NCBI RefSeq assembly: GCF_006439015.1
Contig: NZ_RCZG01000001.1
Coordinates: 372,001 to 436,000, forward strand
From: Mycolicibacterium hodleri
GTDB lineage: Bacteria; Actinomycetota; Actinomycetes; Mycobacteriales; Mycobacteriaceae
Direction: 5' to 3'
DNA length: 64,000 bases
In this document: in pieces, positions 1-64,000 of the stretch
How positions within the stretch are numbered: the first letter of the stretch is position 1
Layout: each line of letters starts with the position of its first letter
The notes under the pieces: model-generated
Databases searched by the model: none
The model's input: the letters and a program-made list of their open reading frames with translations, nothing else
What the model was told of the DNA's origin: nothing
Translations under genes and position numbers: made by a program

Positions 1-1
1 C

Positions 2-1393
2 AGTGCACTGGCCGAGGGCATCACGTGGGGCTGGGAGAGCTTTCCGGAGTATCTGGATACGGTCGAGAAACGCGATCTGGCCGTTGACTTCGGAGTGCAG
101 ATCGCCCATGGCGCGGTGCGCGGTTACGCAATGGGCGAGCGCGGGGCACGCAACGAGCCGGCGACGGCGGATGACATCGCCGCGATGGCGCGGATCGTTC
201 AAGAGGCCGTGGAAGCGGGGGCGTTGGGCTTCTCCACGTCGCGCACCGAAGGCCATCGCGCCCTCGACGGGGAGGTCGTCCCCGGTACTTACGCAGCGGC
301 GGACGAATTATTCGGTCTCGGTCGTGCGATGGCGGCCGGCGGCCAGGCGGTCTTCGAGGTGGCGCCAGACGGTACGGCGGGGGAGCACCCGGATGCGCTT
401 CTCGGCGAGGTCGACTGGATGATCCGGCTGGCCGCCGAAATCGATCGTCCGGTCTCCTTCGCCATGGTGCAGACCCAGGGCAAGCCAGATCAGTGGCGCA
501 AGCAGTTGGACCTTGCCGGCGCCGCCGTGGACGACGGAATCAGGGTGCATCCGCAGTTCGCAGCCCGACCCTTCGGCATGCTGTTCGGCTTCCCGGGCTA
601 CCACGCATTCGACCATCGCCCCACGTTCCGCAAGCTCAAGGCCGAACTGGGGCGCGAGGAACTCGCGGAACGTCTGGCGGAGCCCGCCGTGCGCGGGGCG
701 ATTCTGTCCGAAACGGATCTGCCCGCCCAGGCGGTGCCGATGTTCGACGGGCTGTTCGCGATGATCCAGCACAGCATCGACAGCCTGTACGCGATCGGCG
801 ACCCGCCCGACTACGAGCCCACTCCCGACAAGACCGTGGGGGCGATCGCCCGGACTCGAGGCGAGGATCCGCTGGCGACGATGTATGACCTGATGCTCGA
901 GTCGAACGGGACGGCGTTGTTGATGCTGCCGTTCTTCAACTACGCCGAGGGCAACCACGACGCGATCTACGACATGATCTCCCACCGGGCGGCGGTGTCG
1001 GGCCTGTCCGATGGCGGTGCGCACTGCGGTCTGATCTGCGATGCGTCATACCCGACTTACCTGCTGACCCACTGGGCCCGCGATCGCAGCCGGGGGCCGC
1101 GGTTCTCCCTGGAGTACATGGTGCGAAAGCAGACCCTGGACACCGCGACACTGTTCGGTCTCGGTGATCGCGGGGTGATCGCCGTGGGCAAGAAGGCCGA
1201 CGTCAACGTGATCGACATGGACGCGCTGCAACTCGAGGTGCCCCGAATGGCATACGACCTGCCTGCCGGCGGGCGTCGTCTCATCCAGGGAGCCAGGGGA
1301 TACGACGCTACCGTGGTGGGCGGGGTCGTCACCCGACTCCACGGTGTCGACACCGGTGCCAGGCCCGGCAAACTGCTGCGCGGTGTCAGATAG
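2..1393 (+). CDS. N-acyl-amino-acid deacylase-type amidohydrolase (5' truncated by window)
   Basis: The frame is open from the first bases and ends in TAG at 1391-1393, so only the C-terminal ~463 residues are present. The sequence resembles the D-aminoacylase/N-acyl-D-amino-acid deacylase branch of the amidohydrolase superfamily: an early GITWGWESFPEY segment, then GFSTSRTEGH, a late DGGAHCG metal/catalytic-site-like motif, and a C-terminal beta-sandwich segment (GKKADVNVIDMDAL, then AYDLPAGGRRLIQGA). The family hydrolyses N-acylated amino acids or related cyclic amides in the cytosol; the substrate cannot be read. It lies 114 bp upstream of fmdB on the same strand, which suggests a local amide/nitrogen theme. 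An internal ATG at 95 is not the true start because homologous sequence continues upstream of it. Confidence 0.85.
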   Translation, partial: SALAEGITWGWESFPEYLDTVEKRDLAVDFGVQIAHGAVRGYAMGERGARNEPATADDIAAMARIVQEAVEAGALGFSTSRTEGHRALDGEVVPGTYAAADELFGLGRAMAAGGQAVFEVAPDGTAGEHPDALLGEVDWMIRLAAEIDRPVSFAMVQTQGKPDQWRKQLDLAGAAVDDGIRVHPQFAARPFGMLFGFPGYHAFDHRPTFRKLKAELGREELAERLAEPAVRGAILSETDLPAQAVPMFDGLFAMIQHSIDSLYAIGDPPDYEPTPDKTVGAIARTRGEDPLATMYDLMLESNGTALLMLPFFNYAEGNHDAIYDMISHRAAVSGLSDGGAHCGLICDASYPTYLLTHWARDRSRGPRFSLEYMVRKQTLDTATLFGLGDRGVIAVGKKADVNVIDMDALQLEVPRMAYDLPAGGRRLIQGARGYDATVVGGVVTRLHGVDTGARPGKLLRGVR

Positions 1394-1507
1394 CGGTGTA
1401 ATCGCGAATTTAGCTGCATCGCAACGACTTTTACCTCCGGGATGCGGTCTTACTGGTGACGTGCTGCAATGGACTCGACCCCCAAAGCGTTCGCGGAGGA
1501 GTGAGTC

Positions 1508-1792
1508 TTGCCAACCTACGGCTACCGATGTTCACCCTGCGGGGAGTTCGACGTGGTGCGCGCAATGGCCGAAACGGCCAAGGTGACGCCGTGCCCCGAC
1601 TGTGGGCAGCCGGCCACGCGGACGTTCGGTACGCCAGGCCTACGTTCACTCGACCCCGGGGTGCGTCGCGCGTTGGACACCGGTGCACGAAGCGCTGAGA
1701 ACCCGACGATCGTCTCCAGTGTGCCCGGACGTTCGCGTCGACCGACACCCATCACCCGAGATCCGCGGCACGCCAAATTGCCTCGTCCCTGA
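1508..1792 (+). CDS. fmdB: FmdB-family zinc-ribbon protein
   Basis: This 94-residue protein starts at a TTG supported by a GGAGGAG ribosome-binding site at 1495-1501. Residues 1-40 form a typical FmdB zinc ribbon: MPTYGYRCSPCGEF, then a second Cys pair in PCPDCGQ. The rest is Arg/Pro-rich and probably disordered. FmdB-type proteins were first described beside formamidase genes and proposed as regulators; the molecular role is not settled. Here it sits 16 bp upstream of the formamidase gene on the same strand, the classic arrangement, so the two are probably cotranscribed. Confidence 0.85.
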   Translation: MPTYGYRCSPCGEFDVVRAMAETAKVTPCPDCGQPATRTFGTPGLRSLDPGVRRALDTGARSAENPTIVSSVPGRSRRPTPITRDPRHAKLPRP

Positions 1793-1808
1793 CCGCAAGG
1801 AGTTCGTC

Positions 1809-3056
1809 ATGCCCGACGTCGTGTTCACCGTCGACCAGGCTCGTTCGATGCGCGATCAGACGGTGCCTGGACACAACCGCTGGCATCCGGACATTCCACC
1901 GGCCACGCGCGTACGGCCGGGACAGTCGATCCGGGTCGAGTGCCGGGAGTGGACCGACGGCCAGATCGGAAACAACGACTCCGCCAACGATGTTCGCGAC
2001 GTCGACCTGTCCCATGCCCACATGCTGTCCGGTCCGATCTACGTCGAGGGCGCCGAACCCGGTGACCTTCTGGTCGTCGACATCCTGGACCTAGGACCGG
2101 TGCCGCAGGAGGTCGGCGACCTTCCCGGGCAGGGCTGGGGATACACCGGGATCTTCGCCAAGGAGAACGGCGGGGGATTCCTCACCGATTACTTTCCCGA
2201 CGCCTACAAGGCGATCTGGGACTTCGCCGGGCAGAAGTGCTCGTCGCGTCACCTCCCGGGTATCGAGTTCACCGGCATCACCCACCCGGGGTTGTTCGGC
2301 ACCGCACCGTCGCCGGAACTGTTGGCGCGCTGGAACTCTCGAGAACGTGCGTTGATCGCGACCGACCCAGACCGGATTCCCGCGCTCGCGCTGCCGCCGC
2401 TAGAGGAAGCGGTCCTCGGCGGCACGGCTTCCGGCGAGACCCTGGCGGCGATCGGTCGCGACGGCGCCCGTACCGTGCCCGCCCGGGAGAACGGCGGTAA
2501 CCACGACATCAAGAACTTCACCCGCGGCTCTCGGGTCTTCTATCCCGTCCACGTGCCCGGCGCGCTGTTCTCCGGAGGCGATCTGCACTTCAGTCAGGGC
2601 GACGGCGAGATCACGTTCTGCGGTGCCATCGAGATGGGCGGGTTCATCGACTTCCACGTCGACCTCATCAAGGGCGGCATGGAAACCTATGGCGTGACGA
2701 CCAATCCGATCTTCATGCCGGGCAACGTCGAGCCTCGCTATTCGGAGTTTCTCACCTTCATCGGCATCGGTGTCGACCACGACACCGACACCCAGCTCTA
2801 CAACGACGCAACGGTCGCCTATCGCAACGCATGCTTGAATGCCGTGACGTATCTGCAGAAGTTCGGCTACTCGGGTGCCCAGGCGTACCTACTGCTCGGC
2901 GCCGCACCCATCGAAGGCCGCGTCAGCGGTGTGGTCGACATCCCGAACGCCTGCTGCTCGCTGTACCTGCCCACCGCGATATTCGACTTCGACATCCGAC
3001 CATCGGCATCGGGTCCGGTGAGAGCCGACCGTGGAAGCTGCGCCGTCTCGTCGTAG
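1809..3056 (+). CDS. fmdA: formamidase (FmdA/AmdA acetamidase family)
   Basis: The 415-residue protein hydrolyses formamide (possibly other short amides) to the acid and ammonia in the cytosol. Family hallmarks are the HNRWHPDIPP start region, VRPGQSIRVECREWTDGQ, the SGPIYVEGAEPGDLLVVDI strand, FTGITHPGLFGTAPS, and a GGDLHFSQGDGEI segment near residue 260. The length matches formamidases (about 410-420). The frame is open upstream, but ATG 1809 is preferred because AAGGAG lies at 1798-1803 and homology begins there (MPDVVFTVDQ). It follows fmdB at 16 bp. The last ~20 residues (from about DIRPSASGP) look less conserved than the core. Confidence 0.93.
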   Translation: MPDVVFTVDQARSMRDQTVPGHNRWHPDIPPATRVRPGQSIRVECREWTDGQIGNNDSANDVRDVDLSHAHMLSGPIYVEGAEPGDLLVVDILDLGPVPQEVGDLPGQGWGYTGIFAKENGGGFLTDYFPDAYKAIWDFAGQKCSSRHLPGIEFTGITHPGLFGTAPSPELLARWNSRERALIATDPDRIPALALPPLEEAVLGGTASGETLAAIGRDGARTVPARENGGNHDIKNFTRGSRVFYPVHVPGALFSGGDLHFSQGDGEITFCGAIEMGGFIDFHVDLIKGGMETYGVTTNPIFMPGNVEPRYSEFLTFIGIGVDHDTDTQLYNDATVAYRNACLNAVTYLQKFGYSGAQAYLLLGAAPIEGRVSGVVDIPNACCSLYLPTAIFDFDIRPSASGPVRADRGSCAVSS

Positions 3057-3067
3057 CTCCGACGGCG

Positions 3068-3673
3068 TCAGGCGGACCGAGGACCGCGAGTTGACGTGAT
3101 CGTGGTGACGAGTTCGTCGAGCTGACCTTCCCGCAGTGGGGGTTGCTCGAGCAGGGCGGCGATCGGCTCGCCCGCCACGAAGCGGTCAGTAAGTTCGTCA
3201 AGGTCGACGGGAACGCCGACCGGGTTCGCGGCGAAGCGGTCGCTGGACATGTCTTCGATGCTCAGGTCGGCGATCTGGGTGTCGATGAACGTTTCCACCT
3301 GCAGGCCGTCGGGGTCCAGGTAGTAGGCGGACAGGGTTCCGCCATGGTGAATGGTCACAAGGGGCACGAGGCCTGCGGTTTTCAAACGTCGGTAGTTGCC
3401 GAGAAGTTCACCGAGCGAGCGCATCTTGAATGCCAGGTGTTCCAAGCCGGGGGCCAGCGAGTTCGGTTCGCTTGGCGGGACGGCCATCAGCGCGATCCGG
3501 TGATGTTCCCCGTCGTGAGACAGGGCGGCGCCGCTCGCGTTTCGGTAATTCGTCCTCATGCCGACGAGCTGCTCGTAGAAGTCGATCTTCGCGTCGAGTT
3601 GCGCCGTTCGCAGGACGACGTGCGCCAGGGTGACGGGCGTGGGGGTGTCGGTGCGAATCGTACGAACGGACAT
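3068..3673 (-). CDS. VOC-superfamily protein, type I extradiol dioxygenase-like
   Basis: A 201-residue vicinal-oxygen-chelate protein. It opens with a beta-alpha-beta unit (LAHVVLRTAQLDAKIDFYEQLVG), then EHHRIALMAVP, LEHLAFKM and DPDGLQVETF; the His in LEHLAF and the Glu in QVETF sit where metal ligands are usual in extradiol dioxygenases. The C-terminal ~60 residues are an extra tail. Start ATG 3673 has AAGGAG nearby. It is divergent from the monooxygenase at 3774 across a 100-bp region holding a perfect palindrome. With the FAH-type hydrolase downstream of that monooxygenase, ring cleavage is the likely job, though a glyoxalase or lyase role cannot be excluded. Confidence 0.8.
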   Translation of the reverse strand: MSVRTIRTDTPTPVTLAHVVLRTAQLDAKIDFYEQLVGMRTNYRNASGAALSHDGEHHRIALMAVPPSEPNSLAPGLEHLAFKMRSLGELLGNYRRLKTAGLVPLVTIHHGGTLSAYYLDPDGLQVETFIDTQIADLSIEDMSSDRFAANPVGVPVDLDELTDRFVAGEPIAALLEQPPLREGQLDELVTTITSTRGPRSA

Positions 3674-3727
3674 CAGGGCTCCTTGGCTGCCGGGGAAGGG
3701 GTGGCACAGACCATGCTATCCGCATTA

Positions 3728-3742
3728 TGCAAGTCACTTGCA
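3728..3742. promoter_or_regulatory. perfect 15-bp palindrome, candidate operator
   Basis: TGCAAGT-C-ACTTGCA lies in the 100-bp divergent promoter region between the VOC gene and the monooxygenase. A related half site (GACTTG) follows about 10 bp later. The best candidate ligand is the TetR protein encoded at 5029 in the same cluster. Seen directly; binding is inferred. Confidence 0.5.
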
Positions 3743-3773
3743 GAAACATGCGACTTGCCGTATTTGTGGAGAC

Positions 3774-5006
3774 ATGGACATCGAGTCGGGGCGAGTCATC
3801 ATCTGCGGTGCCGGACCGGGAGGATCGGCACTGGCCCTGGTGCTGGCCAGCCGCGGTGTGCCGGTCACGCTGCTGGAACGGCATGACGACTTCACGCGTG
3901 AGTTCCGCGGCGAGTGGCTCAACCTGTCCGGCCGCAGGGCCCTCGAACAAATGGGCTTGGGTGCGGCGCTCGCGTCGGTTCCGACGCTGGCGCCCAGCGG
4001 AGCCACCGTGTTCGTCAACGGCCGAGAACTCTTCACCATGCACGCGGGGGACCCGGATGACGAACAAGATCACCTGCTGGTATCCCAACCCGCATTGCTC
4101 GCCGAGATCGTCCGCGAAGCCGCCGCGTACCCGAACTTCACCTTCGTGCCGCAGACGACGGTTCGAGGGGTGATTCGTGACCGTGACCGCGTCGTCGGAG
4201 TCTCCGCGACCCATCGTGGTGAACGGATCACCTACAGCGGTGACCTGGTCGTCGCGGCAGACGGTCGATCCTCGGTGCTGCGGCGCGCATCGGGTCTGCA
4301 GATATCCGCCGACCATGGCGGAGGCTACGACATGATCTGGTTCAAGGCGCCCCCGCCGGCGGACGTCGATCCTCGTGTCGGCTATCAGTTCCTCCAGCGG
4401 AACGGAACGGCCTTCACCCACCCACACCCCGACGGCGTACACCAATACGGATGGGCCTTCGCCAAGGGCCGCTCCGCAGAGTTGCGACGTGACGGCGGCA
4501 TCGCCTGGTTGGATGCCATGTGCAGCCATGTACCCGGGAATTTCGCGGATCACCTGCGGGCGATCGGGAATGGCATCGACGCCGCATTCTTCAAGATCGT
4601 GTCCCACCATCTCGCCGACTGGTACGTGCCGGGCCTGCTCATCATTGGTGACGCTGCCCATCCCATGTCCGCCGTAGGTGGCCAGGGCATCAACATGGCG
4701 CTGCGTGACGCGGTCGTGGTGGCCAATCTGCTCGGCCCGCTGCTTCTGAAGGGAGAGCCGAATCTGGCGATCATCGATGCGGCGGCCCGCGCGGTCGCCA
4801 CCGAGCGCGTGCCGGAGATTGCGCGCATCCAAGCTCTGCAGGAGCGTGGCTCGAAGGTGCTCAACCTCGAGACGAAGTCGGCGCAGTTCATGATGGAGCG
4901 TGTCCTGCCGCTGCTCGGCAAGCGCGCGGCACCCCTGCTGGCCCGCGGGGTCGGCACCACCCGGGAGTTCACGGTCGGTGTCACCGACGTGAAACTCGCG
5001 TTCTGA
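3774..5006 (+). CDS. FAD-dependent aromatic-ring monooxygenase (PHBH fold)
   Basis: A 410-residue flavoprotein hydroxylase. The FAD dinucleotide-binding motif GAGPGGSALALVLASRG is at residues ~12-28, and the second FAD motif GDAAHPMSAVGGQG at ~291-304, typical of class A NAD(P)H-dependent aromatic hydroxylases. ATG 3774 is preferred over upstream starts: homology begins there and GGAG lies just before it. It heads monooxygenase-TetR-SnoaL-FAH hydrolase, with a ring-cleavage-type VOC gene divergent. The likely role is hydroxylating an aromatic or polyketide-like substrate before ring opening. The substrate is unknown. Confidence 0.88.
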   Translation: MDIESGRVIICGAGPGGSALALVLASRGVPVTLLERHDDFTREFRGEWLNLSGRRALEQMGLGAALASVPTLAPSGATVFVNGRELFTMHAGDPDDEQDHLLVSQPALLAEIVREAAAYPNFTFVPQTTVRGVIRDRDRVVGVSATHRGERITYSGDLVVAADGRSSVLRRASGLQISADHGGGYDMIWFKAPPPADVDPRVGYQFLQRNGTAFTHPHPDGVHQYGWAFAKGRSAELRRDGGIAWLDAMCSHVPGNFADHLRAIGNGIDAAFFKIVSHHLADWYVPGLLIIGDAAHPMSAVGGQGINMALRDAVVVANLLGPLLLKGEPNLAIIDAAARAVATERVPEIARIQALQERGSKVLNLETKSAQFMMERVLPLLGKRAAPLLARGVGTTREFTVGVTDVKLAF

Positions 5007-5028
5007 GTGACGGATTCGAGGAGTTGTC

Positions 5029-5679
5029 GTGACTGACTCAGCAGACGAAATGCCTACGCCACCGATTGGGCGGCGGGAGCGCAAACGACGGGAGACCCGG
5101 CAGACGCTGGTAGCAGCTGCTCTCTCACTGTTCGACACCAGGGGTTATGACGACGTCACCGTGGTCGACATCGCAGAGAGCGCCGATCTGGATGCCTCGA
5201 CCTTCTTCCGCCACTTCGGCTCCAAGGAAGCCGTGCTCTTCACCGACATGGCGGATTTCGCCGATGGCATCGGCTCTGCTCTCGACGTGCGTCCAGCGGA
5301 CGAACCGCTGCTCGAAGCAATCCCTTGCGCGATGGTCGAGCTAGGAAGTCGACGGTTGCTCGATGTCGAGTTGGAGTTCTTGCGGGGCAAGCTGACCGAG
5401 TCGTCGTCCGCGCTGCGGTCGCTATCGTCCGTTTATCGCGAACGCATGGTCGACGCACTGGCGAACGCCATCGCCAGGCGGCTCGGCACCGACCCGACCA
5501 CGGATCCGGCACCGTATCTCGCGGCCACCGTCTGGGCCGCCTCATTGGACTTCTACCGTCGCCGGATCGTCGCGACGGCCACATCGGCCGAGCTCGCCGG
5601 AACGGCATCCGCCGAGCTGCTGGGCGACGTACTCGACATCGTCCGCCCGATCTGGCCGCACCTCGGATTGGCGGAGTGA
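5029..5679 (+). CDS. TetR-family regulator of ring-cleavage cluster
   Basis: A 216-residue TetR protein. The N-terminal HTH (about residues 17-65) reads RRETRQTLVAAALSLFDTRG, then DVTVVDIAESADLDASTFFRHFGSKEAVL; the rest is a helical ligand-binding domain. Start GTG 5029 has a GAGGAG site. It lies 22 bp after the monooxygenase and overlaps the next gene by 4 bp (GTGA), so it is inside the operon it probably controls. The palindrome at 3728-3742 is its most plausible operator. An aromatic CoA or ring intermediate would be a natural inducer (inference). Confidence 0.9.
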   Translation: MTDSADEMPTPPIGRRERKRRETRQTLVAAALSLFDTRGYDDVTVVDIAESADLDASTFFRHFGSKEAVLFTDMADFADGIGSALDVRPADEPLLEAIPCAMVELGSRRLLDVELEFLRGKLTESSSALRSLSSVYRERMVDALANAIARRLGTDPTTDPAPYLAATVWAASLDFYRRRIVATATSAELAGTASAELLGDVLDIVRPIWPHLGLAE

Positions 5680-6098
5680 GTGCCGTGACGTGTTCGTCGG
5701 GGCATCATGACGAGCTCTACGAACTGCTCATAGCGGGTTTTCACGCCCTCGACAACGGTGCCGCCGAGAGTGTGAGCACAACTGACGACTTCTCTTTGAT
5801 GCTCCCGCACACGATCATCGCCGGCGCCGCTTATGACGACTTTCTCCAGTCCAGAGCCAACGCGGATTACGTCACGCGCCACTGCGTCTCCAACTTCCGG
5901 GTCTCCAACCTCCGGCTCATCGAGGATCACACGACAACGGCCACGGTCGCCTATGTCGTCACGGCGTATCGGCTCTACACAGGAGATACGACCGCCAGCG
6001 CGACGGTGGCCGACTTCGTCGACGAGTGGGTCCGGGCCGATCAAGGGTGGCGCCTTCGCTCGCGTTCCATCTCGTCCCCGTGGCCGGTCCGGGCATGA
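5676..6098 (+). CDS. SnoaL/NTF2-like protein
   Basis: A 140-residue single-domain alpha+beta cone-fold protein, judged by length and pattern: an N-terminal helix (HHDELYELLIAGFHAL), then alternating strands ending TVADFVDEWVRADQGWRLRSRS. Start GTG 5676 forms GTGA with the TetR stop, and its own stop forms ATGA with the next gene, so it is translationally coupled on both sides. NTF2-like proteins act as isomerases, dehydratases, cyclases or ligand-binding accessories. In this cluster it may act on the hydroxylated or cleaved ring. The usual Asp/His catalytic dyad was not confidently placed. Confidence 0.8.
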   Translation: MSAVTCSSGHHDELYELLIAGFHALDNGAAESVSTTDDFSLMLPHTIIAGAAYDDFLQSRANADYVTRHCVSNFRVSNLRLIEDHTTTATVAYVVTAYRLYTGDTTASATVADFVDEWVRADQGWRLRSRSISSPWPVRA

Positions 6099-6910
6099 CG
6101 CAGCTGTTCGACCTCGGTGGTGCGGTCGCCCGCCGCGCCGGCGCGATGCTCGAAGTCCTCGGCGGCTGCGACAGTTTGAACGAACTCATCGTCACGCAAT
6201 CGCTTTCAGAGCTCGAGCACGCGCCCGCCATCGACCGCGTGCCGCTCGCGGATGTCCGGTTCGTGGCCCCAGTGCGGCCAACCCGCTTGTTCCACGTTGG
6301 TCTCAATTACCACTCACATCTCGCCGAGCTCGGGGTACCGACACCCAAGCGTCCCGTCTACGCCGTCGCCGCCAGCGGAGCCGCCCTGGCCGACCCTGAC
6401 TCAAGCATCCGTATCCCATCCAGCAACCCCCACGAAATCGACTATGAAGCCGAGTTGGCGGTGGTGCTCGGAGCGTCGGCCTCGGGTGTGGTCGCGAGGA
6501 ACGCGTGGAACGTCGTGGCAGGGATCACGGCGGCCAACGATGTTTCGGCCCGCGATCTGCAGCGCCTTGCGCTCGGCACCGGTGACCTCACCGCAGGCAA
6601 GATGCTTCCCGGGTTCAAACCACTCGGTCCTGGTCTGCTCACGGACGCCGCGCATGCGGGACCGATCTCGATCAGGCTTTCCGTCAACGGCACGGTGCGT
6701 CAGTCGGACGATTCCAGCCAGATGGTCTTCTCGGTACCCGAACTCATCGAGATCATCTCCCGTGATCACGCGCTGCAGCCAGGGGACGTCATCCTCACCG
6801 GTTCGCCTGCGGGTATTGGACTCGTCACCAGTAACTTTCTCCACACGGGCGACGTCGTCACGGTCACTCTGGGACCACTGCCCATGCTGCGCAATGTCTT
6901 TCACGGATGA
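6095..6910 (+). CDS. fumarylacetoacetate hydrolase (FAH) family protein
   Basis: A 271-residue protein of the FAH/2-hydroxyhepta-2,4-diene-1,7-dioate isomerase family, whose members hydrolyse or isomerise ring-cleavage products using a metal ion. Diagnostic segments are HVGLNYHSHLAELG, then HEIDYEAELAVVLG, where the two acidic residues bind metal, ANDVSARDLQ, GKMLPGFKPLGP, and GDVILTGSPAGIGL near the C terminus. Start ATG 6095 overlaps the previous stop (ATGA). As last gene of the cluster it probably takes the ring-opened product of the monooxygenase/dioxygenase steps; fumarylpyruvate-like or acylpyruvate-like substrates are possible. Confidence 0.92.
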   Translation: MTQLFDLGGAVARRAGAMLEVLGGCDSLNELIVTQSLSELEHAPAIDRVPLADVRFVAPVRPTRLFHVGLNYHSHLAELGVPTPKRPVYAVAASGAALADPDSSIRIPSSNPHEIDYEAELAVVLGASASGVVARNAWNVVAGITAANDVSARDLQRLALGTGDLTAGKMLPGFKPLGPGLLTDAAHAGPISIRLSVNGTVRQSDDSSQMVFSVPELIEIISRDHALQPGDVILTGSPAGIGLVTSNFLHTGDVVTVTLGPLPMLRNVFHG

Positions 6911-7231
6911 TGGCACCTTTGATGATTGGTTTCGAGGCCGCCCGCGCTCTAGTCAATACGCGGCCTGGTGCCGAAGACCCATGGCGACCGCATTGGGTAT
7001 TCGGTGACGGGGCACGGGCACGGGCACCCACTATTGGCGCGGTGGCGCCGAATGCTCTCACCTCCGCTGAACAGATGGGAGTCGCGACGCCGGTGATCGG
7101 CGCGGGAGCTGGTGATATCAGCCAGACGCATGCCGTGGTGTGCGGTCGTGCAGAATTGCCTACATGGCATCGACTTTCGCCCGTGACAGTTCCGACGACT
7201 CAAGGCGCGTGGTCTTCGCCTCCATGCCGCA
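6911..7231. other. gene-free interval
   Basis: 321 bp between the FAH gene and the cyclase. Frames here lack family resemblance and a convincing start. No strong dyad, repeat or RNA signature was seen. It should hold the cyclase promoter. Confidence 0.5.
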
Positions 7232-8041
7232 GTGACGCAACCGGTTCTGTCGATCCTGCTCGGCGTCTCGGTCGTAGCCGTCATCACGCTGATGATCCTG
7301 CTCATCGTCACGTCCAGGAAGCTCTCGGATGCCCGGCGGAGGCTAGAACGCGCGCGACGCGATCGGCCCACGAGGCGCCGCAGGCCGCGTGGCCTTGCAC
7401 CGTTCGCGATCAGAAAGACCTGGCGGACCGCCGAGATGTTGCGCGCCAAGGGAATTGGTGCGACCGTACGCAACTCGATCGAGGACCTGGCGGGATGGGC
7501 CAGCGTAGAGCGACCCGATCTCGCGCGGTTGGCGGCCAATGGAAACGTCGTCGTCGTATTCTCCGACATCGAGGGATCCACTGAGCGCAACGAGGCGCTG
7601 GGCGATCGTGAGTGGGTCAAGCTGCTTCAGCGTCACGAGCAACTCGTCCGTTCGTCGGTCGACGAGCACCGCGGTCACGTCGTGAAGAATCAAGGCGATG
7701 GTTTCATGCTCGCCTTCGGTGATCCCGAGAATGCTCTGCGCTGTTGCGCAGACGTGCAGCGAGAACTCGCCGGAAACCCGGATCGTTGGCAGGACATCAA
7801 GGTGCGCATGGGGATTCACATGGGATCGTCGGTGCGGCGAGGCGATGACCTGTTCGGTCTCAACGTCGCGATGGCGGCACGGATCGCCGGGCACGCCGAT
7901 GGCGGCGAGATCCTGATCAGTGCTGTCGTGCGTGACGCGATCGGGCCTGCCGATGGAATCGCCGTTGAGGGCGCGGAGGTCGTCGAGTTCAAGGGATTCA
8001 GCGGAACCTACGAGGTGTTCCCCGTCGCGCTCGGTGCGTGA
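7232..8041 (+). CDS. membrane-anchored class III adenylate/guanylate cyclase
   Basis: The 269-residue protein has one N-terminal transmembrane helix (about residues 6-27), a very basic linker ([20 protein letters not shown]), a short helical region, and a class III cyclase domain from about residue 100. Metal-binding Asp residues are visible in FSDIEGST (~110) and [11 protein letters not shown] (~150). The Asn and Arg of [12 protein letters not shown] are where catalytic residues are expected, so it looks active. One helix instead of six suggests it works as a membrane-tethered homodimer. It would make cAMP (or cGMP) at the inner face of the membrane. Start GTG 7232 lacks a clear ribosome-binding site. 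It converges on the acyl-CoA ligase with a 1-bp gap. Confidence 0.9.
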
Positions 8042-8042
8042 G

Positions 8043-9557
8043 TCAGGCCGTTTCGGTCTCGGCGCGGGCATACCGCCGCACGGCGTCCTTGGCCACCTTG
8101 CCGTTGCTGGTCAGCGGCAGCGCATCGACGAACAAGACGTGGCGTGGGCGTTTGAAGCCGGCCACGCGGGCTCGGACATGGGCGTCGATCGTCTCCACCG
8201 AGGGTTGGTGGCCCCGCAACGCGACGACGACGGCACAGATCGCCTCACCCCAGAACTCGTCGGGAACGCCCACCACGGCCACCTGCTCAATGTCCGGATG
8301 GCTCGACAGCACGTCTTCGACCTCCCGCGAGGAGACGTTCTCTCCGCCGGTGATGATGACGTCCTTCAGTCGATCGAGCACGACCAGCCGTCCCGCATCG
8401 TCAATGCGACCGACGTCGCCGGTGGGCAACCAGCCGTCGACGGTCGTCGATGCTCCGCTCGGCCAGTACGAAGCGGCGACCTGAGCACCGCGAATCAGAA
8501 TCTCGCCGATGCCGTTGTCTGCGGGAGCCACGCGGATGTGCACCTCGTCGTGCGGCGTACCCGCGGTGGCGAGGATCGACGTATCGCCTTCCGCGCCGGC
8601 GCGGTGTTCGGCAGGCCCGAGGAAGCAGACGTTGCCACCGGTTTCGGTCATGCCGTAGCCCTGATGGAAGGCGACGTCGAGCCGCGCGAGCGCCCGGCGC
8701 AGTAGGTCGGCCGGTATCGCGGCGGACCCGTAGGCGACGTCACGCAGCGTGGGCAGCTCGGTTCCCGTCTCCTCGAGGTGGGCGAGCAGGGAGTGCAGCA
8801 TCGTCGGCGCCAGGGAACACGACGTCACGCCGTACCGGTTGACGGCTTCAGCGAAGGCTTCGGGGCGGAAGGCTGCAACGGGTAGCACCGTGGAGTGGAC
8901 CGAGTGGTGGACCAGCATGTTGTATCCCGCGACGTGACACATCGGAAACGGCAGGAGGTAAACCCCGTCCGTGCGCACCGACCGGCCTGCGACCGTGCCG
9001 TGCACCGCCGTGGTGATCGAGCGGTGAGTGTGAAGTACGCCCTTCGGAGTTCCGGTCGACCCGCTGGTGAACAACAGCCACGCGGGCTCGTCGGCATCGA
9101 CCGAATCCCCGAACGCGGCCGAAGCATGTTCCACACGTTGCCATTGCGGATCGTCGAATGACAGTACGTGCGCTAGCGACGGGATCTGTTGCACGACAAC
9201 GGATAGCGGGGCCAGATAGTGTGCGTCGCCGAGGAGGATGGTCGGCTCGGCCGAGGTCAGCTGGGCGTACTGCTCCCGCGGATTCAGACGCTGATTGATG
9301 AGCGAGAGGATGCGCCCACAGCGGGGGGCCGCGTAGTAGAGCCGGGCGTAGGGCGCGCCGTTGTCGGCGATGACTGCGACCCGGTCCCCACGCCGGGTCC
9401 GCGCGGCGATCCAGGCTGCGACCGAACTGACCTGTCGGTCGAACTCGGCGAAGGTCGGGGCAGCGCCGTCGGACGCGATGATCGCCCTGCGATCAGGTGT
9501 CGCTAGCGCCGCCGAGGACACCAATTCGTGGATCAGATCGATGCGCGCGGACGTCAT
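8043..9557 (-). CDS. acyl-CoA synthetase (AMP-binding)
   Basis: A 504-residue member of the adenylate-forming family. The P-loop motif LLFTSGSTGTPKGVLHTH is at ~160-177, GYGMTETGG in the middle, LPTGDVGRIDDAG and LDRLKDVIITGGENVSSREVE at the hinge, and the C-terminal catalytic Lys in SNGKVAKD near residue 489. It activates a carboxylic acid to acyl-AMP, then acyl-CoA. A short- or medium-chain or aromatic acid is likelier than a long fatty acid, judging by the compact length. It lies 33 bp downstream of the WhiB gene on the same strand. Confidence 0.93.
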   Translation of the reverse strand: MTSARIDLIHELVSSAALATPDRRAIIASDGAAPTFAEFDRQVSSVAAWIAARTRRGDRVAVIADNGAPYARLYYAAPRCGRILSLINQRLNPREQYAQLTSAEPTILLGDAHYLAPLSVVVQQIPSLAHVLSFDDPQWQRVEHASAAFGDSVDADEPAWLLFTSGSTGTPKGVLHTHRSITTAVHGTVAGRSVRTDGVYLLPFPMCHVAGYNMLVHHSVHSTVLPVAAFRPEAFAEAVNRYGVTSCSLAPTMLHSLLAHLEETGTELPTLRDVAYGSAAIPADLLRRALARLDVAFHQGYGMTETGGNVCFLGPAEHRAGAEGDTSILATAGTPHDEVHIRVAPADNGIGEILIRGAQVAASYWPSGASTTVDGWLPTGDVGRIDDAGRLVVLDRLKDVIITGGENVSSREVEDVLSSHPDIEQVAVVGVPDEFWGEAICAVVVALRGHQPSVETIDAHVRARVAGFKRPRHVLFVDALPLTSNGKVAKDAVRRYARAETETA

Positions 9558-9590
9558 GTCGCCGCCAGGATATCTGCGCCGACATGCCCA

Positions 9591-9920
9591 CTACGGTCGC
9601 GCCCTGATCGGGGAGCAGTCGCGGTCGGCCAGGGAACGAAGCTGCTTCAGCGCGAACTTGCGACCACGCCCCGCTTCGGGGATCAAGACACCGGCCCACA
9701 GGCCCTCCGCACTCGGCGTCCTACATGCCTCCCTGGCGCACCGCCAGCGGTGGGGGCAGGCGCGGCACAGCGCCTTGGCACCCTCATCCGGGACGGTAGT
9801 CCAGCGGTCAGGATCGCTTGCGCACGCGAACGTCGAGGGGTCATCGAGCACCGTCGTACCGGCACCGCCGCCAGTTTCGTGACGCTGAGCTGCGGCGATG
9901 GGTCGTCCATCGTCGTGCAT
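9591..9920 (-). CDS. WhiB-family iron-sulfur regulator
   Basis: A 109-residue WhiB-like protein. Four cysteines are arranged as in the family: Cys in FACASD, then CRACPHRWRC and AREAC, ligating a [4Fe-4S] cluster. They are followed by the GLWAGV turn and a basic C-terminal segment (GRGRKFALKQL) for DNA or sigma-factor contacts. ATG 9920 is preferred over ATG 9974 because GAAGGG lies just upstream and the longer N terminus would run into the palindrome at 9953-9990. WhiB proteins bind sigma factor region 4 and modulate transcription in response to redox or nitric oxide. It is divergent from a TetR gene and may be controlled by that TetR. Confidence 0.9.
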   Translation of the reverse strand: MHDDGRPIAAAQRHETGGGAGTTVLDDPSTFACASDPDRWTTVPDEGAKALCRACPHRWRCAREACRTPSAEGLWAGVLIPEAGRGRKFALKQLRSLADRDCSPIRARP

Positions 9921-9952
9921 GTCGAGTCCCTTCGTCTTGTGTCGCCCTCGGA

Positions 9953-9990
9953 CAATACGGCTGTATCGCCGCAACGATACAGCCGTATTG
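9953..9990. promoter_or_regulatory. 38-bp nested palindrome, TetR operator candidate
   Basis: Two perfect 16-bp inverted arms, CAATACGGCTGTATCG at 9953-9968 and its exact reverse complement at 9975-9990, are separated by 6 bp (CCGCAA). Each arm is itself a smaller inverted repeat (ATAC-N4-GTAT), so the site could hold two regulator dimers. It lies between the divergent WhiB and TetR genes and just upstream of the TetR -10 element. Confidence 0.75.
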
Positions 9991-9991
9991 C

Positions 9992-9997
9992 TATTCT
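9992..9997 (+). promoter_or_regulatory. predicted -10 element of leaderless TetR gene
   Basis: TATTCT fits the mycobacterial TANNNT -10 consensus and ends exactly 6 nt before GTG 10004, the spacing expected for a leaderless transcript. The palindromic operator overlaps the -35 region. Confidence 0.5.
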
Positions 9998-10003
9998 CGG
10001 CGA

Positions 10004-10660
10004 GTGACGACCGACGTGATGTCTGAGACGACCGCCTCGTCGAAGCCCGACCGTCAGGGACACGACGAGCTGTCGACCGTCGAGCGGATCCGTCGCGCAG
10101 CGTTGGCGAGCTTCGCCCTCCATGGGACGGCGGCGACGACTCTGCGGGCGGTCGCGACGGCGGCTGGGGTCTCCCTGGGATTGGTACAGCACCACTTTGC
10201 GACCAAGGCAGGTCTAATCAAGGCCGTCGACGATTACGTTCTGGCGTTGGTCATCGCGCAGATGTCGCAGCCCGTCCCCGACTTGCCGGCGGACTCGGTG
10301 GCGGACATCGGTAGCAGGGTGACCCGCATCATCGCCGAAGAGCCCGACGCCGCGGGATACATCGGCCGCGCACTCGTCGACGGCAGCCCGCTGGGGACGA
10401 CTCTCTTCGACGCCTTGATGGACGTGGGCATGACGAGGTGGCGTCACCGCGCGGAACGCGGCGAGACTCGTGCTGACATCGATCTGACCTGGGCGGTCAT
10501 CAACGGGCTGGTGCTGGCGTTGGGCGCCGTCAGCCTGCGTGTGCACGTCGATCGCCATCTGCCGCAGCCCTTCACGACACCCGCGCAGCTTCAGCGGTGG
10601 CAGAACGCAACGGACTCGCTGCTGCGCGACGGATTGTTCATCCCCCCGGTCGGGGAATGA
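10004..10660 (+). CDS. TetR-family regulator
   Basis: A 218-residue TetR protein. The HTH domain lies at about residues 24-70 (TVERIRRAALASFALHG, then TLRAVATAAGVSLGLVQHHF), with a C-terminal TetR domain. GTG 10004 is chosen because a TATTCT -10 box ends 6 nt before it (leaderless reading); ATG 10019 is the alternative. It is divergent from the WhiB/acyl-CoA ligase pair, and the 38-bp palindrome in between makes autoregulation and control of the divergent unit likely. The ligand is unknown. Confidence 0.88.
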   Translation: MTTDVMSETTASSKPDRQGHDELSTVERIRRAALASFALHGTAATTLRAVATAAGVSLGLVQHHFATKAGLIKAVDDYVLALVIAQMSQPVPDLPADSVADIGSRVTRIIAEEPDAAGYIGRALVDGSPLGTTLFDALMDVGMTRWRHRAERGETRADIDLTWAVINGLVLALGAVSLRVHVDRHLPQPFTTPAQLQRWQNATDSLLRDGLFIPPVGE

Positions 10661-10666
10661 CGACCG

Positions 10667-11518
10667 TCATACCTGCTCGCCCGCAACCCGTTTGCGGTAG
10701 CCGCTCGGCGTTTCGCCGCAGAACTGGGTGAAGGACCGGGTGAAGGAACTCAGGCTCTCGAAGCCGACTGCCGACGAGGTTGCCTGCACCGACTGCCCCG
10801 GGGCTGCCAGCAGGGCCATGGCGCGCAGCATTCTGGCGTGCAGAAGGTAAGTGCGCCAGGATATCCCGAGAGTGTCCTGAAAGAGGCGCCGCAGCGTGCG
10901 TTCGGACACCGACACCTCTCGGCTCACGTCGTCTGCGCTCACCGAGGCGAGGTGCTGCTTCGTGTACGCCAATGCGGCGGCGACGATGGGGTGCTCGGAC
11001 GTCGGAAGACTCAGCGGCGCCTCGTGATCCAGCGCCTCGGACACCAATTGGGCGAGTGTTCGAAAGAAGCCGTCGGATATCCCTTCGTCCTCCGCGGAGC
11101 CTGCGTGTCGGTCGATCGGCCAGCGGAGCGCGTAGATCATCATCTCGCGGATCAACGGCGACACCGCGATGATGCGGGCCCGACCGCCCGCGTCGGAGAT
11201 GAGCTCGGGGGCGAACATCACCGCGACGGTCTTCACGTCGGCGTTCATCACGGCTTGGTGTTCCAGGCCGACGGGGATCCACGCGGCTTGCTGCGGCGGG
11301 AGCAGATAGTGCGCGGAGTCGGTCTCGACCTCGACGACGCCGTGCATCGCGTACTCGATTTGATGGACCTCGTGGGAGTGCCATCCGGTGATCAGCCCGT
11401 CGCCCTCGTAGAGGTAACTGCCCGCCATGGCTTGACCACCGCGACGCAGCTCGATGACGGGCCGAGCGATCCTGGCCGATACGGCTAAACCTCTGTCCGA
11501 ACGTGCAGAGACGGTCAC
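10667..11518 (-). CDS. AraC-family regulator with cupin sensor
   Basis: A 283-residue protein: an N-terminal cupin-like effector domain (about residues 15-110; GWHSHEVHQIEYAMHGVVEVE carries the His-rich strand) and a C-terminal double HTH of AraC type (~185-280; VSERTLRRLFQDTLGISWRTYL, then GFESLSSFTRSFTQFCGETPSGYRK). The frame stays open far upstream by chance, but that stretch lies opposite the divergent amidohydrolase. GTG 11518 gives a normal family length; ATG 11428 is a shorter alternative. It is divergent from the amidohydrolase with only 24 bp between starts, so it probably regulates that gene. Confidence 0.85.
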   Translation of the reverse strand: MTVSARSDRGLAVSARIARPVIELRRGGQAMAGSYLYEGDGLITGWHSHEVHQIEYAMHGVVEVETDSAHYLLPPQQAAWIPVGLEHQAVMNADVKTVAVMFAPELISDAGGRARIIAVSPLIREMMIYALRWPIDRHAGSAEDEGISDGFFRTLAQLVSEALDHEAPLSLPTSEHPIVAAALAYTKQHLASVSADDVSREVSVSERTLRRLFQDTLGISWRTYLLHARMLRAMALLAAPGQSVQATSSAVGFESLSSFTRSFTQFCGETPSGYRKRVAGEQV

Positions 11519-11542
11519 GAGATTCGAGGGTACTAGTTGAGG

Positions 11543-12805
11543 ATGAAGACTGACGACCTGATCCTGGTCAGCATCGACGACCACGTCGTGGAACCGCCCG
11601 ACATGTTCCTCAACCACGTGCCCGCCAAGTACAAGTCCGAGGCACCGATCGTCGTCACCGACGACAAGGGCGTCGATCAGTGGATGTATCAGGGCAGGCC
11701 ACAGGGTGTCAGTGGGCTCAATGCCGTGGTGTCGTGGCCCGCCGAGGAGTGGGGACGGGACCCCGCGGGCTTCGCCGAGATGCGGCCCGGCGTCTACGAC
11801 GTCCACGAGCGCGTACGCGACATGAACCGCAACGGGATCCTCGCGTCGATGTGCTTCCCGACGTTCACCGGCTTTTCGGCGCGGCACCTCAACCAGCATC
11901 GCGAGGACGTCACCCTGGTCATGGTGTCGGCCTACAACGACTGGCACATCGATGAGTGGGCCGGCTCCTATCCGGACCGCTTCATCCCGATCGCCGTGTT
12001 GCCGACGTGGAATCCCGAGGCGATGTGTGCCGAGATCCGCCGGGTCGCGGCCAAGGGCTGCCGCGCGGTGACGATGCCGGAATTGCCGCATCTGGAAGGT
12101 CTGCCGAGCTATCACGACGACGACTACTGGGGCCCGGTGTTCCGGACGCTGTCGGAGGAGAACGTGGTGATGTGCCTGCACATCGGCACCGGCTTCGGGG
12201 CGATCAGCATGGCGCCGAACGCCCCGATCGACAACCTCATCATCCTGGCGACCCAGGTGTCGGCGATGTGCGCCCAAGACCTGCTGTGGGGTCCCGCAAT
12301 GCGCAAGTACCCGGATCTGAAGTTCGCGTTCTCCGAGGGCGGCATCGGTTGGATCCCGTTCTACCTGGACCGTAGCGACCGGCACTACACCAATCAGAAG
12401 TGGCTGCGGCGCGACTTCGGGGACAAGCTGCCCAGCGACGTGTTCCGCGAGCACTCGCTTGCCTGCTACGTCACCGACAAGACATCGCTGAAGCTGCGGC
12501 ACGAGATCGGGATCGACATCATCGCGTGGGAGTGCGACTACCCGCATTCGGACTGCTTCTGGCCCGACGCGCCCGAACAGGTGCTCGCCGAGCTCAACGG
12601 CGCCGGCGCCGACGACGCCGACATCAACAAGATCACCTGGGAGAACTCCTGCCGGTTCTTCGGATGGGACCCCTTCACGCGCACGCCGAAGGACCAGGCC
12701 ACCGTCGCAGCACTGCGGGCAAAGGCCACCGACGTCGACGTCTCTATCCGGCCGCGCAAGGAGTGGGCGCGACTCTACGAGCAGAAGCAGCTCGCCAAGG
12801 CCTGA
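11543..12805 (+). CDS. amidohydrolase (ACMSD/LigW-like TIM barrel)
   Basis: A 420-residue metal-dependent hydrolase or decarboxylase of the amidohydrolase-2 group. It opens with the metal-binding-type segment VSIDDHVVEPPDMF (residues ~8-21), continues with CLHIGTGFG (~210), FSEGGIGWIPF and WECDYPHSDCFWP (~325), which carries the catalytic-type Asp. The family includes decarboxylases and hydrolases of aromatic and CoA-linked acids; mycobacteria have many paralogues beside fadE genes. ATG 11543 has GAGGG at 11526-11530; a TTG at 11537 is the alternative. The divergent AraC protein is the probable regulator. The substrate is unknown. Confidence 0.85.
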   Translation: MKTDDLILVSIDDHVVEPPDMFLNHVPAKYKSEAPIVVTDDKGVDQWMYQGRPQGVSGLNAVVSWPAEEWGRDPAGFAEMRPGVYDVHERVRDMNRNGILASMCFPTFTGFSARHLNQHREDVTLVMVSAYNDWHIDEWAGSYPDRFIPIAVLPTWNPEAMCAEIRRVAAKGCRAVTMPELPHLEGLPSYHDDDYWGPVFRTLSEENVVMCLHIGTGFGAISMAPNAPIDNLIILATQVSAMCAQDLLWGPAMRKYPDLKFAFSEGGIGWIPFYLDRSDRHYTNQKWLRRDFGDKLPSDVFREHSLACYVTDKTSLKLRHEIGIDIIAWECDYPHSDCFWPDAPEQVLAELNGAGADDADINKITWENSCRFFGWDPFTRTPKDQATVAALRAKATDVDVSIRPRKEWARLYEQKQLAKA

Positions 12806-12857
12806 TCAGCCGGCCAGCCTCGACAAGAGTTACGGTGCGTTTACTCGCCAACGAGCG

Positions 12858-13784
12858 GTGGAAACAGCGGCCCGTTCAGAATGTTTCGATGTGACGACCC
12901 TGAACCACCTCCCGGCCACGGTGCCCCTCGAACGGGTCGTGGAGGCACTACGCCGCGACAGCTACGTGATCATCGACGACCTGGTCTCGCCCCAGCTGAT
13001 GGACGCGCTCGAAGCCGAGCTAGACCCCTTCGTCGACGCCAGCCCCGTCGGGTCGGAGGCGCATCTGGGCACGATGACCAGGCGCACCGGTGCATTGGTC
13101 GCTCGCTCGCCGCTGTCGCACGAGCTGATTCGACACCCGACGATTCTCGGGGCAGTCCGTGCCTTCCTCGATCATGCGAGCGCCTACCAGTTGATGCTCA
13201 CTCAGGTGATCTCCATCTATCCCGGCGAGAAGGCCCAGGGACTGCACCAGGACGAGAACGCCTGGGACTACTTCCCCTTCCCCCCGGACTATCACGTGCA
13301 GTGCAACACCCTGTGGGCACTGTCGGACTACACGACAGAAATGGGGGCGACGCGCATCGTCCCCGGCAGCCATCTGCACGGTGCGCCAACGGAGTTCACC
13401 GATGCCGACTGCCTCCAGGCGGAGATGTCGCGTGGCTCCGTCCTGCTGTACTCCGGGAAGATCTGGCATAGCGGCGGCGCGAACCGCTCCGACCGGGTCC
13501 GCAAGGCGATCAATATCAACTACGCGGTGGGGTGGGTGCGGCAGGAGGAAAATCAGTATCTGGCCTGCCCTCCGGACGTCGCGAAGAATCTCGACGACGA
13601 CATGCTGAGGCTGATCGGGTATCAGCAGGGCGCGTATGCGATGGGGTACTACCGCGACGTGGAAGACCCGATCATCGCCGTTCGCGGTGACGGCTACAGC
13701 GACAAACCGGGCGCCGACGTTTCCGCCATCAACCCACGGGCGAAGGCGGCACTGGACAAGCTCATCGCCTCGAAGACGGCCTGA
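12858..13784 (+). CDS. phytanoyl-CoA dioxygenase (PhyH) family protein
   Basis: An Fe(II)/2-oxoglutarate dioxygenase-like protein of up to 308 residues. The iron-binding HxD motif is in GLHQDENAWDY (~residue 129) and the distal His in KIWHSGGANRS (~203), followed by an Arg suited to binding 2-oxoglutarate; all three ligands appear intact. The family hydroxylates CoA esters or small metabolites. Starts are ambiguous: GTG 12858 gives the longest form, GTG 12891 (VTTLNHLP) fits the conserved region equally well, and neither has a clear ribosome-binding site. It follows the amidohydrolase by 52 bp and converges on the DUF35 gene. Confidence 0.85.
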   Translation: METAARSECFDVTTLNHLPATVPLERVVEALRRDSYVIIDDLVSPQLMDALEAELDPFVDASPVGSEAHLGTMTRRTGALVARSPLSHELIRHPTILGAVRAFLDHASAYQLMLTQVISIYPGEKAQGLHQDENAWDYFPFPPDYHVQCNTLWALSDYTTEMGATRIVPGSHLHGAPTEFTDADCLQAEMSRGSVLLYSGKIWHSGGANRSDRVRKAININYAVGWVRQEENQYLACPPDVAKNLDDDMLRLIGYQQGAYAMGYYRDVEDPIIAVRGDGYSDKPGADVSAINPRAKAALDKLIASKTA

Positions 13785-13791
13785 AAGCGCT

Positions 13792-14220
13792 CTACGCCGA
13801 CGCCGGCTCGTAGCGGAGCATCGTCACGCCGTCATCGGGATAGTCGGTGAACACGGGGCGCACTCGCATACCGACCCGGACGGCGTCGGGTTCGGCGTTG
13901 ACGATCTCGGTGGAGAACCGCGGTCCCTCGTCCCACTGCACCACCGCGAGGATCTGCGGCACGTCATCGGCGAAGTGTGGGGACACCGCGCGATGGCTGA
14001 CCGTGAACGTGTGGAGCGAGCCGGCACCGCTGATCTCGCGCCATTCCAGGTCGTCGGCCAGGGTCCCAGGGGCGAGGATCCGCGGATAGAACACGTAGCG
14101 ACGTGACGAGGGCGAGTACTGAATGCGGATCTTGTGCTCGCTCAACGCATCCCAGAACGGCTTCGTGGTGGGCGTGGGGATCGGCATCGGCTTCGGAAAT
14201 GAGTTGGACTTGGCACTCAT
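13792..14220 (-). CDS. DUF35 OB-fold protein lacking zinc-ribbon cysteines
   Basis: A 142-residue DUF35/ChsH2-C-type protein: an N-terminal helix (KPFWDALSEHKIRIQ), a rubredoxin-like region, and an OB-fold (GSLHTFTVSHRAV, VQWDEGPRFSTEIV, VRPVFTDY). The usual Cys pairs just before the FYPR motif are absent (YSPSSRRYVFYPR), so this copy probably binds no zinc. DUF35 proteins pair with thiolase-like lipid-transfer proteins to form retro-aldolases or hydratases acting on CoA esters. It starts 3 nt after the thiolase-like gene stops, which supports an obligate complex. Confidence 0.85.
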   Translation of the reverse strand: MSAKSNSFPKPMPIPTPTTKPFWDALSEHKIRIQYSPSSRRYVFYPRILAPGTLADDLEWREISGAGSLHTFTVSHRAVSPHFADDVPQILAVVQWDEGPRFSTEIVNAEPDAVRVGMRVRPVFTDYPDDGVTMLRYEPASA

Positions 14221-14223
14221 GGT

Positions 14224-15429
14224 CTAGTCACCCTCCAGGACCAGTGTGGTCTGCTCGGAGAGGATGCCGCCGTTTCCGGAGACGAAGGCCCGATTGCAGT
14301 CGCCGACCTGCGCTTCGCCGGCGCGCCCCATGATCTGCCGGGTGGCATCGCAGACGTGGTGCATCCCGCCCGCGGTGCCGGCCTGGCCGTAGCCCAGTTG
14401 GCCGCCCGCGGTGTTCATCGGGAAGTCGCCGCGGAATGTCAGGTCGTGCTCCGAGACGAACTGAAGCCCCTTGCCCTTCGGGCAGAAGCCGGCGTCTTCG
14501 AGGCTGAGCAACGCGGTGATCGTGTAGCAGTCGTAGATCGAGACCATGTCCATGTCCGACGGCCCGAGACCGGCCATGCCGAAGGCTGATTCGGCTGCTC
14601 TGATCATGGGGGTCTGCAGGAGTTCCTCGGCGTAGGTCGGCGTCTTGTACGGCACGCGCTCGCCAAATCCCTTGACCCAGACGGGTCGGTTGCGACTCCG
14701 CTGAGCCAGGTCGGCGTTGGCGACCAGTACGGCGGCCCCGCCCAGCACCGGCATCACTATCTCCAACATGTGCAACGGCGAGGCGATCACTGGGCTGGCG
14801 AGAACGTCGTCAACGGTCAACGGCTTGTCCGAGAAGATGGCTCCGGGTGTGTGATTGGCGTTCACTCGCTGGTCGACGGGGATCTTGGCCATCGCGCGCT
14901 CGTCGTATCCGTAGGTCGCCGCGTAGAGGGTAGCCACCTGGCCGTACGGCCCGTTCTGGCCGAGGTTGCCGTAGGGGATCTCGAATTCGGCCTGAGGTGA
15001 GCCGTACCGGTTGCTGGACGCCCCGAAGTACAGCATGTCACCGAAGTCGACCGGCTTCTTCTCCGAGACGGGCGTCAGTTGCGCTGCCGGGACGACGCAC
15101 AGCACGGCGTTGCAGATGCCGAGTTCGATCGCTGCGGCCGCACGCCACACCATCGCGGCCGAACTGGCACCGCCGAGATCGACGAGCTCGGCGAAATTGG
15201 CTCGGATGCCGAGGTATTCGATGATGGTCGACGGGACGAAGATCATCGACTCCTGGAGGTACCCCGTGCAGATCCCGTCCACGTCCCCGGCGTCCAGACC
15301 GGCGTCAGCAAGCGTCGACGCCGCGAGGCGAGCCCACTGCTCCAGATTGAACTCCGGCGGTCCGGTCGGACGCTTGGTGGCGGGTAGCTCGGTGTACCCG
15401 ACGATGGCGGCCTCACCCTTCAGGCCCAT
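14224..15429 (-). CDS. thiolase-like lipid-transfer protein (Ltp2/SCP-x type), probable aldolase
   Basis: The 401-residue protein has a thiolase fold (GEAAIVGYTELP start; DAGDVDGICTGY; late GGQLGYGQAGTAGG) but no nucleophilic Cys: the equivalent segment reads DLGGASSAAMVW. Tyr residues in SIYDCYTITALL sit in the region that supplies catalytic residues in Ltp2-type retro-aldolases. It therefore probably performs C-C bond cleavage on a beta-hydroxyacyl-CoA together with the adjacent DUF35 protein, rather than thiolysis. ATG 15429 is fixed by a strong AGGAGGG site. It overlaps the oxidoreductase gene by 17 bp. The Ltp2 comparison is family knowledge; the substrate is unknown. Confidence 0.85.
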   Translation of the reverse strand: MGLKGEAAIVGYTELPATKRPTGPPEFNLEQWARLAASTLADAGLDAGDVDGICTGYLQESMIFVPSTIIEYLGIRANFAELVDLGGASSAAMVWRAAAAIELGICNAVLCVVPAAQLTPVSEKKPVDFGDMLYFGASSNRYGSPQAEFEIPYGNLGQNGPYGQVATLYAATYGYDERAMAKIPVDQRVNANHTPGAIFSDKPLTVDDVLASPVIASPLHMLEIVMPVLGGAAVLVANADLAQRSRNRPVWVKGFGERVPYKTPTYAEELLQTPMIRAAESAFGMAGLGPSDMDMVSIYDCYTITALLSLEDAGFCPKGKGLQFVSEHDLTFRGDFPMNTAGGQLGYGQAGTAGGMHHVCDATRQIMGRAGEAQVGDCNRAFVSGNGGILSEQTTLVLEGD

Positions 15430-17698
15430 GGCCGTTGCCCTCCTTCGCTCTGACTGAACACGGAACACCGTTCACCACTTGGGTATTGCTCGGGACATCG
15501 ATCAGGCCCGGTGGGTTGAGGAGGTTGGAGTTCACTCCGGGATGTGCGTTGGCGGTGTCCAACCGGGTTCCCGCGACGCCGTGACCCCATCCGTGCGGCA
15601 GGCAGACGACCCCTGGCATGACCTCATCGCTGACTTCCGCGGCGACGGACAGGGCACCCTCCGACGTGGTGATCTGCGCGAGCTCGCCAGTGCCGACACC
15701 GATTCGCGCCGCATCGACCGGGTGAATCAACAGGGTGCAGCGTTCCGTTCCCCGCATCAACGCCGGGACATTGTGCAACCACGAGTTGTTGGAACGCAGA
15801 TGACGACGGCTCGTCAGCAGGAACTCCGGCGTCCGGCGGTCGATCCGGGCGGCCAACCGCGCGACGTCATCAGCCAGGTGTGGGTGGAACAGCTCGACCT
15901 TCCCCGAGGGCGTGGTGACGATCTCCGCGATCCGGCCGCCTGCGAGCTCCTCCAATCGTAAGCCGTTGGGATGCTGACGAACTGCCTGCAGTGTCAGTCC
16001 GTCGGGCCGTTCACCGAGGCCGTCACCCCACGGGCCGAGCCTGATTCCGAGATCGACCAGCCGCGCGGGGCCGCGGTCGGCGAGTGCGGCGAAGGCACGG
16101 GCGGGATCACGCCCCGTCAACGGCGTGTTCGACTGGGTGCACGCAGTAGCGATCAAACCGCCGACGTACAGATCGTCCAAGGCGGGCACGTCGACGTCGG
16201 ACACCGCAGTGCCGAAGAATGATCCCCCGAGTCTGAGAAGCAGCTCCCATTCGGTGGGCCGGTCGGGGGAGGGTTCGAACACCGCGTCGGACCACTTCAG
16301 GCACGAAGCAGTGGAATACGCCCAATACAGATCGTCGGAGTGCGGCCGCTCCAAGGGTGAGAGTCCCGGCAGGATGACGTCGGCGTGGCGGGTGGTTTCG
16401 TTCAGCCAGCTGTCCACCGAGATCATGGCGTCGAGCATGCCGAGGGCGGACGTCAACCGACGACTGCCCGGGGCTGAGATGACCGGGTTTCCCGCGACGG
16501 TGATGAGGGCGTGAATCTGGCCGTCGCCCGGGGTGTCGATCTCCTCCGCGAGGCAGCTGATCGGAAACTGTCCGAACACCTCGGGGGCGCAACGTACGCG
16601 GCTGTGGTACCGGCCGAACTGCCAGCCGTCGGCGGGCTGGTCGGGAGGCTTCATGAACATCTGGGACCACGCTGCGGGCCGTGGGAAGAGCGCGCCACCG
16701 CGGCGGTCCAGCGCGCCGACCGCGACGTTGATGACGAAGACCAGCCAAGTGGCCAGGGTGCCGAACTCCTGGGTACAGGCACCAATCCTGCTGTATAGCA
16801 CCGGATTGTCGGCGTGCGCGAGCTCGCGGGCCATTCGGCGAATGGTCATCGCGTCGATCCCGGTGGTTCCCGCTACCCGTTCCGGTGTGAACGACGCGGC
16901 GAGCGCGATCACGTCGTCCAGTCCACTGACGCGATCGCGGAGATGTTCGGGACGAGAGATCCAGCCGTTCTCGTTCAACGAATGCAAGATTGCGAACAGC
17001 AACAGGGCGTCGGTGCCTGGGCGGATGGGCACCCATTCGCTCGCCCGCTCGGCAGTCCGAGTTCGGCGGGGGTCTACGACTACGACCTTGCCTCGTCCGG
17101 CGATCGCACGCAGTGACCGCATGACATCCGGGGTCGACAGCATCGAACCCTGGGAAGCTGAAGGGTTGGCGCCGAGGATGAGCAGGTGATCGGTGTGGTC
17201 AAGGTCGGGAATGGGTCCGTTCCACATGCCTCCGAACAGCAGGGCGCTGACGACATTCAGTGGCCACTGATCGACGGTGCCCGGCGTGTAGTACGCCTGC
17301 ATTCCTGCCGCCTGACCGAAGCCCACGAGCGCGCCGACGTACAGGCTGAGTCCGATGTTGTGGGCGACGGGATTGCCCAAGTAAACCGTCAGCGCTCGAG
17401 CGCCATGCCGATCGATCACCGGACGCAACACCCGCTCCGATTCGGCGAGTGCGTCATCCCACGAAACCGTCACGTGATCACCGTTGGGTCGCTTCACCAT
17501 TGGTAGTCTGAGCCGGTCCGGATCGTGGTGTAGCTGCCCCAGCGACACACCTTTTGGGCACGAATGACCTAGCGACCAGACGTCGTCGCGGTTGCCGCGC
17601 ACGGACTGGACCACGTTCCCGGACACTCGTACCGTCAGCCCGCACATCGCTTCGCACAGGGGACACGTCACCTCGTGCTCTGAACGGTTGATGCTCAA
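15413..17698 (-). CDS. molybdopterin oxidoreductase (Rv0197-like)
   Basis: A ~761-residue member of the DMSO reductase/formate dehydrogenase superfamily. The N-terminal [4Fe-4S] motif is intact (CPLCEAMCGL, then HSCPKG), followed by molybdopterin-binding domains (YLGNPVAHN, LILGANPSASQGSM, VVVDPRRTRTAERA) and a C-terminal dinucleotide-binding beta-barrel (FLLTSRRHLRSNNSWLHN, CLPHGWGHG). No Tat signal is visible, so it is cytosolic. TTG 17698 overlaps the TetR stop (TTGA); GTG 17671 is the alternative. Length and TetR neighbour match remembered Rv0196-Rv0197. The electron donor, acceptor and substrate are unknown. Confidence 0.88.
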   Translation of the reverse strand: MSINRSEHEVTCPLCEAMCGLTVRVSGNVVQSVRGNRDDVWSLGHSCPKGVSLGQLHHDPDRLRLPMVKRPNGDHVTVSWDDALAESERVLRPVIDRHGARALTVYLGNPVAHNIGLSLYVGALVGFGQAAGMQAYYTPGTVDQWPLNVVSALLFGGMWNGPIPDLDHTDHLLILGANPSASQGSMLSTPDVMRSLRAIAGRGKVVVVDPRRTRTAERASEWVPIRPGTDALLLFAILHSLNENGWISRPEHLRDRVSGLDDVIALAASFTPERVAGTTGIDAMTIRRMARELAHADNPVLYSRIGACTQEFGTLATWLVFVINVAVGALDRRGGALFPRPAAWSQMFMKPPDQPADGWQFGRYHSRVRCAPEVFGQFPISCLAEEIDTPGDGQIHALITVAGNPVISAPGSRRLTSALGMLDAMISVDSWLNETTRHADVILPGLSPLERPHSDDLYWAYSTASCLKWSDAVFEPSPDRPTEWELLLRLGGSFFGTAVSDVDVPALDDLYVGGLIATACTQSNTPLTGRDPARAFAALADRGPARLVDLGIRLGPWGDGLGERPDGLTLQAVRQHPNGLRLEELAGGRIAEIVTTPSGKVELFHPHLADDVARLAARIDRRTPEFLLTSRRHLRSNNSWLHNVPALMRGTERCTLLIHPVDAARIGVGTGELAQITTSEGALSVAAEVSDEVMPGVVCLPHGWGHGVAGTRLDTANAHPGVNSNLLNPPGLIDVPSNTQVVNGVPCSVRAKEGNGHGPEG

Positions 17699-18279
17699 CC
17701 CTCCGGCAGGATCAGCGACACCATCACGTCGAGTCGATTGGCCATGGTGCGGTAGGTGAAGGCACTCGACTGAACTTGTAGAAGCGCGCCCCAGAACACC
17801 GTCTCCAAGGTGGCCAAAACCTCCGGCCACGCGCCGGTGCCCAGTGCAGCGGACAGTCGCCGGCGTACCTCCGCAGCTATCAGCGACTGAACCCGCGTGA
17901 TGGCCGCATCGTCATTGCGCAACAGCGCCTGTGTGCACGCGACTGCCAAGCGGGTCTCGTCGGCCATGATGAGGGTGATCGCGCACAGCTGCCCGCTCAC
18001 CCGAGCCTGGATGCTCGCCGTCTGGTCGACGACGAGCGGGAGTTCGATGACGCGGGCGAGGTACAACTCGGCATACATCGCATCCATCGACGGGAAGTGT
18101 GCGCGTAGTGCGGCCGGCGCGATCCTGGCACGCGCGGCGAGCGCCGGGACCGAGACGTCGGGCCGCGCACAGTCGTCCAGCATCGCTGCGGCCGCGCCAA
18201 AGACGCGACGGCACGTCAGCGTCCGCTGCGAGTGAGGGTCCCGCAGTCGGGTGACGTGTGTCACCGCTGAGCTGGACAT
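17695..18279 (-). CDS. TetR-family regulator (Rv0196-like)
   Basis: A 194-residue TetR protein whose recognition region is APAALRAHFPSMDAMYAELY (about residues 48-67), with a helical C-terminal domain. ATG 18279 appears leaderless: TAACCT, matching TANNNT, ends 6 nt before it. The 16-bp palindrome at 18272-18287 covers the start codon and abuts the -10 box, so autorepression is likely. It is the first gene of a four-gene coupled unit (TetR-oxidoreductase-thiolase-like-DUF35). Confidence 0.9.
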   Translation of the reverse strand: MSSSAVTHVTRLRDPHSQRTLTCRRVFGAAAAMLDDCARPDVSVPALAARARIAPAALRAHFPSMDAMYAELYLARVIELPLVVDQTASIQARVSGQLCAITLIMADETRLAVACTQALLRNDDAAITRVQSLIAAEVRRRLSAALGTGAWPEVLATLETVFWGALLQVQSSAFTYRTMANRLDVMVSLILPEG

Positions 18280-18287
18280 GTGTCCAG
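18272..18287. promoter_or_regulatory. 16-bp palindrome over start of TetR gene
   Basis: CTGGACA-TG-TGTCCAG, perfect 7-bp arms, spans the ATG at 18279 and adjoins the predicted -10 box of the leaderless TetR gene. A further TTGTCCAG half site occurs near 18423-18430. Proposed as the autoregulatory operator of the four-gene unit. Confidence 0.55.
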
Positions 18288-18523
18288 GTTATCGGACGGG
18301 GCGGTGGTTGGCAATCGTTGGCCGTACTCGGCTCTCACATAGCAATTTTTGCGGGTACGGCGCTGAGGAACGTGGTTCTGTCCGATGCCTCACTGATCGT
18401 GCAGGTTCAAGAAAATAGACACTTGTCCAGCTCGTGATGTCGGCTTTGGGCCGCTGGGCGAACACATGACGTCCGCGAGCTGACGGGCAGAGAATGCTCG
18501 TGGGGAGCGGTCACGCCGGGAAC

Positions 18524-19660
18524 TCATCCGCGAGTGAGCTCGGCGTAGCGCGTCACGTGGTGGTCGGTCGATCCGAACTCGTACTGCACGGCCGTGAGCC
18601 GCTTGAAGTAGTGCCCGACTCTGAGCTCTTCGGTCATGCCCATCCCGCCGTGCAGCTGCACGGCGTTCTGCCCGACGAACCTGGCGGCCCTCCCGATCGT
18701 CGCCTTGGCCGCCGACACCGCGCGAGCCCGCGTAGTGGCGTCCGCGTCGAGGTTCAGCACCGCTAGGTAGACCGCCGCCACGGACTGTTCGAGCTCCATG
18801 TGCATGTCGACCATGCGGTGCTGCAACGCCTGGAAGCTGCCGATGGATTGACCGAACTACTGGCGTTGCTTGCAGTATTCGACGGTGTCGGCGAGCACTC
18901 GCCGCATGGCGCCGACGGCCTCTGCGCACACGGCGGCGGCGCCTTCGTCGCGGGCCTGGGCGAGCGAAGGCCAGGCCTCACCCTCGCGGCCGAGCAGCGC
19001 GTCCGCGGGCACTCGCAGGTCGGTGAGAACCAAGTCCGCTGCGCGACGATCGTCGACCGTGCGATAGCCGTGCATGCGGAGGCCTGAGTCGACCCCGTCC
19101 GCATGCCCGTCGACGTCGACGAGGAACAGTGACACCCCGTTCTCCGAGCGCGCGCTGATCAGAAGGTGCGTCGCGAGTGGAGCGCTGATGACCATCATCT
19201 TCGATCCCCGCAGCACCCAGCCCGTGCCGTCGCAGTGGGCCGTGGTCGCCACGTCTAGCCAGTGCTCGCCCGACTGCTCCTCGGCGGCAGCGAGGGCAAC
19301 GATCGCCTGGCCGGCGGCGATGCGCTGGAGAACCTCGGCGGCCCTGTCGCCTCCGGCCCTGCTGAGGAGGCCCGCGGCGACCACCGCGGTGTCCACGAAG
19401 GGTTCGATGACCAAGGCGTAGCCGAGCGCCTCCGCGATCACCATGACCTCCACGGGTCCGCCACCGATGCCGCCCGCATCCTCGGTGAGTGCAGCGCCCA
19501 GAATGCCTAGTTCGTCCGCGAACGCCCGCCAGATCTCGGGCTGCCAACCGTCTCCGGTCTTGGCGGCAGCGCGGCTGCGGTTGAGGTCGTAGCGCGCCGC
19601 GAGGAACTTGGTGAGGCCCGTGCGAAGCATCTCTTGTTCGTTGGAGAGTCTGAAGTCCAC
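18524..19660 (-). pseudogene. acyl-CoA dehydrogenase (PimD/small-subunit type) with amber codon
   Basis: One continuous frame (378 sense codons) broken by a TAG at 18857-18859. The part before it (GTG 19660, MDFRLSNEQEML) carries the N-terminal and beta domains, e.g. WVLRGSKMMVISAPLATHLL. The part after it carries the C-terminal helical domain (FGQSIGSFQALQHRMVDMHM, NAVQLHGGMGMTEEL). The stop replaces a probable Gln (KQRQ-stop-FGQ), so one C-to-T change explains it. A 267-residue truncated product would lack most of the C-terminal four-helix domain and be inactive. It starts immediately after the stop of the preceding, also broken, fadE, so the two once formed a heteromeric dehydrogenase operon. 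Confidence 0.85.
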
Positions 19661-20892
19661 TTAAAGGCCCAGCGCTGCCTTGGCAAGGATGTTGCGTTGA
19701 ATTTCGTTGCTTCCCGCGTATATCGATCCAGCGCGATCGTTGAAGTACCGGAGGGGAGCAACGGCTTGCCACGGTTGTCCGCTGACGTAGTCGTCGGGCG
19801 GCGGCTCGTACTCGGCGATCGGCCCGCCCGGTCGGGTCGCGTGAGGTTGATAGGCCCGGCCACGTGGGCCGGCGGCCTCCATGCTCAGTTCGGTGAGGGT
19901 CTGACTGAGTTCGGTCGTGAGGATCTTGAGCATCGATGACGCCGGGCCGGGGTGGCCGCCGCCCGCCAGGGCAGCCAACACTCGGTATTCGAGAATCTCC
20001 AGCACATCGGTGCGGATGCGGGCGTCAGCGAGCTTCCGCGAGAAGGCCGGACAGTCATGAGGCGACCCCCGTCAGGACCCGGTTGGGCCGTTGCGGCGGC
20101 GGTAACCTCCTCGGCCATCACCTGAAGTGCGGGCGCACTGGCGCCGCCGCCCCGCTCGAACTCGAGCAGGTACTTGGCGACCGTCCAGCCATCGTCGACG
20201 TCACCGATGACATTGGTCTTCGGAACGCGCACCTCGTCGAAGAAGACCTGGTTCTGAATCTCCTCGCCGGACGTCATGACGAGCGGTCGGATCTGGATGC
20301 CAGGCGAGGTCATGTCGATGAGCACGAACGTGATGCCCTGCTGCTTCTTCGCGGCACGCGACGTACGGACCAAACCGAACATCCAGTTCGCCTCCCGAGC
20401 ATGAGTCGTCCAGATCTTGCTGCCGGTGCATACCAGATCGTCGCCGTCGTCGACCGCGGCCATGGACAGGGCGGCGAGGTCGGACCCTGCCTCCGGCTCG
20501 GAATAGCCCTGACAGAAGAACACCTCGCCGGTGAGGATTCGTGAGAGGAAGTAGTCCTTCTGGTTCTGCGTGCCGTACTTGACGATCGCGTGTGCAACCA
20601 TCCGAATTCCCATGGGCGACAATGACGGAGCCCCCGCGAGGGTGGACTCGCGGCTGAACACGTAGTGCCGGGTGAGGCTCCAGTCACAACCACCATGCTC
20701 GAGCGGCCACGCCGGTGCCGCCCAACCGCGTTCGTGCAGGATCCGCTGCCATTCGAGGCTCGCGCCATGGTCGCTGTAGACGCTGGTCATCAAGCGGCCG
20801 GACCGTCGAAGTTCCGGTGTCAGCTTCTCATCGAGGAAGGTGCGCACCTCATCGCGAAATGCGATGTCGGTCGGCGACCACACCAGGTCCAC
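19661..20892 (-). pseudogene. acyl-CoA dehydrogenase (large-subunit type) with frameshift
   Basis: The gene begins at GTG 20892 (MDLVWSPTDIAFRDEV, GGGGGA upstream) and reads normally through CQGYSEPEAGSDLAAL, GSKIWTTHA and LLEFERGGGASAPA. Between about 20048 and 20058 the coding frame changes by one base, after which AFSRKLADARIRTDVLEI and the C-terminal domain (FNDRAGSIYAGSNEIQRNIL) continue in the other frame to TAA 19661. Total length is 1232 bp, one base short of 411 codons, so a single-base deletion is the simplest reading. Unrepaired translation gives a 335-residue product with a nonsense tail. It lies downstream of a TetR gene on the same strand. Confidence 0.85.
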
Positions 20893-20964
20893 TATCGTCC
20901 CCCGTCGTTCGATGCCGGTATTGGAGACAGTAAACCTAGTTACCCAACTGCGGTCATCAACGGG

Positions 20965-21615
20965 TCACTGGGGCAGGTTCTGGCGATCAGCGGCCAGGGC
21001 CAGGAACTCGCGGTAGTGGTTCAGCGACTCGTCGGCGATGATTCCCGGCAGGTGCAACTCCCACGTCCGGGCGATCCGCGCGCGGAGGTCTGTGCCGTCA
21101 GTCAAGGCGCTCGACAGTAGCTCGGCACCCAGCATCCCTCCGACCAGGGCAGCGCTGGTCGTCTGCGCGTCCACCGAGGAACGAAGATCGCCCTCCGCGC
21201 TGGCAATCTCCATGCGCTCCACCATGTCGTCGAGGAGCATCTGGAAGATCTTCTTTGCTGCCGGGTTGAAACCGCCAAAGGTGCGAAGTAGCCGAGCGCT
21301 CGCGCACGCGACTCGGTCGCTGCCCAGCACGTCGGTCACGACGAAGGACCCGCTGATGATCTTCTCCATGGCGGGGGAGCCAGAACTGCACGCCGCGCGA
21401 AACGCGCCGAGCAGACTCTCCGAGCCCTCCTCGATGATCGCGGTCGCGAGAGCTTCCTTGGAATCGAAGTGGTAATACAGAGCGCCCTTGGTCAACTCGG
21501 CGCGTTCGATGATGTCGCCCAGGCCGGCCGCGGGGTAACCGATCTCGTTGATCAGGTCGACCGCGGAGTCGACGATCTTCCTACGTGTCGCCTCGGATCG
21601 AGCCTGGCGCACCAT
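20965..21615 (-). CDS. TetR regulator resembling gamma-butyrolactone receptors
   Basis: A 216-residue TetR protein. The HTH (residues ~5-55: ARSEATRRKIVDSAVDLINE, GLGDIIERAELTKGALYYHF) and following DSKEALATAIIEEG resemble ScbR/ArpA-type autoregulator receptors of Streptomyces, although many mycobacterial regulators share this N terminus. ATG 21615 is chosen because GGAGG lies upstream; ATG 21639 would extend it by 8 residues. It is 72 bp upstream of the two broken fadE genes and probably regulated them, so it may now be an orphan. Confidence 0.85.
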   Translation of the reverse strand: MVRQARSEATRRKIVDSAVDLINEIGYPAAGLGDIIERAELTKGALYYHFDSKEALATAIIEEGSESLLGAFRAACSSGSPAMEKIISGSFVVTDVLGSDRVACASARLLRTFGGFNPAAKKIFQMLLDDMVERMEIASAEGDLRSSVDAQTTSAALVGGMLGAELLSSALTDGTDLRARIARTWELHLPGIIADESLNHYREFLALAADRQNLPQ

Positions 21616-22110
21616 TTTCCAGTACCTCCGTCGAACCATCCAGGTGGCGGTCGTTATGCGGCATCATAGTTCGTCGACACCCAGGGCGCGGCATTCTCGT
21701 TCGCGAGTACCGACCGCCCGGTCCGTGAAGTCCCGCAGGTGAGGAAGTCGGTCCGGGCGCGCGAACCCCGTTAGGGCAAGCACGAGAACTGCGTCGAAAT
21801 CCCCAGCGGTGAACCGCTCGGCGCGTCGACATTACTCGTCTGCCGGTTGCGGAGGCGCCACGAAGTCAGCAGCAGAGCGACCCGTCATCGCGGCTCGGGT
21901 CGGGGAACTCCTTCGCATACCTATTCAGATACCTGTTCGAATACCTATTCAGACGCGTCTCCGCAGGTGTCGTAGTTCACATTCGTTCTTCGGTGGCCGG
22001 GCGAGTCCACGGGCGTGCCGACGAGTTGCCATGGCGTCTGGTCACTTAGGTAGCCAATTTTGCTCGAGAGTTCCTCGTGACCGAGTACTGCATTTCATTC
22101 CAAAAGTATG
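21616..22110. other. gene-free interval with short repeats
   Basis: About 500 bp with no recognisable gene between the TetR start and the flavoprotein locus. It holds the 12-bp triple repeat at 21917-21952 and a more AT-rich tail near 22080-22115 that provides a candidate promoter. Confidence 0.5.
21917..21952. repeat. three 12-bp direct repeats
   Basis: ATACCTATTCAG at 21917-21928, ATACCTGTTCGA at 21929-21940 and ATACCTATTCAG again at 21941-21952. Units 1 and 3 are identical; unit 2 differs at three positions. Head-to-tail iterons about one helical turn apart could be a regulator binding array or a small slippage-derived repeat. Confidence 0.7.
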
Positions 22111-22116
22111 TAAAGT
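22111..22116 (+). promoter_or_regulatory. candidate -10 element
   Basis: TAAAGT matches TANNNT and ends 7 nt before GTG 22124, compatible with leaderless transcription of the small frame and flavoprotein that follow. No -35 is required or obvious. Confidence 0.35.
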
Positions 22117-22123
22117 ACCGATC

Positions 22124-22279
22124 GTGAACAATCCCAGCCTGGCGCAGGCCTTCCGCGCGCCGGGCAATGGCGGTCGGTTGATCCCAGCTCGTGCCGGGTG
22201 GGCGCTTCTTCGCGCAGAGCGCGAGGGGACGCCGAGGGCAACCCATGAATTATTCGACAAGTTATCGCGGGGTATTTGA
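22124..22279 (+). CDS. candidate 51-residue leaderless small protein
   Basis: A frame from GTG 22124 to TGA 22277-22279 (begins VNNPSLAQAFRAPGNGGRL, ends LFDKLSRGI). Support is positional: a TAAAGT box sits 7 nt upstream, and the stop lies 5 nt before the flavoprotein ATG and overlaps an in-frame TTG of that gene (TTGA), which would couple translation. Third-position GC is only moderately high. It has no recognised family, no signal peptide and no cysteine. It could be a leader peptide, a genuine small protein, or chance. Confidence 0.35.
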   Translation: MNNPSLAQAFRAPGNGGRLIPARAGWALLRAEREGTPRATHELFDKLSRGI

Positions 22280-22284
22280 CGCCA

Positions 22285-23217
22285 ATGTGGGATATCGAAG
22301 TCGACATTGCGGTCATCGGCGCAGGTATCGGTGGCCTGGTGAACGCCATTGCGACGGTGGACGCAGGTGGCGAGGTGCTGGTTGCCGACGCTGCTACTCC
22401 TGCGTGTCGCTCTGACGCGGCGCCGGGGGCATTGCGCGAACGTGTCGGTGCGAAGCGGAATTGGCTGAGTCGCGACACGGTCGACGTCGAGACCAACGCA
22501 TTCCTGGCGGCGATCTCGGAGGGACTCTCCGAATCGGATGTCGTTCGAGACATGCCGGTGCCTCGTCGCGTCGCGCGCAATCTATCGCGTGACGAGGCGT
22601 TCGGGCGGGTCGAAACTTTCGTGGGATCACGGTTGACCGCATGGGCTGCGCAGTGCGTCACCTCCCCGTATGGCTTGCTGAACACCAGCATGTGGGACTG
22701 TCAATCGATCACGATGCGCTCCGATGATGGTGAGTCCATCGAGGTGCAGTCCATTGGCGCGATGGAAGTAACGGCCGGCTTCGATGAGAATGCGCTGCAC
22801 CGGTGGGTGAGCGCGGAGGCGCTGGAACGTGACATCGAGGTTCGCGCCGCCAACACGCTGGAGCGGATCGTGTTCGAAGAGGGCGTGATCGTCGGCGTGG
22901 TGCTGGCGACTTCGGACGGACCCTGTGCGGTGCGGACGAGGGCAGGTGTCACCCTTGCGCCCGGAGATCACGCCCCAGTGGTCGATGATGGCGCCGCGTG
23001 GGCCGCGGGTAGTCGGCTGCAGGTGTGCGTCGTCGGTCGGACCGCGAGCCGATTCGGCCGCGTCGAACTGCTGGCAACAGAGCCTGCGGCGCCACCCCGA
23101 CCGATATGCACCGGTTCACGGCGCCAACTACGCAACGGTCTGCACGACGCTCGGCAGCCGTCCCTAGAGGGTTGGCGCTGCGGAAAAGTGCACGGGTACC
23201 CGACCTTTGGCCAGTAG
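22285..23217 (+). CDS. FAD-binding flavoprotein, probably frameshifted near 3' end
   Basis: The N terminus has a canonical dinucleotide-binding motif (DIAVIGAGIGGLVNAIATVD, residues ~7-26), as in fumarate reductase/ketosteroid dehydrogenase-like flavoproteins; the middle (NALHRWVSAEALERDI, RIVFEEGVIVGVVLATSDG) fits a substrate/FAD domain. As read it is 310 residues and its last 54 bp overlap the convergent c-di-GMP gene. Dropping one C from the CCCC run at 23095-23098 would switch to a frame ending RYAPVHGANYATVCTTLGSRP at TAG 23165-23167, giving 293 residues and the CTAG tail overlap seen at other convergent pairs here. ATG 22285 is preferred over TTG 22276. Confidence 0.65.
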   Translation: MWDIEVDIAVIGAGIGGLVNAIATVDAGGEVLVADAATPACRSDAAPGALRERVGAKRNWLSRDTVDVETNAFLAAISEGLSESDVVRDMPVPRRVARNLSRDEAFGRVETFVGSRLTAWAAQCVTSPYGLLNTSMWDCQSITMRSDDGESIEVQSIGAMEVTAGFDENALHRWVSAEALERDIEVRAANTLERIVFEEGVIVGVVLATSDGPCAVRTRAGVTLAPGDHAPVVDDGAAWAAGSRLQVCVVGRTASRFGRVELLATEPAAPPRPICTGSRRQLRNGLHDARQPSLEGWRCGKVHGYPTFGQ

Positions 23218-25020
23218 CGAGGCCATGTCCTCGCCGATCAGCGGCCGAGACAGCAGAAACCCCTGCGCGCGGTGACAGCCGTGGTGTAGCAGCGTCGTCG
23301 CAGCGATCTCCGTTTCCACGCCCTCGGCGACGAGTTCCAATTCGAAGGCCTCGGCGAGTGCGATGACGGCCCGTACGATCGCGAGATCGTCGGGGTTTGA
23401 GCCGAGGTCTGCGACGAAACTCCGGTCGATCTTGAGTACGTCGACCGGTAGTGCCTTCAGATGGGACAGGACGCTGAAACCGGTCCCGAAGTCGTCGATG
23501 GCGAGCAGTACGCCGACGTCCCGCAGACCCGCCAGTGTGACGCTGGTGGTCTCGATGTCTTGCACGACGACGGTTTCGGTGATCTCCAGGCACAGTGAGC
23601 CACGCTCGAGGTCGAACTCGCGCATGACCGCGGCCACCGACTCCACGAAACCGTCCGTCACCAGTTGGACGGGTGACACGTTGACCCGCAGGACGATTCC
23701 GGCCGCGACGCCGAGCGCCCGCCACCGAGCGAACTCCTCACAGGCGGTGCGCAACACCCAGCGACCTAACTCGCCTGCCAGGTTGATCGATTCGGCGACG
23801 GCGATGAACACCGCGGGTGAGACCAGACCTCGGGTGGGATGGTTCCATCGCACCAGCGCCTCGGTGGCCAACACTTCGCCGGTGCGCATGTCGATCTCGG
23901 GGAGGTACTGCAAGAACAACGCACCGTTCTCGATGACGTCTCGAAGATGCAGTTCGATGTCGTTCTGGTAGTCGGTCCGCAGCGCCATCTCGTCGGAGAA
24001 CACCGCGATCTGGTTGCCGCCGGCGCCCTTGGCGGTGAGAACGGCCTGGTCGGCGCGGCGGAGCAGGTCCGAGGTGGTGTCGCGGCCGGGGGTGCCCAGA
24101 CCGACACCGATGCTGACGGTTCTTGTCAACATCTCCCCGTCGATCACCACGCGCTCGCGGAGCAGTCCAAGGAGCCGCTTTGCGAGCTGTTCGGCGTCGA
24201 CGCTCGACATCGGCGCGCCGGGGATCACGACGAACTCGTCGCCCCCGAGCCGCGCGATGAGGCTCGAATCCCCGGATTCCCCTTGGAGTCGCTCAGCGAG
24301 CACCCGGATGAACCAGTCGCCGACGTTGTGGCCGAGGTAGTCGTTGATGGTCTTGAGGCGATCGAGGTCCAGGTACAGCGCCGACACGGGACCGGGACGG
24401 CCGGCCTTAAGTCTGGCGTCGAGATGGTCGATCAGTGCGCGCCGATTCTGAAGACCCGTGAGATCGTCGTGTTCGGCGAGGTAACGCAGACGCTCCTCTG
24501 CCTGCACGCGGGCCTGAACCTGGGCGAACAACGACGCAATGGCCTCGAGCGCGTTGAGTTCGGCGGGCTTCCACTCCCGGTCGCCGATCTTCACGAAGCC
24601 GAGCACGCCTGTCGTGAGATCACCCGACACCAACGGCGTCCCCGCCATTGAGGTCTGGGGAATCCTGCGACCCTCCTCGATCCGTTTCTGGTAATCCTCG
24701 TCATCGGGACGGAACACCATCGGCTTCTTCGCGGTCTCTGCAAACGCGAAAACGGGATCCGCGTCCTCGAAGTAGACAACCTTGAGCGGGTCGGGATCGG
24801 GGATGTCCATGCGCGGTGGCCACTCGGCGATCAGGATTGACGCGCGGATGGAATGGTCGTTATAGCGCAGAAAGCTGACGTCGACGTCGAAATACTCGAC
24901 CAGGAGAGCAAGCACTCGTTGAGACACGCTGACCGAGGTGGCCGCGTTCGTCGCCATGAGCTGGCCGGCGACTGTGGTTACCAGCCGGTCCAAGCTCAAC
25001 GGCGGCGTTTGTTCGGGCAC
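23164..25020 (-). CDS. GAF-GGDEF-EAL bifunctional c-di-GMP enzyme (Rv1354c/DcpA-like)
   Basis: A 618-residue cytosolic protein: GAF domain (~30-175), diguanylate cyclase domain with intact RLGGDEFVVIPG (GGDEF ~260), and EAL phosphodiesterase domain with ATEALVRWNHP (~385), VNVSPVQL, EITETVVVQD, DDFGTGFSVLSHLKALP and AEGVETE, all key acidic residues present. It should both make and degrade c-di-GMP, as reported for the M. smegmatis and M. tuberculosis homologues. No RxxD inhibitory site is seen five residues before GGDEF. GTG 25020 starts 4 nt after the moeY stop, so it is the last gene of the GNAT-MoeY-DGC operon. Confidence 0.94.
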   Translation of the reverse strand: MPEQTPPLSLDRLVTTVAGQLMATNAATSVSVSQRVLALLVEYFDVDVSFLRYNDHSIRASILIAEWPPRMDIPDPDPLKVVYFEDADPVFAFAETAKKPMVFRPDDEDYQKRIEEGRRIPQTSMAGTPLVSGDLTTGVLGFVKIGDREWKPAELNALEAIASLFAQVQARVQAEERLRYLAEHDDLTGLQNRRALIDHLDARLKAGRPGPVSALYLDLDRLKTINDYLGHNVGDWFIRVLAERLQGESGDSSLIARLGGDEFVVIPGAPMSSVDAEQLAKRLLGLLRERVVIDGEMLTRTVSIGVGLGTPGRDTTSDLLRRADQAVLTAKGAGGNQIAVFSDEMALRTDYQNDIELHLRDVIENGALFLQYLPEIDMRTGEVLATEALVRWNHPTRGLVSPAVFIAVAESINLAGELGRWVLRTACEEFARWRALGVAAGIVLRVNVSPVQLVTDGFVESVAAVMREFDLERGSLCLEITETVVVQDIETTSVTLAGLRDVGVLLAIDDFGTGFSVLSHLKALPVDVLKIDRSFVADLGSNPDDLAIVRAVIALAEAFELELVAEGVETEIAATTLLHHGCHRAQGFLLSRPLIGEDMASLLAKGRVPVHFSAAPTL

Positions 25021-25024
25021 TGAC

Positions 25025-27175
25025 TTAGGGTAGCGGTGAGGAGCATATATTGACTCTCCGTCGGCGGCTCCGGACCGTGCTGGGTGACGCGATCGACAGG
25101 CGCAGTACCAGGACGAGGGCCTCCTGGGCGTTACCGGCGGTCCCCGTCACCGTGCAGAACCGCGATCGCAGTTCCGCCAATTCCTCGGCGTGCTTCGGCG
25201 AGACGTCCACCAATTCCTCGTCGTTCAAGGCGTAGAGGAAGGGGGGCGAGATCGGCGCCACGGCCAAGCCAAGCTCCTGTGCGGCAATCCACGTCGCCTC
25301 GACCGCCGATCCGCCGCGTGCGTAGTCGACGAGGTCGTGGCCTGGTACGCAGAGGACCGCTACTGCCGAGCTAGCGGTGAGTCCCGCGGCGGTGTCGTCG
25401 CCGAGAACCGTCCCGCCGTCCCAGACCGCCAACTCCGCCATCACGTCGGCCCGACGCAGGATCTCCAGGGCGACATCGCCTGTGGGGCCCAGCTCCAGGC
25501 TAAGGACGTCGATGCCCGTATCCGGGTCCTCATCGCCCGGCCATCTAAGCTCCGAGATCATCTCCTCGTGCAGTCTGGCGGTCAGATAGCGGATGCGGTC
25601 GGCGGCGGCGAAGATGCCGGCGATTTCGTCGATGTCGGCACGGGACGTAATCAATTGCAGTCTTGCGCCTTCTCGTTGTGCGGTCTCGATGAGACGATCG
25701 CCGACGTCCGGGGGCAGCGCCGCGCCGTTGCCGCGGTTGCGGTTGGTCTCGCGACGTAACATCGCGTCGTACGACGGAGCCAGGTTGTCGTCGATGCCCT
25801 CGGTCAGTCGTATCCGGGCCGTCAGCGGGCACGGGCTGGCTGCCTCAACGAAGTCGACCTGGCTCACGGCACCGTGTGCGGCTGCCGCCACCCGGGCGTT
25901 GTATGCGGCGGCGCCCAACGCCACGGCACTTCCGCGCCGCCCGACGTCGATGGTCGACGTGCGATCGGGGTCCAGGGCGATGGCGACCCCGTCGGGCAAC
26001 GCGTCGATGGTCCATGGCTGGACGTTGCCGCCCGACGGTGCGCGCACCGCAGCGTTCACCATGGAGGCGATGAGATCGTCGGACTCCGCGGACGCCGCTG
26101 GGGTGCGATCGGTGTCGACACCTACGAGCGCGGGCGCTTGGCTGGGCGTTGCGATCCGGTCGAGCGCCGCGCCGACGTCCAGGCGAATGCGGCCCGACGA
26201 CAGATCTTCGCCAAGGCCGATTCTGCGGACGGCCTCCGCGACGGGGCCTGCGCCGAGCGTCACGTCACCGGCCAGCTGAGGCCACGTGACGACTGCATGA
26301 CCCACCTCGAGAAGGGATGCCGCGGCCCGCGACGACAGTCCACCGACCTCTATGAGTCGGAGCACGTACGGGACCTTGTCACTAGCACTCAAGTCCGCCA
26401 ACGTCTCTGGGTCGACGTCGCCGAGCAGGCCGTGAAAGATCGGACGGTCGGGTTCGAGGTCGAACCGTTCGACATCGATGAGTCCACGATCACTGGTCGC
26501 CATCAGGACTGGCAGCCGGTGCGTCCGCGCCGATCGTCGTATACCGACCTTGAGGTCGATTGAGTCGCATTCCTCGACCACGACGTCGAGGCCTTCGAGG
26601 AATTCGTCGATATCGTCCGCGGTCACCCCGGAGCGGAAGGTCCGGACCGTCAGGTACGGGTCCACCTCGGCGATTCTGCGGGCCGCGGCGGTGGCCTTGT
26701 TGAGGCCTAGATCGAACACGCCGGCCGGCACTCGGTTCAGGTTGGAAAGGTCCAGTTCGTCGTAGTCGGCGAGCCGCATCTCGCCACAGAGGCCCTGCAA
26801 GGCGAGCGTGTGTGCGATGACGTGGCCCGCACTGAGTCCGATGACGCCGACGTGCAACCGCCCGAGACGATCCTGCTCATCGGCCGTGATCAGATTCCGG
26901 TTGCGATCCAATCGGAGCCGGCGAAACGACCGCGGGCCGATGATCTTTACCACCGCGCGACGCCACGGGTAGTAGGCGAACCGAGGTGACTCCTCGAGGA
27001 CTTCGGCGTCGACATTCGGACCAAGCCGGTTGAGCGCGGCGCTCTGGGCAGCCCACGAGTCGACGAACTCGATCCTCGGGTCGGTCTGCAGCTCGGCCAG
27101 TCGTCGCGCGTCCTGGCCCACCGCGGCATCGAGAATCTGGGCGGCGCTGTCAGAGGCGGCGTCTATTGCCGTCAC
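25025..27175 (-). CDS. moeY: E1-like (ThiF) / nitroreductase fusion, MoeY (Rv1355c family)
   Basis: A 716-residue two-domain protein. About residues 105-330 form a ThiF/MoeB-type adenylating fold (LGRLHVGVIGLSAGHVIAHT nucleotide loop; DYDELDLSNLNR; VVEECDSIDLK). About 365-690 form a nitroreductase-like flavin domain (MVNAAVRAPSGGNVQPW). The usual E1 GxGGxG loop is altered to GLSAG, and no CxxC zinc pair is seen, so activity may differ from MoeB. The gene name implies molybdopterin metabolism, but the function is not established. GTG 27175 overlaps the upstream gene's stop (GTGA) and the c-di-GMP gene follows 4 nt later, giving three tightly coupled genes. Confidence 0.9.
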   Translation of the reverse strand: MTAIDAASDSAAQILDAAVGQDARRLAELQTDPRIEFVDSWAAQSAALNRLGPNVDAEVLEESPRFAYYPWRRAVVKIIGPRSFRRLRLDRNRNLITADEQDRLGRLHVGVIGLSAGHVIAHTLALQGLCGEMRLADYDELDLSNLNRVPAGVFDLGLNKATAAARRIAEVDPYLTVRTFRSGVTADDIDEFLEGLDVVVEECDSIDLKVGIRRSARTHRLPVLMATSDRGLIDVERFDLEPDRPIFHGLLGDVDPETLADLSASDKVPYVLRLIEVGGLSSRAAASLLEVGHAVVTWPQLAGDVTLGAGPVAEAVRRIGLGEDLSSGRIRLDVGAALDRIATPSQAPALVGVDTDRTPAASAESDDLIASMVNAAVRAPSGGNVQPWTIDALPDGVAIALDPDRTSTIDVGRRGSAVALGAAAYNARVAAAAHGAVSQVDFVEAASPCPLTARIRLTEGIDDNLAPSYDAMLRRETNRNRGNGAALPPDVGDRLIETAQREGARLQLITSRADIDEIAGIFAAADRIRYLTARLHEEMISELRWPGDEDPDTGIDVLSLELGPTGDVALEILRRADVMAELAVWDGGTVLGDDTAAGLTASSAVAVLCVPGHDLVDYARGGSAVEATWIAAQELGLAVAPISPPFLYALNDEELVDVSPKHAEELAELRSRFCTVTGTAGNAQEALVLVLRLSIASPSTVRSRRRRVNICSSPLP

Positions 27176-27912
27176 AGCGCGGCCGCGCGGCTGACGTGCT
27201 GAGACTCGGCCTGCGTGGCGGCGATTCGCATCTCATCAAAGATTTTCGGGAGTTGTTCTGGTGCTGCATGATTGGCGAAGGTACGCCGGTCCCACCACAT
27301 CATCTTCGTGCGGTATCGCTCATCCGGATACGGTGTCGCGGCAATGGGTGCCACCACGGCTCCCGACGTGCGCCACCGCTCGAGCACGTGAGGAGCGCAG
27401 GTCGCCACGCCGAACTGGACGTCCAATAACGCCATCGCATGAAAGATGGTGCGCGCCAACGCATACGACAAGCGTCGCGCGCTGTCCCGGTCGTCGGTGG
27501 TCCACGCCGTCTTCATTTCGAGGACGCCGAAGGGCACGCGATCGTTGATCATCTTGCGCACGGCGGGAAGTCCCGGCTGTCCCGACCACTCGATCGTCGC
27601 GTGGGAGTCGTCGGCCGAGGCGAGGGGCCCCTTGGCGCGAAGTCCGCCGATGACCCGTCCTGACGAGTCGAGGGTTGCCCAGAACATTGCGGTGTCCGAA
27701 CCGTCCGCGATGGCGGCAACGTCGATGGCCCGTTCGACGCCGTGGCGCCGGTAGCTTCGCTCCGCGCCACGGAGGTACTCCTCCCACAGGTCGCGATCCA
27801 CGTCGGGCCGTGACACCACCATCATGCAGTCTGCCTCGGCGTCCCACCAGCTGATGTTCTCTGCGAGTCCGCCGTCAGGAGGGAATCCGAATTCGATCGG
27901 CTGGGGGTGCAT
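27172..27912 (-). CDS. GNAT-like protein, possible N-acyl amino acid/autoinducer-type synthase
   Basis: A 246-residue protein, first gene of the operon (ATG 27912, GAGG upstream). Its pattern suggests an acyltransferase fold: a strand with a putative cofactor loop (GRVIGGLRAKGPL, ~85-97), a VLEMKTAW strand (~130), a long helix (DSARRLSYALARTIFHAMAL), and FGVATCAPHVLERWRTSG near the C terminus, reminiscent of FeeM/LuxI-related GNATs. The fold call is by eye and tentative. Neighbours (E1/nitroreductase and c-di-GMP enzyme) make a signal- or metabolite-synthesis role attractive. An adjacent homologue may exist beside Rv1355c in other mycobacteria; not checked. Confidence 0.55.
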   Translation of the reverse strand: MHPQPIEFGFPPDGGLAENISWWDAEADCMMVVSRPDVDRDLWEEYLRGAERSYRRHGVERAIDVAAIADGSDTAMFWATLDSSGRVIGGLRAKGPLASADDSHATIEWSGQPGLPAVRKMINDRVPFGVLEMKTAWTTDDRDSARRLSYALARTIFHAMALLDVQFGVATCAPHVLERWRTSGAVVAPIAATPYPDERYRTKMMWWDRRTFANHAAPEQLPKIFDEMRIAATQAESQHVSRAAAL

Positions 27913-28285
27913 TTAAGCCTCATTCATAGGGCAGCCGGTGAGTCGGTGAAGTCGTCGCTGGCCGCGGTCATTTCAGGGGGGTGATAAGTCGTGCGAAATA
28001 AGTATCAGTCCCACGGCGATTCAATCCCAGCTAGGCTTCGAATGTTTTCTGAATTATCACGATCACCCGCCTACCTGCCACGATGACCGGCTAACCGCGG
28101 GCGAGTTACGGCAATGTTGATTATTTTCATCGATGCAGCTTGTTGTCATCTGCTACGTTCGGTGGCGAATGGCTGCCCAGTCCCAGGCAAATTAATGCCC
28201 ATGGCTGTCATTGTTTTGGCCACTCGACGATTACGGTGCACGTCTGGGCGCATTCGGTGATCAAGGTTCATTGAGAGGAGCGAGC
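27913..28285. other. AT-richer divergent promoter region
   Basis: 373 bp between the divergent GNAT-like and MaoC genes. It is noticeably lower in GC than its surroundings (e.g. 28020-28060 and 28110-28140) and contains no convincing reading frame. It should hold promoters of both genes. No clear long palindrome was seen. Confidence 0.5.
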
Positions 28286-28738
28286 GTGAAGGTTTTCAGC
28301 GATCTAAATGAGTTTGCGGCGGCACTCGGCAGCCAACACGGACCCACGGACTGGATGGAGATCAGCCAAGACCGGGTGGACCTCTTCGCCGAGGCCACCG
28401 ACGACCACCAGTGGATCCACGTCGACCCCGAACGGGCTGCCGAAGGACCGTTCGGTGCGACGATCGCCCACGGTTTGCTCACGCTGTCGCTGCTGCCGCA
28501 CTTCTCCCATCAGCTGTACCGGGTCGACAACATCGCGCTGGCAGTCAACTACGGCTATAACAAGGTTCGGTTCATCACACCGGTGAAGGTGGGCGCGAAG
28601 ATTCGCGCTCGGGGCGAAATCACCGCGATCAACCAACTCGATGGGGCGGTGCAGGCGACCACGATGATCACCGTCGAGATCGAGGACTCCGCGAAGCCGG
28701 CCGCGGTGGCGGAGTCGATCGTCCGCTACCTTGCGTGA
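28286..28738 (+). CDS. (R)-specific enoyl-CoA hydratase, MaoC family (HtdZ/Rv0130-like)
   Basis: A 150-residue hot-dog-fold protein with the hydratase-2 signature: catalytic Asp and His in EATDDHQWIHVDPERA (~30-45), then FGATIAHGLLTLSLLP (~52-67). It hydrates trans-2-enoyl-CoA to (R)-3-hydroxyacyl-CoA. GTG 28286 has a GAGAGGAG site; the open frame continues upstream without a better start. The length matches remembered Rv0130 (HtdZ). It converges on a fadE gene, an arrangement like Rv0130/Rv0131c. Confidence 0.9.
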   Translation: MKVFSDLNEFAAALGSQHGPTDWMEISQDRVDLFAEATDDHQWIHVDPERAAEGPFGATIAHGLLTLSLLPHFSHQLYRVDNIALAVNYGYNKVRFITPVKVGAKIRARGEITAINQLDGAVQATTMITVEIEDSAKPAAVAESIVRYLA

Positions 28739-28764
28739 TTCCGGAGACGTGATTCTGGGGGCGG

Positions 28765-29949
28765 CTAGCCCCTCCGCTGGGCCGCCTTGACGAGGCCGCC
28801 GCCGATGATGAGCCGCTGGATCTCGCTGGTGCCCTCGTAGAGCCGGAGTAGCCGGACGTCGCGATAGATCCTCTCGACGGGCACGTCGCGCATGTAACCG
28901 GCTCCGCCGTGGACTTGAACCGCGAGATCGGCCACCTTGCCGACCATTTCGGTGCAGAACAGCTTCGCCGTCGATGGGGCTATCCGGCGATCCTCGTCGG
29001 TCAGCCACATCCGTGCGGCGTCGCGGACCAGCGCGCGACCGGCCATGACCCCGGTCTGCATATCGGCGATCATCGCCTGGACGAGTTGGAAACCGCCGAT
29101 TGGCGTGCCGCCCTGAGTCGCCGCGGCGGCATAGCTCACCGACTCGTCGAGTGCGCGCTGGGCGGCGCCCACCGATAGCGCGGCGATGTGGATCCGTCCG
29201 CGGGCCAGTGACGTCATCGCGGCTCGGTACCCCACGTCCACGGCACCGCCGATCAGCGCATCATCGCCGACCCGCACTTCGTCGAGGTTGACGTCGGAGG
29301 TCCAGGCGCCCTCCTGGCCCATCTTGGCGTCCTTGGCCCCCACCTCCACGCCGGCTGCATCGGCGGGGACGAGGAACACCGCGATGCCGGGGCCGTCCGC
29401 ATCGGCGGGGCGGGTGCGGGCGAAGACGATGAAGAGGTTGGCCGTCGGCGCGTTGGTGATGTACTGCTTGCGCCCGGTGATCACCCACGTTCCATCGCTG
29501 TCGCGAACTGCCTTGGTGCGCAACCCCGCTGGATTCGATCCGGCGCCCGGCTCGGTAAGCGCGAACGATGCGACGACATCGCCCGACGCGATCCCCTCCA
29601 GCCAGCGGGCCTTCTGGTCATCCGTGCCGAATCCGACCAGAACCTGACCGGCGATCCCGTTGTTGGTGCCGAACATCGAGCGCAGGGCGAGCGTCGTGTA
29701 CCCGAACTCCAGGGCCATCTCGACGTCTTGGGCGATGTTCAGGCCGAGCCCGCCCCACTCCTGCGGGATCGCGTAGCCGAAGAGCCCCATCTTCTTCGCC
29801 TGATCGCGGATGTCGTCGGGCACCGCATTGCCGTTCATGATCTCCAACTCGCGCGGCATCACCACCGAGCGGACGAAGTCGCGCGTCGCGTCGAGGATGT
29901 CCCGAAAGTCCCGATCACTCACCTGAGTGCCGAGGGTGTGATCTGTCAT
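28765..29949 (-). CDS. acyl-CoA dehydrogenase (FadE)
   Basis: A complete 394-residue acyl-CoA dehydrogenase: FAD/substrate motif [15 protein letters not shown], the [15 protein letters not shown] strand, C-terminal [34 protein letters not shown], with the catalytic Glu expected in the YEGTSE segment. It introduces the 2,3-double bond into acyl-CoA and passes electrons to ETF. ATG 29949 is supported by AGGAG about 12 nt upstream and by homology starting at MTDHTLG. It is divergent from the FabG-thiolase-FadE operon across 91 bp containing an AT-rich palindrome. Confidence 0.94.
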
Positions 29950-29991
29950 GGCCGGGCTTCTCCTGACGGGGAGGGGATGGTTTGATACGAG

Positions 29992-30004
29992 AAATATCAT
30001 ATTT
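29992..30004. promoter_or_regulatory. AT-rich 13-bp palindrome, candidate operator
   Basis: AAATAT-C-ATATTT is a perfect dyad in the 91-bp region between the divergent fadE and fabG-like genes. It stands out in a GC-rich genome. The GntR protein at 33166 (last gene of the rightward operon) or the TetR at 34000 could bind it. Confidence 0.5.
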
Positions 30005-30040
30005 TATGTTGGATCGGACGCGAGGAAGGACGGGTATCAG

Positions 30041-30781
30041 ATGCCATTGCTCCAGGGACGGACCGCGGTGGTCACCGGCGGCGCACAGGGAATCGGCTTC
30101 GCGATCGCCGAGTGCTATGTCGCCGAGGGTGCACGGGTGGTGCTCGGTGATCTCGACCTGGCGGCCACCGAGGCCGCGGTCGAGAAGCTGGGCGGACACG
30201 AGGTGGCCACGGCGGTGCGGTGCGACGTGACGAACGCCGCCGAGGTCGAGGCACTCATCGCGGCGGCGGTGGACACGTTCGGGAGCCTCGACGTGATGGT
30301 CAACAACGCGGGTATCACGCGGGACGCCACCATGCGCAAGATGACCGAGGAGCAGTTCGATCAGGTGATCTCCGTGCACCTCAAGGGCACCTGGAACGGC
30401 ACCCGCAAGGCCGCAGACGTCATGCGGGAGAACAAGAGCGGGGCGATCGTCAACATCTCGTCGATCTCTGGCAAGGTGGGCCTCATCGGTCAGACCAACT
30501 ATTCCGCAGCCAAGGCGGGCATCGTCGGCCTGACCAAGGCGGCGGCCAAGGAGGTCGCACATCTCGGCGTGCGGATCAACGCCATTCAACCGGGACTGAT
30601 CCGCTCGGCGATGACGGAGGCCATGCCGCAACGGATCTGGGACGCCAAACTGGCCGAGATTCCGATGGCCCGCGCCGGTGAGCCTGAGGAGGTAGCGAAG
30701 GTCGCGCTCTTTCTCGCCTCGGACCTGTCGTCGTACATGACCGGGACGGTGCTCGAAGTAACTGGCGGCAGGCACATCTGA
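30041..30781 (+). CDS. SDR oxidoreductase, FabG/3-hydroxyacyl-CoA dehydrogenase-like
   Basis: A 246-residue classical short-chain dehydrogenase: [14 protein letters not shown] cofactor loop (~12-25), [11 protein letters not shown] (~88), the catalytic Ser in [15 protein letters not shown] (Tyr/Lys ~155-160). It interconverts 3-hydroxyacyl and 3-oxoacyl thioesters. ATG 30041 has GAGGAAGG upstream. It shares one base with the thiolase start (TGATG) and leads the SDR-thiolase-FadE-GntR operon. Confidence 0.93.
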
Positions 30782-31995
30782 TGGTTGAAGCGGTAATCTG
30801 CGAACCCGTCCGTACGCCAATCGGCCGTTACGGCGGCATGTTCACGTCCCTGACCGCCGTGGAACTGGGCGTCGCGGCGATGCGCGGGTTGTTGACGCGC
30901 ACGGGCGTCGCGCCGGATGACGTCGAGGACGTGATCCTCGGGCACTGCTACCCGAGTATGGAGGCCCCTGCGATCGGCCGTGTGGTCGCGCTCGACGCGG
31001 GCCTGCCGGTGACCGTGCCCGGCATGCAGATCGATCGACGCTGCGGATCGGGGTTGCAGGCCGTCATCCAGGCCTGCATGCAGGTGGGCGCCGGGCAGAA
31101 CGACCTCGTCGTCGCAGGCGGCGCGGAATCCATGAGCAACGTGGTGTTTCACTCGACCGACATGCGGTGGGGCGGTTCCCGGGGCGGGATCACGGTGCAT
31201 GATGCGCTGAACCGCGGGCGGACCACGGCGGGCGGCCGCGACCATCCGATACCCGGCGGCATGATCGAAACCGCCGAGAACCTGCGCAGGCAGTACGGAA
31301 TTCCACGCGAAGAGCAGGACGAGTTGGCGGTCACCTCGCATCGTCGGGCCGTGGCCGCACAGAAGAACGGGCTGGTGGCCGATCAGATCATTCCGGTCAC
31401 CGTGAGCAGCCGCCAGGGCGAGGCCGTCATCGACACCGACGAGCATCCCCGTGCGGATACCTCCGTGGAGTCTCTTGGCAGGCTCAAACCCATTCTGGGA
31501 CAGCATGATCCGGACGCCACCGTGACGGCGGGCAACGCCAGTGGGCAGAACGATGCGGCGTCGATGTGCATCGTGGCCACCGCCGAGAAGGCTGCCGAGC
31601 TGGGATTGAGGCCGCTGGTGCGGCTGGTGTCCTGGGGCGTGGCGGGCGTGCCGCCGAACATCATGGGCATCGGCCCGGTGCCTGCGAGCGAGTTGGCCCT
31701 GGCCAAGGCGGACCTCTCACTCTCCGACATCGATCTCATCGAACTGAATGAGGCGTTCGCCGCGCAGGCCTTGGCGGTGATGCGGGAGTGGAAGTTCACC
31801 GAGACCGATATGGAGCGCACGAACGTACAGGGTTCCGGCATCTCGCTCGGTCATCCAGTGAGTGCCACCGGCGGCCGAATGCTGGCGACGCTGGCACGTG
31901 AATTGCATCGGCGCGATGGCCGTTACGGGCTGGAGACCATGTGCATCGGTGGCGGCCAGGGGCTGGCGGCCGTCTTCGAGAAGGTAGATCAGTGA
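30781..31995 (+). CDS. acetyl-CoA acyltransferase (thiolase, FadA)
   Basis: A 404-residue degradative thiolase. The nucleophilic Cys is in QIDRRCGSGLQAVIQ (~93); HPRADTSVESLGRLKP and VTAGNASGQNDAA fit the family; catalytic His is in NEAFAAQ and GSGISLGHPVSATG; a second Cys is in METMCIGGGQG. It cleaves 3-ketoacyl-CoA to acetyl-CoA. It is translationally coupled on both sides (TGATG upstream, GTGA downstream), so beta-oxidation of a specific acyl-CoA by this operon is likely. Confidence 0.95.
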   Translation: MVEAVICEPVRTPIGRYGGMFTSLTAVELGVAAMRGLLTRTGVAPDDVEDVILGHCYPSMEAPAIGRVVALDAGLPVTVPGMQIDRRCGSGLQAVIQACMQVGAGQNDLVVAGGAESMSNVVFHSTDMRWGGSRGGITVHDALNRGRTTAGGRDHPIPGGMIETAENLRRQYGIPREEQDELAVTSHRRAVAAQKNGLVADQIIPVTVSSRQGEAVIDTDEHPRADTSVESLGRLKPILGQHDPDATVTAGNASGQNDAASMCIVATAEKAAELGLRPLVRLVSWGVAGVPPNIMGIGPVPASELALAKADLSLSDIDLIELNEAFAAQALAVMREWKFTETDMERTNVQGSGISLGHPVSATGGRMLATLARELHRRDGRYGLETMCIGGGQGLAAVFEKVDQ

Positions 31996-33182
31996 CCAGA
32001 CTTGCTCAGACGGCCGGGCTCACCGAGGTCCAAACCGAGATCGTCGCGACGGTGCGGCAATTCGTGGACAAGGATGTGATCCCGCACGCCCAGGAACTCG
32101 AGCACGCGGATGCCTACCCGCAGGCGATCGTCGACAAGATGTGCGACATGGGCCTGTTCGGGTTGATGATCCCCGAGCAGTACGGCGGGCTGGGGGAGTC
32201 GCTGCTGACGTACGCGCTGTGCGTAGAGGAGCTCGCACGCGGGTGGATGAGCGTGTCGGGTGTCATCAATACGCACTTCATCGTGGCGTACATGATTCGC
32301 CAGCACGGCACCGACGAGCAGAAGGAAAGGTTCCTGCCGCGGATGGCGACCGGTGAGGTGCGCGGCGCATTCTCGATGTCCGAGCCGGAGCTGGGCTCCG
32401 ACGTCGCGGCGATCCGCACCAGGGCCGTGCGCAACGACGACGGCTACGCCATCACGGGGCAGAAGATGTGGCTGACGAATGGCGGCAGCTCGACCCTGGT
32501 GGCTGCGTTGGTGAAAACCGATGAGGGAGCGGACAAGCCGCACCGCAATCTCACCTCATTCCTGATCGAGAAGCCGGCCGGCTTCGGCGAGGTGCTACCC
32601 GGTCTGACCATTCCGGGCAAGCTGGACAAGCTGGGTTACAAGGGGATCGACACCACCGAGTTGATCTTCGACGGCTACCAGGCCGCGGCGGCCGACGTGT
32701 TGGGCGAGGCCCCGGGGCAGGGCTTCTTCCAGATGATGGACGGCGTGGAGGTGGGCCGGGTCAACGTGTCCGCCCGCGCCTGCGGGGTGGGCATCCGGGC
32801 GTTCGAGCTCGCGATTCGTTATGCGCAACAACGCAGCACGTTCGGCAAGCCCATCGCCGAGCATCAGGCGATCGCCTTCCAGCTGGCGGAGATGGCGACC
32901 AAGGTCGAGGCCGCGCACTTGATGATGGTCAACGCGGCACGCCTGAAGGACTCGGGAGAGCGCAACGACGTCGCCGCGGGGATGGCGAAATACCTCGCCA
33001 GCGAATACTGCTCGGAAGTCACCGAACAGAGCTTCCGCATCCACGGCGGATACGGTTACTCGAAGGAGTACGAGATCGAGCGGCTGATGCGCGACGCTCC
33101 GTTCCTGCTGATCGGCGAGGGCACCAGCGAGATTCAGAAGACGATCATCAGCAAGAGCCTGTTGCGTGAGTACAAGCTCTGA
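31992..33182 (+). CDS. acyl-CoA dehydrogenase (FadE)
   Basis: A 396-residue complete dehydrogenase: FSMSEPELGSDVAAIRTRAV, GQKMWLTNGGSSTLV, RSTFGKPIAEHQAIAFQLAE, RIHGGYGYSKEYEIERLMRDAP, and LLIGEGTSEIQKT at the C terminus with the catalytic-type Glu. GTG 31992 overlaps the thiolase stop (GTGA). The GntR regulator gene overlaps its 3' end by 17 bp. Confidence 0.94.
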   Translation: MTRLAQTAGLTEVQTEIVATVRQFVDKDVIPHAQELEHADAYPQAIVDKMCDMGLFGLMIPEQYGGLGESLLTYALCVEELARGWMSVSGVINTHFIVAYMIRQHGTDEQKERFLPRMATGEVRGAFSMSEPELGSDVAAIRTRAVRNDDGYAITGQKMWLTNGGSSTLVAALVKTDEGADKPHRNLTSFLIEKPAGFGEVLPGLTIPGKLDKLGYKGIDTTELIFDGYQAAAADVLGEAPGQGFFQMMDGVEVGRVNVSARACGVGIRAFELAIRYAQQRSTFGKPIAEHQAIAFQLAEMATKVEAAHLMMVNAARLKDSGERNDVAAGMAKYLASEYCSEVTEQSFRIHGGYGYSKEYEIERLMRDAPFLLIGEGTSEIQKTIISKSLLREYKL

Positions 33183-33873
33183 TCCCGAGTTCGCGGCCCG
33201 ACCGCAGCTCTCCGACGACGTCGCCCGCTACGTGCGTAGGCGGATCTTCGACGGTACGTACCGCGCGGGGGAGTATCTGCGGCTCGATCAACTCGCGGTA
33301 GAACTCGGCATCAGCGTGACGCCCGTCCGCGAGGCCCTGCTGAACCTTGGCGCCGAGGGGCTTCTGGTGCAGCAGCCGCGGCGTGGTTTCATGGTGCTCG
33401 AGCTCACGGCGCAAGACATGGCCGACGTTGCGAACGTGCAGGCGTTCATCGGAGGAGAACTCGCCGCGCGTGCCGCGGAGAACATCACCGACGAGGAACT
33501 CTCGGCGCTCCGCGTCATCCAGGACGAACTCGAAGACGCTTACGGCGGAGGCGATCTCGAGCGCACCGTGCGGCTGAACCATGAATTCCACCGGCTGATC
33601 AACGTGGTCGCAGGGTCGCCGAAGCTGACCCAGTTCATGTCCGGTATCACGCGGTACGCGCCCGAGTCGGTCTTCCCGACGCTGTCGGGATGGCCGAAGC
33701 AGTCGACCACGGACCATCGCCGTGTCATCGCTGCGTTCGAACGTCGCGACCCCGGTCGGGCGCGGATGGCGATGGCCGAGCACTTCACCATCGGCGTGGC
33801 ACCGCTGACCGAGCATCTCGTCGAACGCGGGGTCATCGCAGCTGCCGACCCACCCGCCGAGAACGCCATTTGA
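33166..33873 (+). CDS. GntR-family (FCD/FadR-type) regulator
   Basis: A 235-residue protein with an N-terminal winged HTH (VARYVRRRIFDGTYRAGEYL, LDQLAVELGISVTPVREALLNLGAEGLL; ~18-75) and a C-terminal all-helical FCD ligand domain (LNHEFHRLINVVAGSPKL contains family-type polar/His residues). GTG 33166 lies inside the end of the fadE gene. As the last gene of the beta-oxidation operon it is the natural local repressor, responding to an acyl-CoA or organic acid. Confidence 0.92.
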   Translation: MSTSSDPEFAARPQLSDDVARYVRRRIFDGTYRAGEYLRLDQLAVELGISVTPVREALLNLGAEGLLVQQPRRGFMVLELTAQDMADVANVQAFIGGELAARAAENITDEELSALRVIQDELEDAYGGGDLERTVRLNHEFHRLINVVAGSPKLTQFMSGITRYAPESVFPTLSGWPKQSTTDHRRVIAAFERRDPGRARMAMAEHFTIGVAPLTEHLVERGVIAAADPPAENAI

Positions 33874-33999
33874 CAGACGTCAGAATTCATTGCCGTACGT
33901 CAAACCCGCTGCTAACGTCCCGGCGGTGGACCGACCGCACCATTCCACCGACAGGGAACTGCCCGCTGGCATCGAGCGCGCGCAAGGACTGGCGCCGAG

Positions 34000-34665
34000 A
34001 TGAGGTCGCAGACCGATCGTCGCCCGCCGCAGCGCAGCGACCATCGCCGCGAAGCCATCCTCGATGCGCTGGATCGCTGGCTGCAGGAGTCCAGCCTGGA
34101 TGCCATCAACATCGCCGAGATCTCCAAGCAGGCGGGCCTGACCCGCTCGGCGTTCTACTTCTACTTCGAGAACAAGGGTGCGGCCGTCGCGGCGCTGATG
34201 GAGCGCATCCTGGACGCCACGTTCGCCGTGAACGACGCCTTCACCGCGGCGTCCGATCCACCGCGGCAACGGATCTACTCCATGCTCGAGGGGTTCTTCT
34301 CGATGTGTGAGGAACATCGGCAGCTCATTAGGGCCGTGCTCGAGGCGCGCGGTTCGAATGCGATGGTCCGCGACATCTGGGACGACGCGCGCGAGTCGTT
34401 CGTGGAGTCGGTCGCCGCCATGATCCGTGCCGACCGGTCGGCGGGGCGGGCGCCGGACGGGTTGGACGCCGAGGTGCTGGCGTCGGTGCTCCTCGAGTTC
34501 AACGACCGGCTGTTGGAACGTCTCGCCCTCGGCGGATCCCTGAGCAGACAGCAGCTGATGGACGGCGCCGCGACCGTCTGGTTGAACTCGATCTTCGGCG
34601 CCTCCCCGCCGCCGGATCGATCCGAAGACCGCTGCGTTGGAGTGACCTCCGTCACTTCGCATTAG
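34000..34665 (+). CDS. TetR-family regulator (EthR-like N terminus)
   Basis: A 221-residue TetR protein; HTH at about 15-65 (RREAILDALDRWLQESSLDA, IAEISKQAGLTRSAFYFYFE), with a C-terminal ligand domain. The FYFYFENKGAAVAALMERI segment recalls EthR-type regulators. ATG 34000 is the first good in-frame start. It lies 59 bp upstream of the thiolase gene and probably controls it; the AGTGAC-N4-GTCACT dyad at 34641-34656 overlaps its 3' end, just before the thiolase promoter. Confidence 0.88.
   Translation: MRSQTDRRPPQRSDHRREAILDALDRWLQESSLDAINIAEISKQAGLTRSAFYFYFENKGAAVAALMERILDATFAVNDAFTAASDPPRQRIYSMLEGFFSMCEEHRQLIRAVLEARGSNAMVRDIWDDARESFVESVAAMIRADRSAGRAPDGLDAEVLASVLLEFNDRLLERLALGGSLSRQQLMDGAATVWLNSIFGASPPPDRSEDRCVGVTSVTSH
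34641..34656. promoter_or_regulatory. 16-bp inverted repeat upstream of thiolase
   Basis: AGTGAC-CTCC-GTCACT, perfect 6-bp arms, at the end of the TetR coding region and 69 bp before the thiolase start. A second weaker dyad (TTAC-N4-GTAA) lies at 34680-34691. Candidate operator for the upstream TetR; coding constraint could also produce it. Confidence 0.35.
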
Positions 34666-34724
34666 CGATACAATCTCTGTTACTTTTGTAAAGTCATCAA
34701 CGCCAAAGCCCAAGGTCGTGAGAT

Positions 34725-35900
34725 ATGCCAACACCCGTCATCGTCGGAGCCGTCCGGACCGCGATCGGTCGGTCCTTCAAGGGCACACTGGTCAACACGC
34801 CACCCGAGACGCTGATCACGACGGTTCTCCCCGAGGTCGTCCGCAGGTCCGGCATCGATCCGGCCGACATCGACGACATCATCTTCGCCGAATCGCACTA
34901 CGGCGGCGGTGACCTCGCCCGCTATGCGGCCGACGCGACGGGCCTGTCGCACGTGCCCGGCCAATCCGTCAACCGGCACTGCGCGGGCAGCCTCACTGCG
35001 ATTGGCAATGCGTCAGCGCAGATCGGCTCGGGAATGGAACGCGTGCTGATCGCCGGCGGCGTGCAGTCACTCTCGATGACGCCCCTGACGAACTGGCGCA
35101 TCCCCGGACCGGAGCTGAAGTTCGAGGAGCGGTGGATGCCGCCCACTCACGTCGAAACGCCGGACGCGCCCGCCAAGGACATGTCGATCACGGTCGGGTG
35201 GAACACCGCTCAGGCCATGGGCATCACCCGTGAGGAGATGGACGCGTGGGCGGCCCGCTCGCATCAGCGCGCCATCGCCGCCATGGATGCAGGCAAGTTC
35301 CTCGCCGAGATCATCCCGCTGAAGATCGAGATGCCCGACGGTTCCGTGGTCGAGTTCAGCGTCGACGAGCATCCGCGACGCGACACCACCGCGGAGAAGC
35401 TCGCCGGGCTCAAGGTCCTGCACCCCGAGATCGAGGGCTTCTCGATCACGGCGGGCAACGCCAGTGGGACCAACGATGCGTGTGCTGCCGTCGCCGTGGT
35501 CGATCACGACTACGCCGCGGCCCACGGGCTGTCGGAGATGGCCACCGTGAAGGCATGGGGCGCCGCGGGCGTTCCGCCCCGCGACACCGGCCTCGGCGCG
35601 GTCAAGGTCATCGGCAAGGTGCTCGACCGCGCCGGCCTTAAGCCGTCGGACGTCGCACTCTGGGAGATCAACGAAGCGTTCGCATCGGTCCCCATCGCGG
35701 CCTGCAAGCAGTACGGGCTCGACGAGGAATTGGTGAACTTCTCGGGCAGCGGCTGCAGCCTCGGTCATCCGATTGCCGCGTCCGGCGCCCGGATGGTGAC
35801 GACGCTGATCTACGAACTTCAGCGTAGAGGTGGCGGTATCGGCGTGGCGGCGATGTGCGCCGGTGGCGGCCAGGGTGGCGCCGTCGTAGTGGAGGTCTGA
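34725..35900 (+). CDS. acetyl-CoA acetyltransferase (thiolase)
   Basis: A 391-residue thiolase with nucleophile Cys in SVNRHCAGSLTAIGN (~89), His in INEAFASVPIAA and GSGCSLGHPIAASG, and Cys in AAMCAGGGQGG. The catalytic set is complete. It is monocistronic by spacing, preceded by AAGG near the ATG. A second degradative thiolase within 4 kb suggests it serves a different substrate or regulator (the adjacent TetR). Confidence 0.94.
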   Translation: MPTPVIVGAVRTAIGRSFKGTLVNTPPETLITTVLPEVVRRSGIDPADIDDIIFAESHYGGGDLARYAADATGLSHVPGQSVNRHCAGSLTAIGNASAQIGSGMERVLIAGGVQSLSMTPLTNWRIPGPELKFEERWMPPTHVETPDAPAKDMSITVGWNTAQAMGITREEMDAWAARSHQRAIAAMDAGKFLAEIIPLKIEMPDGSVVEFSVDEHPRRDTTAEKLAGLKVLHPEIEGFSITAGNASGTNDACAAVAVVDHDYAAAHGLSEMATVKAWGAAGVPPRDTGLGAVKVIGKVLDRAGLKPSDVALWEINEAFASVPIAACKQYGLDEELVNFSGSGCSLGHPIAASGARMVTTLIYELQRRGGGIGVAAMCAGGGQGGAVVVEV

Positions 35901-35912
35901 GGACCACCGGCC

Positions 35913-36671
35913 TCAGCGGGTTCCGGCCTTGCGCCGCGGGGTGGTCGTCTTGCGGCGCGGCGCGGGAGCCGACTTCTCGTCGATCAACCGTTCGGCGTGG
36001 TCCAAGATGCAAGCGAGGCCGTAGTCGAAGTTGTTGTCGTCGGACACGCCGATCCGGTGGGCTTCGTCGGTCACCTGGGCCAGCAGCGGCGTCGTCTCGG
36101 GGTCGATGACCATGACCTCGGCGAAGTCGCCGGGTGCGTCCTCCGCCGATCGATTCTTGTCGGAGAGACGCCGCAGCACAACCGATCCGCGGACGTGAAC
36201 CGACATTGCGGAGTACGTGTTGAAGGCGTCCTCAGGGGACAGTCCGGCCTGGACCAAGTCCCCGATCGCCTTCTCGACGGCGGCGACGCCGACCTTTGCC
36301 GCCCGCGGACTGAGCGCCGAACGAATCAGGATGAGGTCGCACAGAATTGGATTGCCCAGGAACGTCTTTCGCATGATGCGGGCGTGATTGCCCAACGTCT
36401 CGCGCCAGTCCTTGGCTTCGACGTACGGGGTGGCGAACACATACTGCCTCAACGCGCGGTCGGTCATGGCATTGAGCAGATCGTCCTTCTTGCGGAAGTA
36501 CCAGTAGATGCTCGTCACGCCAACGCCCAGATGCTTGCCCAGCAACGGCATACTGAGGTTGTCGATCCCGACCGACTCGGCCAGTTCGAAAGCACCCTTG
36601 ATGATGTCGTCGGGGTTGATGGAGCCGCGCTCGCGTCGTTGACGCTTTTCGGCGGTCACTTGTTTGGCCAC
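35913..36671 (-). CDS. TetR-family regulator with basic C-terminal tail
   Basis: A 252-residue TetR protein. HTH about residues 20-68 (DDIIKGAFELAESVGIDNLS, LLGKHLGVGVTSIYWYFRKK). The final ~20 residues (APAPRRKTTTPRRKAGTR) form a Lys/Arg-rich unstructured tail that could add nonspecific DNA contacts. GTG 36671 has GGAGG about 8 nt upstream. It is divergent from the crotonase gene, with candidate operators between them. Confidence 0.9.
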   Translation of the reverse strand: MAKQVTAEKRQRRERGSINPDDIIKGAFELAESVGIDNLSMPLLGKHLGVGVTSIYWYFRKKDDLLNAMTDRALRQYVFATPYVEAKDWRETLGNHARIMRKTFLGNPILCDLILIRSALSPRAAKVGVAAVEKAIGDLVQAGLSPEDAFNTYSAMSVHVRGSVVLRRLSDKNRSAEDAPGDFAEVMVIDPETTPLLAQVTDEAHRIGVSDDNNFDYGLACILDHAERLIDEKSAPAPRRKTTTPRRKAGTR

Positions 36672-36873
36672 CTGGGCACCTCCAACGGATCACTCGGGCG
36701 GGTTGGGCGGAACGCAACCTGCCGGCAGCGCATCCCGCGCATCGACGACGGATGCGAGTCGACCTCGCGAACACTACCGTGGACCTTACCGGTAGGCATT
36801 CGATTGCGGTTCGCCGCGCCGGTGGGGACCCCTGGCGGGCAGCGCGTTTCCCCCGTCGGAGCCTATCGAAATG

Positions 36874-36884
36874 CCTATAGTAGG
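36874..36884. promoter_or_regulatory. palindrome in TetR/crotonase divergent region
   Basis: CCTA-TAG-TAGG with flanking GCCTAT at 36861-36866 and GTAGGC at 36895-36900 gives an extended imperfect dyad in the 265-bp region between the divergent TetR and crotonase genes. A TACCGGTA palindrome also lies at 36787-36794. Likely operator(s) of the TetR at 35913; inferred. Confidence 0.4.
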
Positions 36885-36936
36885 TTTCACCGGGTAGGCG
36901 GGTATCGATATCTTTGCAATGAGCAAGAGGGGCAAT

Positions 36937-37698
36937 GTGGCCGACGAAGTTCTGACCGAGCGCCAGGGGCGCACGCTGGTCATCACGATCAATCGACCGG
37001 AGGCGCGCAACGCCTTCAATCTGGCGGTCGCGCAGGGCCTCGCCGACGCGATGGACGAGCTGGATGACAGCCCTGAGCTGTCGGTGGCGATCGTGACCGG
37101 TGCCGGCGGAAACTTCTGCGCCGGAATGGATCTCAAGGCGTTCATGGCGGGCGAGGTTCCGTCGATCCCCGGACGGGGCATCGGTTTCACCGAGCGGCCA
37201 CCCCGCAAGCCGGTAATCGCAGCCGTCGAGGGCTACGCCCTCGCCGGCGGCACCGAGATCGTGCTGGCGACAGATCTGGTCGTCGCGTCGAAGGTCGCCA
37301 AGTTCGGCATTCCCGAGGTCAAGCGTGGCTTGGTGGCCGCGGGCGGCGGGTTGCTGCGACTTCCGCACCGGATTCCCTACCAGAAGGCCCTCGAACTGGC
37401 GCTGACCGGTGAGAGCTTCACCGCCGAACAGGCGGCCGGTTGGGGCTTCGTGAACGTCCTCACCGAACCGGGCGAAGCGCTCGCGGGCGCACTGGCTCTC
37501 GCCGAACGCATTTCGGCCAACGGCCCATTGGCGGTGGCGGTGACCAAGGAGGTCATCGTCAAGTCGGCCGGCTGGAGCGAGGCCGAGATGTGGAAGAAGC
37601 AGCAGGAACTGATTCTGCCGGTGTTCGCGTCGAAGGACGCGATGGAGGGTGCGACGGCTTTCGCGGAGAAGCGCGCGCCGAACTGGACTGGTTCCTGA
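36937..37698 (+). CDS. enoyl-CoA hydratase/isomerase (crotonase)
   Basis: A 253-residue crotonase. Oxyanion-hole segments are GAGGNFCAGMDLKAF (~57-71) and GYALAGGTEIVLATD (~101-115, containing a catalytic-type Glu); a second acidic position is in GIPEVKRGLVA. GTG 36937 with AGAGGGG just upstream is preferred over ATG 36919, which lacks a ribosome-binding site. Regulated by the divergent TetR, probably. It precedes the eroded amidohydrolase/FadE block. Confidence 0.92.
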   Translation: MADEVLTERQGRTLVITINRPEARNAFNLAVAQGLADAMDELDDSPELSVAIVTGAGGNFCAGMDLKAFMAGEVPSIPGRGIGFTERPPRKPVIAAVEGYALAGGTEIVLATDLVVASKVAKFGIPEVKRGLVAAGGGLLRLPHRIPYQKALELALTGESFTAEQAAGWGFVNVLTEPGEALAGALALAERISANGPLAVAVTKEVIVKSAGWSEAEMWKKQQELILPVFASKDAMEGATAFAEKRAPNWTGS

Positions 37699-37804
37699 CC
37701 TTCGCGCAACGGGCTCCGCCGTCGATCTTGGCGGCGAAGGCGGCACTACCTTCGTCGGGTCCGACTTCCCCTGAGGGCTTCACCCAACGCAAGGGAGCGA
37801 GGAG

Positions 37805-38296
37805 ATGGCGACGGCGAAGGAAGCGCGCGACTGGGCTCGACACGGTCTACGCGGTATCGGCGACTCGCTCTACACCCCCTTCTGTGGAACCGATGGCGAC
37901 GACATCGACTGGGAGGCCTACCGCACCTTCGTGCGCCACTGCGTTGGTGCTCTCAGCCACGAAATGCTCTGGTGTACGAGTGGGTTGGCGGAATTTTGGG
38001 CGCTGACGCTCGATGAGCGCAAGCGTTTGCTCGAGGTGGCGATCACCGAAGCGCGCGCGGTCAACCCCCATGTGGTGATTCAGTCGTGTACGTCGGCGAC
38101 GGCGGCGAAGGACTGGCCGCACGGTGAGGGCCTCGCGGATCCCATCACGTTCACAGCCGACATTCCCCAGTTCCCGGAGTTTAGCGCAGGCGACACGCGG
38201 AAGGTCATGCGCGACAATGCCTTGCACCTTCTGGCCGATCACTACCGACCCCGGTTGACTCCACACCTGCCCGCGGGCGTGGCGGCCTCGGTCTAG
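37805..38296 (+). pseudogene. deletion chimera: DapA-family N terminus fused to amidohydrolase C terminus
   Basis: Codons 1-~102 match the start of a dihydrodipicolinate-synthase-family aldolase (GLRGIGDSLYTPFCGTDG, LWCTSGLAEFWALTLDERKR, VVIQSCTSATAAKD). From about 38110 the frame continues as the end of an amidohydrolase (DWPHGEGLADP, FSAGDTRKVMRDNALHLL). Neither fold is complete: the aldolase lacks most of its barrel including the Schiff-base Lys region, and the amidohydrolase keeps only its last Asp region. An in-frame deletion of probably 1.5-2 kb between neighbouring genes explains this. The 163-residue product is unlikely to be active. Confidence 0.8.
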
Positions 38297-38321
38297 ACAT
38301 GGGGGAGTGGAGGATGCCTAC

Positions 38322-39149
38322 GTGAACGCCATCGACTGCTTGGTCAACGTGCACTTCGGTGAGGCCGACGAGCAACCGGCCTTCATGACGAGGGTGCGGG
38401 AGGACTACTTCAAGGGCCCGAAGTCGGTGTTCGACCCCGTCGACCTCGGTGAACTGCTCGAGGAGATGGACGCACACGGTGTCACCAAGGCGATCCTGAT
38501 GGACAGCCTGGCCAAGCCGTCGGTGACGGCGCGCAAGTTCGTCGAGGCCAGACCCGACAGGTTCACCCTGGCGATGGGCGGGGTGAACCTACTGCGGCCG
38601 ATGCCGTCGCTGAGAGAGCTGACCGCGGTCGTGAAGGATCTGCCGGTTGCGTATACCGTTGTGGGGCCTAGCTTCTCGGGTTATGGGCAGTATCCGCCGA
38701 GCGACTCCGTCTACTACCCGCTATATACGAAGTGTGCCGAGATGGGTTTGGCGCTCTGCGTCAACACCGGTCTCCCCGGACCTCCCATACCCGGCGAAGT
38801 GCAGAACCCCATTCACCTCGACCGGGTGTGCGTGCGCTTTCCCGAGCTGAAGCTGTGCATGATCCACGGCGCCGATCCGTGGTGGGAGGTGGCAATACGG
38901 TTGCTGATGAAGTACGAGAATATGCGCCTGATGACGTCGGCCTGGTCGCCGAAACGCCTGCCGGACAGTCTTCTTCACTACATGCGTACCCGTGGGCCGA
39001 AGAAGGTGATCTTCGCGTCCGACTCTCCGGTCCTTCGGATGAGCCGCGTGGTGCCTGAGGCGCTCGCCCTGGATCTGCCGTCGGAGGCAAAGGAGAACTA
39101 TCTCCACAACAACGCCGAAGCGTTCTTCTTCGGCACGCACGAGGAGTGA
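38322..39149 (+). CDS. amidohydrolase-family protein
   Basis: A 275-residue metal-dependent hydrolase/decarboxylase of the amidohydrolase-2 group: VNAIDCLVNVHFG start, GGVNLLRPMPS, LCMIHGADPWWEV (His ligand region, ~180), FASDSPVLRMSR (catalytic Asp, ~228), NNAEAFFF end. The N-terminal HxH is replaced by VNVHFG, so metal binding may be altered. GTG 38322 is chosen over GTG 38307 because GGAGG lies 8 nt before it. It immediately precedes an acyl-CoA dehydrogenase, a common mycobacterial pairing in CoA-ester catabolism. Confidence 0.82.
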   Translation: MNAIDCLVNVHFGEADEQPAFMTRVREDYFKGPKSVFDPVDLGELLEEMDAHGVTKAILMDSLAKPSVTARKFVEARPDRFTLAMGGVNLLRPMPSLRELTAVVKDLPVAYTVVGPSFSGYGQYPPSDSVYYPLYTKCAEMGLALCVNTGLPGPPIPGEVQNPIHLDRVCVRFPELKLCMIHGADPWWEVAIRLLMKYENMRLMTSAWSPKRLPDSLLHYMRTRGPKKVIFASDSPVLRMSRVVPEALALDLPSEAKENYLHNNAEAFFFGTHEE

Positions 39150-39151
39150 AC

Positions 39152-40195
39152 ATGGACCGGTACGTATTGCGCAGAGAGGACTACAGCCTCTCCGAGGATC
39201 AGACCGACCTGCAGTCCGCCTACCAGAAGTTCTTCAGGACCAACTGTTCCATCGAAGTGGTCAGGGCAGCTGAGGCGAGCGGTTTCGACAAGAGTCTGTG
39301 GGAACGGTTGTGCGCCACGGGCGCAACGACGATGGGGCTACCGGAATCTGTCGGCGGTGACGGAGCCACCCTCGTCGATCTCGTTCTCGTCGCTGAGGAA
39401 CTGGGTCGTTCACTCGCGCCGGTGCCGTGGATCGACCACGTCTGCGCAGCCAGGGTGTTGGCGCGGCTCGGAGCTCTCGACGATGGCGGCCAGATCGTCA
39501 CCGGTGAGCAGATCGTCGGTATCGACGCCGCGATCGGCAGCCCGTCGGGTCCCCGGCTGATCGCGGCTGGGTCGATCGCCGACCACATCGTCGTGCGCGA
39601 CGGAGACGACGTCGTCCTGCTGACGTTCGACACCAGGCCTGCGCGCGTGGACAACATCGGGAAGTTGCCGATGGCATGGGTCGACCCCGCCAGCGCGGAC
39701 AGCCGCAGTGTACTCGGCAGCGGACCCACTGCCGTCGCGAGTTACCAACGTGCACTGGATGAATGGCGACTGCTCACCGCCGGCGCGTTGACCGGACTCG
39801 TCGAGGAGACGATGACGATCGCGGCTGAATTCGCCAAGAGCCGTTACACCCTCGGGGTGCCGATCTCGACGCTGCAAGGCATCTCGCATCCGCTGGCGAA
39901 CATGGCCATCACCGTGCAGGGCGGGCGGGCGCTGGCGAGGCGAGCCGCCTGGTACCTGGACAACGAGCCCGACGAGCGGCCCGAGTTGGGCCCCTCGGCA
40001 TTCGTGTTCATGGCCGAGGAAGCAGCCAAGGCTGCCACGATGGCGGTCCACGTCCAAGGCGGACTGGGAGTTTCGGCGGAGGCTGCGGCCACGGCGTACC
40101 TGGTCAGGGCCAGGGGGTGGCCGCTGGCAGGCGGTGACCCGGGCGCGACCGCGATCCAGGTCGCCCAGATCGTCGCCGCCCGCGAAGGCCGATAG
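39152..40195 (+). CDS. acyl-CoA dehydrogenase (small-subunit type)
   Basis: A 347-residue divergent FadE: N-terminal helical domain (LSEDQTDLQSAYQKFF), a GATTMGLPESVGG loop, beta domain with VDNIGKLPMAWVDPAS, and C-terminal QGISHPLANMAITVQGGRAL and HVQGGLGVSAEAAA. It is the partner type in heteromeric dehydrogenases. ATG 39152 has GAGGAG 5 nt upstream; GTG 39146 would overlap the previous gene. Its probable partner at 40204 is broken, so it may lack function. Confidence 0.85.
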   Translation: MDRYVLRREDYSLSEDQTDLQSAYQKFFRTNCSIEVVRAAEASGFDKSLWERLCATGATTMGLPESVGGDGATLVDLVLVAEELGRSLAPVPWIDHVCAARVLARLGALDDGGQIVTGEQIVGIDAAIGSPSGPRLIAAGSIADHIVVRDGDDVVLLTFDTRPARVDNIGKLPMAWVDPASADSRSVLGSGPTAVASYQRALDEWRLLTAGALTGLVEETMTIAAEFAKSRYTLGVPISTLQGISHPLANMAITVQGGRALARRAAWYLDNEPDERPELGPSAFVFMAEEAAKAATMAVHVQGGLGVSAEAAATAYLVRARGWPLAGGDPGATAIQVAQIVAAREGR

Positions 40196-40203
40196 GGGGC
40201 GTC

Positions 40204-41248
40204 GTGGACTTCTCCCGCATCGAACTGTGCGACGAGGACCAGGACTTCCTGGACGAGGCACGCGCGCTTCTGTCGAGCCAGGTCACCCACGACGTGCTGA
40301 CGCGCGATCGCGAGACGGGGGACAATTTCGACGAAGGCGTCCACCTCGCCCTCGGCGCCGCCGGATACCTCGCGGGTGAATGGAACTCGGAGGCCGAAGG
40401 CGGTTTCAACCGGTTGCGCACGCGGCTATGGAAACTGGAGAAGCGACGCCAACACGTACCGTGGGTGACCGCGGGGACGACGTCGATGATCGCCAAGTCA
40501 GTCGCCAAGTTCGCCACACCGGAGGTTCGGGACGAGGTGCTGCCCGGCGTCCTGAGCGGTCGCGTGCGGTTGTGGCTCGGCTACACCGAGCCCGACGGCG
40601 GCTCTGACATCGCGACGTGCAGGACCCGCGCGGTGCGCGACGGCGACTCCTGGGTGATCAACGGCTCGAAGATGTTCACCACCGGCGCCCACAACTGCCA
40701 GTACGTCTTCCTGATCACCAACACCGATCCCGATGCACTGAAACACGAGAGCCTCACCATGTTCCTGGTACCGCTGCACCTGCCGGGGATCGAGATCCAG
40801 GGCATCCGCACCGTCGACGGTGACCGCACCAACATCGTTAACTACGGCGACGTCCGCGTCGACGACAAGTACCGGCTGCGGACATCGTCGGCACGCCGGA
40901 TCCCAACGTTCACAGCCCGTCGACGACCGGTCGATCGCCTATCGCCTCGGGCGCAGCATCGCCCGCATGGAGGTGGCGATCAGCACACCGAACATCTACG
41001 GCCGGGTCGCGCTCGCTCAGGCGATGCGCGACGTGTCACCGGACCTGATGGACATCCTGGGAGCCGCCGCCGCGCTCCCAGTCGACGCCGATGGTCAGGT
41101 CGACGACGGTGCCGCCGAGTACGAGTACCGCTTCGCTCCACTGGTCGGCATCTATGGCGGGACGCTGGAGGTGTTTCGAAACATGATCGCGCAGTACATG
41201 CTCGGCCTCGGTAAGACACGTTACTCGTCGCCAAGGATGGCGTCGTAG
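40204..41248 (+). pseudogene. acyl-CoA dehydrogenase (large-subunit type) with deletion and frameshift
   Basis: GTG 40204 starts normally (VDFSRIELCDEDQDFLDEAR; WLGYTEPDGGSDIATCRTRA; GSKMFTTGAHNCQYVF) up to VRVDDKYRL near 40877. The next recognisable coding lies in a second frame (ADIVGTPDPNVHSPSTT, from 40878), and the C-terminal domain in a third frame (DRSIAYRLGRSIARMEVAIS to FAPLVGIYGGTLEVFRNM, ending TAG 41248). The segment normally between YRL and ADIV, including the start of the C-terminal helices, is missing. So one internal deletion plus a further one-base shift near 40920 have inactivated it. Confidence 0.85.
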
Positions 41249-41313
41249 TTCTTCCCGTCGTCACGCGCCCGGAGAACCGCGGCAGCGTTCAGGGAGCTCG
41301 AGAGGACCGTGGT
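41221..41313 (-). pseudogene. C-terminal remnant of a lost gene (crotonase-like?)
   Basis: About 30 codons ending in TAA at 41221-41223 read SLNAAAVLRARDDGKNYDAI and LGDE, which look like a real C terminus, possibly of an enoyl-CoA hydratase-like protein. They converge tail-to-tail with the broken fadE at 41248. Upstream of about 41313 the frame loses protein character and meets the TetR gene tail, as expected for a deletion junction. The family call is a guess from pattern. Confidence 0.35.
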
Positions 41314-41939
41314 AGCCCCGCGGGAGAACCCGCTCCGTAGTCCCCAATGATTCTCCTGCGCACGGCATTCAGCCCGACGTCGAGCGGATGGGCATCCGAG
41401 AACACGATCCAGTGATAGGCGATGCCGAGACCGGCGGTGCTGATGTCGGTGACAGCCGATTCGATGTCGAGGCCCCTGCGTACCGAACCGTCGCGCACGC
41501 CGGCCCGCAGTCCGGTCTCGACCGTCTCGGCACCCTTGGTCAGCCACTCCTGCATGCGCGGTCGAATCGGGGACGTGGACTTCACCGCCTCGAACGTCAA
41601 CACGAACATCGCCCGGAGAAACTCGCGGTCCTCGGTGTACAGGCCGATGATGCGGTTGAAGTGCCCGAGCGCCTGCTGCAACCCGTTGGCACCGTGTTCG
41701 GGGGTGGTGTCGAACTGCGCCTCGTACGTCGTGCGGAACAGCGAGTCGAGGATCGCGTCCTTGCTGCCATATCTGGCGTGAACCATCGCCCTGCTGTAAC
41801 CGGCACGGCGGCCGATCTCAGCGGCAGTGGTTGCTTCCCAACCCTTCTCGGTGATGAGTTCGGCAGCGGCCGCAATCAGTCGGCGACCCGAGATCTCCAC
41901 TCGCTGGGGCTGGGTCAGGCCGCGACTGGGGGAGGGCAC
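41289..41939 (-). CDS. TetR-family regulator (leaderless)
   Basis: A 216-residue TetR protein: HTH at ~17-65 (SGRRLIAAAAELITEKGWEA, AAEIGRRAGYSRAMVHARYG), ligand domain after. GTG 41939 is preceded by a perfect TAATAT -10 box ending 6 nt upstream, so the mRNA is probably leaderless. Its last ~13 residues (GSPAGLPRSSRAP) look like read-through into a deletion junction, suggesting a slightly altered C terminus. A 37-bp dyad overlaps its promoter and faces the SnoaL-LLM operon. Confidence 0.87.
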   Translation of the reverse strand: MPSPSRGLTQPQRVEISGRRLIAAAAELITEKGWEATTAAEIGRRAGYSRAMVHARYGSKDAILDSLFRTTYEAQFDTTPEHGANGLQQALGHFNRIIGLYTEDREFLRAMFVLTFEAVKSTSPIRPRMQEWLTKGAETVETGLRAGVRDGSVRRGLDIESAVTDISTAGLGIAYHWIVFSDAHPLDVGLNAVRRRIIGDYGAGSPAGLPRSSRAP

Positions 41940-41945
41940 CCTTGC

Positions 41946-41951
41946 ATATTA
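41946..41951 (-). promoter_or_regulatory. -10 element of leaderless TetR gene
   Basis: TAATAT on the minus strand ends 6 nt before GTG 41939, ideal for a leaderless start. Confidence 0.6.
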
Positions 41952-41986
41952 GACGACCGACAACTAACTTAGGCGTTCGTCGTCTA
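41950..41986. promoter_or_regulatory. 37-bp two-level dyad, TetR operator candidate
   Basis: Outer arms TAGACGAC (41950-41957) and GTCGTCTA (41979-41986) are exact inverted repeats; an inner CTAA-C-TTAG palindrome (41964-41972) shares the same centre at 41968. The site overlaps the TetR -10 region and precedes the SnoaL gene by 47 bp. Confidence 0.65.
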
Positions 41987-42033
41987 CTGCCTCGACGGGA
42001 GGTGCTGGTGGATTCGCGCAGCGGAGGTGTTCG

Positions 42034-42414
42034 ATGACTAGTTCGGTGCGGACTGCGCGAGAAGTGGTGGAGGCCTACAACCTCGAACTGTGGAACGCCA
42101 GGAGGTTCGAACTGGCCGACGAGTTGATCGCCGACACCATGATCCGGCACGACGTCGGTGAATCGCACACTCTGACGCGAGCGGAGGCGCTCAAGCGGGT
42201 CACCGACACGTGGGCCGAGATGGACTCGCTGCGGTTCGACCTCAACATCGTCATCGATGGGGGCGACGGGGAGCACGTCGCGATGGTGTGGGATTCGACG
42301 ATGGCCAAGGACGACAACGAGGTCAAGGTCGCGAGCATCGAGGTGTTCCGCGTCGTCAATGGTCAGATCGTCGAAGTCTGGAACTGCGGCTACAAACTAG
42401 GAGCGTGGTCATGA
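42034..42414 (+). CDS. SnoaL/NTF2-like protein
   Basis: A 126-residue cone-fold protein: N-terminal helix REVVEAYNLELWNARRFELA, the His/Asp-type region MIRHDVGESHTLTR, and terminal strands VASIEVFRVVNGQIVEVWNC. The fold often houses isomerases or hydrolases. ATG 42034 has GGAGGTG upstream. Its stop overlaps the LLM oxidoreductase start (ATGA), so the two are coupled and probably controlled by the divergent TetR. Confidence 0.85.
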   Translation: MTSSVRTAREVVEAYNLELWNARRFELADELIADTMIRHDVGESHTLTRAEALKRVTDTWAEMDSLRFDLNIVIDGGDGEHVAMVWDSTMAKDDNEVKVASIEVFRVVNGQIVEVWNCGYKLGAWS

Positions 42415-43451
42415 GCGAACGGATCCTCGACGAACTCGGCTACTACCTGCTGGCCGGCGCCGGGGGTGAGGGTCCGGCGTCGCTGATGGACGAGGCCCGA
42501 CGCGGCGAGGAACTCGGCTTCGGCACGGTGTTCATCTCCGAGCGCTGGAACGTCAAGGAGGCTTCGTCGCTTACGGGTGCTGCCTGCGCCGTCACCAGTC
42601 GGATGCAGATCGCCACTGCCGCCACCAATCACAACACCCGCCACCCATTGATCACTGGATCCTGGGCCACCACCATGCACCGGCTGTCCGGTGGGCGCTT
42701 CACCCTCGGCATCGGTCGCGGGATCGCCGCGATGTACCAGGCTTTCGGCGTGCCCTCGGTCACGACCGCCCAGATGGAGGATTTCGCGCAGGTCATGCGC
42801 AAGCTCTGGCACGGCGAGGTGGTGTTCAACCACGACGGGCCGATCGGCAAATACCAGGTGCTGTTTCTCGATCCCGACTTCGACGAGGACATCCGGTTGG
42901 GGCTGGTGGCGTTCGGCCCGCAGACGCTCGCGCTGGGCGGACGCGAGTTCGACGACGTCATCCTGCACACGTACTTCACCCCGGAGACGCTGCAGCGCAG
43001 CGTGAAGATCGTGAAGGAGGCGGCCGAGAAGGCAGGTCGCGACCCGGACGCCGTCAAGGTGTGGTCGTGCTTCGCCACCGTCGGTGACCACCTGCCCGAG
43101 GAACTGCGACTGAAGAAGACCGTCGCCCGCCTCGCCACCTATCTTCAGGGCTACGGTGACCTGCTGGTGAACACGAACGTCTGGGATCCGGCTGTGCTGC
43201 AACGTTTCCGGGAGGATCCCGTGGTGTCGTCGGTCCCCGGCGGCATCGACCACAAGGCAACGGCCGAACAGATCGAACACATCGCGACGCTGATCCCCGA
43301 GGAGTGGCTCGAGCCATCGGCCACGGGCACGGCGCAGCAGTGCGTCAATCGGATCCGCAAGGAGTTCGACTACGGCGCCGACGCGGTGATCATGCACGGT
43401 GCCACGCCCGACGAGCTCGAGCCGATCGTCGCGGAGTACCGGGCGTCCTAG
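42411..43451 (+). CDS. LLM-class flavin/F420-dependent oxidoreductase
   Basis: A 346-residue luciferase-like TIM barrel. Recognisable parts: ARRGEELGFGTVFISERWNV (~25-44), TSRMQIATAATNHNTRHPL (~60), HRLSGGRFTLGIGRG (~83-97). Mycobacterial members usually use F420, but FMN cannot be excluded by eye. The fusion-free gene is coupled to SnoaL; its stop shares CTAG with the convergent lipocalin-like gene. Confidence 0.88.
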   Translation: MSERILDELGYYLLAGAGGEGPASLMDEARRGEELGFGTVFISERWNVKEASSLTGAACAVTSRMQIATAATNHNTRHPLITGSWATTMHRLSGGRFTLGIGRGIAAMYQAFGVPSVTTAQMEDFAQVMRKLWHGEVVFNHDGPIGKYQVLFLDPDFDEDIRLGLVAFGPQTLALGGREFDDVILHTYFTPETLQRSVKIVKEAAEKAGRDPDAVKVWSCFATVGDHLPEELRLKKTVARLATYLQGYGDLLVNTNVWDPAVLQRFREDPVVSSVPGGIDHKATAEQIEHIATLIPEEWLEPSATGTAQQCVNRIRKEFDYGADAVIMHGATPDELEPIVAEYRAS

Positions 43452-43828
43452 GCCCGCCGCCAGATCAGGCGAGAATGCGTCGTGGCGCCGTCCCGGTCCG
43501 TGGTGGTGGCGGACAGCGTCAAGAGGTCACCGTCGATGCTCGCCCGTCGAAACTGCGGCTGCGCCAACAGCTCCGGCATCATCGACGTGGAGACGTCGTG
43601 GTGGAGAGTCGAGGTCTCCTCGTCGACGAAGAACGGCCCGCCGTAGGCGACGTACTCGGCCATCTCCGAGGTGGCGAGCTGTGCCGACATGTAGCCATCC
43701 GCGGTATAGAGGATCAGGCCTCGCGGTGCGGTGCCCAGTGGATGGCGATCTTCGCCGGTGGCGGTGTCGCGCGCGACGAACGACACCAACTCCCATGCAC
43801 CTGGAAGGGCGTCCCGCAGCGACGTCAC
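43448..43828 (-). CDS. lipocalin-like domain protein
   Basis: A 126-residue single-domain beta-barrel protein: LPGAWELVSFVARDT (~8-22) opens the barrel, followed by PRGLILYTADGYMSAQL and strands ending HSRLIWRRA. Such Lipocalin_5-type proteins are common beside acyl-CoA or xenobiotic catabolic genes and may bind hydrophobic ligands. GTG 43828 overlaps the stop of the upstream carboxylase remnant (GTGA), so it depended on that gene's translation. No signal peptide. Confidence 0.8.
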   Translation of the reverse strand: MTSLRDALPGAWELVSFVARDTATGEDRHPLGTAPRGLILYTADGYMSAQLATSEMAEYVAYGGPFFVDEETSTLHHDVSTSMMPELLAQPQFRRASIDGDLLTLSATTTDRDGATTHSRLIWRRA

Positions 43829-44951
43829 GGCAGGATCGCGGTGCGGGTGACCGGTTCGGCGGCCGCCTGTCTGCTCGACAACCCGCGCAGTAGGCCGGCC
43901 AGCAGCGCGTCACGCGTCTCGCGGGGATCGATCAGTTCGTCGAAGCCGAGGTGCTCGGCCGAGCGATACGACGCCTCGAGTTCGGCCTCGCGCAGCACGT
44001 TGCTCAGATCGTCCTCGGCGTGAGTGGCGCGGGTCAACGCTGCGGCGCTCATCGCGCCCATCGTCGCGCCGGGATGGGCGTACGTCGCCACCTGGGCGTC
44101 GAATCCCAACAGGGACATCGCCATCGACCCGAACCCGTAGGGCTTGCGCAAGGTGAGGTGCAGCTTGAGCGTGGTGGCGGCGGTCTGTGCCGCGAACATC
44201 CCTGCACCCGAGTGCAATACGCCGCTCTGCTCCGAACGGCTGCCGGGCAGCATGCCGGAGTTGTCCGCAAGGAACACGATCGGAAGGTGGAAGGAGTCGG
44301 CGACCATGATGAAGTGTGCGGCCTCGTCGGCGGCATCCGCGTCGATCGAGCCCGCCATCACCTGCGGTTGGTTGGCCACCACCGCCACGGGATGTCCACC
44401 CAGGCGTGCCAGTCCGCAGATGATGGCCCGACCGAATCGCGGCTGAACCTCGAACCAGTCCGGGTGGTCGAAGACCACGTTCAGCACGGCGCCCATGTGG
44501 TACACGCGGCGGTTGTCACGCGAGACGAGGTCGAGCAGTTCGGGGGTCGGCCGTGGTGTCGTCGATACGTCAGCAGTGAGCGCGGGCGGATAGGACCAGG
44601 CGCTCGACGGGAAGTAGGACAGCTATCGACGAATGTCGTCGATTACGGCCTCGTCGTCCTCGCCGACGTTGTGGATGACCCCGCGCTGCAGCGCGACCTT
44701 CGGACCGCCGAGATCCTCCTTCGAGATCTCCTCTCCCGTCGACTCCTTCACCACCGTGGACCCGCGGTGAAGATCGCTCCCTGACGACTCATGATCCTGA
44801 AGTCGCACACCGGGGCCACCAGCGCACCGTGCCCCGCCGACGGGCCGAGGACCGCGGCGACGGTGGGGACCTGCCCGGAGCACTTCGCCTGGGCGAGCAG
44901 ATCGACCGGTGAACCCGAGCGCACGGCGACGATCTTCGTCGGTGGCCTCAA
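43825..44951 (-). pseudogene. acyl-CoA carboxylase carboxyltransferase, multiply disrupted
   Basis: Three pieces of one carboxyltransferase. From 44951: SPVDLLAQAKCSGQVPTVAA, GHGALVAPVCDFRIMSRQGA, ending in a stop after a one-base shift near 44752-44764. Then, in a second frame, VVKESTGEEISKEDLGGPKV and NVGEDDEAVIDDIRR, ended by TAG 44623-44625 where Tyr is expected. The same frame then continues to 43825 with HMGAVLNVVFDHPDWFEVQP, FLADNSGMLPGSRSEQ and YGFGSMAMSLLGFD. The N-terminal ~100 residues are absent upstream of 44951. At least three lesions make function impossible as annotated. Confidence 0.85.
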
Positions 44952-44982
44952 GCATCTGCCGATCCGCTACGAAGTGGTCTAG
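44935..44982 (+). pseudogene. possible cytochrome P450 C-terminal tail
   Basis: A plus-strand frame ends FVGGLKHLPIRYEVV at TAG 44980-44982, which resembles the last strand of mycobacterial P450s. Nothing P450-like precedes it, because minus-strand carboxylase sequence starts there. Probably the 3' stub of a gene lost in the same rearrangement that removed the carboxylase 5' end. Weak evidence. Confidence 0.3.
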
Positions 44983-45023
44983 GAGCTACCTTCGGAACAG
45001 GCCCGCCCTCGCGCGAGAAGTGT

Positions 45024-45209
45024 TCAGCAGCAGCGCGGTTCGACTTCGGCAGTGCGGTACCGCATCCGCCAGTACTCCCGCTCGGACATCACGGGCTCGC
45101 CGGGGTGCGTCCGGCCGCGGTGGGTGACGTAGCGCTGATAGTGGTTGTCGCCCATCAATGAGCTCCAGTACCAACGGATCTGGCCTGCGATTTCGGTAAC
45201 GCGTCCCAT
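45024..45209 (-). CDS. YbdD/YjiX (DUF466) small protein
   Basis: A 61-residue protein typical of the partner encoded after cstA: NHYQRYVTHRGRTHPGEPVM and a YWRMRY segment, ending with the conserved double Cys. The family is thought to assist CstA-type transporters in pyruvate or peptide uptake. ATG 45209 lies inside the end of cstA (55-bp overlap in a different frame), supporting cotranslation. Confidence 0.88.
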   Translation of the reverse strand: MGRVTEIAGQIRWYWSSLMGDNHYQRYVTHRGRTHPGEPVMSEREYWRMRYRTAEVEPRCC

Positions 45210-47461
45210 TGCTTTTGCACCTCCTTCTCGGCGGCGGTCGGGATCATGCCCGATGGTGCGAAGATCCGCGACGGCACGGGCTCTTCCTCACTCAGCGGGC
45301 GCCCGGTTCCTCGGATCGTCTTGAGCCCCACGACGACCCCGGCCGCGAATACGATCACGACGAGTACGGCGAACACGATCGACAGGGTGCCCTGAATGAA
45401 GGTGTTGCGGATCACGGCGTCGAGCGCATCCGCGTTCTTCGCCGCGCCGAACGCGGTCTTGCCCGCATCCCTGGCATCGCTGTACTGGAAGTGCTGGGTC
45501 CAGTAGCCGACCCTCGGATCGCCGGAGAAGATCTTCTGCCACGACGCCGTCATCGTGACAATGAGGTCCCACAGCAGGGGAATACCAGGTATCCAGGCCC
45601 ATTTCAGCAGTCCGCGCTTGATGATCACGACGGTGACCAGAGTGAGTGCGATGGCGGCCAGCAGCTGGTTGGCGATGCCGAACAGCGGGAACAGCGTGTT
45701 GATGCCACCGAGCGGATCGCTGACGCCCATCAGCAGGATGCTGCCCCATGCGGCGACCACGATGATGCTGCAGCCCCACGCGCCGATGCGCCAGCTCGGA
45801 TTGCGCAGCTTCGTCAGCGGCCCACCGAGATTGGCAAGCCCGTCGGACAGCATGAACCGCGCCACCCGGGTGCCTGCGTCCACGGTCGTCAAGATGAAAA
45901 GCGCCTCGAACATGATCGCGAAGTGGTACCAGAACGCCTTGAGGCCCGTGCCGCCGAAGACCTGGTGCAACACCTCCGACATGCCGAAGGCCAGCGTCGG
46001 TGCCCCACCCGAGCGGGCGACGATCGACTGCTCCCCGACGCCAGCGGCCGCGGCGTCGATCTCGTCGCCGGTGATCGGCGACCCCGATAGTCCGAGACCG
46101 TTGACGTAGTCAGCTGCAGTTTGCGCGGTGGTGCCCGTCGAGGCTGCGGGGGCGTTCATCGTGAAGTACAGGTGCTGGTTGATGATGGCGGCGGTGATCA
46201 GCGCCATGATCGCGACGAACGACTCGGTCAGCATGCCGCCATAGCCGATCAGCCGCATCTGGCTTTCCTTCTCCAGCAGCTTGGGCGTGGTGCCCGACGA
46301 GATGAGCGCGTGAAAGCCGGACAGTGCACCGCAGGCGATCGTGATGAACAGGAACGGGAACAGCGAGCCCGCGAAGACCGGTCCGGTGCCACTCGAGGCG
46401 AACGTGGAGACGGCCGGCGCCTCCATGATTGGCTGGGCCACCAGGATGCCGATGGCCAGGAGGACGATGGTGCCGACCTTCATGAACGTCGACAGATAGT
46501 CACGCGGCGCCAGTAACAGCCAGACGGGCAGCACCGAGGCGGCAAGGCCGTAGATGATGATGCACCACGACAGCGTCACCTTCGAGAGGGTGAACCAGTC
46601 GGCGCCCCAAGCGGTTTCGGCAACCCAGCCGCCGGAGATCACGGCCAGCAGCAACAGCACGACACCGATCAGCGAGACCTCCGACACCCGCCCCGGCCGC
46701 AGGAACCGCAGGTACAGACCCATGAAGAGGGCGATGGGGATGGTCATCGCTATGGAGAACACACCCCAGGGGCTCTCGGCGAGGGCGTTGACGACCACGA
46801 GCGCGAGCACCGCAAGCAGTATCACCATGATCACCAGCACACCGACGATCGCGGCGATGCCGCCGATCGTGCCCAACTCGTCGCGGGCCATCTGGCCGAG
46901 GGAGCGGCCGCGGCGCCGGACCGAGATCGACAGCACCAGATAGTCCTGCACGCAGCCCGCCACCAGCGCGCCCACGATGATCCAGATGGTGCCGGGCAGA
47001 TAGCCCATCTGCATGGCGAGCACCGGCCCGACCAGTGGACCGGCGCCGGCGATCGCGGCGAAGTGATGGCCGAACAGGACTCGCCGGTCGGTCGGCATGT
47101 AGTCGGTGCCGTTGTCGAAAACCTCGGCCGGGGTGGCATCGGCGTCGCGCGGCATGACGATCTTCATCTCGATGAGGCGCGCGTAGAAGCGGTATCCGAT
47201 GACGTAGGTGCAGACCGCTGCGACGACGAACCAGACGGCGCTGATCGTCTCACCACGGAAGAAGGCGATCACCGCCCAGGCAACGGCCCCGAGGAGTGCG
47301 ATGACGGCGAAGACGATCTTGTGCTTCGTGGTGATCGGAGACCGGTCGATGATCGCCACCGGCGGTAGGTCGGCGTCGGTGCGGACATAGGTGATGTCGC
47401 CGTCGGTTTCTTCCAAACGTGCGGCGGCGGCGGGTACCGCTGGTACCGGGGATATAGCCAT
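45155..47461 (-). CDS. cstA: carbon starvation protein CstA
   Basis: A 768-residue polytopic membrane transporter with many hydrophobic helices (from IVFAVIALLGAVAWAVIAFF to LSIVFAVLVVIVFAAGVVVG). Family signatures: VLFGHHFAAIAGAGPLVGP, GCVQDYLVLSISVRRRGRSL, GFHALISSGTTPKLLEKESQ, RLIGYGGMLTESFVAIMALI. CstA proteins import pyruvate and/or peptides during carbon limitation. ATG 47461 (AAGGA upstream) is preferred over the longer frame, whose extra N terminus lies opposite ligB. The neighbours, YbdD downstream and ligB upstream, match remembered Rv3062-Rv3063. Confidence 0.95.
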   Translation of the reverse strand: MAISPVPAVPAAAARLEETDGDITYVRTDADLPPVAIIDRSPITTKHKIVFAVIALLGAVAWAVIAFFRGETISAVWFVVAAVCTYVIGYRFYARLIEMKIVMPRDADATPAEVFDNGTDYMPTDRRVLFGHHFAAIAGAGPLVGPVLAMQMGYLPGTIWIIVGALVAGCVQDYLVLSISVRRRGRSLGQMARDELGTIGGIAAIVGVLVIMVILLAVLALVVVNALAESPWGVFSIAMTIPIALFMGLYLRFLRPGRVSEVSLIGVVLLLLAVISGGWVAETAWGADWFTLSKVTLSWCIIIYGLAASVLPVWLLLAPRDYLSTFMKVGTIVLLAIGILVAQPIMEAPAVSTFASSGTGPVFAGSLFPFLFITIACGALSGFHALISSGTTPKLLEKESQMRLIGYGGMLTESFVAIMALITAAIINQHLYFTMNAPAASTGTTAQTAADYVNGLGLSGSPITGDEIDAAAAGVGEQSIVARSGGAPTLAFGMSEVLHQVFGGTGLKAFWYHFAIMFEALFILTTVDAGTRVARFMLSDGLANLGGPLTKLRNPSWRIGAWGCSIIVVAAWGSILLMGVSDPLGGINTLFPLFGIANQLLAAIALTLVTVVIIKRGLLKWAWIPGIPLLWDLIVTMTASWQKIFSGDPRVGYWTQHFQYSDARDAGKTAFGAAKNADALDAVIRNTFIQGTLSIVFAVLVVIVFAAGVVVGLKTIRGTGRPLSEEEPVPSRIFAPSGMIPTAAEKEVQKQWDALPKSQARSVGTGAH

Positions 47462-47516
47462 GGGTCCGATCCTTTCACCGAGGGCAGTGCCGGTTGGCGG
47501 AAACGCCGCCATTCGG

Positions 47517-49112
47517 TCAGCTCTCGTAGAGGGTGCGCACGGTGTCGATGGTGTCGGCCTCCGAAGGTGCCTTGTCGTCGCGGTAGCGCAGTACACGCGC
47601 GAAGCGCAGCGCCATGCCACCGGGATAACGGGTGGACGTCTGGACTCCGTCGAGGGCGATCTCGACCACCTGTTCGGGTCGCAGCCGCACCACACCGCCG
47701 GAGAAGCCGGCAATTCGGCCCGAGCCGTCGGTGGGAACGTCCGCCAGCTCGAGGAAACGATCGGTCTGCCAGGCCAGCATCTCGTCGGTCATGCCCTTGA
47801 ACGTCTTGCCCAACATGACGAATCCGCCGTTGGCGGGGTCGCGCGCGCCGAGGTGGATGTTGGACAGCTTGCCGGTGCGTCTGCCCGAGCCCCACTCCAC
47901 CGCCAGCACGACGAGGTCAAGGGTGTGCACGGGTTTGACCTTGAGCCAGCCGGCTCCGCGGCGCCCCGCCTCATACGGTGCAGTGGTCGACTTCGCCATC
48001 ACCCCTTCGTGTCCGGCCTGCAGAGTCGTCTTGAGGAAGGCCGCTGCGACCTCGCCGTCGGAGGTGAGCGCGCGGTCGACGCGCTGCGTGGCGGGCACGA
48101 TCCGATCGAGGGCGGCGAGGCGGTCCGTCGTCGGCAGGTCGAGGAGATCGGCGCCGTCGACGTGCAACAGGTCGAAGAAGAACACCGACAGCGGTTGGGC
48201 GGCCCTCGCGGTCTCGACGTCGGCCGTTCGGTCCCGCCCGCCCTTGCCGCCGCCGCGTCCGAACCGGGACGCCGTCACCTGGAAGCGGTGGGGCCGACCG
48301 TCGGGTCGCAGTGCAATGGCCTCGGCGTCGGCGATGAGGTCTTGGACCGGGAGTGCGAGTGCGGCCTCGACCACCTCGGGAAGGCGCACGGTGACGTCAT
48401 CGAGGCTGCGGGTGTAGATCGACACGGTGTCGCCGGCGCGATGAATCTGAACTCGGGCGCCGTCGAGCTTCGCCTCGAAGACCGCTGTCCCGCCAAGCTT
48501 TTCGAGTGCATCGTCCACGTCGGTGGCCGTCTGCGCCAGCATGGGGCCCACCGGACGCCCGACCCGCAGCGTGAACTCCGCGAGGGCGGCCCTGCCGTCG
48601 GTCAACGCCGCGGCCGCCACTGTCGGCAAGTCGCCGCCGAGCATGGCGGCCCGCCGGACCTCGACGGCGGGAACGTCGGCGGCCTTGGCGACGGCATCGG
48701 CCATCACGCCGACGAGCGCGCCCTGGCGCAGCTCGCCGCTGAGCAGACGGCGCAGGAACGCCTGCTCGACCTCGGTGGACGTGGCGAACAACGCGTTCAG
48801 CAACTCGGACCGGCGGGCCTGCGAACCCTTGCCCGAGACCCGTCCGATCTCGGTGAACGTGGCGTGGACGTCCGACACCGTGAGCGATGGCTCCGCGGAC
48901 GCAGGCGGCAGCGTGCGCAGAGCGGCCCAGCCGACGCCGATCTGGCGCTGCGGAAGATCACCCGAGAGCCAGGCGACCACGACGGCCACCAGTTCGGGAT
49001 CGCCCTCCACGGCAGCGGCGGTCAGCAGTTTCGCGATACGAGCGATCTTGGCCGAGCGGGCCGGGACGGCACCGACCTCCGCGGATGTGGTGGCGACGGC
49101 GACGAGCAGCAC
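47517..49112 (-). CDS. ligB: ATP-dependent DNA ligase LigB
   Basis: A 531-residue ligase: N-terminal DNA-binding domain ([20 protein letters not shown]), adenylation domain with motif [15 protein letters not shown] (Lys ~214), then [50 protein letters not shown], and a C-terminal OB-fold. It seals nicks with ATP, with a repair or accessory role beside the essential NAD+ ligase. GTG 49112 ([10 protein letters not shown]) matches the family start; longer starts fall in a 16-bp tandem repeat array, so the natural 5' end deserves checking. Confidence 0.93.
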
Positions 49113-49125
49113 GTGACCAGCCTGG

Positions 49126-49189
49126 CATGAAGGTCGGACATCATGAAGGTCGGACATCATGAAGGTCGGACATCATGAAGGTCGGACGT
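49126..49189. repeat. four tandem copies of a 16-bp unit
   Basis: CATGAAGGTCGGACAT repeats head-to-tail at 49126, 49142, 49158 and 49174, the last copy ending CGT instead of CAT. It lies in the ligB upstream region, before the VWA gene. As 16 is not a multiple of 3, each copy's ATG is in a different frame. A likely variable-number minisatellite. Confidence 0.9.
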
Positions 49190-49286
49190 GGTGACATCCC
49201 CGTCCAAGGAACATGGCAGTCAACGGTCAGGAAGCGTAGCCACACTCGCAGCTACATCGATCACCTCCCGATCCCGAAGGGCGACC

Positions 49287-50288
49287 GTGTTGACCTTGCC
49301 CGTGATTGGGGCGATCACCTGGACAGGGTTCGAGCACCGCTGGCTGTTCCTGTTCGGGCTGGTGCCGCTTGCGCTGCTGGTGCTCTACGCCGCGGCGCAG
49401 ACTAGACGTCGGCGCCGGGTAGCGCTGTTCGTTGGTGACTCGTCCGGCTCGATACCGGTGCGCTGGCGCCACCTGCCGTTCGCCCTGACGCTCGTCGGCC
49501 TGGTCCTGCTGATGGTCGCCCTGGCCGGGCCCACCCGCGACGTCAAGATCCCACGGAACCGCGCCGTCATCATGCTCGTCGTGGACGTGTCGCAGTCCAT
49601 GCGGGCCTCCGACGTCGACCCCACCCGACTGGCTGCCGCACAGCAGGCCGCCAAGCAGTTCGCGGGCAACCTGACACGTGGAATCAACCTTGGCCTGGTG
49701 GCGTTCGCGGGCAACGCAGACCTGCTGGTCGCGCCGAATCCCAACCACCAGGCCACGATCGACGCCCTGGACAAGCTGCAGACGGCCGACCGGACCGCGA
49801 CCGGAGAAGCCATCTTCACCGCGCTGCAATCCATCGCCACGGTCGGGTCGGTGCTGAGCAGCGACGGCGACACCTCGCCCCCACCCGCGCGCATCGTGTT
49901 GCTGTCCGACGGCGACGAGAACGTGCCCGGCGACCCCCGCAATCCGCGCGGCGCGTACACGGCGGCCCGATATGCCAGGGACCAGGGCGTACCCATCTCG
50001 ACCATCGCATTCGGCACCGCGGACGGCTACGTCGATCTGAACAACCAACGACTACCGGTCCCCGTCGGCAAGGACACGATGACCCAGATTGCGCAACTGT
50101 CGGGCGGCCAGACCTACACCGCCACCAACGTCGATCAGCTGAACCGAAGCTACGACTCGGTACGGGAACAGATCGGCTACCAGGTGATGCCAGGGCCGGC
50201 CGCCGAGGGCTGGCTGCGCCTGGCAGTGTTCACCGTGACCATCGCTGGCGTCCTCGCCCTGGCGATCAACCGTCGGCTGCCGACGTGA
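49287..50288 (+). CDS. VWA-domain membrane protein (Rv1481-like), copy 1
   Basis: A 333-residue protein with N-terminal membrane helices ([17 protein letters not shown], then [17 protein letters not shown]), a von Willebrand A domain with an intact MIDAS ([10 protein letters not shown] ~101, [11 protein letters not shown]), and a C-terminal helix ([16 protein letters not shown]). BatA/Rv1481-type proteins usually act with a MoxR AAA+ ATPase and a DUF58 protein in metal-dependent assembly or envelope stress; none is nearby. GTG 49287 (AGGG upstream) gives the family start. Overlaps copy 2 by GTGA. Confidence 0.9.
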
Positions 50289-51295
50289 CGGTCCCCTTGC
50301 TCGGCCCGCTGGCACTGTCGGGCTTCGCCCACGCCTGGTACTTCCTGTATCTGGTGGTCGTCCTCGCGCTCGCCGCGGTGTACGTGATCCTCCAATTCGC
50401 CCGGCATCGCCGCGTCCTGCGGTTCGCGAACATGGACGTGCTGCAGAGGGTGGCGCCCTCCGCGAGCAGGCGGAGGTGGTGCCACGTCCCCGCGGTCCTG
50501 TTGGTGACCGCACTCGCGCTGCTGGCGATCGCGTTGGCGGCGCCGACCCACGACGTCCGGATCCCTCGGAGCCGAGCGGTCGTGATGCTGGTGATCGACG
50601 TGTCCGAGTCGATGGTCGCCACCGACGTCGCACCCAGCCGACTGGAGGCCGCCAAGGAGGCGGGCAAGCAGTTCGCCGACGAGTTGACGCCGGGAATCAA
50701 CCTGGGGCTGGTCGCATTTGGCGGCAGCGCAACGCTTCTGGTGTCGCCGACGACCAACCGCGCCGCAACGAAGACGGCAATTGACAACCTAACGCCGGAG
50801 GAGCGCACCGCGACCGGCGAGGGTATCTTCACCGCGCTGCAGGCCATCGCCAGCGTCGATGCCGTGATGGGGGGCGGCGACGCCCCGGCCCCCGCACACA
50901 TCGTGCTGGAATCCGACGGTGCGGAGACCATGCCGCGAAATCCCGACGACCCCCGGGGCGCGTACACCGCGGCCCGCGCTGCCAAGGACCAGGGGGTCGC
51001 CATCTCGACGATCTCGTTCGGTACCCCGGACGGCGTCGTCGACATCAACGGGCAGCAGATCGCGGTGCCCGTCGACGACGCGACGCTGCAACAGATCACC
51101 GACATCACCGGCGGTCAGACTTTTCACGCCGGGAGCCTGGCTCAGCTCAAGCAGGTGTACTCGACCCTGCAGGAGCAGATCGGTTACGAAACGATTCGCG
51201 GCGACGCCAGCGAGGGCTGGATCCGTCTCGGTGCGGTGCTGATGGCCGCAGCCGTCCTGGCTTCGGTTGTCACCAACCGTCGGGTCCCGGTCTGA
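50285..51295 (+). CDS. VWA-domain membrane protein (Rv1481-like), copy 2
   Basis: A 336-residue paralogue of the preceding gene with the same architecture: N-terminal helices ([35 protein letters not shown]), [15 protein letters not shown] (~100), and a C-terminal helix. The MIDAS Asp after the central strand is in [14 protein letters not shown] 50285 overlaps the first copy's stop. Tandem duplication is clear from matching segments such as [20 protein letters not shown] and GAYTAAR. The two may form a heteromeric membrane complex. Confidence 0.9.
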
Positions 51296-51310
51296 GGGCG
51301 CTGCTCGGCG

Positions 51311-52882
51311 TCAGGCGACGTCGAACGAGACGGTGTGCCAGCCGGTCGCCCCGTCGGGCACGACGTCGGCCTCGTCCGAGGTTTGCACGGTTCCCGTGCC
51401 GTCCGTCGCTCGCACCGAAACCGTATGTGCACCCGAGTCATTGGCCTGCCAGGGGAAGCTCCACAGCCGCCAGGTGTCCTTCGAGTAGCTCGCGCCGAGC
51501 TGCGCCTGCTGCCAGGGGCCTTCGTCGATGCGCACCTCGACGGCGTTGATGCCCCGGAGTTGCGCCCAGGCCACGCCGCCAAAGGTGACAGGGCCGCGCG
51601 GCACGACCTGACCACTCTTCGGGACCTCGATCTTCGACTCCGTCTTGATGGGTCCGCGGGCCGCCCACCCGAGACGCGTCCAGTAGGCCTCGGCGCGATC
51701 GAAGCGGGTCAGCTCCAGATCGGTAACCCACTTGGTCGCAGAGACATAACCGTATAAACCGGGCACGACGAGACGGGCCGGATAGCCGTGTTCTATGGGC
51801 AGCGGAGCATCGTTCATGCCGATCGCCAATATTGCGTCACGCTGGTCGGTGAGCGCCTCGACCGGCGTGCCGGCGGTGAACCCGTCGATCGACGTCGACA
51901 TCACCATGTCGGCATCGGAGTGGATGCCTGCCCCGGCCAACAGATCTCGCATCCGATAGCCGGTCCACTTGGCATTGGAGATCAGGTCACCGCCGACGGG
52001 ATTGGAGACGCACGTCAAAGTGACGACTCGCTCGACGACTTCGAACCGTTGCAGGTCCTCGAAACTCAGCGAAACCTCTCGATCCACCATGCCGTGAATC
52101 CTCAGACGCCAGTTCGCCCGGCTGAGCTGCGGCACGCTCAACGCGGTGTCGATGCGGTAGAAGTCCGCGTTCGGGGTGATGAATGGTGGCAACGCCACCC
52201 CCGGCGGCTGGACCGAAGGAGGCGGTGCAACGGGCACGGATTTACCCGCGGACGGCAGGGTGAAGGCGGTGCGGTCGCCCGATACCGACGAGTTCAGCCG
52301 GTTGAGCACCGCACCCGCGACCCCCGCGACGGCCCCCGCGCCGATGAACCCGAGCGCCACCAACGACTGCCGCCGGCTGCGATCGGGCGAGTCGGTCGAG
52401 GACGCATCGGCCTGGGGTGCCTTCTTGCCGAAGCGGTCGGACACCAGCAACCGCAGCACCAGGACACCACATACCGTGCCGATGACGGTCGGGACCACGT
52501 CGATCGGCGTTGCACCCGCCCGGCTCAGAACTGCCGCGCAGCCGAGCACGCCGGCGACCACGATTGCGACGCTGCCAACGGGTCTGCGACGGGTCTCGCG
52601 CTGCGCGGTGAGCGCGGCGATCACCGCGATGACCACCAACACGAGGATGGACAGCGCCAACTTGTCAGACGTGCCGAACAGCTTGATCGCCGATTCCTTG
52701 ACCGGGCCTGGCGTCAGGTCGATGACCGCCGAGCCGATTGCGGTTCTGGAGTCGGCGTGCGGGCCGAAGGGCACCGCGCTCAATTGAGCCACGCCGAGTG
52801 CTACCGCCGCGGCGGCCAGACCCGTCAGTCCGCTCGGACGAAGGTCGCTGGGTGTTTCCGGGCGGGTAGCCGTATCGGCCAT
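51311..52882 (-). CDS. membrane-anchored sulfite-oxidase-like molybdoenzyme
   Basis: A 523-residue protein. The N-terminal ~190 residues hold four or five hydrophobic helices (GLTGLAAAAVALGVAQLSAV, LALSILVLVVIAVIAALTA, VAIVVAGVLGCAAVL, SLVALGFIGAGAVAGVAGAV). The rest is a Mo-cofactor domain of the sulfite oxidase/YedY type with the Mo-ligand Cys in VTLTCVSNPVGGD (~291), HGYPARLVVPGLYGYVSATKW, and a C-terminal Ig-like dimerisation domain. The catalytic part probably faces outside. The substrate is unknown (sulfite or protein/heterocyclic N-oxides are possible). Converges with VWA copy 2. Confidence 0.9.
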   Translation of the reverse strand: MADTATRPETPSDLRPSGLTGLAAAAVALGVAQLSAVPFGPHADSRTAIGSAVIDLTPGPVKESAIKLFGTSDKLALSILVLVVIAVIAALTAQRETRRRPVGSVAIVVAGVLGCAAVLSRAGATPIDVVPTVIGTVCGVLVLRLLVSDRFGKKAPQADASSTDSPDRSRRQSLVALGFIGAGAVAGVAGAVLNRLNSSVSGDRTAFTLPSAGKSVPVAPPPSVQPPGVALPPFITPNADFYRIDTALSVPQLSRANWRLRIHGMVDREVSLSFEDLQRFEVVERVVTLTCVSNPVGGDLISNAKWTGYRMRDLLAGAGIHSDADMVMSTSIDGFTAGTPVEALTDQRDAILAIGMNDAPLPIEHGYPARLVVPGLYGYVSATKWVTDLELTRFDRAEAYWTRLGWAARGPIKTESKIEVPKSGQVVPRGPVTFGGVAWAQLRGINAVEVRIDEGPWQQAQLGASYSKDTWRLWSFPWQANDSGAHTVSVRATDGTGTVQTSDEADVVPDGATGWHTVSFDVA

Positions 52883-52994
52883 GACGCCAACGTACCCACT
52901 TCCCCACCCAAAGGGCTTACAGGAAAGTGACGTCGGTTAAGTTGCTTTACAGTTTGGCCTCAATGTGGAATGTGCCGCAGCGAAAGGGAGCTAC

Positions 52995-53774
52995 ATGGAG
53001 ATCTCGGGCAAGAAGGCGATCGTCGTGGGCGGCGCGTCGGGGTTCGGACGTGCCACCGCGGAGTCACTCGCCACACGTGGCGCGAGCGTCGCGATTCTGG
53101 ACCGGCCGCAGTCCGACGGCAAGGCCGTCGCCGCAGGTATCGGTGCGGCCTTCCACGAGGTCGACGTGACCGACTTCGACGGCACGGAAAAGGTGCTGGC
53201 GCAGGCGGTCGACGGACTCGGCGGTCTGAACATCATCGTGACCACCGCTGGTGGCGGCATCGGCGAGCGCACCATCAGCAAGACCGGTCCGCATCCGCTG
53301 GACTCCTTCCGGGCGAGCGTCGACCTCAATCTGATCGGCACGTTCAACATCAGCAGGCTCGCCGCGTGGCAGATGAGCCAGCAGGAACCCGTCGACCCCG
53401 AAGATGGGGGAGAGGCCGAGGAGCGCGGCGTCATCATCAATACGGCGTCCATCGCCGCGTTCGAGGGACAGATCGGGCAGGTTGCGTACACCGCGTCCAA
53501 GGCCGCCATCGCCGGGATGTGCCTGACCATGGCGCGCGATCTGGGCAGCTTGGGCATCAGGGTGCTGGCCATCGCGCCGAGCTTGTTCGCCACTGGCCTC
53601 ACCAAGGGCATCCCCGCCGAGTTCGCCAGTGCCCTGACCAAGGATGCGGCGTTCCCGAAGCGACTCGGCAAGCCCGAGGAGTACGCCAAGCTGGTGACCG
53701 CGATCGTGGAGAACCCGATGCTCAACGGTCAGTGCATCCGCTTGGACGCCGGCCAACGCTTCGCGCCCAAGTAG
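52995..53774 (+). CDS. SDR oxidoreductase (3-hydroxyacyl-CoA dehydrogenase type II-like)
   Basis: A 259-residue classical SDR: VVGGASGFGRATAESLATRG (~9-28), an Asp after the second strand in ILDRPQ indicating NAD preference, TTAGGGIGER in place of the usual NNAG, catalytic Ser in INTASIAAFEGQ and YTASKAA (Tyr/Lys ~168-172). HSD10-like enzymes oxidise 2-methyl-3-hydroxyacyl-CoA. ATG 52995 has AAAGGGAG upstream. Confidence 0.91.
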   Translation: MEISGKKAIVVGGASGFGRATAESLATRGASVAILDRPQSDGKAVAAGIGAAFHEVDVTDFDGTEKVLAQAVDGLGGLNIIVTTAGGGIGERTISKTGPHPLDSFRASVDLNLIGTFNISRLAAWQMSQQEPVDPEDGGEAEERGVIINTASIAAFEGQIGQVAYTASKAAIAGMCLTMARDLGSLGIRVLAIAPSLFATGLTKGIPAEFASALTKDAAFPKRLGKPEEYAKLVTAIVENPMLNGQCIRLDAGQRFAPK

Positions 53775-53792
53775 CCCCCGACGTAGGGTGAT

Positions 53793-53836
53793 TTCGGCGC
53801 GAAAACCGTCGCCACGCGAACGTTTTCGCGCCGGAA
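53793..53836. terminator. GC-rich hairpin after SDR gene
   Basis: Arms GGCGCGAAAAC (53796-53806) and GTTTTCGCGCC (53822-53832) are exact inverted repeats with TTC/GGAA extensions and a 15-nt loop. It starts 22 bp after the SDR stop and lies 20 bp before the next start. No T tract follows, so an intrinsic mycobacterial-type terminator or a regulatory hairpin for the downstream gene are both possible. Confidence 0.55.
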
Positions 53837-53855
53837 TCGCAGGGGGAGTGGCCGC

Positions 53856-55592
53856 ATGGCAACCGTCGCAACTCAGATCATCGCCGCGCTGACGCGAAGC
53901 GGAGTGCGCCGTGTGTACGGGTTGCCCGGCGACAGCCTCAATGGGTTCACCGACGCCATCCGCCGCTCCGACGACGTGACATGGGAACACGTCCGCCACG
54001 AGGAAACGGCGGCGTTCGCCGCGGCCGCCGACGCCGCCCTCACCGGTCAGATGGCGGTCTGCGCCGGCAGCTGCGGACCGGGCAATTTGCACCTCATCAA
54101 TGGTCTCTTCGACGCCCAACGCTCCCGCGTCCCGGTCTTGGCGATCGCCGCCCACATCCCTCGCAGCGAGATCGGCTCGGAGTACTTCCAGGAGACGCAC
54201 CCACAGGATCTTTTCGCTGAATGCAGCGTCTACTGCGAATTGGTCAGCACACCGGAGATGGCGCCGCGCATCATCGAGATGGCGATGCGCGCCGCGGTCG
54301 AGGAGAACGGCGTCGCCGTCGTCGTGGTGCCCGGCGAGATCTTCCTCGCACCCGCGGTCGACTCCGGTTGGCTCACCAAGCCGATCCTGCCCACCCGGTC
54401 GGTGATGCGGCCCGACGACGAGGGACTGCGCCGGGCCGCCGACATCCTCAACACGTCCGAACGTGTCACCATTCTCGGCGGGGCCGGCGTCGCGGGCGCC
54501 CACGACGCCCTGCTCCGCCTCGCAGGCACGCTCAACGCGCCCATCGTCCATGCCCTGCGCGGCAAGGAGTTCATCGAGTACGACAACCCCTATGACGTCG
54601 GCATGACCGGACTGCTCGGGTTCGCCTCCGGGTACAAGGCGATCAAGGAAGCGGATACCCTGCTGATGCTGGGCACCGATTTTCCGTATCAGCAGTTCTA
54701 TCCGGAGCACGCCCGCATCGTCCAGGTCGACGTTCGCGGCCGAAACCTGGGCCGCCGCACGCCGATCGACCTTGGACTGGTCGGGACCGTGGCCGACACG
54801 CTGGCGGCGCTGCAGCCGCTGCTCAATCAGAAGCCATCGCGCGCGCACCTCGACCGTGCGTTGCGCCATTACGCGAAGACCCGCAAGACGATGGACGGTT
54901 TGGCGGTCAACGATCGCGACAAGACGCCCATCCGCCCGGAATACGTTGCGGGACTTGCCGATCGGCTGGCCTCGGACGATGCGGTGTTCACCGTGGACGT
55001 CGGGTCGCCAGTGGTGTGGGCGGCCAGGTACCTCACGATGAACGGCAGACGAAGACTGGTCGGTTCGTTCAACCACGGCACCATGGCTTGCGCGCTACCC
55101 CACGCGATCGGCGCGCAGACGGCGTTTCCGGGCAGGCAGGTGGTCGCCTTCGCCGGCGACGGCGGGCTGACCATGCTGTTCGGCGAGCTCATCACGCTGC
55201 TTCAGAACCGATTGCCGGTCAAGGTGATCGTGTTCAACAACTCGTCGCTGAACTTCGTCGAGCTCGAGATGAAGGCGGCGGGCATAGTCAACTTCGGCAC
55301 CGAGCTCGTCAATCCTGACTTCGCCGCCGTGGGGCGTGCGCTGGGCGCGTTCGGACGAAGGGTGGAGCATCCCGGCGAGTTGGAGCAAGCCCTGACGGAC
55401 GCCTTCGCCCACGATGGTCCCGCCGTCGTCGACGTGGTGACCGCCCGTCAGGAGCTCTCCATCCCGCCCGCGATCAGCGTCGAACAGGCGAAGGGCTTCT
55501 CCCTGTACGCGATCCGCACCATCATGGCAGGGCGCGCCGATGAGTTGCTCGACCTCGTCACGACCAATGTCTCGCGGCGACTGCTGGACTGA
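53856..55592 (+). CDS. poxB: pyruvate dehydrogenase (quinone)/PoxB-type ThDP enzyme
   Basis: A 578-residue ThDP-dependent enzyme with three domains: PYR (VYGLPGDSLNGF; catalytic Glu in VRHEETAAFAAAADAAL ~50), central FAD/CoA-type domain (VTILGGAGVAGAHDALL), and PP domain with the ThDP motif (FAGDGGLTMLFGEL to VIVFNNSS, ~430-465). The C-terminal ISVEQAKGFSLYAIRTIMAG stretch is like the membrane-recruiting tail of PoxB. It decarboxylates pyruvate to acetate plus CO2 and reduces quinone. Acetolactate synthase is a less likely alternative. ATG 53856, GGGGGAG upstream. Confidence 0.88.
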   Translation: MATVATQIIAALTRSGVRRVYGLPGDSLNGFTDAIRRSDDVTWEHVRHEETAAFAAAADAALTGQMAVCAGSCGPGNLHLINGLFDAQRSRVPVLAIAAHIPRSEIGSEYFQETHPQDLFAECSVYCELVSTPEMAPRIIEMAMRAAVEENGVAVVVVPGEIFLAPAVDSGWLTKPILPTRSVMRPDDEGLRRAADILNTSERVTILGGAGVAGAHDALLRLAGTLNAPIVHALRGKEFIEYDNPYDVGMTGLLGFASGYKAIKEADTLLMLGTDFPYQQFYPEHARIVQVDVRGRNLGRRTPIDLGLVGTVADTLAALQPLLNQKPSRAHLDRALRHYAKTRKTMDGLAVNDRDKTPIRPEYVAGLADRLASDDAVFTVDVGSPVVWAARYLTMNGRRRLVGSFNHGTMACALPHAIGAQTAFPGRQVVAFAGDGGLTMLFGELITLLQNRLPVKVIVFNNSSLNFVELEMKAAGIVNFGTELVNPDFAAVGRALGAFGRRVEHPGELEQALTDAFAHDGPAVVDVVTARQELSIPPAISVEQAKGFSLYAIRTIMAGRADELLDLVTTNVSRRLLD

Positions 55593-55641
55593 CCAGTCCG
55601 CTTTCCAAGCCTTTTCCAATCGCCGTCGCTATGGTCTGCGC

Positions 55642-57006
55642 ATGCGTAAACGTGCGTGGTCTGTGTTTGCTGTGGTGCTACTGCTCGCGGGGTGCGGTGG
55701 AGGCGTGAAGCCAGAGGTGCCCACGCCGACGGGAGCGAAGAAGCCCGACAGCAGCAACGTCAAGATCGAAGGCGACCCGGACACGCCGGTGAACAAGTTG
55801 GCCATCGACGCGATCGCCGACCTGCAGAGCTTCTGGGCTGACCAATTCCCGAAGCTCTACAACGAGGATTACAAGCCCGTCGACGGTGGGCTGTTCGCAC
55901 TGACGCCAGATTCTGAGAACGGGCCGAAATGTGCGTCCAGTTACGCTGACGTCGCGGGCAACGCTTTCTACTGCAAGATCGATGACTCGGTGGCCTGGGA
56001 CGCCTCCGGGCTCCTGCCGGAGCTGCAGAAGAAGTACGGGGACTTCGTCATCCCCATCGTGCTGGCGCACGAGTTCGGCCACGCTATTCAGCAGCGCTCG
56101 GGATTCTTCGACCAAAACGAGTTGACGGTCAGCTCGGAGTTGCAGGCTGACTGCTTCGCCGGTGGATGGTCCAAACATGCTCAGGACGACGGCGTGTTCG
56201 AGGTGAAGAGCGCCGATCTCGACAAATCGCTGGCGGGCATCCTCGACCTACGCGACAGTCCAGGAACCAACGTCCAGGACCCGTCTGCGCACGGCAGCGG
56301 GTTCGACCGGGTCAGCGCCTTCCAGGACGGCTATGACAACGGGGTCGAAAAGTGCAAGGGCTACAAGGACGGCGACCCAATGGTGCTCGAGCTTCCCTTC
56401 AACGATGAGCAGGACGCGGCCAGCGGGGGCCAGGCGCCATACGACTCCATTGCAAATGGTGTGCCGTACGACCTCGAGGACTACTGGAGCCAGGTCTACC
56501 CCGAACTGACCGACGGCCAAGCCTGGACACCCCTGAAGCCTCAGCAGCCCTTCGCCCCGTCGAGCCCCCCGGATTGTGGTGGCCAGTCCGCCGAGGGGTA
56601 CGTGCTTTTCTATTGCGTGCCAGACGATTACGTCGGTTGGGACAATGAGGACGCCATGCCGGCGATCTACGACCAGGGCGGGGACTACGCCTTCGCGACC
56701 CTGCTCGCCACTCAGTGGGGACTGGCCGCACTCAATCGGCTCGGTGACGACTCCGACGAGAAGACCTCTACTGCCCGTGGCGACTGCTTGGCGGGTGCCT
56801 ACACGGCGAGCGTCATCCTCTTCAATCGCGAGGCAACCAGCAGTTTCCACATCTCGCCGGGTGATCTCGACGAGGGAATCAAGGCGCTACTCCTGTTCCG
56901 CGGCGCCGGCGACGTCGACCGCCAGGGGGCGGGCTTCGACAGAACCAGAGCGTTCCGGGAGGGCGTTGTCGACGGGGCGCAAGCCTGCCTCTCCTACCAG
57001 GTCTAG
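55642..57006 (+). CDS. secreted lipoprotein, neutral zinc metallopeptidase with duplicated domain
   Basis: A 454-residue protein with a lipoprotein signal (VVLLLAGC, lipidated Cys ~18). The first repeat (~50-250) has an intact zinc motif LAHEFGHAIQQ and a downstream SSELQADCFAGGW. The second (~270-454) repeats the layout (YAFATLLATQWGLAALN, STARGDCLAGAY, then GAGFDRTRAFREGVVDG) but lacks HExxH. So it is a tandem duplication with one catalytic and one pseudo-catalytic half, anchored outside the membrane. Family comparators are usually single-domain; substrate unknown. ATG 55642 chosen from the signal peptide. Confidence 0.88.
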   Translation: MRKRAWSVFAVVLLLAGCGGGVKPEVPTPTGAKKPDSSNVKIEGDPDTPVNKLAIDAIADLQSFWADQFPKLYNEDYKPVDGGLFALTPDSENGPKCASSYADVAGNAFYCKIDDSVAWDASGLLPELQKKYGDFVIPIVLAHEFGHAIQQRSGFFDQNELTVSSELQADCFAGGWSKHAQDDGVFEVKSADLDKSLAGILDLRDSPGTNVQDPSAHGSGFDRVSAFQDGYDNGVEKCKGYKDGDPMVLELPFNDEQDAASGGQAPYDSIANGVPYDLEDYWSQVYPELTDGQAWTPLKPQQPFAPSSPPDCGGQSAEGYVLFYCVPDDYVGWDNEDAMPAIYDQGGDYAFATLLATQWGLAALNRLGDDSDEKTSTARGDCLAGAYTASVILFNREATSSFHISPGDLDEGIKALLLFRGAGDVDRQGAGFDRTRAFREGVVDGAQACLSYQV

Positions 57007-57235
57007 TCGTCACACGGGTAGCGGATCACGGCCCTCGACGCCGACCTCCCCCTTGTTGGCGACGACGTACGGGCCGGGTCGTCGAGCTTTGGGTGCAATA
57101 CCCGGTGCTAGTCGCCAAGAAGCACTGAGTCTTCGCTCACATTTTCGGGCAATGTCATCAGAGTGGAATGCGCTCTGCTGTTGTTGAGTTTGTCTAAGCA
57201 ATCGCAGCATCCGCAATAGGCATAGGAGCACGACC

Positions 57236-57919
57236 ATGTCCGTTCAGCTGAAGACACATGCACTGTTGGCGGGCGTAGCCACCGGGGGACTGATCGCGGC
57301 CAGTGCGATCGGCTTGGGCACACCGACCGCGTCGGCCGCCCCAGGATGCTCGGACGTGGAAGTGGTGTTTGCCCGCGGGACCGACGAACCCGCCGGACTG
57401 GGCCGCGAGGGCCAAGCGTTCGTGGACTCCCTCAAGAGCGACCTCAGGGGCAAGTCCGTCAGCACGTATGCCGTTGCGTACCCGGCGTCCTACGACTTCA
57501 TGGAGGCCACGGCCGGCGCCGCGGATGCCAGCGCCCACGTCCAAGCCACGGTCGCAGCCTGCCCGGGTACCAAGATCGTGCTCGGCGGCTACTCGCAGGG
57601 TGCCGCCGTGATCGACGGCATCACCGGGGATCCGAGCAGGCTGTTCGGCTTGGGCCAGCCAATGCCCGCCGAGGTGGCGAATCACGTGGCCGCCGTGGCC
57701 GTGTTCGGCAATCCCTTGAATCGCTTCGGTGGTCCGCTCACCGCGCTGAGCCCGCTGTACGGCGTGAAGACCATCGATCTGTGCAACGGCGCCGACCCCG
57801 TGTGCTCACCTGGCGACGACCGTGCCGCGCACAGCCTTTACGTCGAAAGCGGATTGACAAGTCAGGGAGCGGCATTCGCCGCCGACCGAGTCAAGGGAGG
57901 CAACGCCTCGGCGGTCTAG
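57236..57919 (+). CDS. secreted cutinase-family serine esterase
   Basis: A 227-residue exported alpha/beta-hydrolase. Signal peptide about 1-34 (LLAGVATGGLIAASAIGL, cleavage near ASAAP). Catalytic Ser in GGYSQGAAV (~119), Asp in CNGADPVCSPG and His in RAAHSLYV complete the triad; Cys residues at APGCSD and CNGADPVC suit disulfides. Mycobacterial Culp/cutinase-like proteins hydrolyse lipid esters in the envelope or medium. AGGAG precedes ATG 57236. Its stop forms CTAG with the convergent IclR remnant. Confidence 0.93.
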   Translation: MSVQLKTHALLAGVATGGLIAASAIGLGTPTASAAPGCSDVEVVFARGTDEPAGLGREGQAFVDSLKSDLRGKSVSTYAVAYPASYDFMEATAGAADASAHVQATVAACPGTKIVLGGYSQGAAVIDGITGDPSRLFGLGQPMPAEVANHVAAVAVFGNPLNRFGGPLTALSPLYGVKTIDLCNGADPVCSPGDDRAAHSLYVESGLTSQGAAFAADRVKGGNASAV

Positions 57920-58080
57920 GTGCCGATGTCAGTGGCCAACGCGGTCAGTCGTCCAATGGCGCCAACGTCGGCCGGGGTCTGGGGGTGCAGCGGATGGACG
58001 GCGAGAATCATTGCGACACAGCCCAGTTGATTGAAGACCGGGGCGGCGATCGTCGCCACCGATCGTGTGTCGACGTGCTC
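57916..58080 (-). pseudogene. C-terminal remnant of an IclR-type regulator
   Basis: About 55 codons on the minus strand ending at TAG 57916-57918 read RSVATIAAPVFNQLGCVAMI, then LAVHPLHPQTPADVGAIGRL, closely patterned like the end of an IclR effector domain. No start or HTH precedes it; upstream of ~58080 the sequence belongs to a plus-strand SDR tail. A truncated leftover after deletion. Confidence 0.6.
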
Positions 58081-58350
58081 GGCCTGATTCTCGGGAAGAC
58101 CGACCCGCCCGCGTTGCGGCGTCTGGAGCGCGACCTCGGCACGGCCACCGGTGACGCGCCACCGACGAACGCGGCCACCGTCGACGACGTCATCGCCGAG
58201 GCCTTCGAAAACCTCGGCAACGGTCCGACACACGTGGTCGGCGAGACCATGCGCGCGGGCATGCAGATGTTGACGTCGTTGCCGCGCAACGACGCGGCGC
58301 AGCTCATGATGGCAGCGAGCGCGGCCTCGATGGGGCCCGGAAAGAACTGA
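58075..58350 (+). pseudogene. C-terminal remnant of an SDR gene
   Basis: About 90 codons ending at TGA 58348-58350 read GLILGKTDPPALRRLERDLG, then TVDDVIAEAFENLGNGPTHV and RNDAAQLMMAASAASMG, matching the C-terminal extension of a mycobacterial short-chain dehydrogenase family. Cofactor and catalytic motifs are absent because the 5' part is gone. It abuts the IclR remnant head-to-head at about 58080, marking a deletion junction. Confidence 0.65.
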
Positions 58351-58402
58351 TCGGCAACGACTTCGGCGGAACCTCCGGCGGCTCGGCGGCGGGGGCGCGA
58401 CG

Positions 58403-59506
58403 ATGTCTGCCATGGCTGATGACGTCCCCGGCAAGGCGAGCGAAGCAACGGGAGGTCGTGAACAACCGACCCTGACAGACGACGACCAGAAAGCGCTACG
58501 GGGCTGGGTACGCGAGACGGGCCTGGGCGCGCAGGTGAGCGACGTCGAACCGCTGACGGGTGGCAGCCAGAACATCGTGGTGCGCCTGCGCATCGACGGT
58601 CGGCCGATGGTGCTGCGGCGCCCGCCGGAGCATCCCCGACCGACGAGTGACAAGACGATGCTGCGCGAGATCGCGGTCCTGACGACGCTGGCGGGCACGC
58701 CGGTCCCACATCCGGAGTTCATCGCGGGTTGTGAAGATCTCGACGTGCTCGGCGTGGTGTTCTATCTCATGGAGGATGTCGACGGCTTCAATCCGGGCAA
58801 TGAGACCGCCCAGGCATACATCGATGACCCCCTGATGCGCCACGACGTCGGACTGGCCTACGCCGCCGGTGTCGCACAACTGGGCGACGTGGCATGGGAG
58901 GGGAGCCCGCTTGCGGCGATCAGAAGACCGGGATCGTTTCTGGCGCGCCAAGTTCCACAGTTTATGGGCCTCCTCGCGAGCTATGGGCATGAGGCCTATG
59001 CCCCGGGTTCGCTGCCTGGAGTGGGGCCGTTGGCGGAGTGGCTTGAAGGGAACCGGCCCGACGACGGCGAACCCGGCATCATGCATGGCGACGCCCATCT
59101 GAACAACGTGCTGCTGCGCCGCGACCGACCCGAACTCGCGGCCCTCATCGACTGGGAGATGTGCACCGTCGGCGACCCGCTTCTCGACCTCGGCTGGATG
59201 CTGGTCTGCTGGCCGTCCGAACCCAATACCATCGACGCCGGCTCAGAACTGGCGGCCCTCGGTGGCCTTGCGACTCGCAGCGAACTACTCGAGGCATACA
59301 CGGCTGCCGGTGGTCGGCGGACGTCCCAGCTCGGGTGGTTCAAGGCGTTGGCGTGCTTCAAGCTGGGAGTCGTGATCGAGGGCACGTGGTCGCGCTACCT
59401 CGCCGGTCAGGCCGATCGGGAGGCGGCCCAACGCCTGCACGCGTCGGCGATGTCTCTGATCGAGTTGGGCACCAGGGTGACCCGCGGCGACGACCCGTTC
59501 GTCTAG
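58403..59506 (+). CDS. phosphotransferase (APH/ACAD10-like kinase)
   Basis: A 367-residue aminoglycoside-phosphotransferase-fold protein: N-lobe PLTGGSQNIVVRLRIDG and VLRRPP (ATP Lys region replaced by Arg-rich segment), catalytic loop IMHGDAHLNNVLL (~228), and the metal-binding Asp in ALIDWEMCTVGDPLLDLGWM (~249). Such proteins sit with acyl-CoA dehydrogenases and may phosphorylate 4-hydroxyacyl-CoAs, as in ACAD10/11 pathways, rather than antibiotics. ATG 58403 or 58412 possible. It follows remnants of a lipid-type operon (SDR tail). Confidence 0.88.
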   Translation: MSAMADDVPGKASEATGGREQPTLTDDDQKALRGWVRETGLGAQVSDVEPLTGGSQNIVVRLRIDGRPMVLRRPPEHPRPTSDKTMLREIAVLTTLAGTPVPHPEFIAGCEDLDVLGVVFYLMEDVDGFNPGNETAQAYIDDPLMRHDVGLAYAAGVAQLGDVAWEGSPLAAIRRPGSFLARQVPQFMGLLASYGHEAYAPGSLPGVGPLAEWLEGNRPDDGEPGIMHGDAHLNNVLLRRDRPELAALIDWEMCTVGDPLLDLGWMLVCWPSEPNTIDAGSELAALGGLATRSELLEAYTAAGGRRTSQLGWFKALACFKLGVVIEGTWSRYLAGQADREAAQRLHASAMSLIELGTRVTRGDDPFV

Positions 59507-59514
59507 CTGGCCGT

Positions 59515-60267
59515 CTAAAGGTAGGTATCGACACCGAGTTTCACGGCGAGTGCCAAGCCTGCTGCGGCGATCATCAGTCGCAGCGGCGTTGCGGGCGCAC
59601 GTCGGACGATTGCCGGCCCGAGCCGCGAGCCCAGTAGACAACCGGCGCCCAGCGGGGCCACGGCCCACCAGTGGATCGGGGCGAACGCGATGAAGATCAT
59701 TGCGGCGACACCATTAGCCACGCCGAGGACGACGTTCTTGGTGGCGTTCGCGTGAGCCAATGACTCACCGCCGGTGCGCAGGAACAGCGCGAGCATCAGC
59801 ACCCCGGCCGCCGCACCAAAGAAGCCGCCGTATACGCAGATCGCCAGAACCGCGACACTCTCGACGAGGATCCGGACCGCCCCGCGTGGGGCTCCCGCGA
59901 CTCGCTCCCGCTGGGGTATGGCGATCAAGACGGCCGACGCCGCCAGCAGGACTGGCACGATGTTCTCGAATCCCTCGGCCGGGATCGCCAACAGAAGCTC
60001 GGCACCCGCTGCGCCTCCGACCAGCGCCGCAGGCACCAGACGCTTCAGTATGGAGCGCTGGCCGCGCAGCTCGGGCAGCGAGGCCGACACCGATCCGACG
60101 CCGTTGAACACGAGGGCCACGGTGTTGGTCACGTTCGCCGTGACCGGAGGCAGCCCGATCAGGAGAAGAGCGGGATAGGTGGTGAGCGAGGCCAGCCCGG
60201 CGATGCTGCCCACCAGGCCACCGCCGATTCCGGCGACGAAGAGAAGTGCCGCATCCCACCAAGTCAT
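59515..60267 (-). CDS. TauE/SafE-type sulfite/anion exporter
   Basis: A 250-residue membrane protein with 7-8 hydrophobic helices and the internal TauE/SafE repeat: AGIGGGLVGSIAGLASLTTY (~12-31) and GGFFGAAAGVLMLALFLRTGG (~146-166). Likely exports sulfite, sulfonate-derived anions or other organic anions. Next to a SulP transporter but with 48 bp between, and both on the minus strand, so possibly one ArsR-controlled sulfur unit. Confidence 0.9.
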   Translation of the reverse strand: MTWWDAALLFVAGIGGGLVGSIAGLASLTTYPALLLIGLPPVTANVTNTVALVFNGVGSVSASLPELRGQRSILKRLVPAALVGGAAGAELLLAIPAEGFENIVPVLLAASAVLIAIPQRERVAGAPRGAVRILVESVAVLAICVYGGFFGAAAGVLMLALFLRTGGESLAHANATKNVVLGVANGVAAMIFIAFAPIHWWAVAPLGAGCLLGSRLGPAIVRRAPATPLRLMIAAAGLALAVKLGVDTYL

Positions 60268-60315
60268 GTCGGCAAGAGCCTATGGGACTCCGATGTGCTT
60301 GCCGTGCGTCGTGTC

Positions 60316-61965
60316 TCAGCGCGCGGGTGCCGCGACGACGTGGCTGCGGGCATGCGCAATCGCGACGTCGAGCGAGTCGATCAGATGGTTTTCGTGCCGG
60401 AGGGAATCGATGACGCCGACATTGGTCAATAGTTCCAGGTGCTCGGCCTGGACGCCCTTGATGATGACGGTGATGCCGCGGGACTCCAGCTCCTGCGCGA
60501 TCTGGGCCAGGGTGTTCGCCCCTGTCGCATCGAGCATGCCCAAACTGGACATTCGGATGATCACCACCGACACCTCGGGTCGGTCGGCGTCGGTGATGGC
60601 ATTCGAGATCCGTTCGGCGACACCGAAGAACATCGCCCCATCCAGTCGCAAGAGTGCAATTCTCTCGTCGCCGGGAAGCGTTGGTCCGGGCAGGCTCTCG
60701 CGTGTGACGCTGCTGCGGCGTGCCACGGAACGCAACGTGAACACCGCCGCGACCACGATCCCGATCTCCACCGCCTCGATGAGATCGAAGCACACGGTGA
60801 CGATCGCAGTGAGGGCGAACGTGAGGGCGTCCGATCGGGTCGAGCGCACGATCCTGGCGACCGTCGTCCGAGAGATCATGCGGAACGACGTGACCATCAG
60901 CACGGCGGAAAGCGCGCACAGCGGTATCGCCGACACCGGACCGGTCGCGAAGTAGACGACGCAGAGCAGCAGCAGCGAGTGCACGATCGCGGAGACCCGG
61001 GTGACACCGCCGGACCGAACGTTGACCGCGGTGCGCGCAATCGCCCCCGTCGCGGGCATGCCGCCGAACAGTCCCGACGCCACCGACGCCATACCCTGAC
61101 CGACCAGTTCGCGGTTGGGGTCGTAGGGGCCGGTCGACGACATCGTCGCGGCGACGCGCGCCGACAGCAATGATTCGATGGCGGCAAGTGCGGCGATCGC
61201 CAGCGCCGCGCCGAACAGCGCCTTCAACGCACCGAGATCGGCGTCCGGCAATACCGGGGTCGGCAGATTCGAGGGAAGCTCGCCGATGCGAGCGACGGGC
61301 AGATGTGCGAATACCACCAACAGCGTTGCGGCCAGCACCGCCGTCAAGGATTCCGGGATGCCGCGGTGTATCCGAGGCAAGCCGATCATCAGTGCCGCGG
61401 CCAGCGCTGCGACGGCCAGAGTCGTGCCCGCGACAGCCCAGTCGGTGTGGCGCATCACCTCCCACGCCGCCAACAGCGGACTCCGGCCCGCCACGGCGCC
61501 GTGCCCCAATGCCGCGGGAATCTGCTGCAGGAAGATGATGATCGCGATACCGAGCGTGAAGCCCTCGATCACCGGCCAGGGGATGAACGTGACTGCCCGC
61601 CCGAGACCGGTGGCTCCGGCGGCCACCACGATCACCCCGGCCAAGACGGTCACCAGCGCGATGCTGCCCAAGCCGTATTGGATCACGATGGGGGCGAGCA
61701 CCACCGCCATGGCTCCGGTCGGGCCGGAAACCTGGACGTTCGAACCCCCGAACACCGCGGCCACCAGGCCTGCCACCACCGCGGTGATCAGACCGGCCGC
61801 CGCGCCCACCCCCGAGCTGATGCCGAACGCCAGCGCCAGCGGCAGTGCAACCACGCCGACGGTGGCGCCGGCAAGCACGTCGCGGCGCCACGACCTGGGT
61901 AGCTCGCTGTAATCGGAGCGGTGTGGCAGCAGTCTCTTCACCGCCTGGGCAGCGCCGCTCGTCAT
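60316..61965 (-). CDS. SulP-family sulfate permease with STAS domain
   Basis: A 549-residue transporter: about 10-12 membrane helices (GATVGVVALPLALAFGISSG, FGGSNVQVSGPTGAMAVVL, GLFGGMPATGAIARTAVNVR) and a C-terminal STAS domain (~425-540; ALLRLDGAMFFGVAERI, MSSLGMLDATGANTLAQIAQ). It transports sulfate, bicarbonate or dicarboxylates. ATG 61965 overlaps the ArsR stop by one base (TGATG), so it is translationally coupled to its regulator. Confidence 0.93.
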   Translation of the reverse strand: MTSGAAQAVKRLLPHRSDYSELPRSWRRDVLAGATVGVVALPLALAFGISSGVGAAAGLITAVVAGLVAAVFGGSNVQVSGPTGAMAVVLAPIVIQYGLGSIALVTVLAGVIVVAAGATGLGRAVTFIPWPVIEGFTLGIAIIIFLQQIPAALGHGAVAGRSPLLAAWEVMRHTDWAVAGTTLAVAALAAALMIGLPRIHRGIPESLTAVLAATLLVVFAHLPVARIGELPSNLPTPVLPDADLGALKALFGAALAIAALAAIESLLSARVAATMSSTGPYDPNRELVGQGMASVASGLFGGMPATGAIARTAVNVRSGGVTRVSAIVHSLLLLCVVYFATGPVSAIPLCALSAVLMVTSFRMISRTTVARIVRSTRSDALTFALTAIVTVCFDLIEAVEIGIVVAAVFTLRSVARRSSVTRESLPGPTLPGDERIALLRLDGAMFFGVAERISNAITDADRPEVSVVIIRMSSLGMLDATGANTLAQIAQELESRGITVIIKGVQAEHLELLTNVGVIDSLRHENHLIDSLDVAIAHARSHVVAAPAR

Positions 61966-62348
61966 CAGGACGTACCGAGGGGCGGAAGGGCGTCGAATGC
62001 CTCTAGCTGGTGCCTGCTCGCCTCGAGATTGTCAGCCAGGAAGGCGCGGGCGATCAGGAGAAGCTCCGAGATCCTCGGGTGGGCGAGCTGGTAGTACACG
62101 GCGTTCGCCACCCGACGACCGAGCACCACGTGGTGCCGCTTGAGAACGGCGAGGTGTTGGGAGAGGAGAGTCGGCTCGATGCCCGTTGCCGCCAGGATCT
62201 CGCTGACCGGTATCGGATGGTCGCTCGCCGACAGGATCTCCAGCGTCCTGATCCGTGCCGGATGCGCAAGTGCCTTGAACAGATTGGCCTTGATTTCGTA
62301 GAGGGGCCTCTCGGGCCGCTCCGCTCCGTAGGACACGTGTTGCGGCAC
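61965..62348 (-). CDS. ArsR-family regulator without metal-binding cysteines
   Basis: A 127-residue winged-HTH protein: LFKALAHPARIRTLEILSAS (~23-42), recognition helix IEPTLLSQHLAVLKRHHVVL (~56-75), wing and dimer helix. It contains no Cys, so the ELCVCD metal site of ArsR/SmtB is absent; sensing through other residues or a small molecule is likelier. GTG 62348 has AGGGG upstream. An 8-8-8 palindrome lies directly upstream, and SulP follows in the same transcript. Confidence 0.92.
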   Translation of the reverse strand: MPQHVSYGAERPERPLYEIKANLFKALAHPARIRTLEILSASDHPIPVSEILAATGIEPTLLSQHLAVLKRHHVVLGRRVANAVYYQLAHPRISELLLIARAFLADNLEASRHQLEAFDALPPLGTS

Positions 62349-62365
62349 CGGGCACCCCTGATTGA

Positions 62366-62389
62366 TGAATTGAATGAATTCTCAATTCA
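62366..62389. promoter_or_regulatory. 24-bp palindrome, ArsR operator
   Basis: TGAATTGA-ATGAATTC-TCAATTCA: exact 8-bp arms around an 8-bp centre, starting 18 bp upstream of the ArsR start codon. The AT-rich dyad is typical of ArsR-family operators and would cover the arsR-sulP promoter. Confidence 0.7.
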
Positions 62390-62490
62390 CCCTAGCCCCG
62401 ACAATCGCCTTTGGGCAATCCGGCGATAAATCGGGTTGCACGCCCCGGCCTTGGGCTACTACCGTGTCCCTCGTGCCGAAGCGACTCGTA

Positions 62491-62548
62491 GTAGCAACCC
62501 ACAGCGGGGTCTGACTCAGACCGACCCCTCGCTGTGGGTCGTTGCTAC
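62491..62548. promoter_or_regulatory. 58-bp long hairpin
   Basis: The left arm starts GTAGCAACCCACAGCGGGGT and the right arm ends GCTGTGGGTCGTTGCTAC. The arms pair over about 24 bases with small bulges (outer GTAGCAA/TTGCTAC, CCCACAGC/GCTGTGGG, inner GGTCTGA/TCAGACC). It lies 40 bp upstream of the LeuA-domain gene and about 140 bp before the divergent arsR. Could be an attenuator-like leader structure, a terminator, or a dispersed palindromic repeat. Confidence 0.6.
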
Positions 62549-62587
62549 ACCGTCGGTCAATTCCTCTGACAAGAGAAGACCGGCCAC

Positions 62588-63091
62588 ATGTCATCCCCTT
62601 CAGCGCCGCAATCCACCATTGGCGCAACGCCTTCCTTTGCAGCCCAATTCGACGGGCCGCTGCCTCGGGCGTTGCGCGAGGAGGCTGTTTCAATGTCCAA
62701 CGACGCATTCCTCGCCAGGTACGCGCCGGCATCAGGGCCGGTGCGGCTCGGATACTGGCAGTGCACTGACGCCGATCGGCCCGCCACCCGGCTGGGTCCC
62801 CAGGCACGCAACTATCAGGCGACGATCGCCGTCGGTGATCGGATCGGCACGTCCACCGCAGCGGCCAGCGGACCCGTCGGCGCCCTGACCGCGATGCTCC
62901 ACGACAGGGGCATCCCCGTCGAGATAGCGGCGTTTCACCAGCGGCACGCCGACGGCAACACGGCGACCTTCATCCGTGGATCCGACGGTCTCCGCGACGA
63001 GTGGGCGATGGGCTGGGCGGAGGACCCCACGCAGTCGGCGTTGCGCGCGGTGGTCGCGTGTGCGAACCGGCTAGCGCAGTCCCGCGCGTAG
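62588..63091 (+). CDS. stand-alone LeuA regulatory-domain-like protein
   Basis: A 167-residue protein with no catalytic barrel but resembling the C-terminal allosteric domain of 2-isopropylmalate synthase: NYQATIAVGDRIGTSTAAAS (~75-94), GPVGALTAMLHDRGIPVEIA, and DPTQSALRAVVACANRL. That domain binds leucine in LeuA. ATG 62588 keeps a conserved-looking N terminus; ATG 62693 has a stronger GAGGAGG site and would make a 132-residue form. A long hairpin precedes it. Role unknown: possible leucine sensor or partner of LeuA. Confidence 0.75.
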   Translation: MSSPSAPQSTIGATPSFAAQFDGPLPRALREEAVSMSNDAFLARYAPASGPVRLGYWQCTDADRPATRLGPQARNYQATIAVGDRIGTSTAAASGPVGALTAMLHDRGIPVEIAAFHQRHADGNTATFIRGSDGLRDEWAMGWAEDPTQSALRAVVACANRLAQSRA

Positions 63092-63454
63092 GAGCCATAC
63101 GCCAAGGCCCACGGCCGCGGCCGGGGCGGCGACCAGCGCCGCCGTCGACGGCGGCAGCGAACCGTCGCGCCTACCGACTACTGCGGCGGCCCCGTCGGCG
63201 GTGTCACACGCCAGCCCCAATGCCACCCACGCCAACCGCTCGTCTTCCGGCGCACGCAGTGTCGCGGCACCCACCACGACGTCGCGCACTCCGAAAAGCC
63301 GCCACAGATAGGCAGATTCGGCCTGAGCGGCACCACGCATGCCGAACAGGCGTGCGGTGGTCACCGGCCTGATCCAGGCCAGCGCGCCGATGCCGATGCG
63401 CGTCGCCGACAATCCGATCACGCTGGCGCGGGCGGCGGTCTCCTTTGACACCAC
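63071..63454 (-). CDS. small membrane protein (DUF4267-like)
   Basis: A 127-residue protein with about three or four hydrophobic helices (IGLSATRIGIGALAWI, ESAYLWRLFGVRDVVVGAAT, ALVAAPAAAVGLGVWLL). The WRLFGVRDVVVG segment is typical of this uncharacterised actinobacterial family. GTG 63454 or 63451 is possible. It starts one nt after the P450 stop, so the two are probably cotranscribed, and its 3' end overlaps the convergent LeuA-like gene by 21 bp. Confidence 0.75.
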   Translation of the reverse strand: MVSKETAARASVIGLSATRIGIGALAWIRPVTTARLFGMRGAAQAESAYLWRLFGVRDVVVGAATLRAPEDERLAWVALGLACDTADGAAAVVGRRDGSLPPSTAALVAAPAAAVGLGVWLLRAGLR

Positions 63455-63455
63455 C

Positions 63456-64000
63456 TCAGCGCAGTGTGCGCAGGACGATCGGCATGCCGTCCATGGGCAC
63501 GGGCATGCCGCCGTAGTCCCACACCTGGGTGCGACCGGGATGCGCGGGCTCCAGCCGATACTTGCGCAGCAGCCGGTGCATGATCGTCTTCACCTCGAGT
63601 TGACCGAACAACATGCCAATGCACTTGTGCGAGCCGCCACCGAACGGCGTGAATCCGAAGCGATGCGTCTTGTGCTCGCTTCGCGGTTCGGCGAATCGCT
63701 CGGGGTCGAACGTCATTGGGTCAGTCCAGATCTCGGGTAACCGGTGGGTCATCCCCGGGTACGTGACGACGTTCGTGCCCGACGGTATGTAGTGGCCCAA
63801 TAGCTCCGTGTCACGCACAGTGCGCCGCATGGCCCACTGCACGGGGCTGACCAGTCGCATCGACTCGTTCATGACGAGGTCGAGTGATTCGAGTTTCTCC
63901 AGCGATTCGATGTCCACGGGGCCGTCGCCGAGGCGGTCGGACTCGTCGCGGCAGCGGTCCTGCCATTCGGGATTCTCGGCGAGGTAGTAGGCCATCGTGG
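63456..64000 (-). CDS. cytochrome P450 (5' end beyond window)
   Basis: C-terminal ~181 residues of a P450: the ExxR motif in NESMRLVSPVQWAMRRT, the PERF segment (FDPERFAEP), and the heme-ligand loop FGFTPFGGGSHKCIGMLFG with the Cys ligand. It ends MPIVLRTLR before TGA 63456-63458. The gene runs off the right edge. The steroid/lipid-type CYP51/CYP136-like appearance (HxCIG with GGGSH) is noted, but no subfamily is assigned. An NAD(P)H- and ferredoxin-dependent mono-oxygenase. Confidence 0.93.
   Translation of the reverse strand, partial: TMAYYLAENPEWQDRCRDESDRLGDGPVDIESLEKLESLDLVMNESMRLVSPVQWAMRRTVRDTELLGHYIPSGTNVVTYPGMTHRLPEIWTDPMTFDPERFAEPRSEHKTHRFGFTPFGGGSHKCIGMLFGQLEVKTIMHRLLRKYRLEPAHPGRTQVWDYGGMPVPMDGMPIVLRTLR

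What the first reader, a model, noticed from the sequence alone, without database searches (positions are those of the whole stretch)
23164..27912. Coupled operon: GNAT-like synthase, E1/nitroreductase fusion and c-di-GMP enzyme
Three minus-strand genes are joined by a 4-bp overlap (GTGA at 27172-27175) and a 4-bp gap. The products are an acyltransferase-like protein, a protein joining an adenylating ThiF fold to a flavin nitroreductase fold, and a complete GAF-GGDEF-EAL protein. ThiF-like plus nitroreductase-like activities occur together in azoline/azole peptide maturation and other activation-oxidation pathways. Combining them with a GNAT and second-messenger turnover suggests synthesis of a small signal or modified metabolite coupled to c-di-GMP. 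The c-di-GMP enzyme is known; the joint function is not, as far as I know.
Basis: partly seen in the sequence, partly recalled or inferred. Interest (0 to 1): 0.8.

Follow-up and report, generated by a model that had tools for sequence, protein, structure and literature searches.

The report
Tryptazolone signal operon with c-di-GMP enzyme
Three tightly packed mycobacterial genes are predicted to make a small tryptophan-fatty acid molecule (an N-acyl tryptazolone, as published for the same genes in related bacteria) and would likely use it as a signal for the c-di-GMP enzyme encoded beside them, a gene partnership seen in most of the actinobacterial relatives examined.

Summary
The three genes are real, intact and packed as described. 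The chemistry is in print: orthologues Rv1356c/Rv1355c are TrzA (tryptophan N-acyltransferase) and TrzS (ThiF cyclase fused to a flavin desaturase), which make N-acyl tryptazolones (PMC12856293, Dec 2025). That paper notes c-di-GMP neighbours in one sentence and leaves the role open. Added here is a census. Of 102 distinct actinobacterial-type trzS loci, 93 have a GAF-GGDEF-EAL gene within 6 kb (2 of these cut by a contig end), 4 have another GGDEF/EAL gene, 3 have none and 2 end at a contig edge. In 396 genomes drawn across the phylum, all 16 with trzS also have this gene; 2 have it without trzS. The link persists through changed gene order, a TrzA-TrzS fusion and other GGDEF proteins. TrzA paralogues sit beside GGDEF genes at 4 of 8 separate loci. 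FeeM and LasI, both signal-type synthases, head the fold matches of TrzA, with a plain GNAT tied. Best reading: a signal synthase encoded with its c-di-GMP sensor, wired like RpfF/RpfR with different chemistry. That the product binds the GAF domain is inferred and untested; a review reports GDP as ligand in M. smegmatis.

The parts
27172..27912 (-). trzA-like gene: predicted L-tryptophan N-acyltransferase (246 aa), FeeM/LuxI-like GNAT fold
27172..27175 (-). GTGA, 4-base overlap of the trzA stop (TGA) and trzS start (GTG)
   Evidence: read from sequence
25025..27175 (-). [quoted passage not shown] 'Rv1355c family protein'
   Evidence: NF005901 966 bits against a cut-off of 476; ThiF and nitroreductase Pfam hits; D204, K209, R529 invariant in the 22-row alignment
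25021..25024 (-). 4-base gap GTCA between the trzS stop (TAA) and the dcp start (GTG)
   Evidence: read from sequence
23164..25020 (-). dcp gene (618 aa): GAF-GGDEF-EAL, predicted c-di-GMP synthase/phosphodiesterase, DcpA/Rv1354c type; GGDEF and EAL motifs intact, no RxxD inhibitory site
   Evidence: Pfam, motif positions 259, 387, 509, 566, best solved relative 5yrp EAL domain E 2.5e-122
24490..25005 (-). GAF sensor domain of dcp, residues 6-177; proposed binding site of the tryptazolone or N-acyl-tryptophan (inferred)

Best explanation
This is a trzA-trzS-dcp operon in which, by orthology, TrzA is predicted to acylate L-tryptophan and TrzS to cyclise and desaturate it to an N-acyl tryptazolone, which would then likely bind the GAF domain of the co-encoded GGDEF-EAL protein and so set the cell's c-di-GMP level. 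Shown in print for orthologues: acylation of tryptophan from acyl-CoA, ATP-dependent cyclisation, then O2-dependent desaturation (PMC12856293). Shown here: intact genes and motifs, a FeeM/LuxI-like predicted fold of TrzA, and a conserved linkage of the biosynthetic genes with this GAF-GGDEF-EAL family. Inferred: that the three genes are one transcript, that the linkage means product-to-sensor signalling (like RpfF/RpfR), and that the ligand is the tryptazolone or its N-acyl-tryptophan precursor. Unknown: whether binding raises or lowers c-di-GMP.
Confidence: 0.45

Rival explanations
1. The control runs the other way: c-di-GMP made by Dcp regulates TrzA or TrzS, so that the operon makes the metabolite only in certain growth states.
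For: A published precedent fuses a FeeM-type N-acyl amino acid synthase to a PilZ c-di-GMP-binding domain (PMC4897644 passages). Some TrzA paralogues sit beside GGDEF genes without any trzS (L056, L059, L062).
Against: No PilZ or other known c-di-GMP-binding domain in TrzA or TrzS. Dcp carries its own conserved sensor domain, which this reading leaves without a role.
Confidence: 0.2
2. Shared-cue operon: Dcp senses GDP or energy state, and the tryptazolone is an independent stress or envelope metabolite that is merely switched on with it.
For: GDP reported for the M. smegmatis GAF domain (PMC8846402 passages); dcp paralogues live without trz in mycobacteria; oxazolones are discussed as stress-associated (PMC12856293 discussion).
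Against: Co-transcription for a shared cue does not explain why the link persists through other cyclase types, convergent and divergent layouts, and TrzA paralogues.
Confidence: 0.25
3. Plain metabolite cluster: TrzAS makes a lipid-like or antimicrobial compound, and dcp is a neighbour kept by common descent only.
For: Much of the linkage may be one ancient event; Bacteroidetes and other relatives of trzS have no c-di-GMP gene near.
Against: Gene order and cyclase type change while the link stays; the chance of a GGDEF gene as direct neighbour is about 0.6% per locus, yet 4 of 8 separate TrzA paralogue loci have one.
Confidence: 0.1

Closest known systems
trzAS (Rv1356c-Rv1355c) tryptazolone pathway, with rv1354c next door
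   Same: Same protein families, gene order and c-di-GMP neighbour; Rv1355c-family equivalog model hit at twice its cut-off
   Different: The window's species is untested; its acyl-chain preference is unknown. Published work names the c-di-GMP adjacency in one sentence without testing it
OxzAB (Pseudoalteromonas rubra) and TyzACB (M. tuberculosis) oxazolone pathways
   Same: Acyltransferase plus ThiF plus flavin oxidase making N-acyl oxazolones (PMC10404671, abstract and passages)
   Different: Tyrosine/phenylalanine-derived products; TyzB and TyzC are separate proteins
RpfF/RpfR (BDSF) signalling of Burkholderia
   Same: Signal synthase gene next to a sensor-GGDEF-EAL receptor gene; rpfF and rpfR are convergent (PMC6361424 passages), as are TrzA paralogues and GGDEF genes at L048, L056, L062
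   Different: RpfF makes a cis-2 fatty acid and the sensor is a PAS domain; [quoted passage not shown] receptor role here untested
FeeM and LuxI-type signal synthases
   Same: Heads of the fold list for TrzA
   Different: No Pfam family hit for TrzA; a plain GNAT is tied in Z; the product goes on to an oxazolone
DcpA / MSDGC-1 (MSMEG_2196) and Rv1354c
   Same: GAF-GGDEF-EAL architecture; the 5yrp EAL domain is a close relative (that 5yrp is the M. smegmatis protein is recalled)
   Different: Not compared over full length; ligand response of the window's protein unknown
FeeM-PilZ fusion synthases Nas343/Nas354
   Same: N-acyl amino acid synthase tied to c-di-GMP (PMC4897644 passages)
   Different: There the tie is a c-di-GMP-binding domain on the synthase; here a separate sensor-cyclase-phosphodiesterase

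Membership tests
TrzAS tryptazolone pathway | ThiF-type cyclase fused to flavin-dependent oxidase, Rv1355c family | tested here: met
   NF005901 966 bits, cut-off 476; ThiF and nitroreductase Pfam hits
TrzAS tryptazolone pathway | Upstream acyltransferase with FeeM/AHL-synthase fold next to trzS | tested here: met
TrzAS tryptazolone pathway | Residues D217 (adenylation), R540 and Q651 (FMN site) of the M. smegmatis TrzS | tested here: inconclusive
   D204 and R529 are invariant in the 22-row alignment and are the likely counterparts, but the M. smegmatis sequence was not at hand for an exact mapping; the likely Q651 position (640) is A in the window and Q, H, R or V in the others
TrzAS tryptazolone pathway | Makes N-acyl tryptazolone from L-tryptophan | not testable with these tools
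   Needs expression and mass spectrometry
DcpA-type GAF-GGDEF-EAL protein | GAF, GGDEF and EAL domains with intact catalytic motifs | tested here: met
   Pfam; GGDEF, EAL, DDFG, EGVE motifs intact in the window; GGDEF exact in 81 of 90 and EAL in 80 of 90 trz-linked homologues
DcpA-type GAF-GGDEF-EAL protein | GDP-responsive GAF domain | not testable with these tools
   Reported for M. smegmatis in a review (PMC8846402 passages)
RpfF/RpfR (BDSF) system | Crotonase-fold signal synthase (fold of RpfF recalled) | tested here: not met
   The synthase has a GNAT-type fold; no enoyl-CoA hydratase family hit in the trio
RpfF/RpfR (BDSF) system | Sensor-GGDEF-EAL gene beside the synthase gene | tested here: met
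   dcp beside trzAS, GAF in place of PAS
Azoline/azole peptide maturation | YcaO cyclodehydratase with a precursor peptide (recalled) | tested here: not met
   No YcaO family hit in any of the three proteins; the wider neighbourhood was not scanned for YcaO or precursor peptides

The most novel reading that the evidence does not exclude
The trz locus is an actinobacterial autoinducer system: TrzA and TrzS make a tryptazolone signal whose receptor is the GAF domain of the co-encoded c-di-GMP enzyme, wired like RpfF/RpfR but evolved separately and spread over at least two actinobacterial classes. In mycobacteria, for which a 2025 paper says no quorum-sensing system has been described (PMC12632254), it would be the first.
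Probability: 0.33. Interest if true: 0.9.

Novelty: new member of a known kind. Interest (0 to 1): 0.55.

Why it matters
The physiological role of N-acyl oxazolones is called a major unresolved question by the group that found them (PMC12856293), and the role of c-di-GMP in mycobacterial biofilms is called unclear (PMC12632254). The census turns a one-sentence remark about adjacency into a strong and repeatedly rearranged genetic linkage, and so names a single, directly testable ligand-receptor pair. If it holds, it gives mycobacteria and their relatives a small-molecule signal that feeds c-di-GMP.

Tried and rejected
Azoline/azole peptide maturation was rejected because no YcaO-type protein is in the trio and the published product is an oxazolone. 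Molybdopterin synthesis (the MoeY name) was rejected: the MoeB/MoeZ models score far below their cut-offs while NF005901 scores at twice its own. Sequence-only searches of TrzA against solved structures found nothing believable; the fold comparison did. The GAF model matched many GAF domains at similar Z, among them Lcd1 with cAMP, so the fold does not tell the ligand. Fold lists are not exhaustive. The F91/Y110 difference between trz-linked and orphan GAF domains was set against four other clades treated the same way: those lost 0, 1, 0 and 0 such GAF residues but 0-10 in GGDEF or EAL; it points to the GAF domain but is weak. A tree of 104 Dcp proteins (quick method, midpoint root) puts 12 of 14 orphans in one mycobacterial clade inside trz-linked lineages, with 3 label changes; the linked rows were gathered through trzS, so this is biased, which is why the dcp-first counts are the ones I rely on. 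Paper searches for oxazolone/OxzAB, N-acyl amino acid with c-di-GMP with oxazolone and Rv1354c-Rv1356c listed no paper that by title or abstract tests the link; I read only passages of some, and the library lacks most subscription journals.

Limits and rows left out: partial trzS places (L047-L057) are not in the 43; 7 duplicate loci were removed before the count of 116. The 102 actinobacterial-type loci include L145 (ThiF part only), L137 and L138 (trzS cut by the contig end), L153 (fusion split over two frames) and L127 (labelled as an Acidobacteria MAG). In L034 and L107 only the GAF part is seen before the contig ends. One of the 60 dcp places (G021) matched only from residue 134, its GAF part being in another frame. 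Of the 19 dcp places not at trz, 14 neighbourhoods were read (L065-L078); the other 5 were judged by coordinates. The genome search scored only the top 2-4 candidates per genome with the long proteins. L082 was left out of the domain conservation counts. GGDEF/EAL genes near trzS were sought with actinobacterial queries at tblastn 1e-4, which may miss very distant ones.
Full report
OBSERVATION. The window (C1:372001-436000 of a 6.38-Mb, 52-contig genome) holds three intact minus-strand genes at the coordinates given. The first two overlap by GTGA at 27172-27175 and the last two are parted by 4 bases, so one transcript with coupled translation is likely (inferred). The first protein has no Pfam or NCBIfam hit; the second is the Rv1355c-family ThiF/flavin oxidase fusion (966 bits, cut-off 476); the third has GAF, GGDEF and EAL domains.

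CHEMISTRY IN PRINT. PMC12856293 (outline with abstract, passages, sections 7 and 8) shows that Rv1356c (TrzA) acylates L-tryptophan and that TrzS (Rv1355c; the in vitro work used the M. smegmatis protein) cyclises it with ATP and then desaturates it with O2, giving N-acyl tryptazolones, found in M. smegmatis and R. jostii RHA1 cells but not in M. tuberculosis. PMC10404671 (abstract and passages) describes the related Tyz pathway. The Trz paper says in one sentence that the locus adjoins c-di-GMP genes, as a hint at signalling; it calls the role of oxazolones unresolved. So the joint function is not unknown, and the open question is the c-di-GMP link.

CENSUS FROM TRZS. In 298 genomes of the order full-length TrzS occurs at 43 places in 39 genomes (in a 40th, G183, it is split over two contigs). 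Neighbourhoods: 39 of 43 have a GAF-GGDEF-EAL gene (in L012 and L034 it runs off the contig), 3 have another GGDEF or EAL gene (L028 a divergent GGDEF gene beside trzA; L030 an EAL end upstream at a contig edge; L038 a GGDEF gene nearly 7 kb away), 1 has none (L019, the second trzS of its genome). A genome-contig scan added 80 named loci, 7 of them duplicates. Of 116 distinct loci, 102 are of actinobacterial type: 93 GAF-GGDEF-EAL, all within 6 kb (all three domains seen at 91), 4 other GGDEF/EAL (L028, L030, L038, L129), 3 none (L019, L089, L093), 2 at contig ends (L137, L138). One is a Granulosicoccaceae MAG with trzA, trzS and a divergent PAS-GGDEF-EAL gene (L133). Thirteen are from 11 Bacteroidetes, a cyanobacterium and a Patescibacteria MAG, with none (6 of the 13 have short flanks). 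In 85 of 116 the GAF domain begins within 800 bases 3' of trzS on the same strand. L019, L089 and L093 also lack trzA and have a P450 gene near trzS.

CENSUS FROM THE OTHER SIDE. Searching the same 298 genomes with Dcp gives 60 places that match as GAF-GGDEF-EAL proteins, separated from GGDEF-EAL proteins without the GAF match by a gap from 1e-131 to 1e-103. By my tally 41 lie at a trz locus and 19 do not; outside the window's genus 18 of 19 do, inside it 23 of 41. By genome: 38 both, 2 trzS only (G003; G135 with a truncated dcp), 9 dcp only, 249 neither (Fisher p 6e-37). In 396 genomes drawn across the phylum: 16 both, 0 trzS only, 2 dcp only (G422, G647), 378 neither (p 1e-26); 11 of the 16 are also in the order sample. 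Shared ancestry makes these p-values too small; they describe, they do not prove. GGDEF genes number 11-18 in the 8 genomes counted, so a 20-kb stretch holds one by chance about 5% of the time.

REARRANGEMENTS. The five phylum-sample genomes with trzS outside the order (all outside the class too) carry a TrzA-TrzS fusion ORF of 943-991 aa, each with dcp directly beside it on the same strand: upstream in G411, G443 and G675, downstream in G531 and G635. In the named scan 15 loci have such a fusion in one frame and L153 has it over two frames; by label 8 of these 16 are Acidimicrobiaceae, 7 'Actinomycetes bacterium' and 1 an Acidobacteria MAG, and 13 of 16 show a further GGDEF gene after dcp (L132 appears to be the same contig as G531). 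In Antrihabitans a ThiF-only gene, a reversed GAF-GGDEF-EAL gene and trzA lie side by side (L145). In L006, L007 and L014 trzS lies about 5 kb off while trzA and dcp stay adjacent. The reverse also occurs: dcp with trzS and no trzA seen at L080, L081, L082, L114 and L123 (L080 with a short flank).

TRZA PARALOGUES. The window's genome has a second TrzA (48% identity) that overlaps a convergent PAS-GGDEF gene (L056). Of 8 TrzA loci away from full-length trzS (L048, L056, L059, L060, L061, L062, L063, L064), 4 have a GGDEF gene as direct neighbour, of different architectures (L048, L056, L059, L062); L060 is near a contig end and L063 is a broken copy. The chance is about 8e-8 at the measured density if the loci were independent, which they are not fully.

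SENSOR DOMAIN. Between the main actinobacterial set and the 14 Acidimicrobiaceae-type proteins the GAF domain keeps 41% identity, against 42% (GGDEF) and 45% (EAL), which suggests a conserved ligand. In 14 Dcp proteins away from trz, GAF lags behind EAL (49% against 61% to the linked set), and two residues near-invariant in 89 linked proteins, F91 and Y110, are changed in 7 and 9 of 14, while none of 70 such residues in GGDEF and EAL is (p 0.047). The GAF model (pLDDT 88) matches GAF domains generally. GGDEF is exact in 81 of 90 and EAL in 80 of 90 linked proteins, so both activities are likely in most.

MECHANISM. The reading that fits most facts is a signal synthase encoded with its c-di-GMP sensor. 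The best-studied parallel is RpfF/RpfR, where BDSF binds a PAS-GGDEF-EAL protein and raises its phosphodiesterase activity, with the two genes convergent (PMC6361424 passages). The opposite direction has a precedent in a FeeM-PilZ fusion (PMC4897644 passages). Against the first: GDP is reported for the M. smegmatis GAF domain (PMC8846402 passages; the primary paper was not read), and the MSMEG_2196 deletion showed no aggregation change, though an effect on colony morphology is cited (PMC12632254 passages). MSMEG_2196 is said to be co-transcribed as MSMEG_2199-MSMEG_2196 or transcribed alone (a 2013 study, not read, cited in PMC5741613 passages); that this operon holds trzAS of M. smegmatis is likely but was not checked.

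VERDICT. Observation confirmed; chemistry known; the conserved and repeatedly rearranged link to c-di-GMP is the part worth following. Interest 0.55, with a novel reading of probability 0.33 that would deserve 0.9.

Noticed in passing
L006:11006-12370 and 16 further loci (L007, L008, L011, L012, L013, L014, L019, L081, L082, L087, L088, L089, L092, L093, L096, L138): A cytochrome P450 gene (Pfam p450 for the L006 copy; others 62-95% identical to it) lies near trzS at 17 of 116 distinct loci, between trzA and trzS in L008: a candidate for tailoring the tryptazolone. The window's trz locus has none.
   Followed up: partly
22276-23217 (+): ORF with a weak FAD-binding match (below cut-off) that runs against the 3' end of dcp and overlaps it by 54 bases; relatives lie at 28 of 123 trz loci searched, the window and duplicates included.
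   Followed up: partly
G000:C45:95922-96563, L056:9871-12314: Second TrzA-family synthase gene of the window's genome, convergent with and overlapping a PAS-GGDEF gene, with no trzS in the 20 kb read.
   Followed up: yes
20965-21639 (-) and 28211-28738 (+): TetR-family regulator and MaoC-like dehydratase on either side of the operon; relatives at 19 and 21 of 123 trz loci, the window included. ORFs around look like acyl-CoA metabolism and might supply the acyl chain (not tested).
   Followed up: partly
L115:8254-14400 and similar loci: Acidimicrobiaceae MAGs: one 953-aa ORF with TrzA, ThiF and oxidase parts, then GAF-GGDEF-EAL, then a separate GGDEF protein.
   Followed up: yes
L026:5251-8954, L029:5786-13067: Two GAF-GGDEF-EAL genes at one trz locus: tandem in L026, on either side of trzAS in L029.
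   Followed up: no
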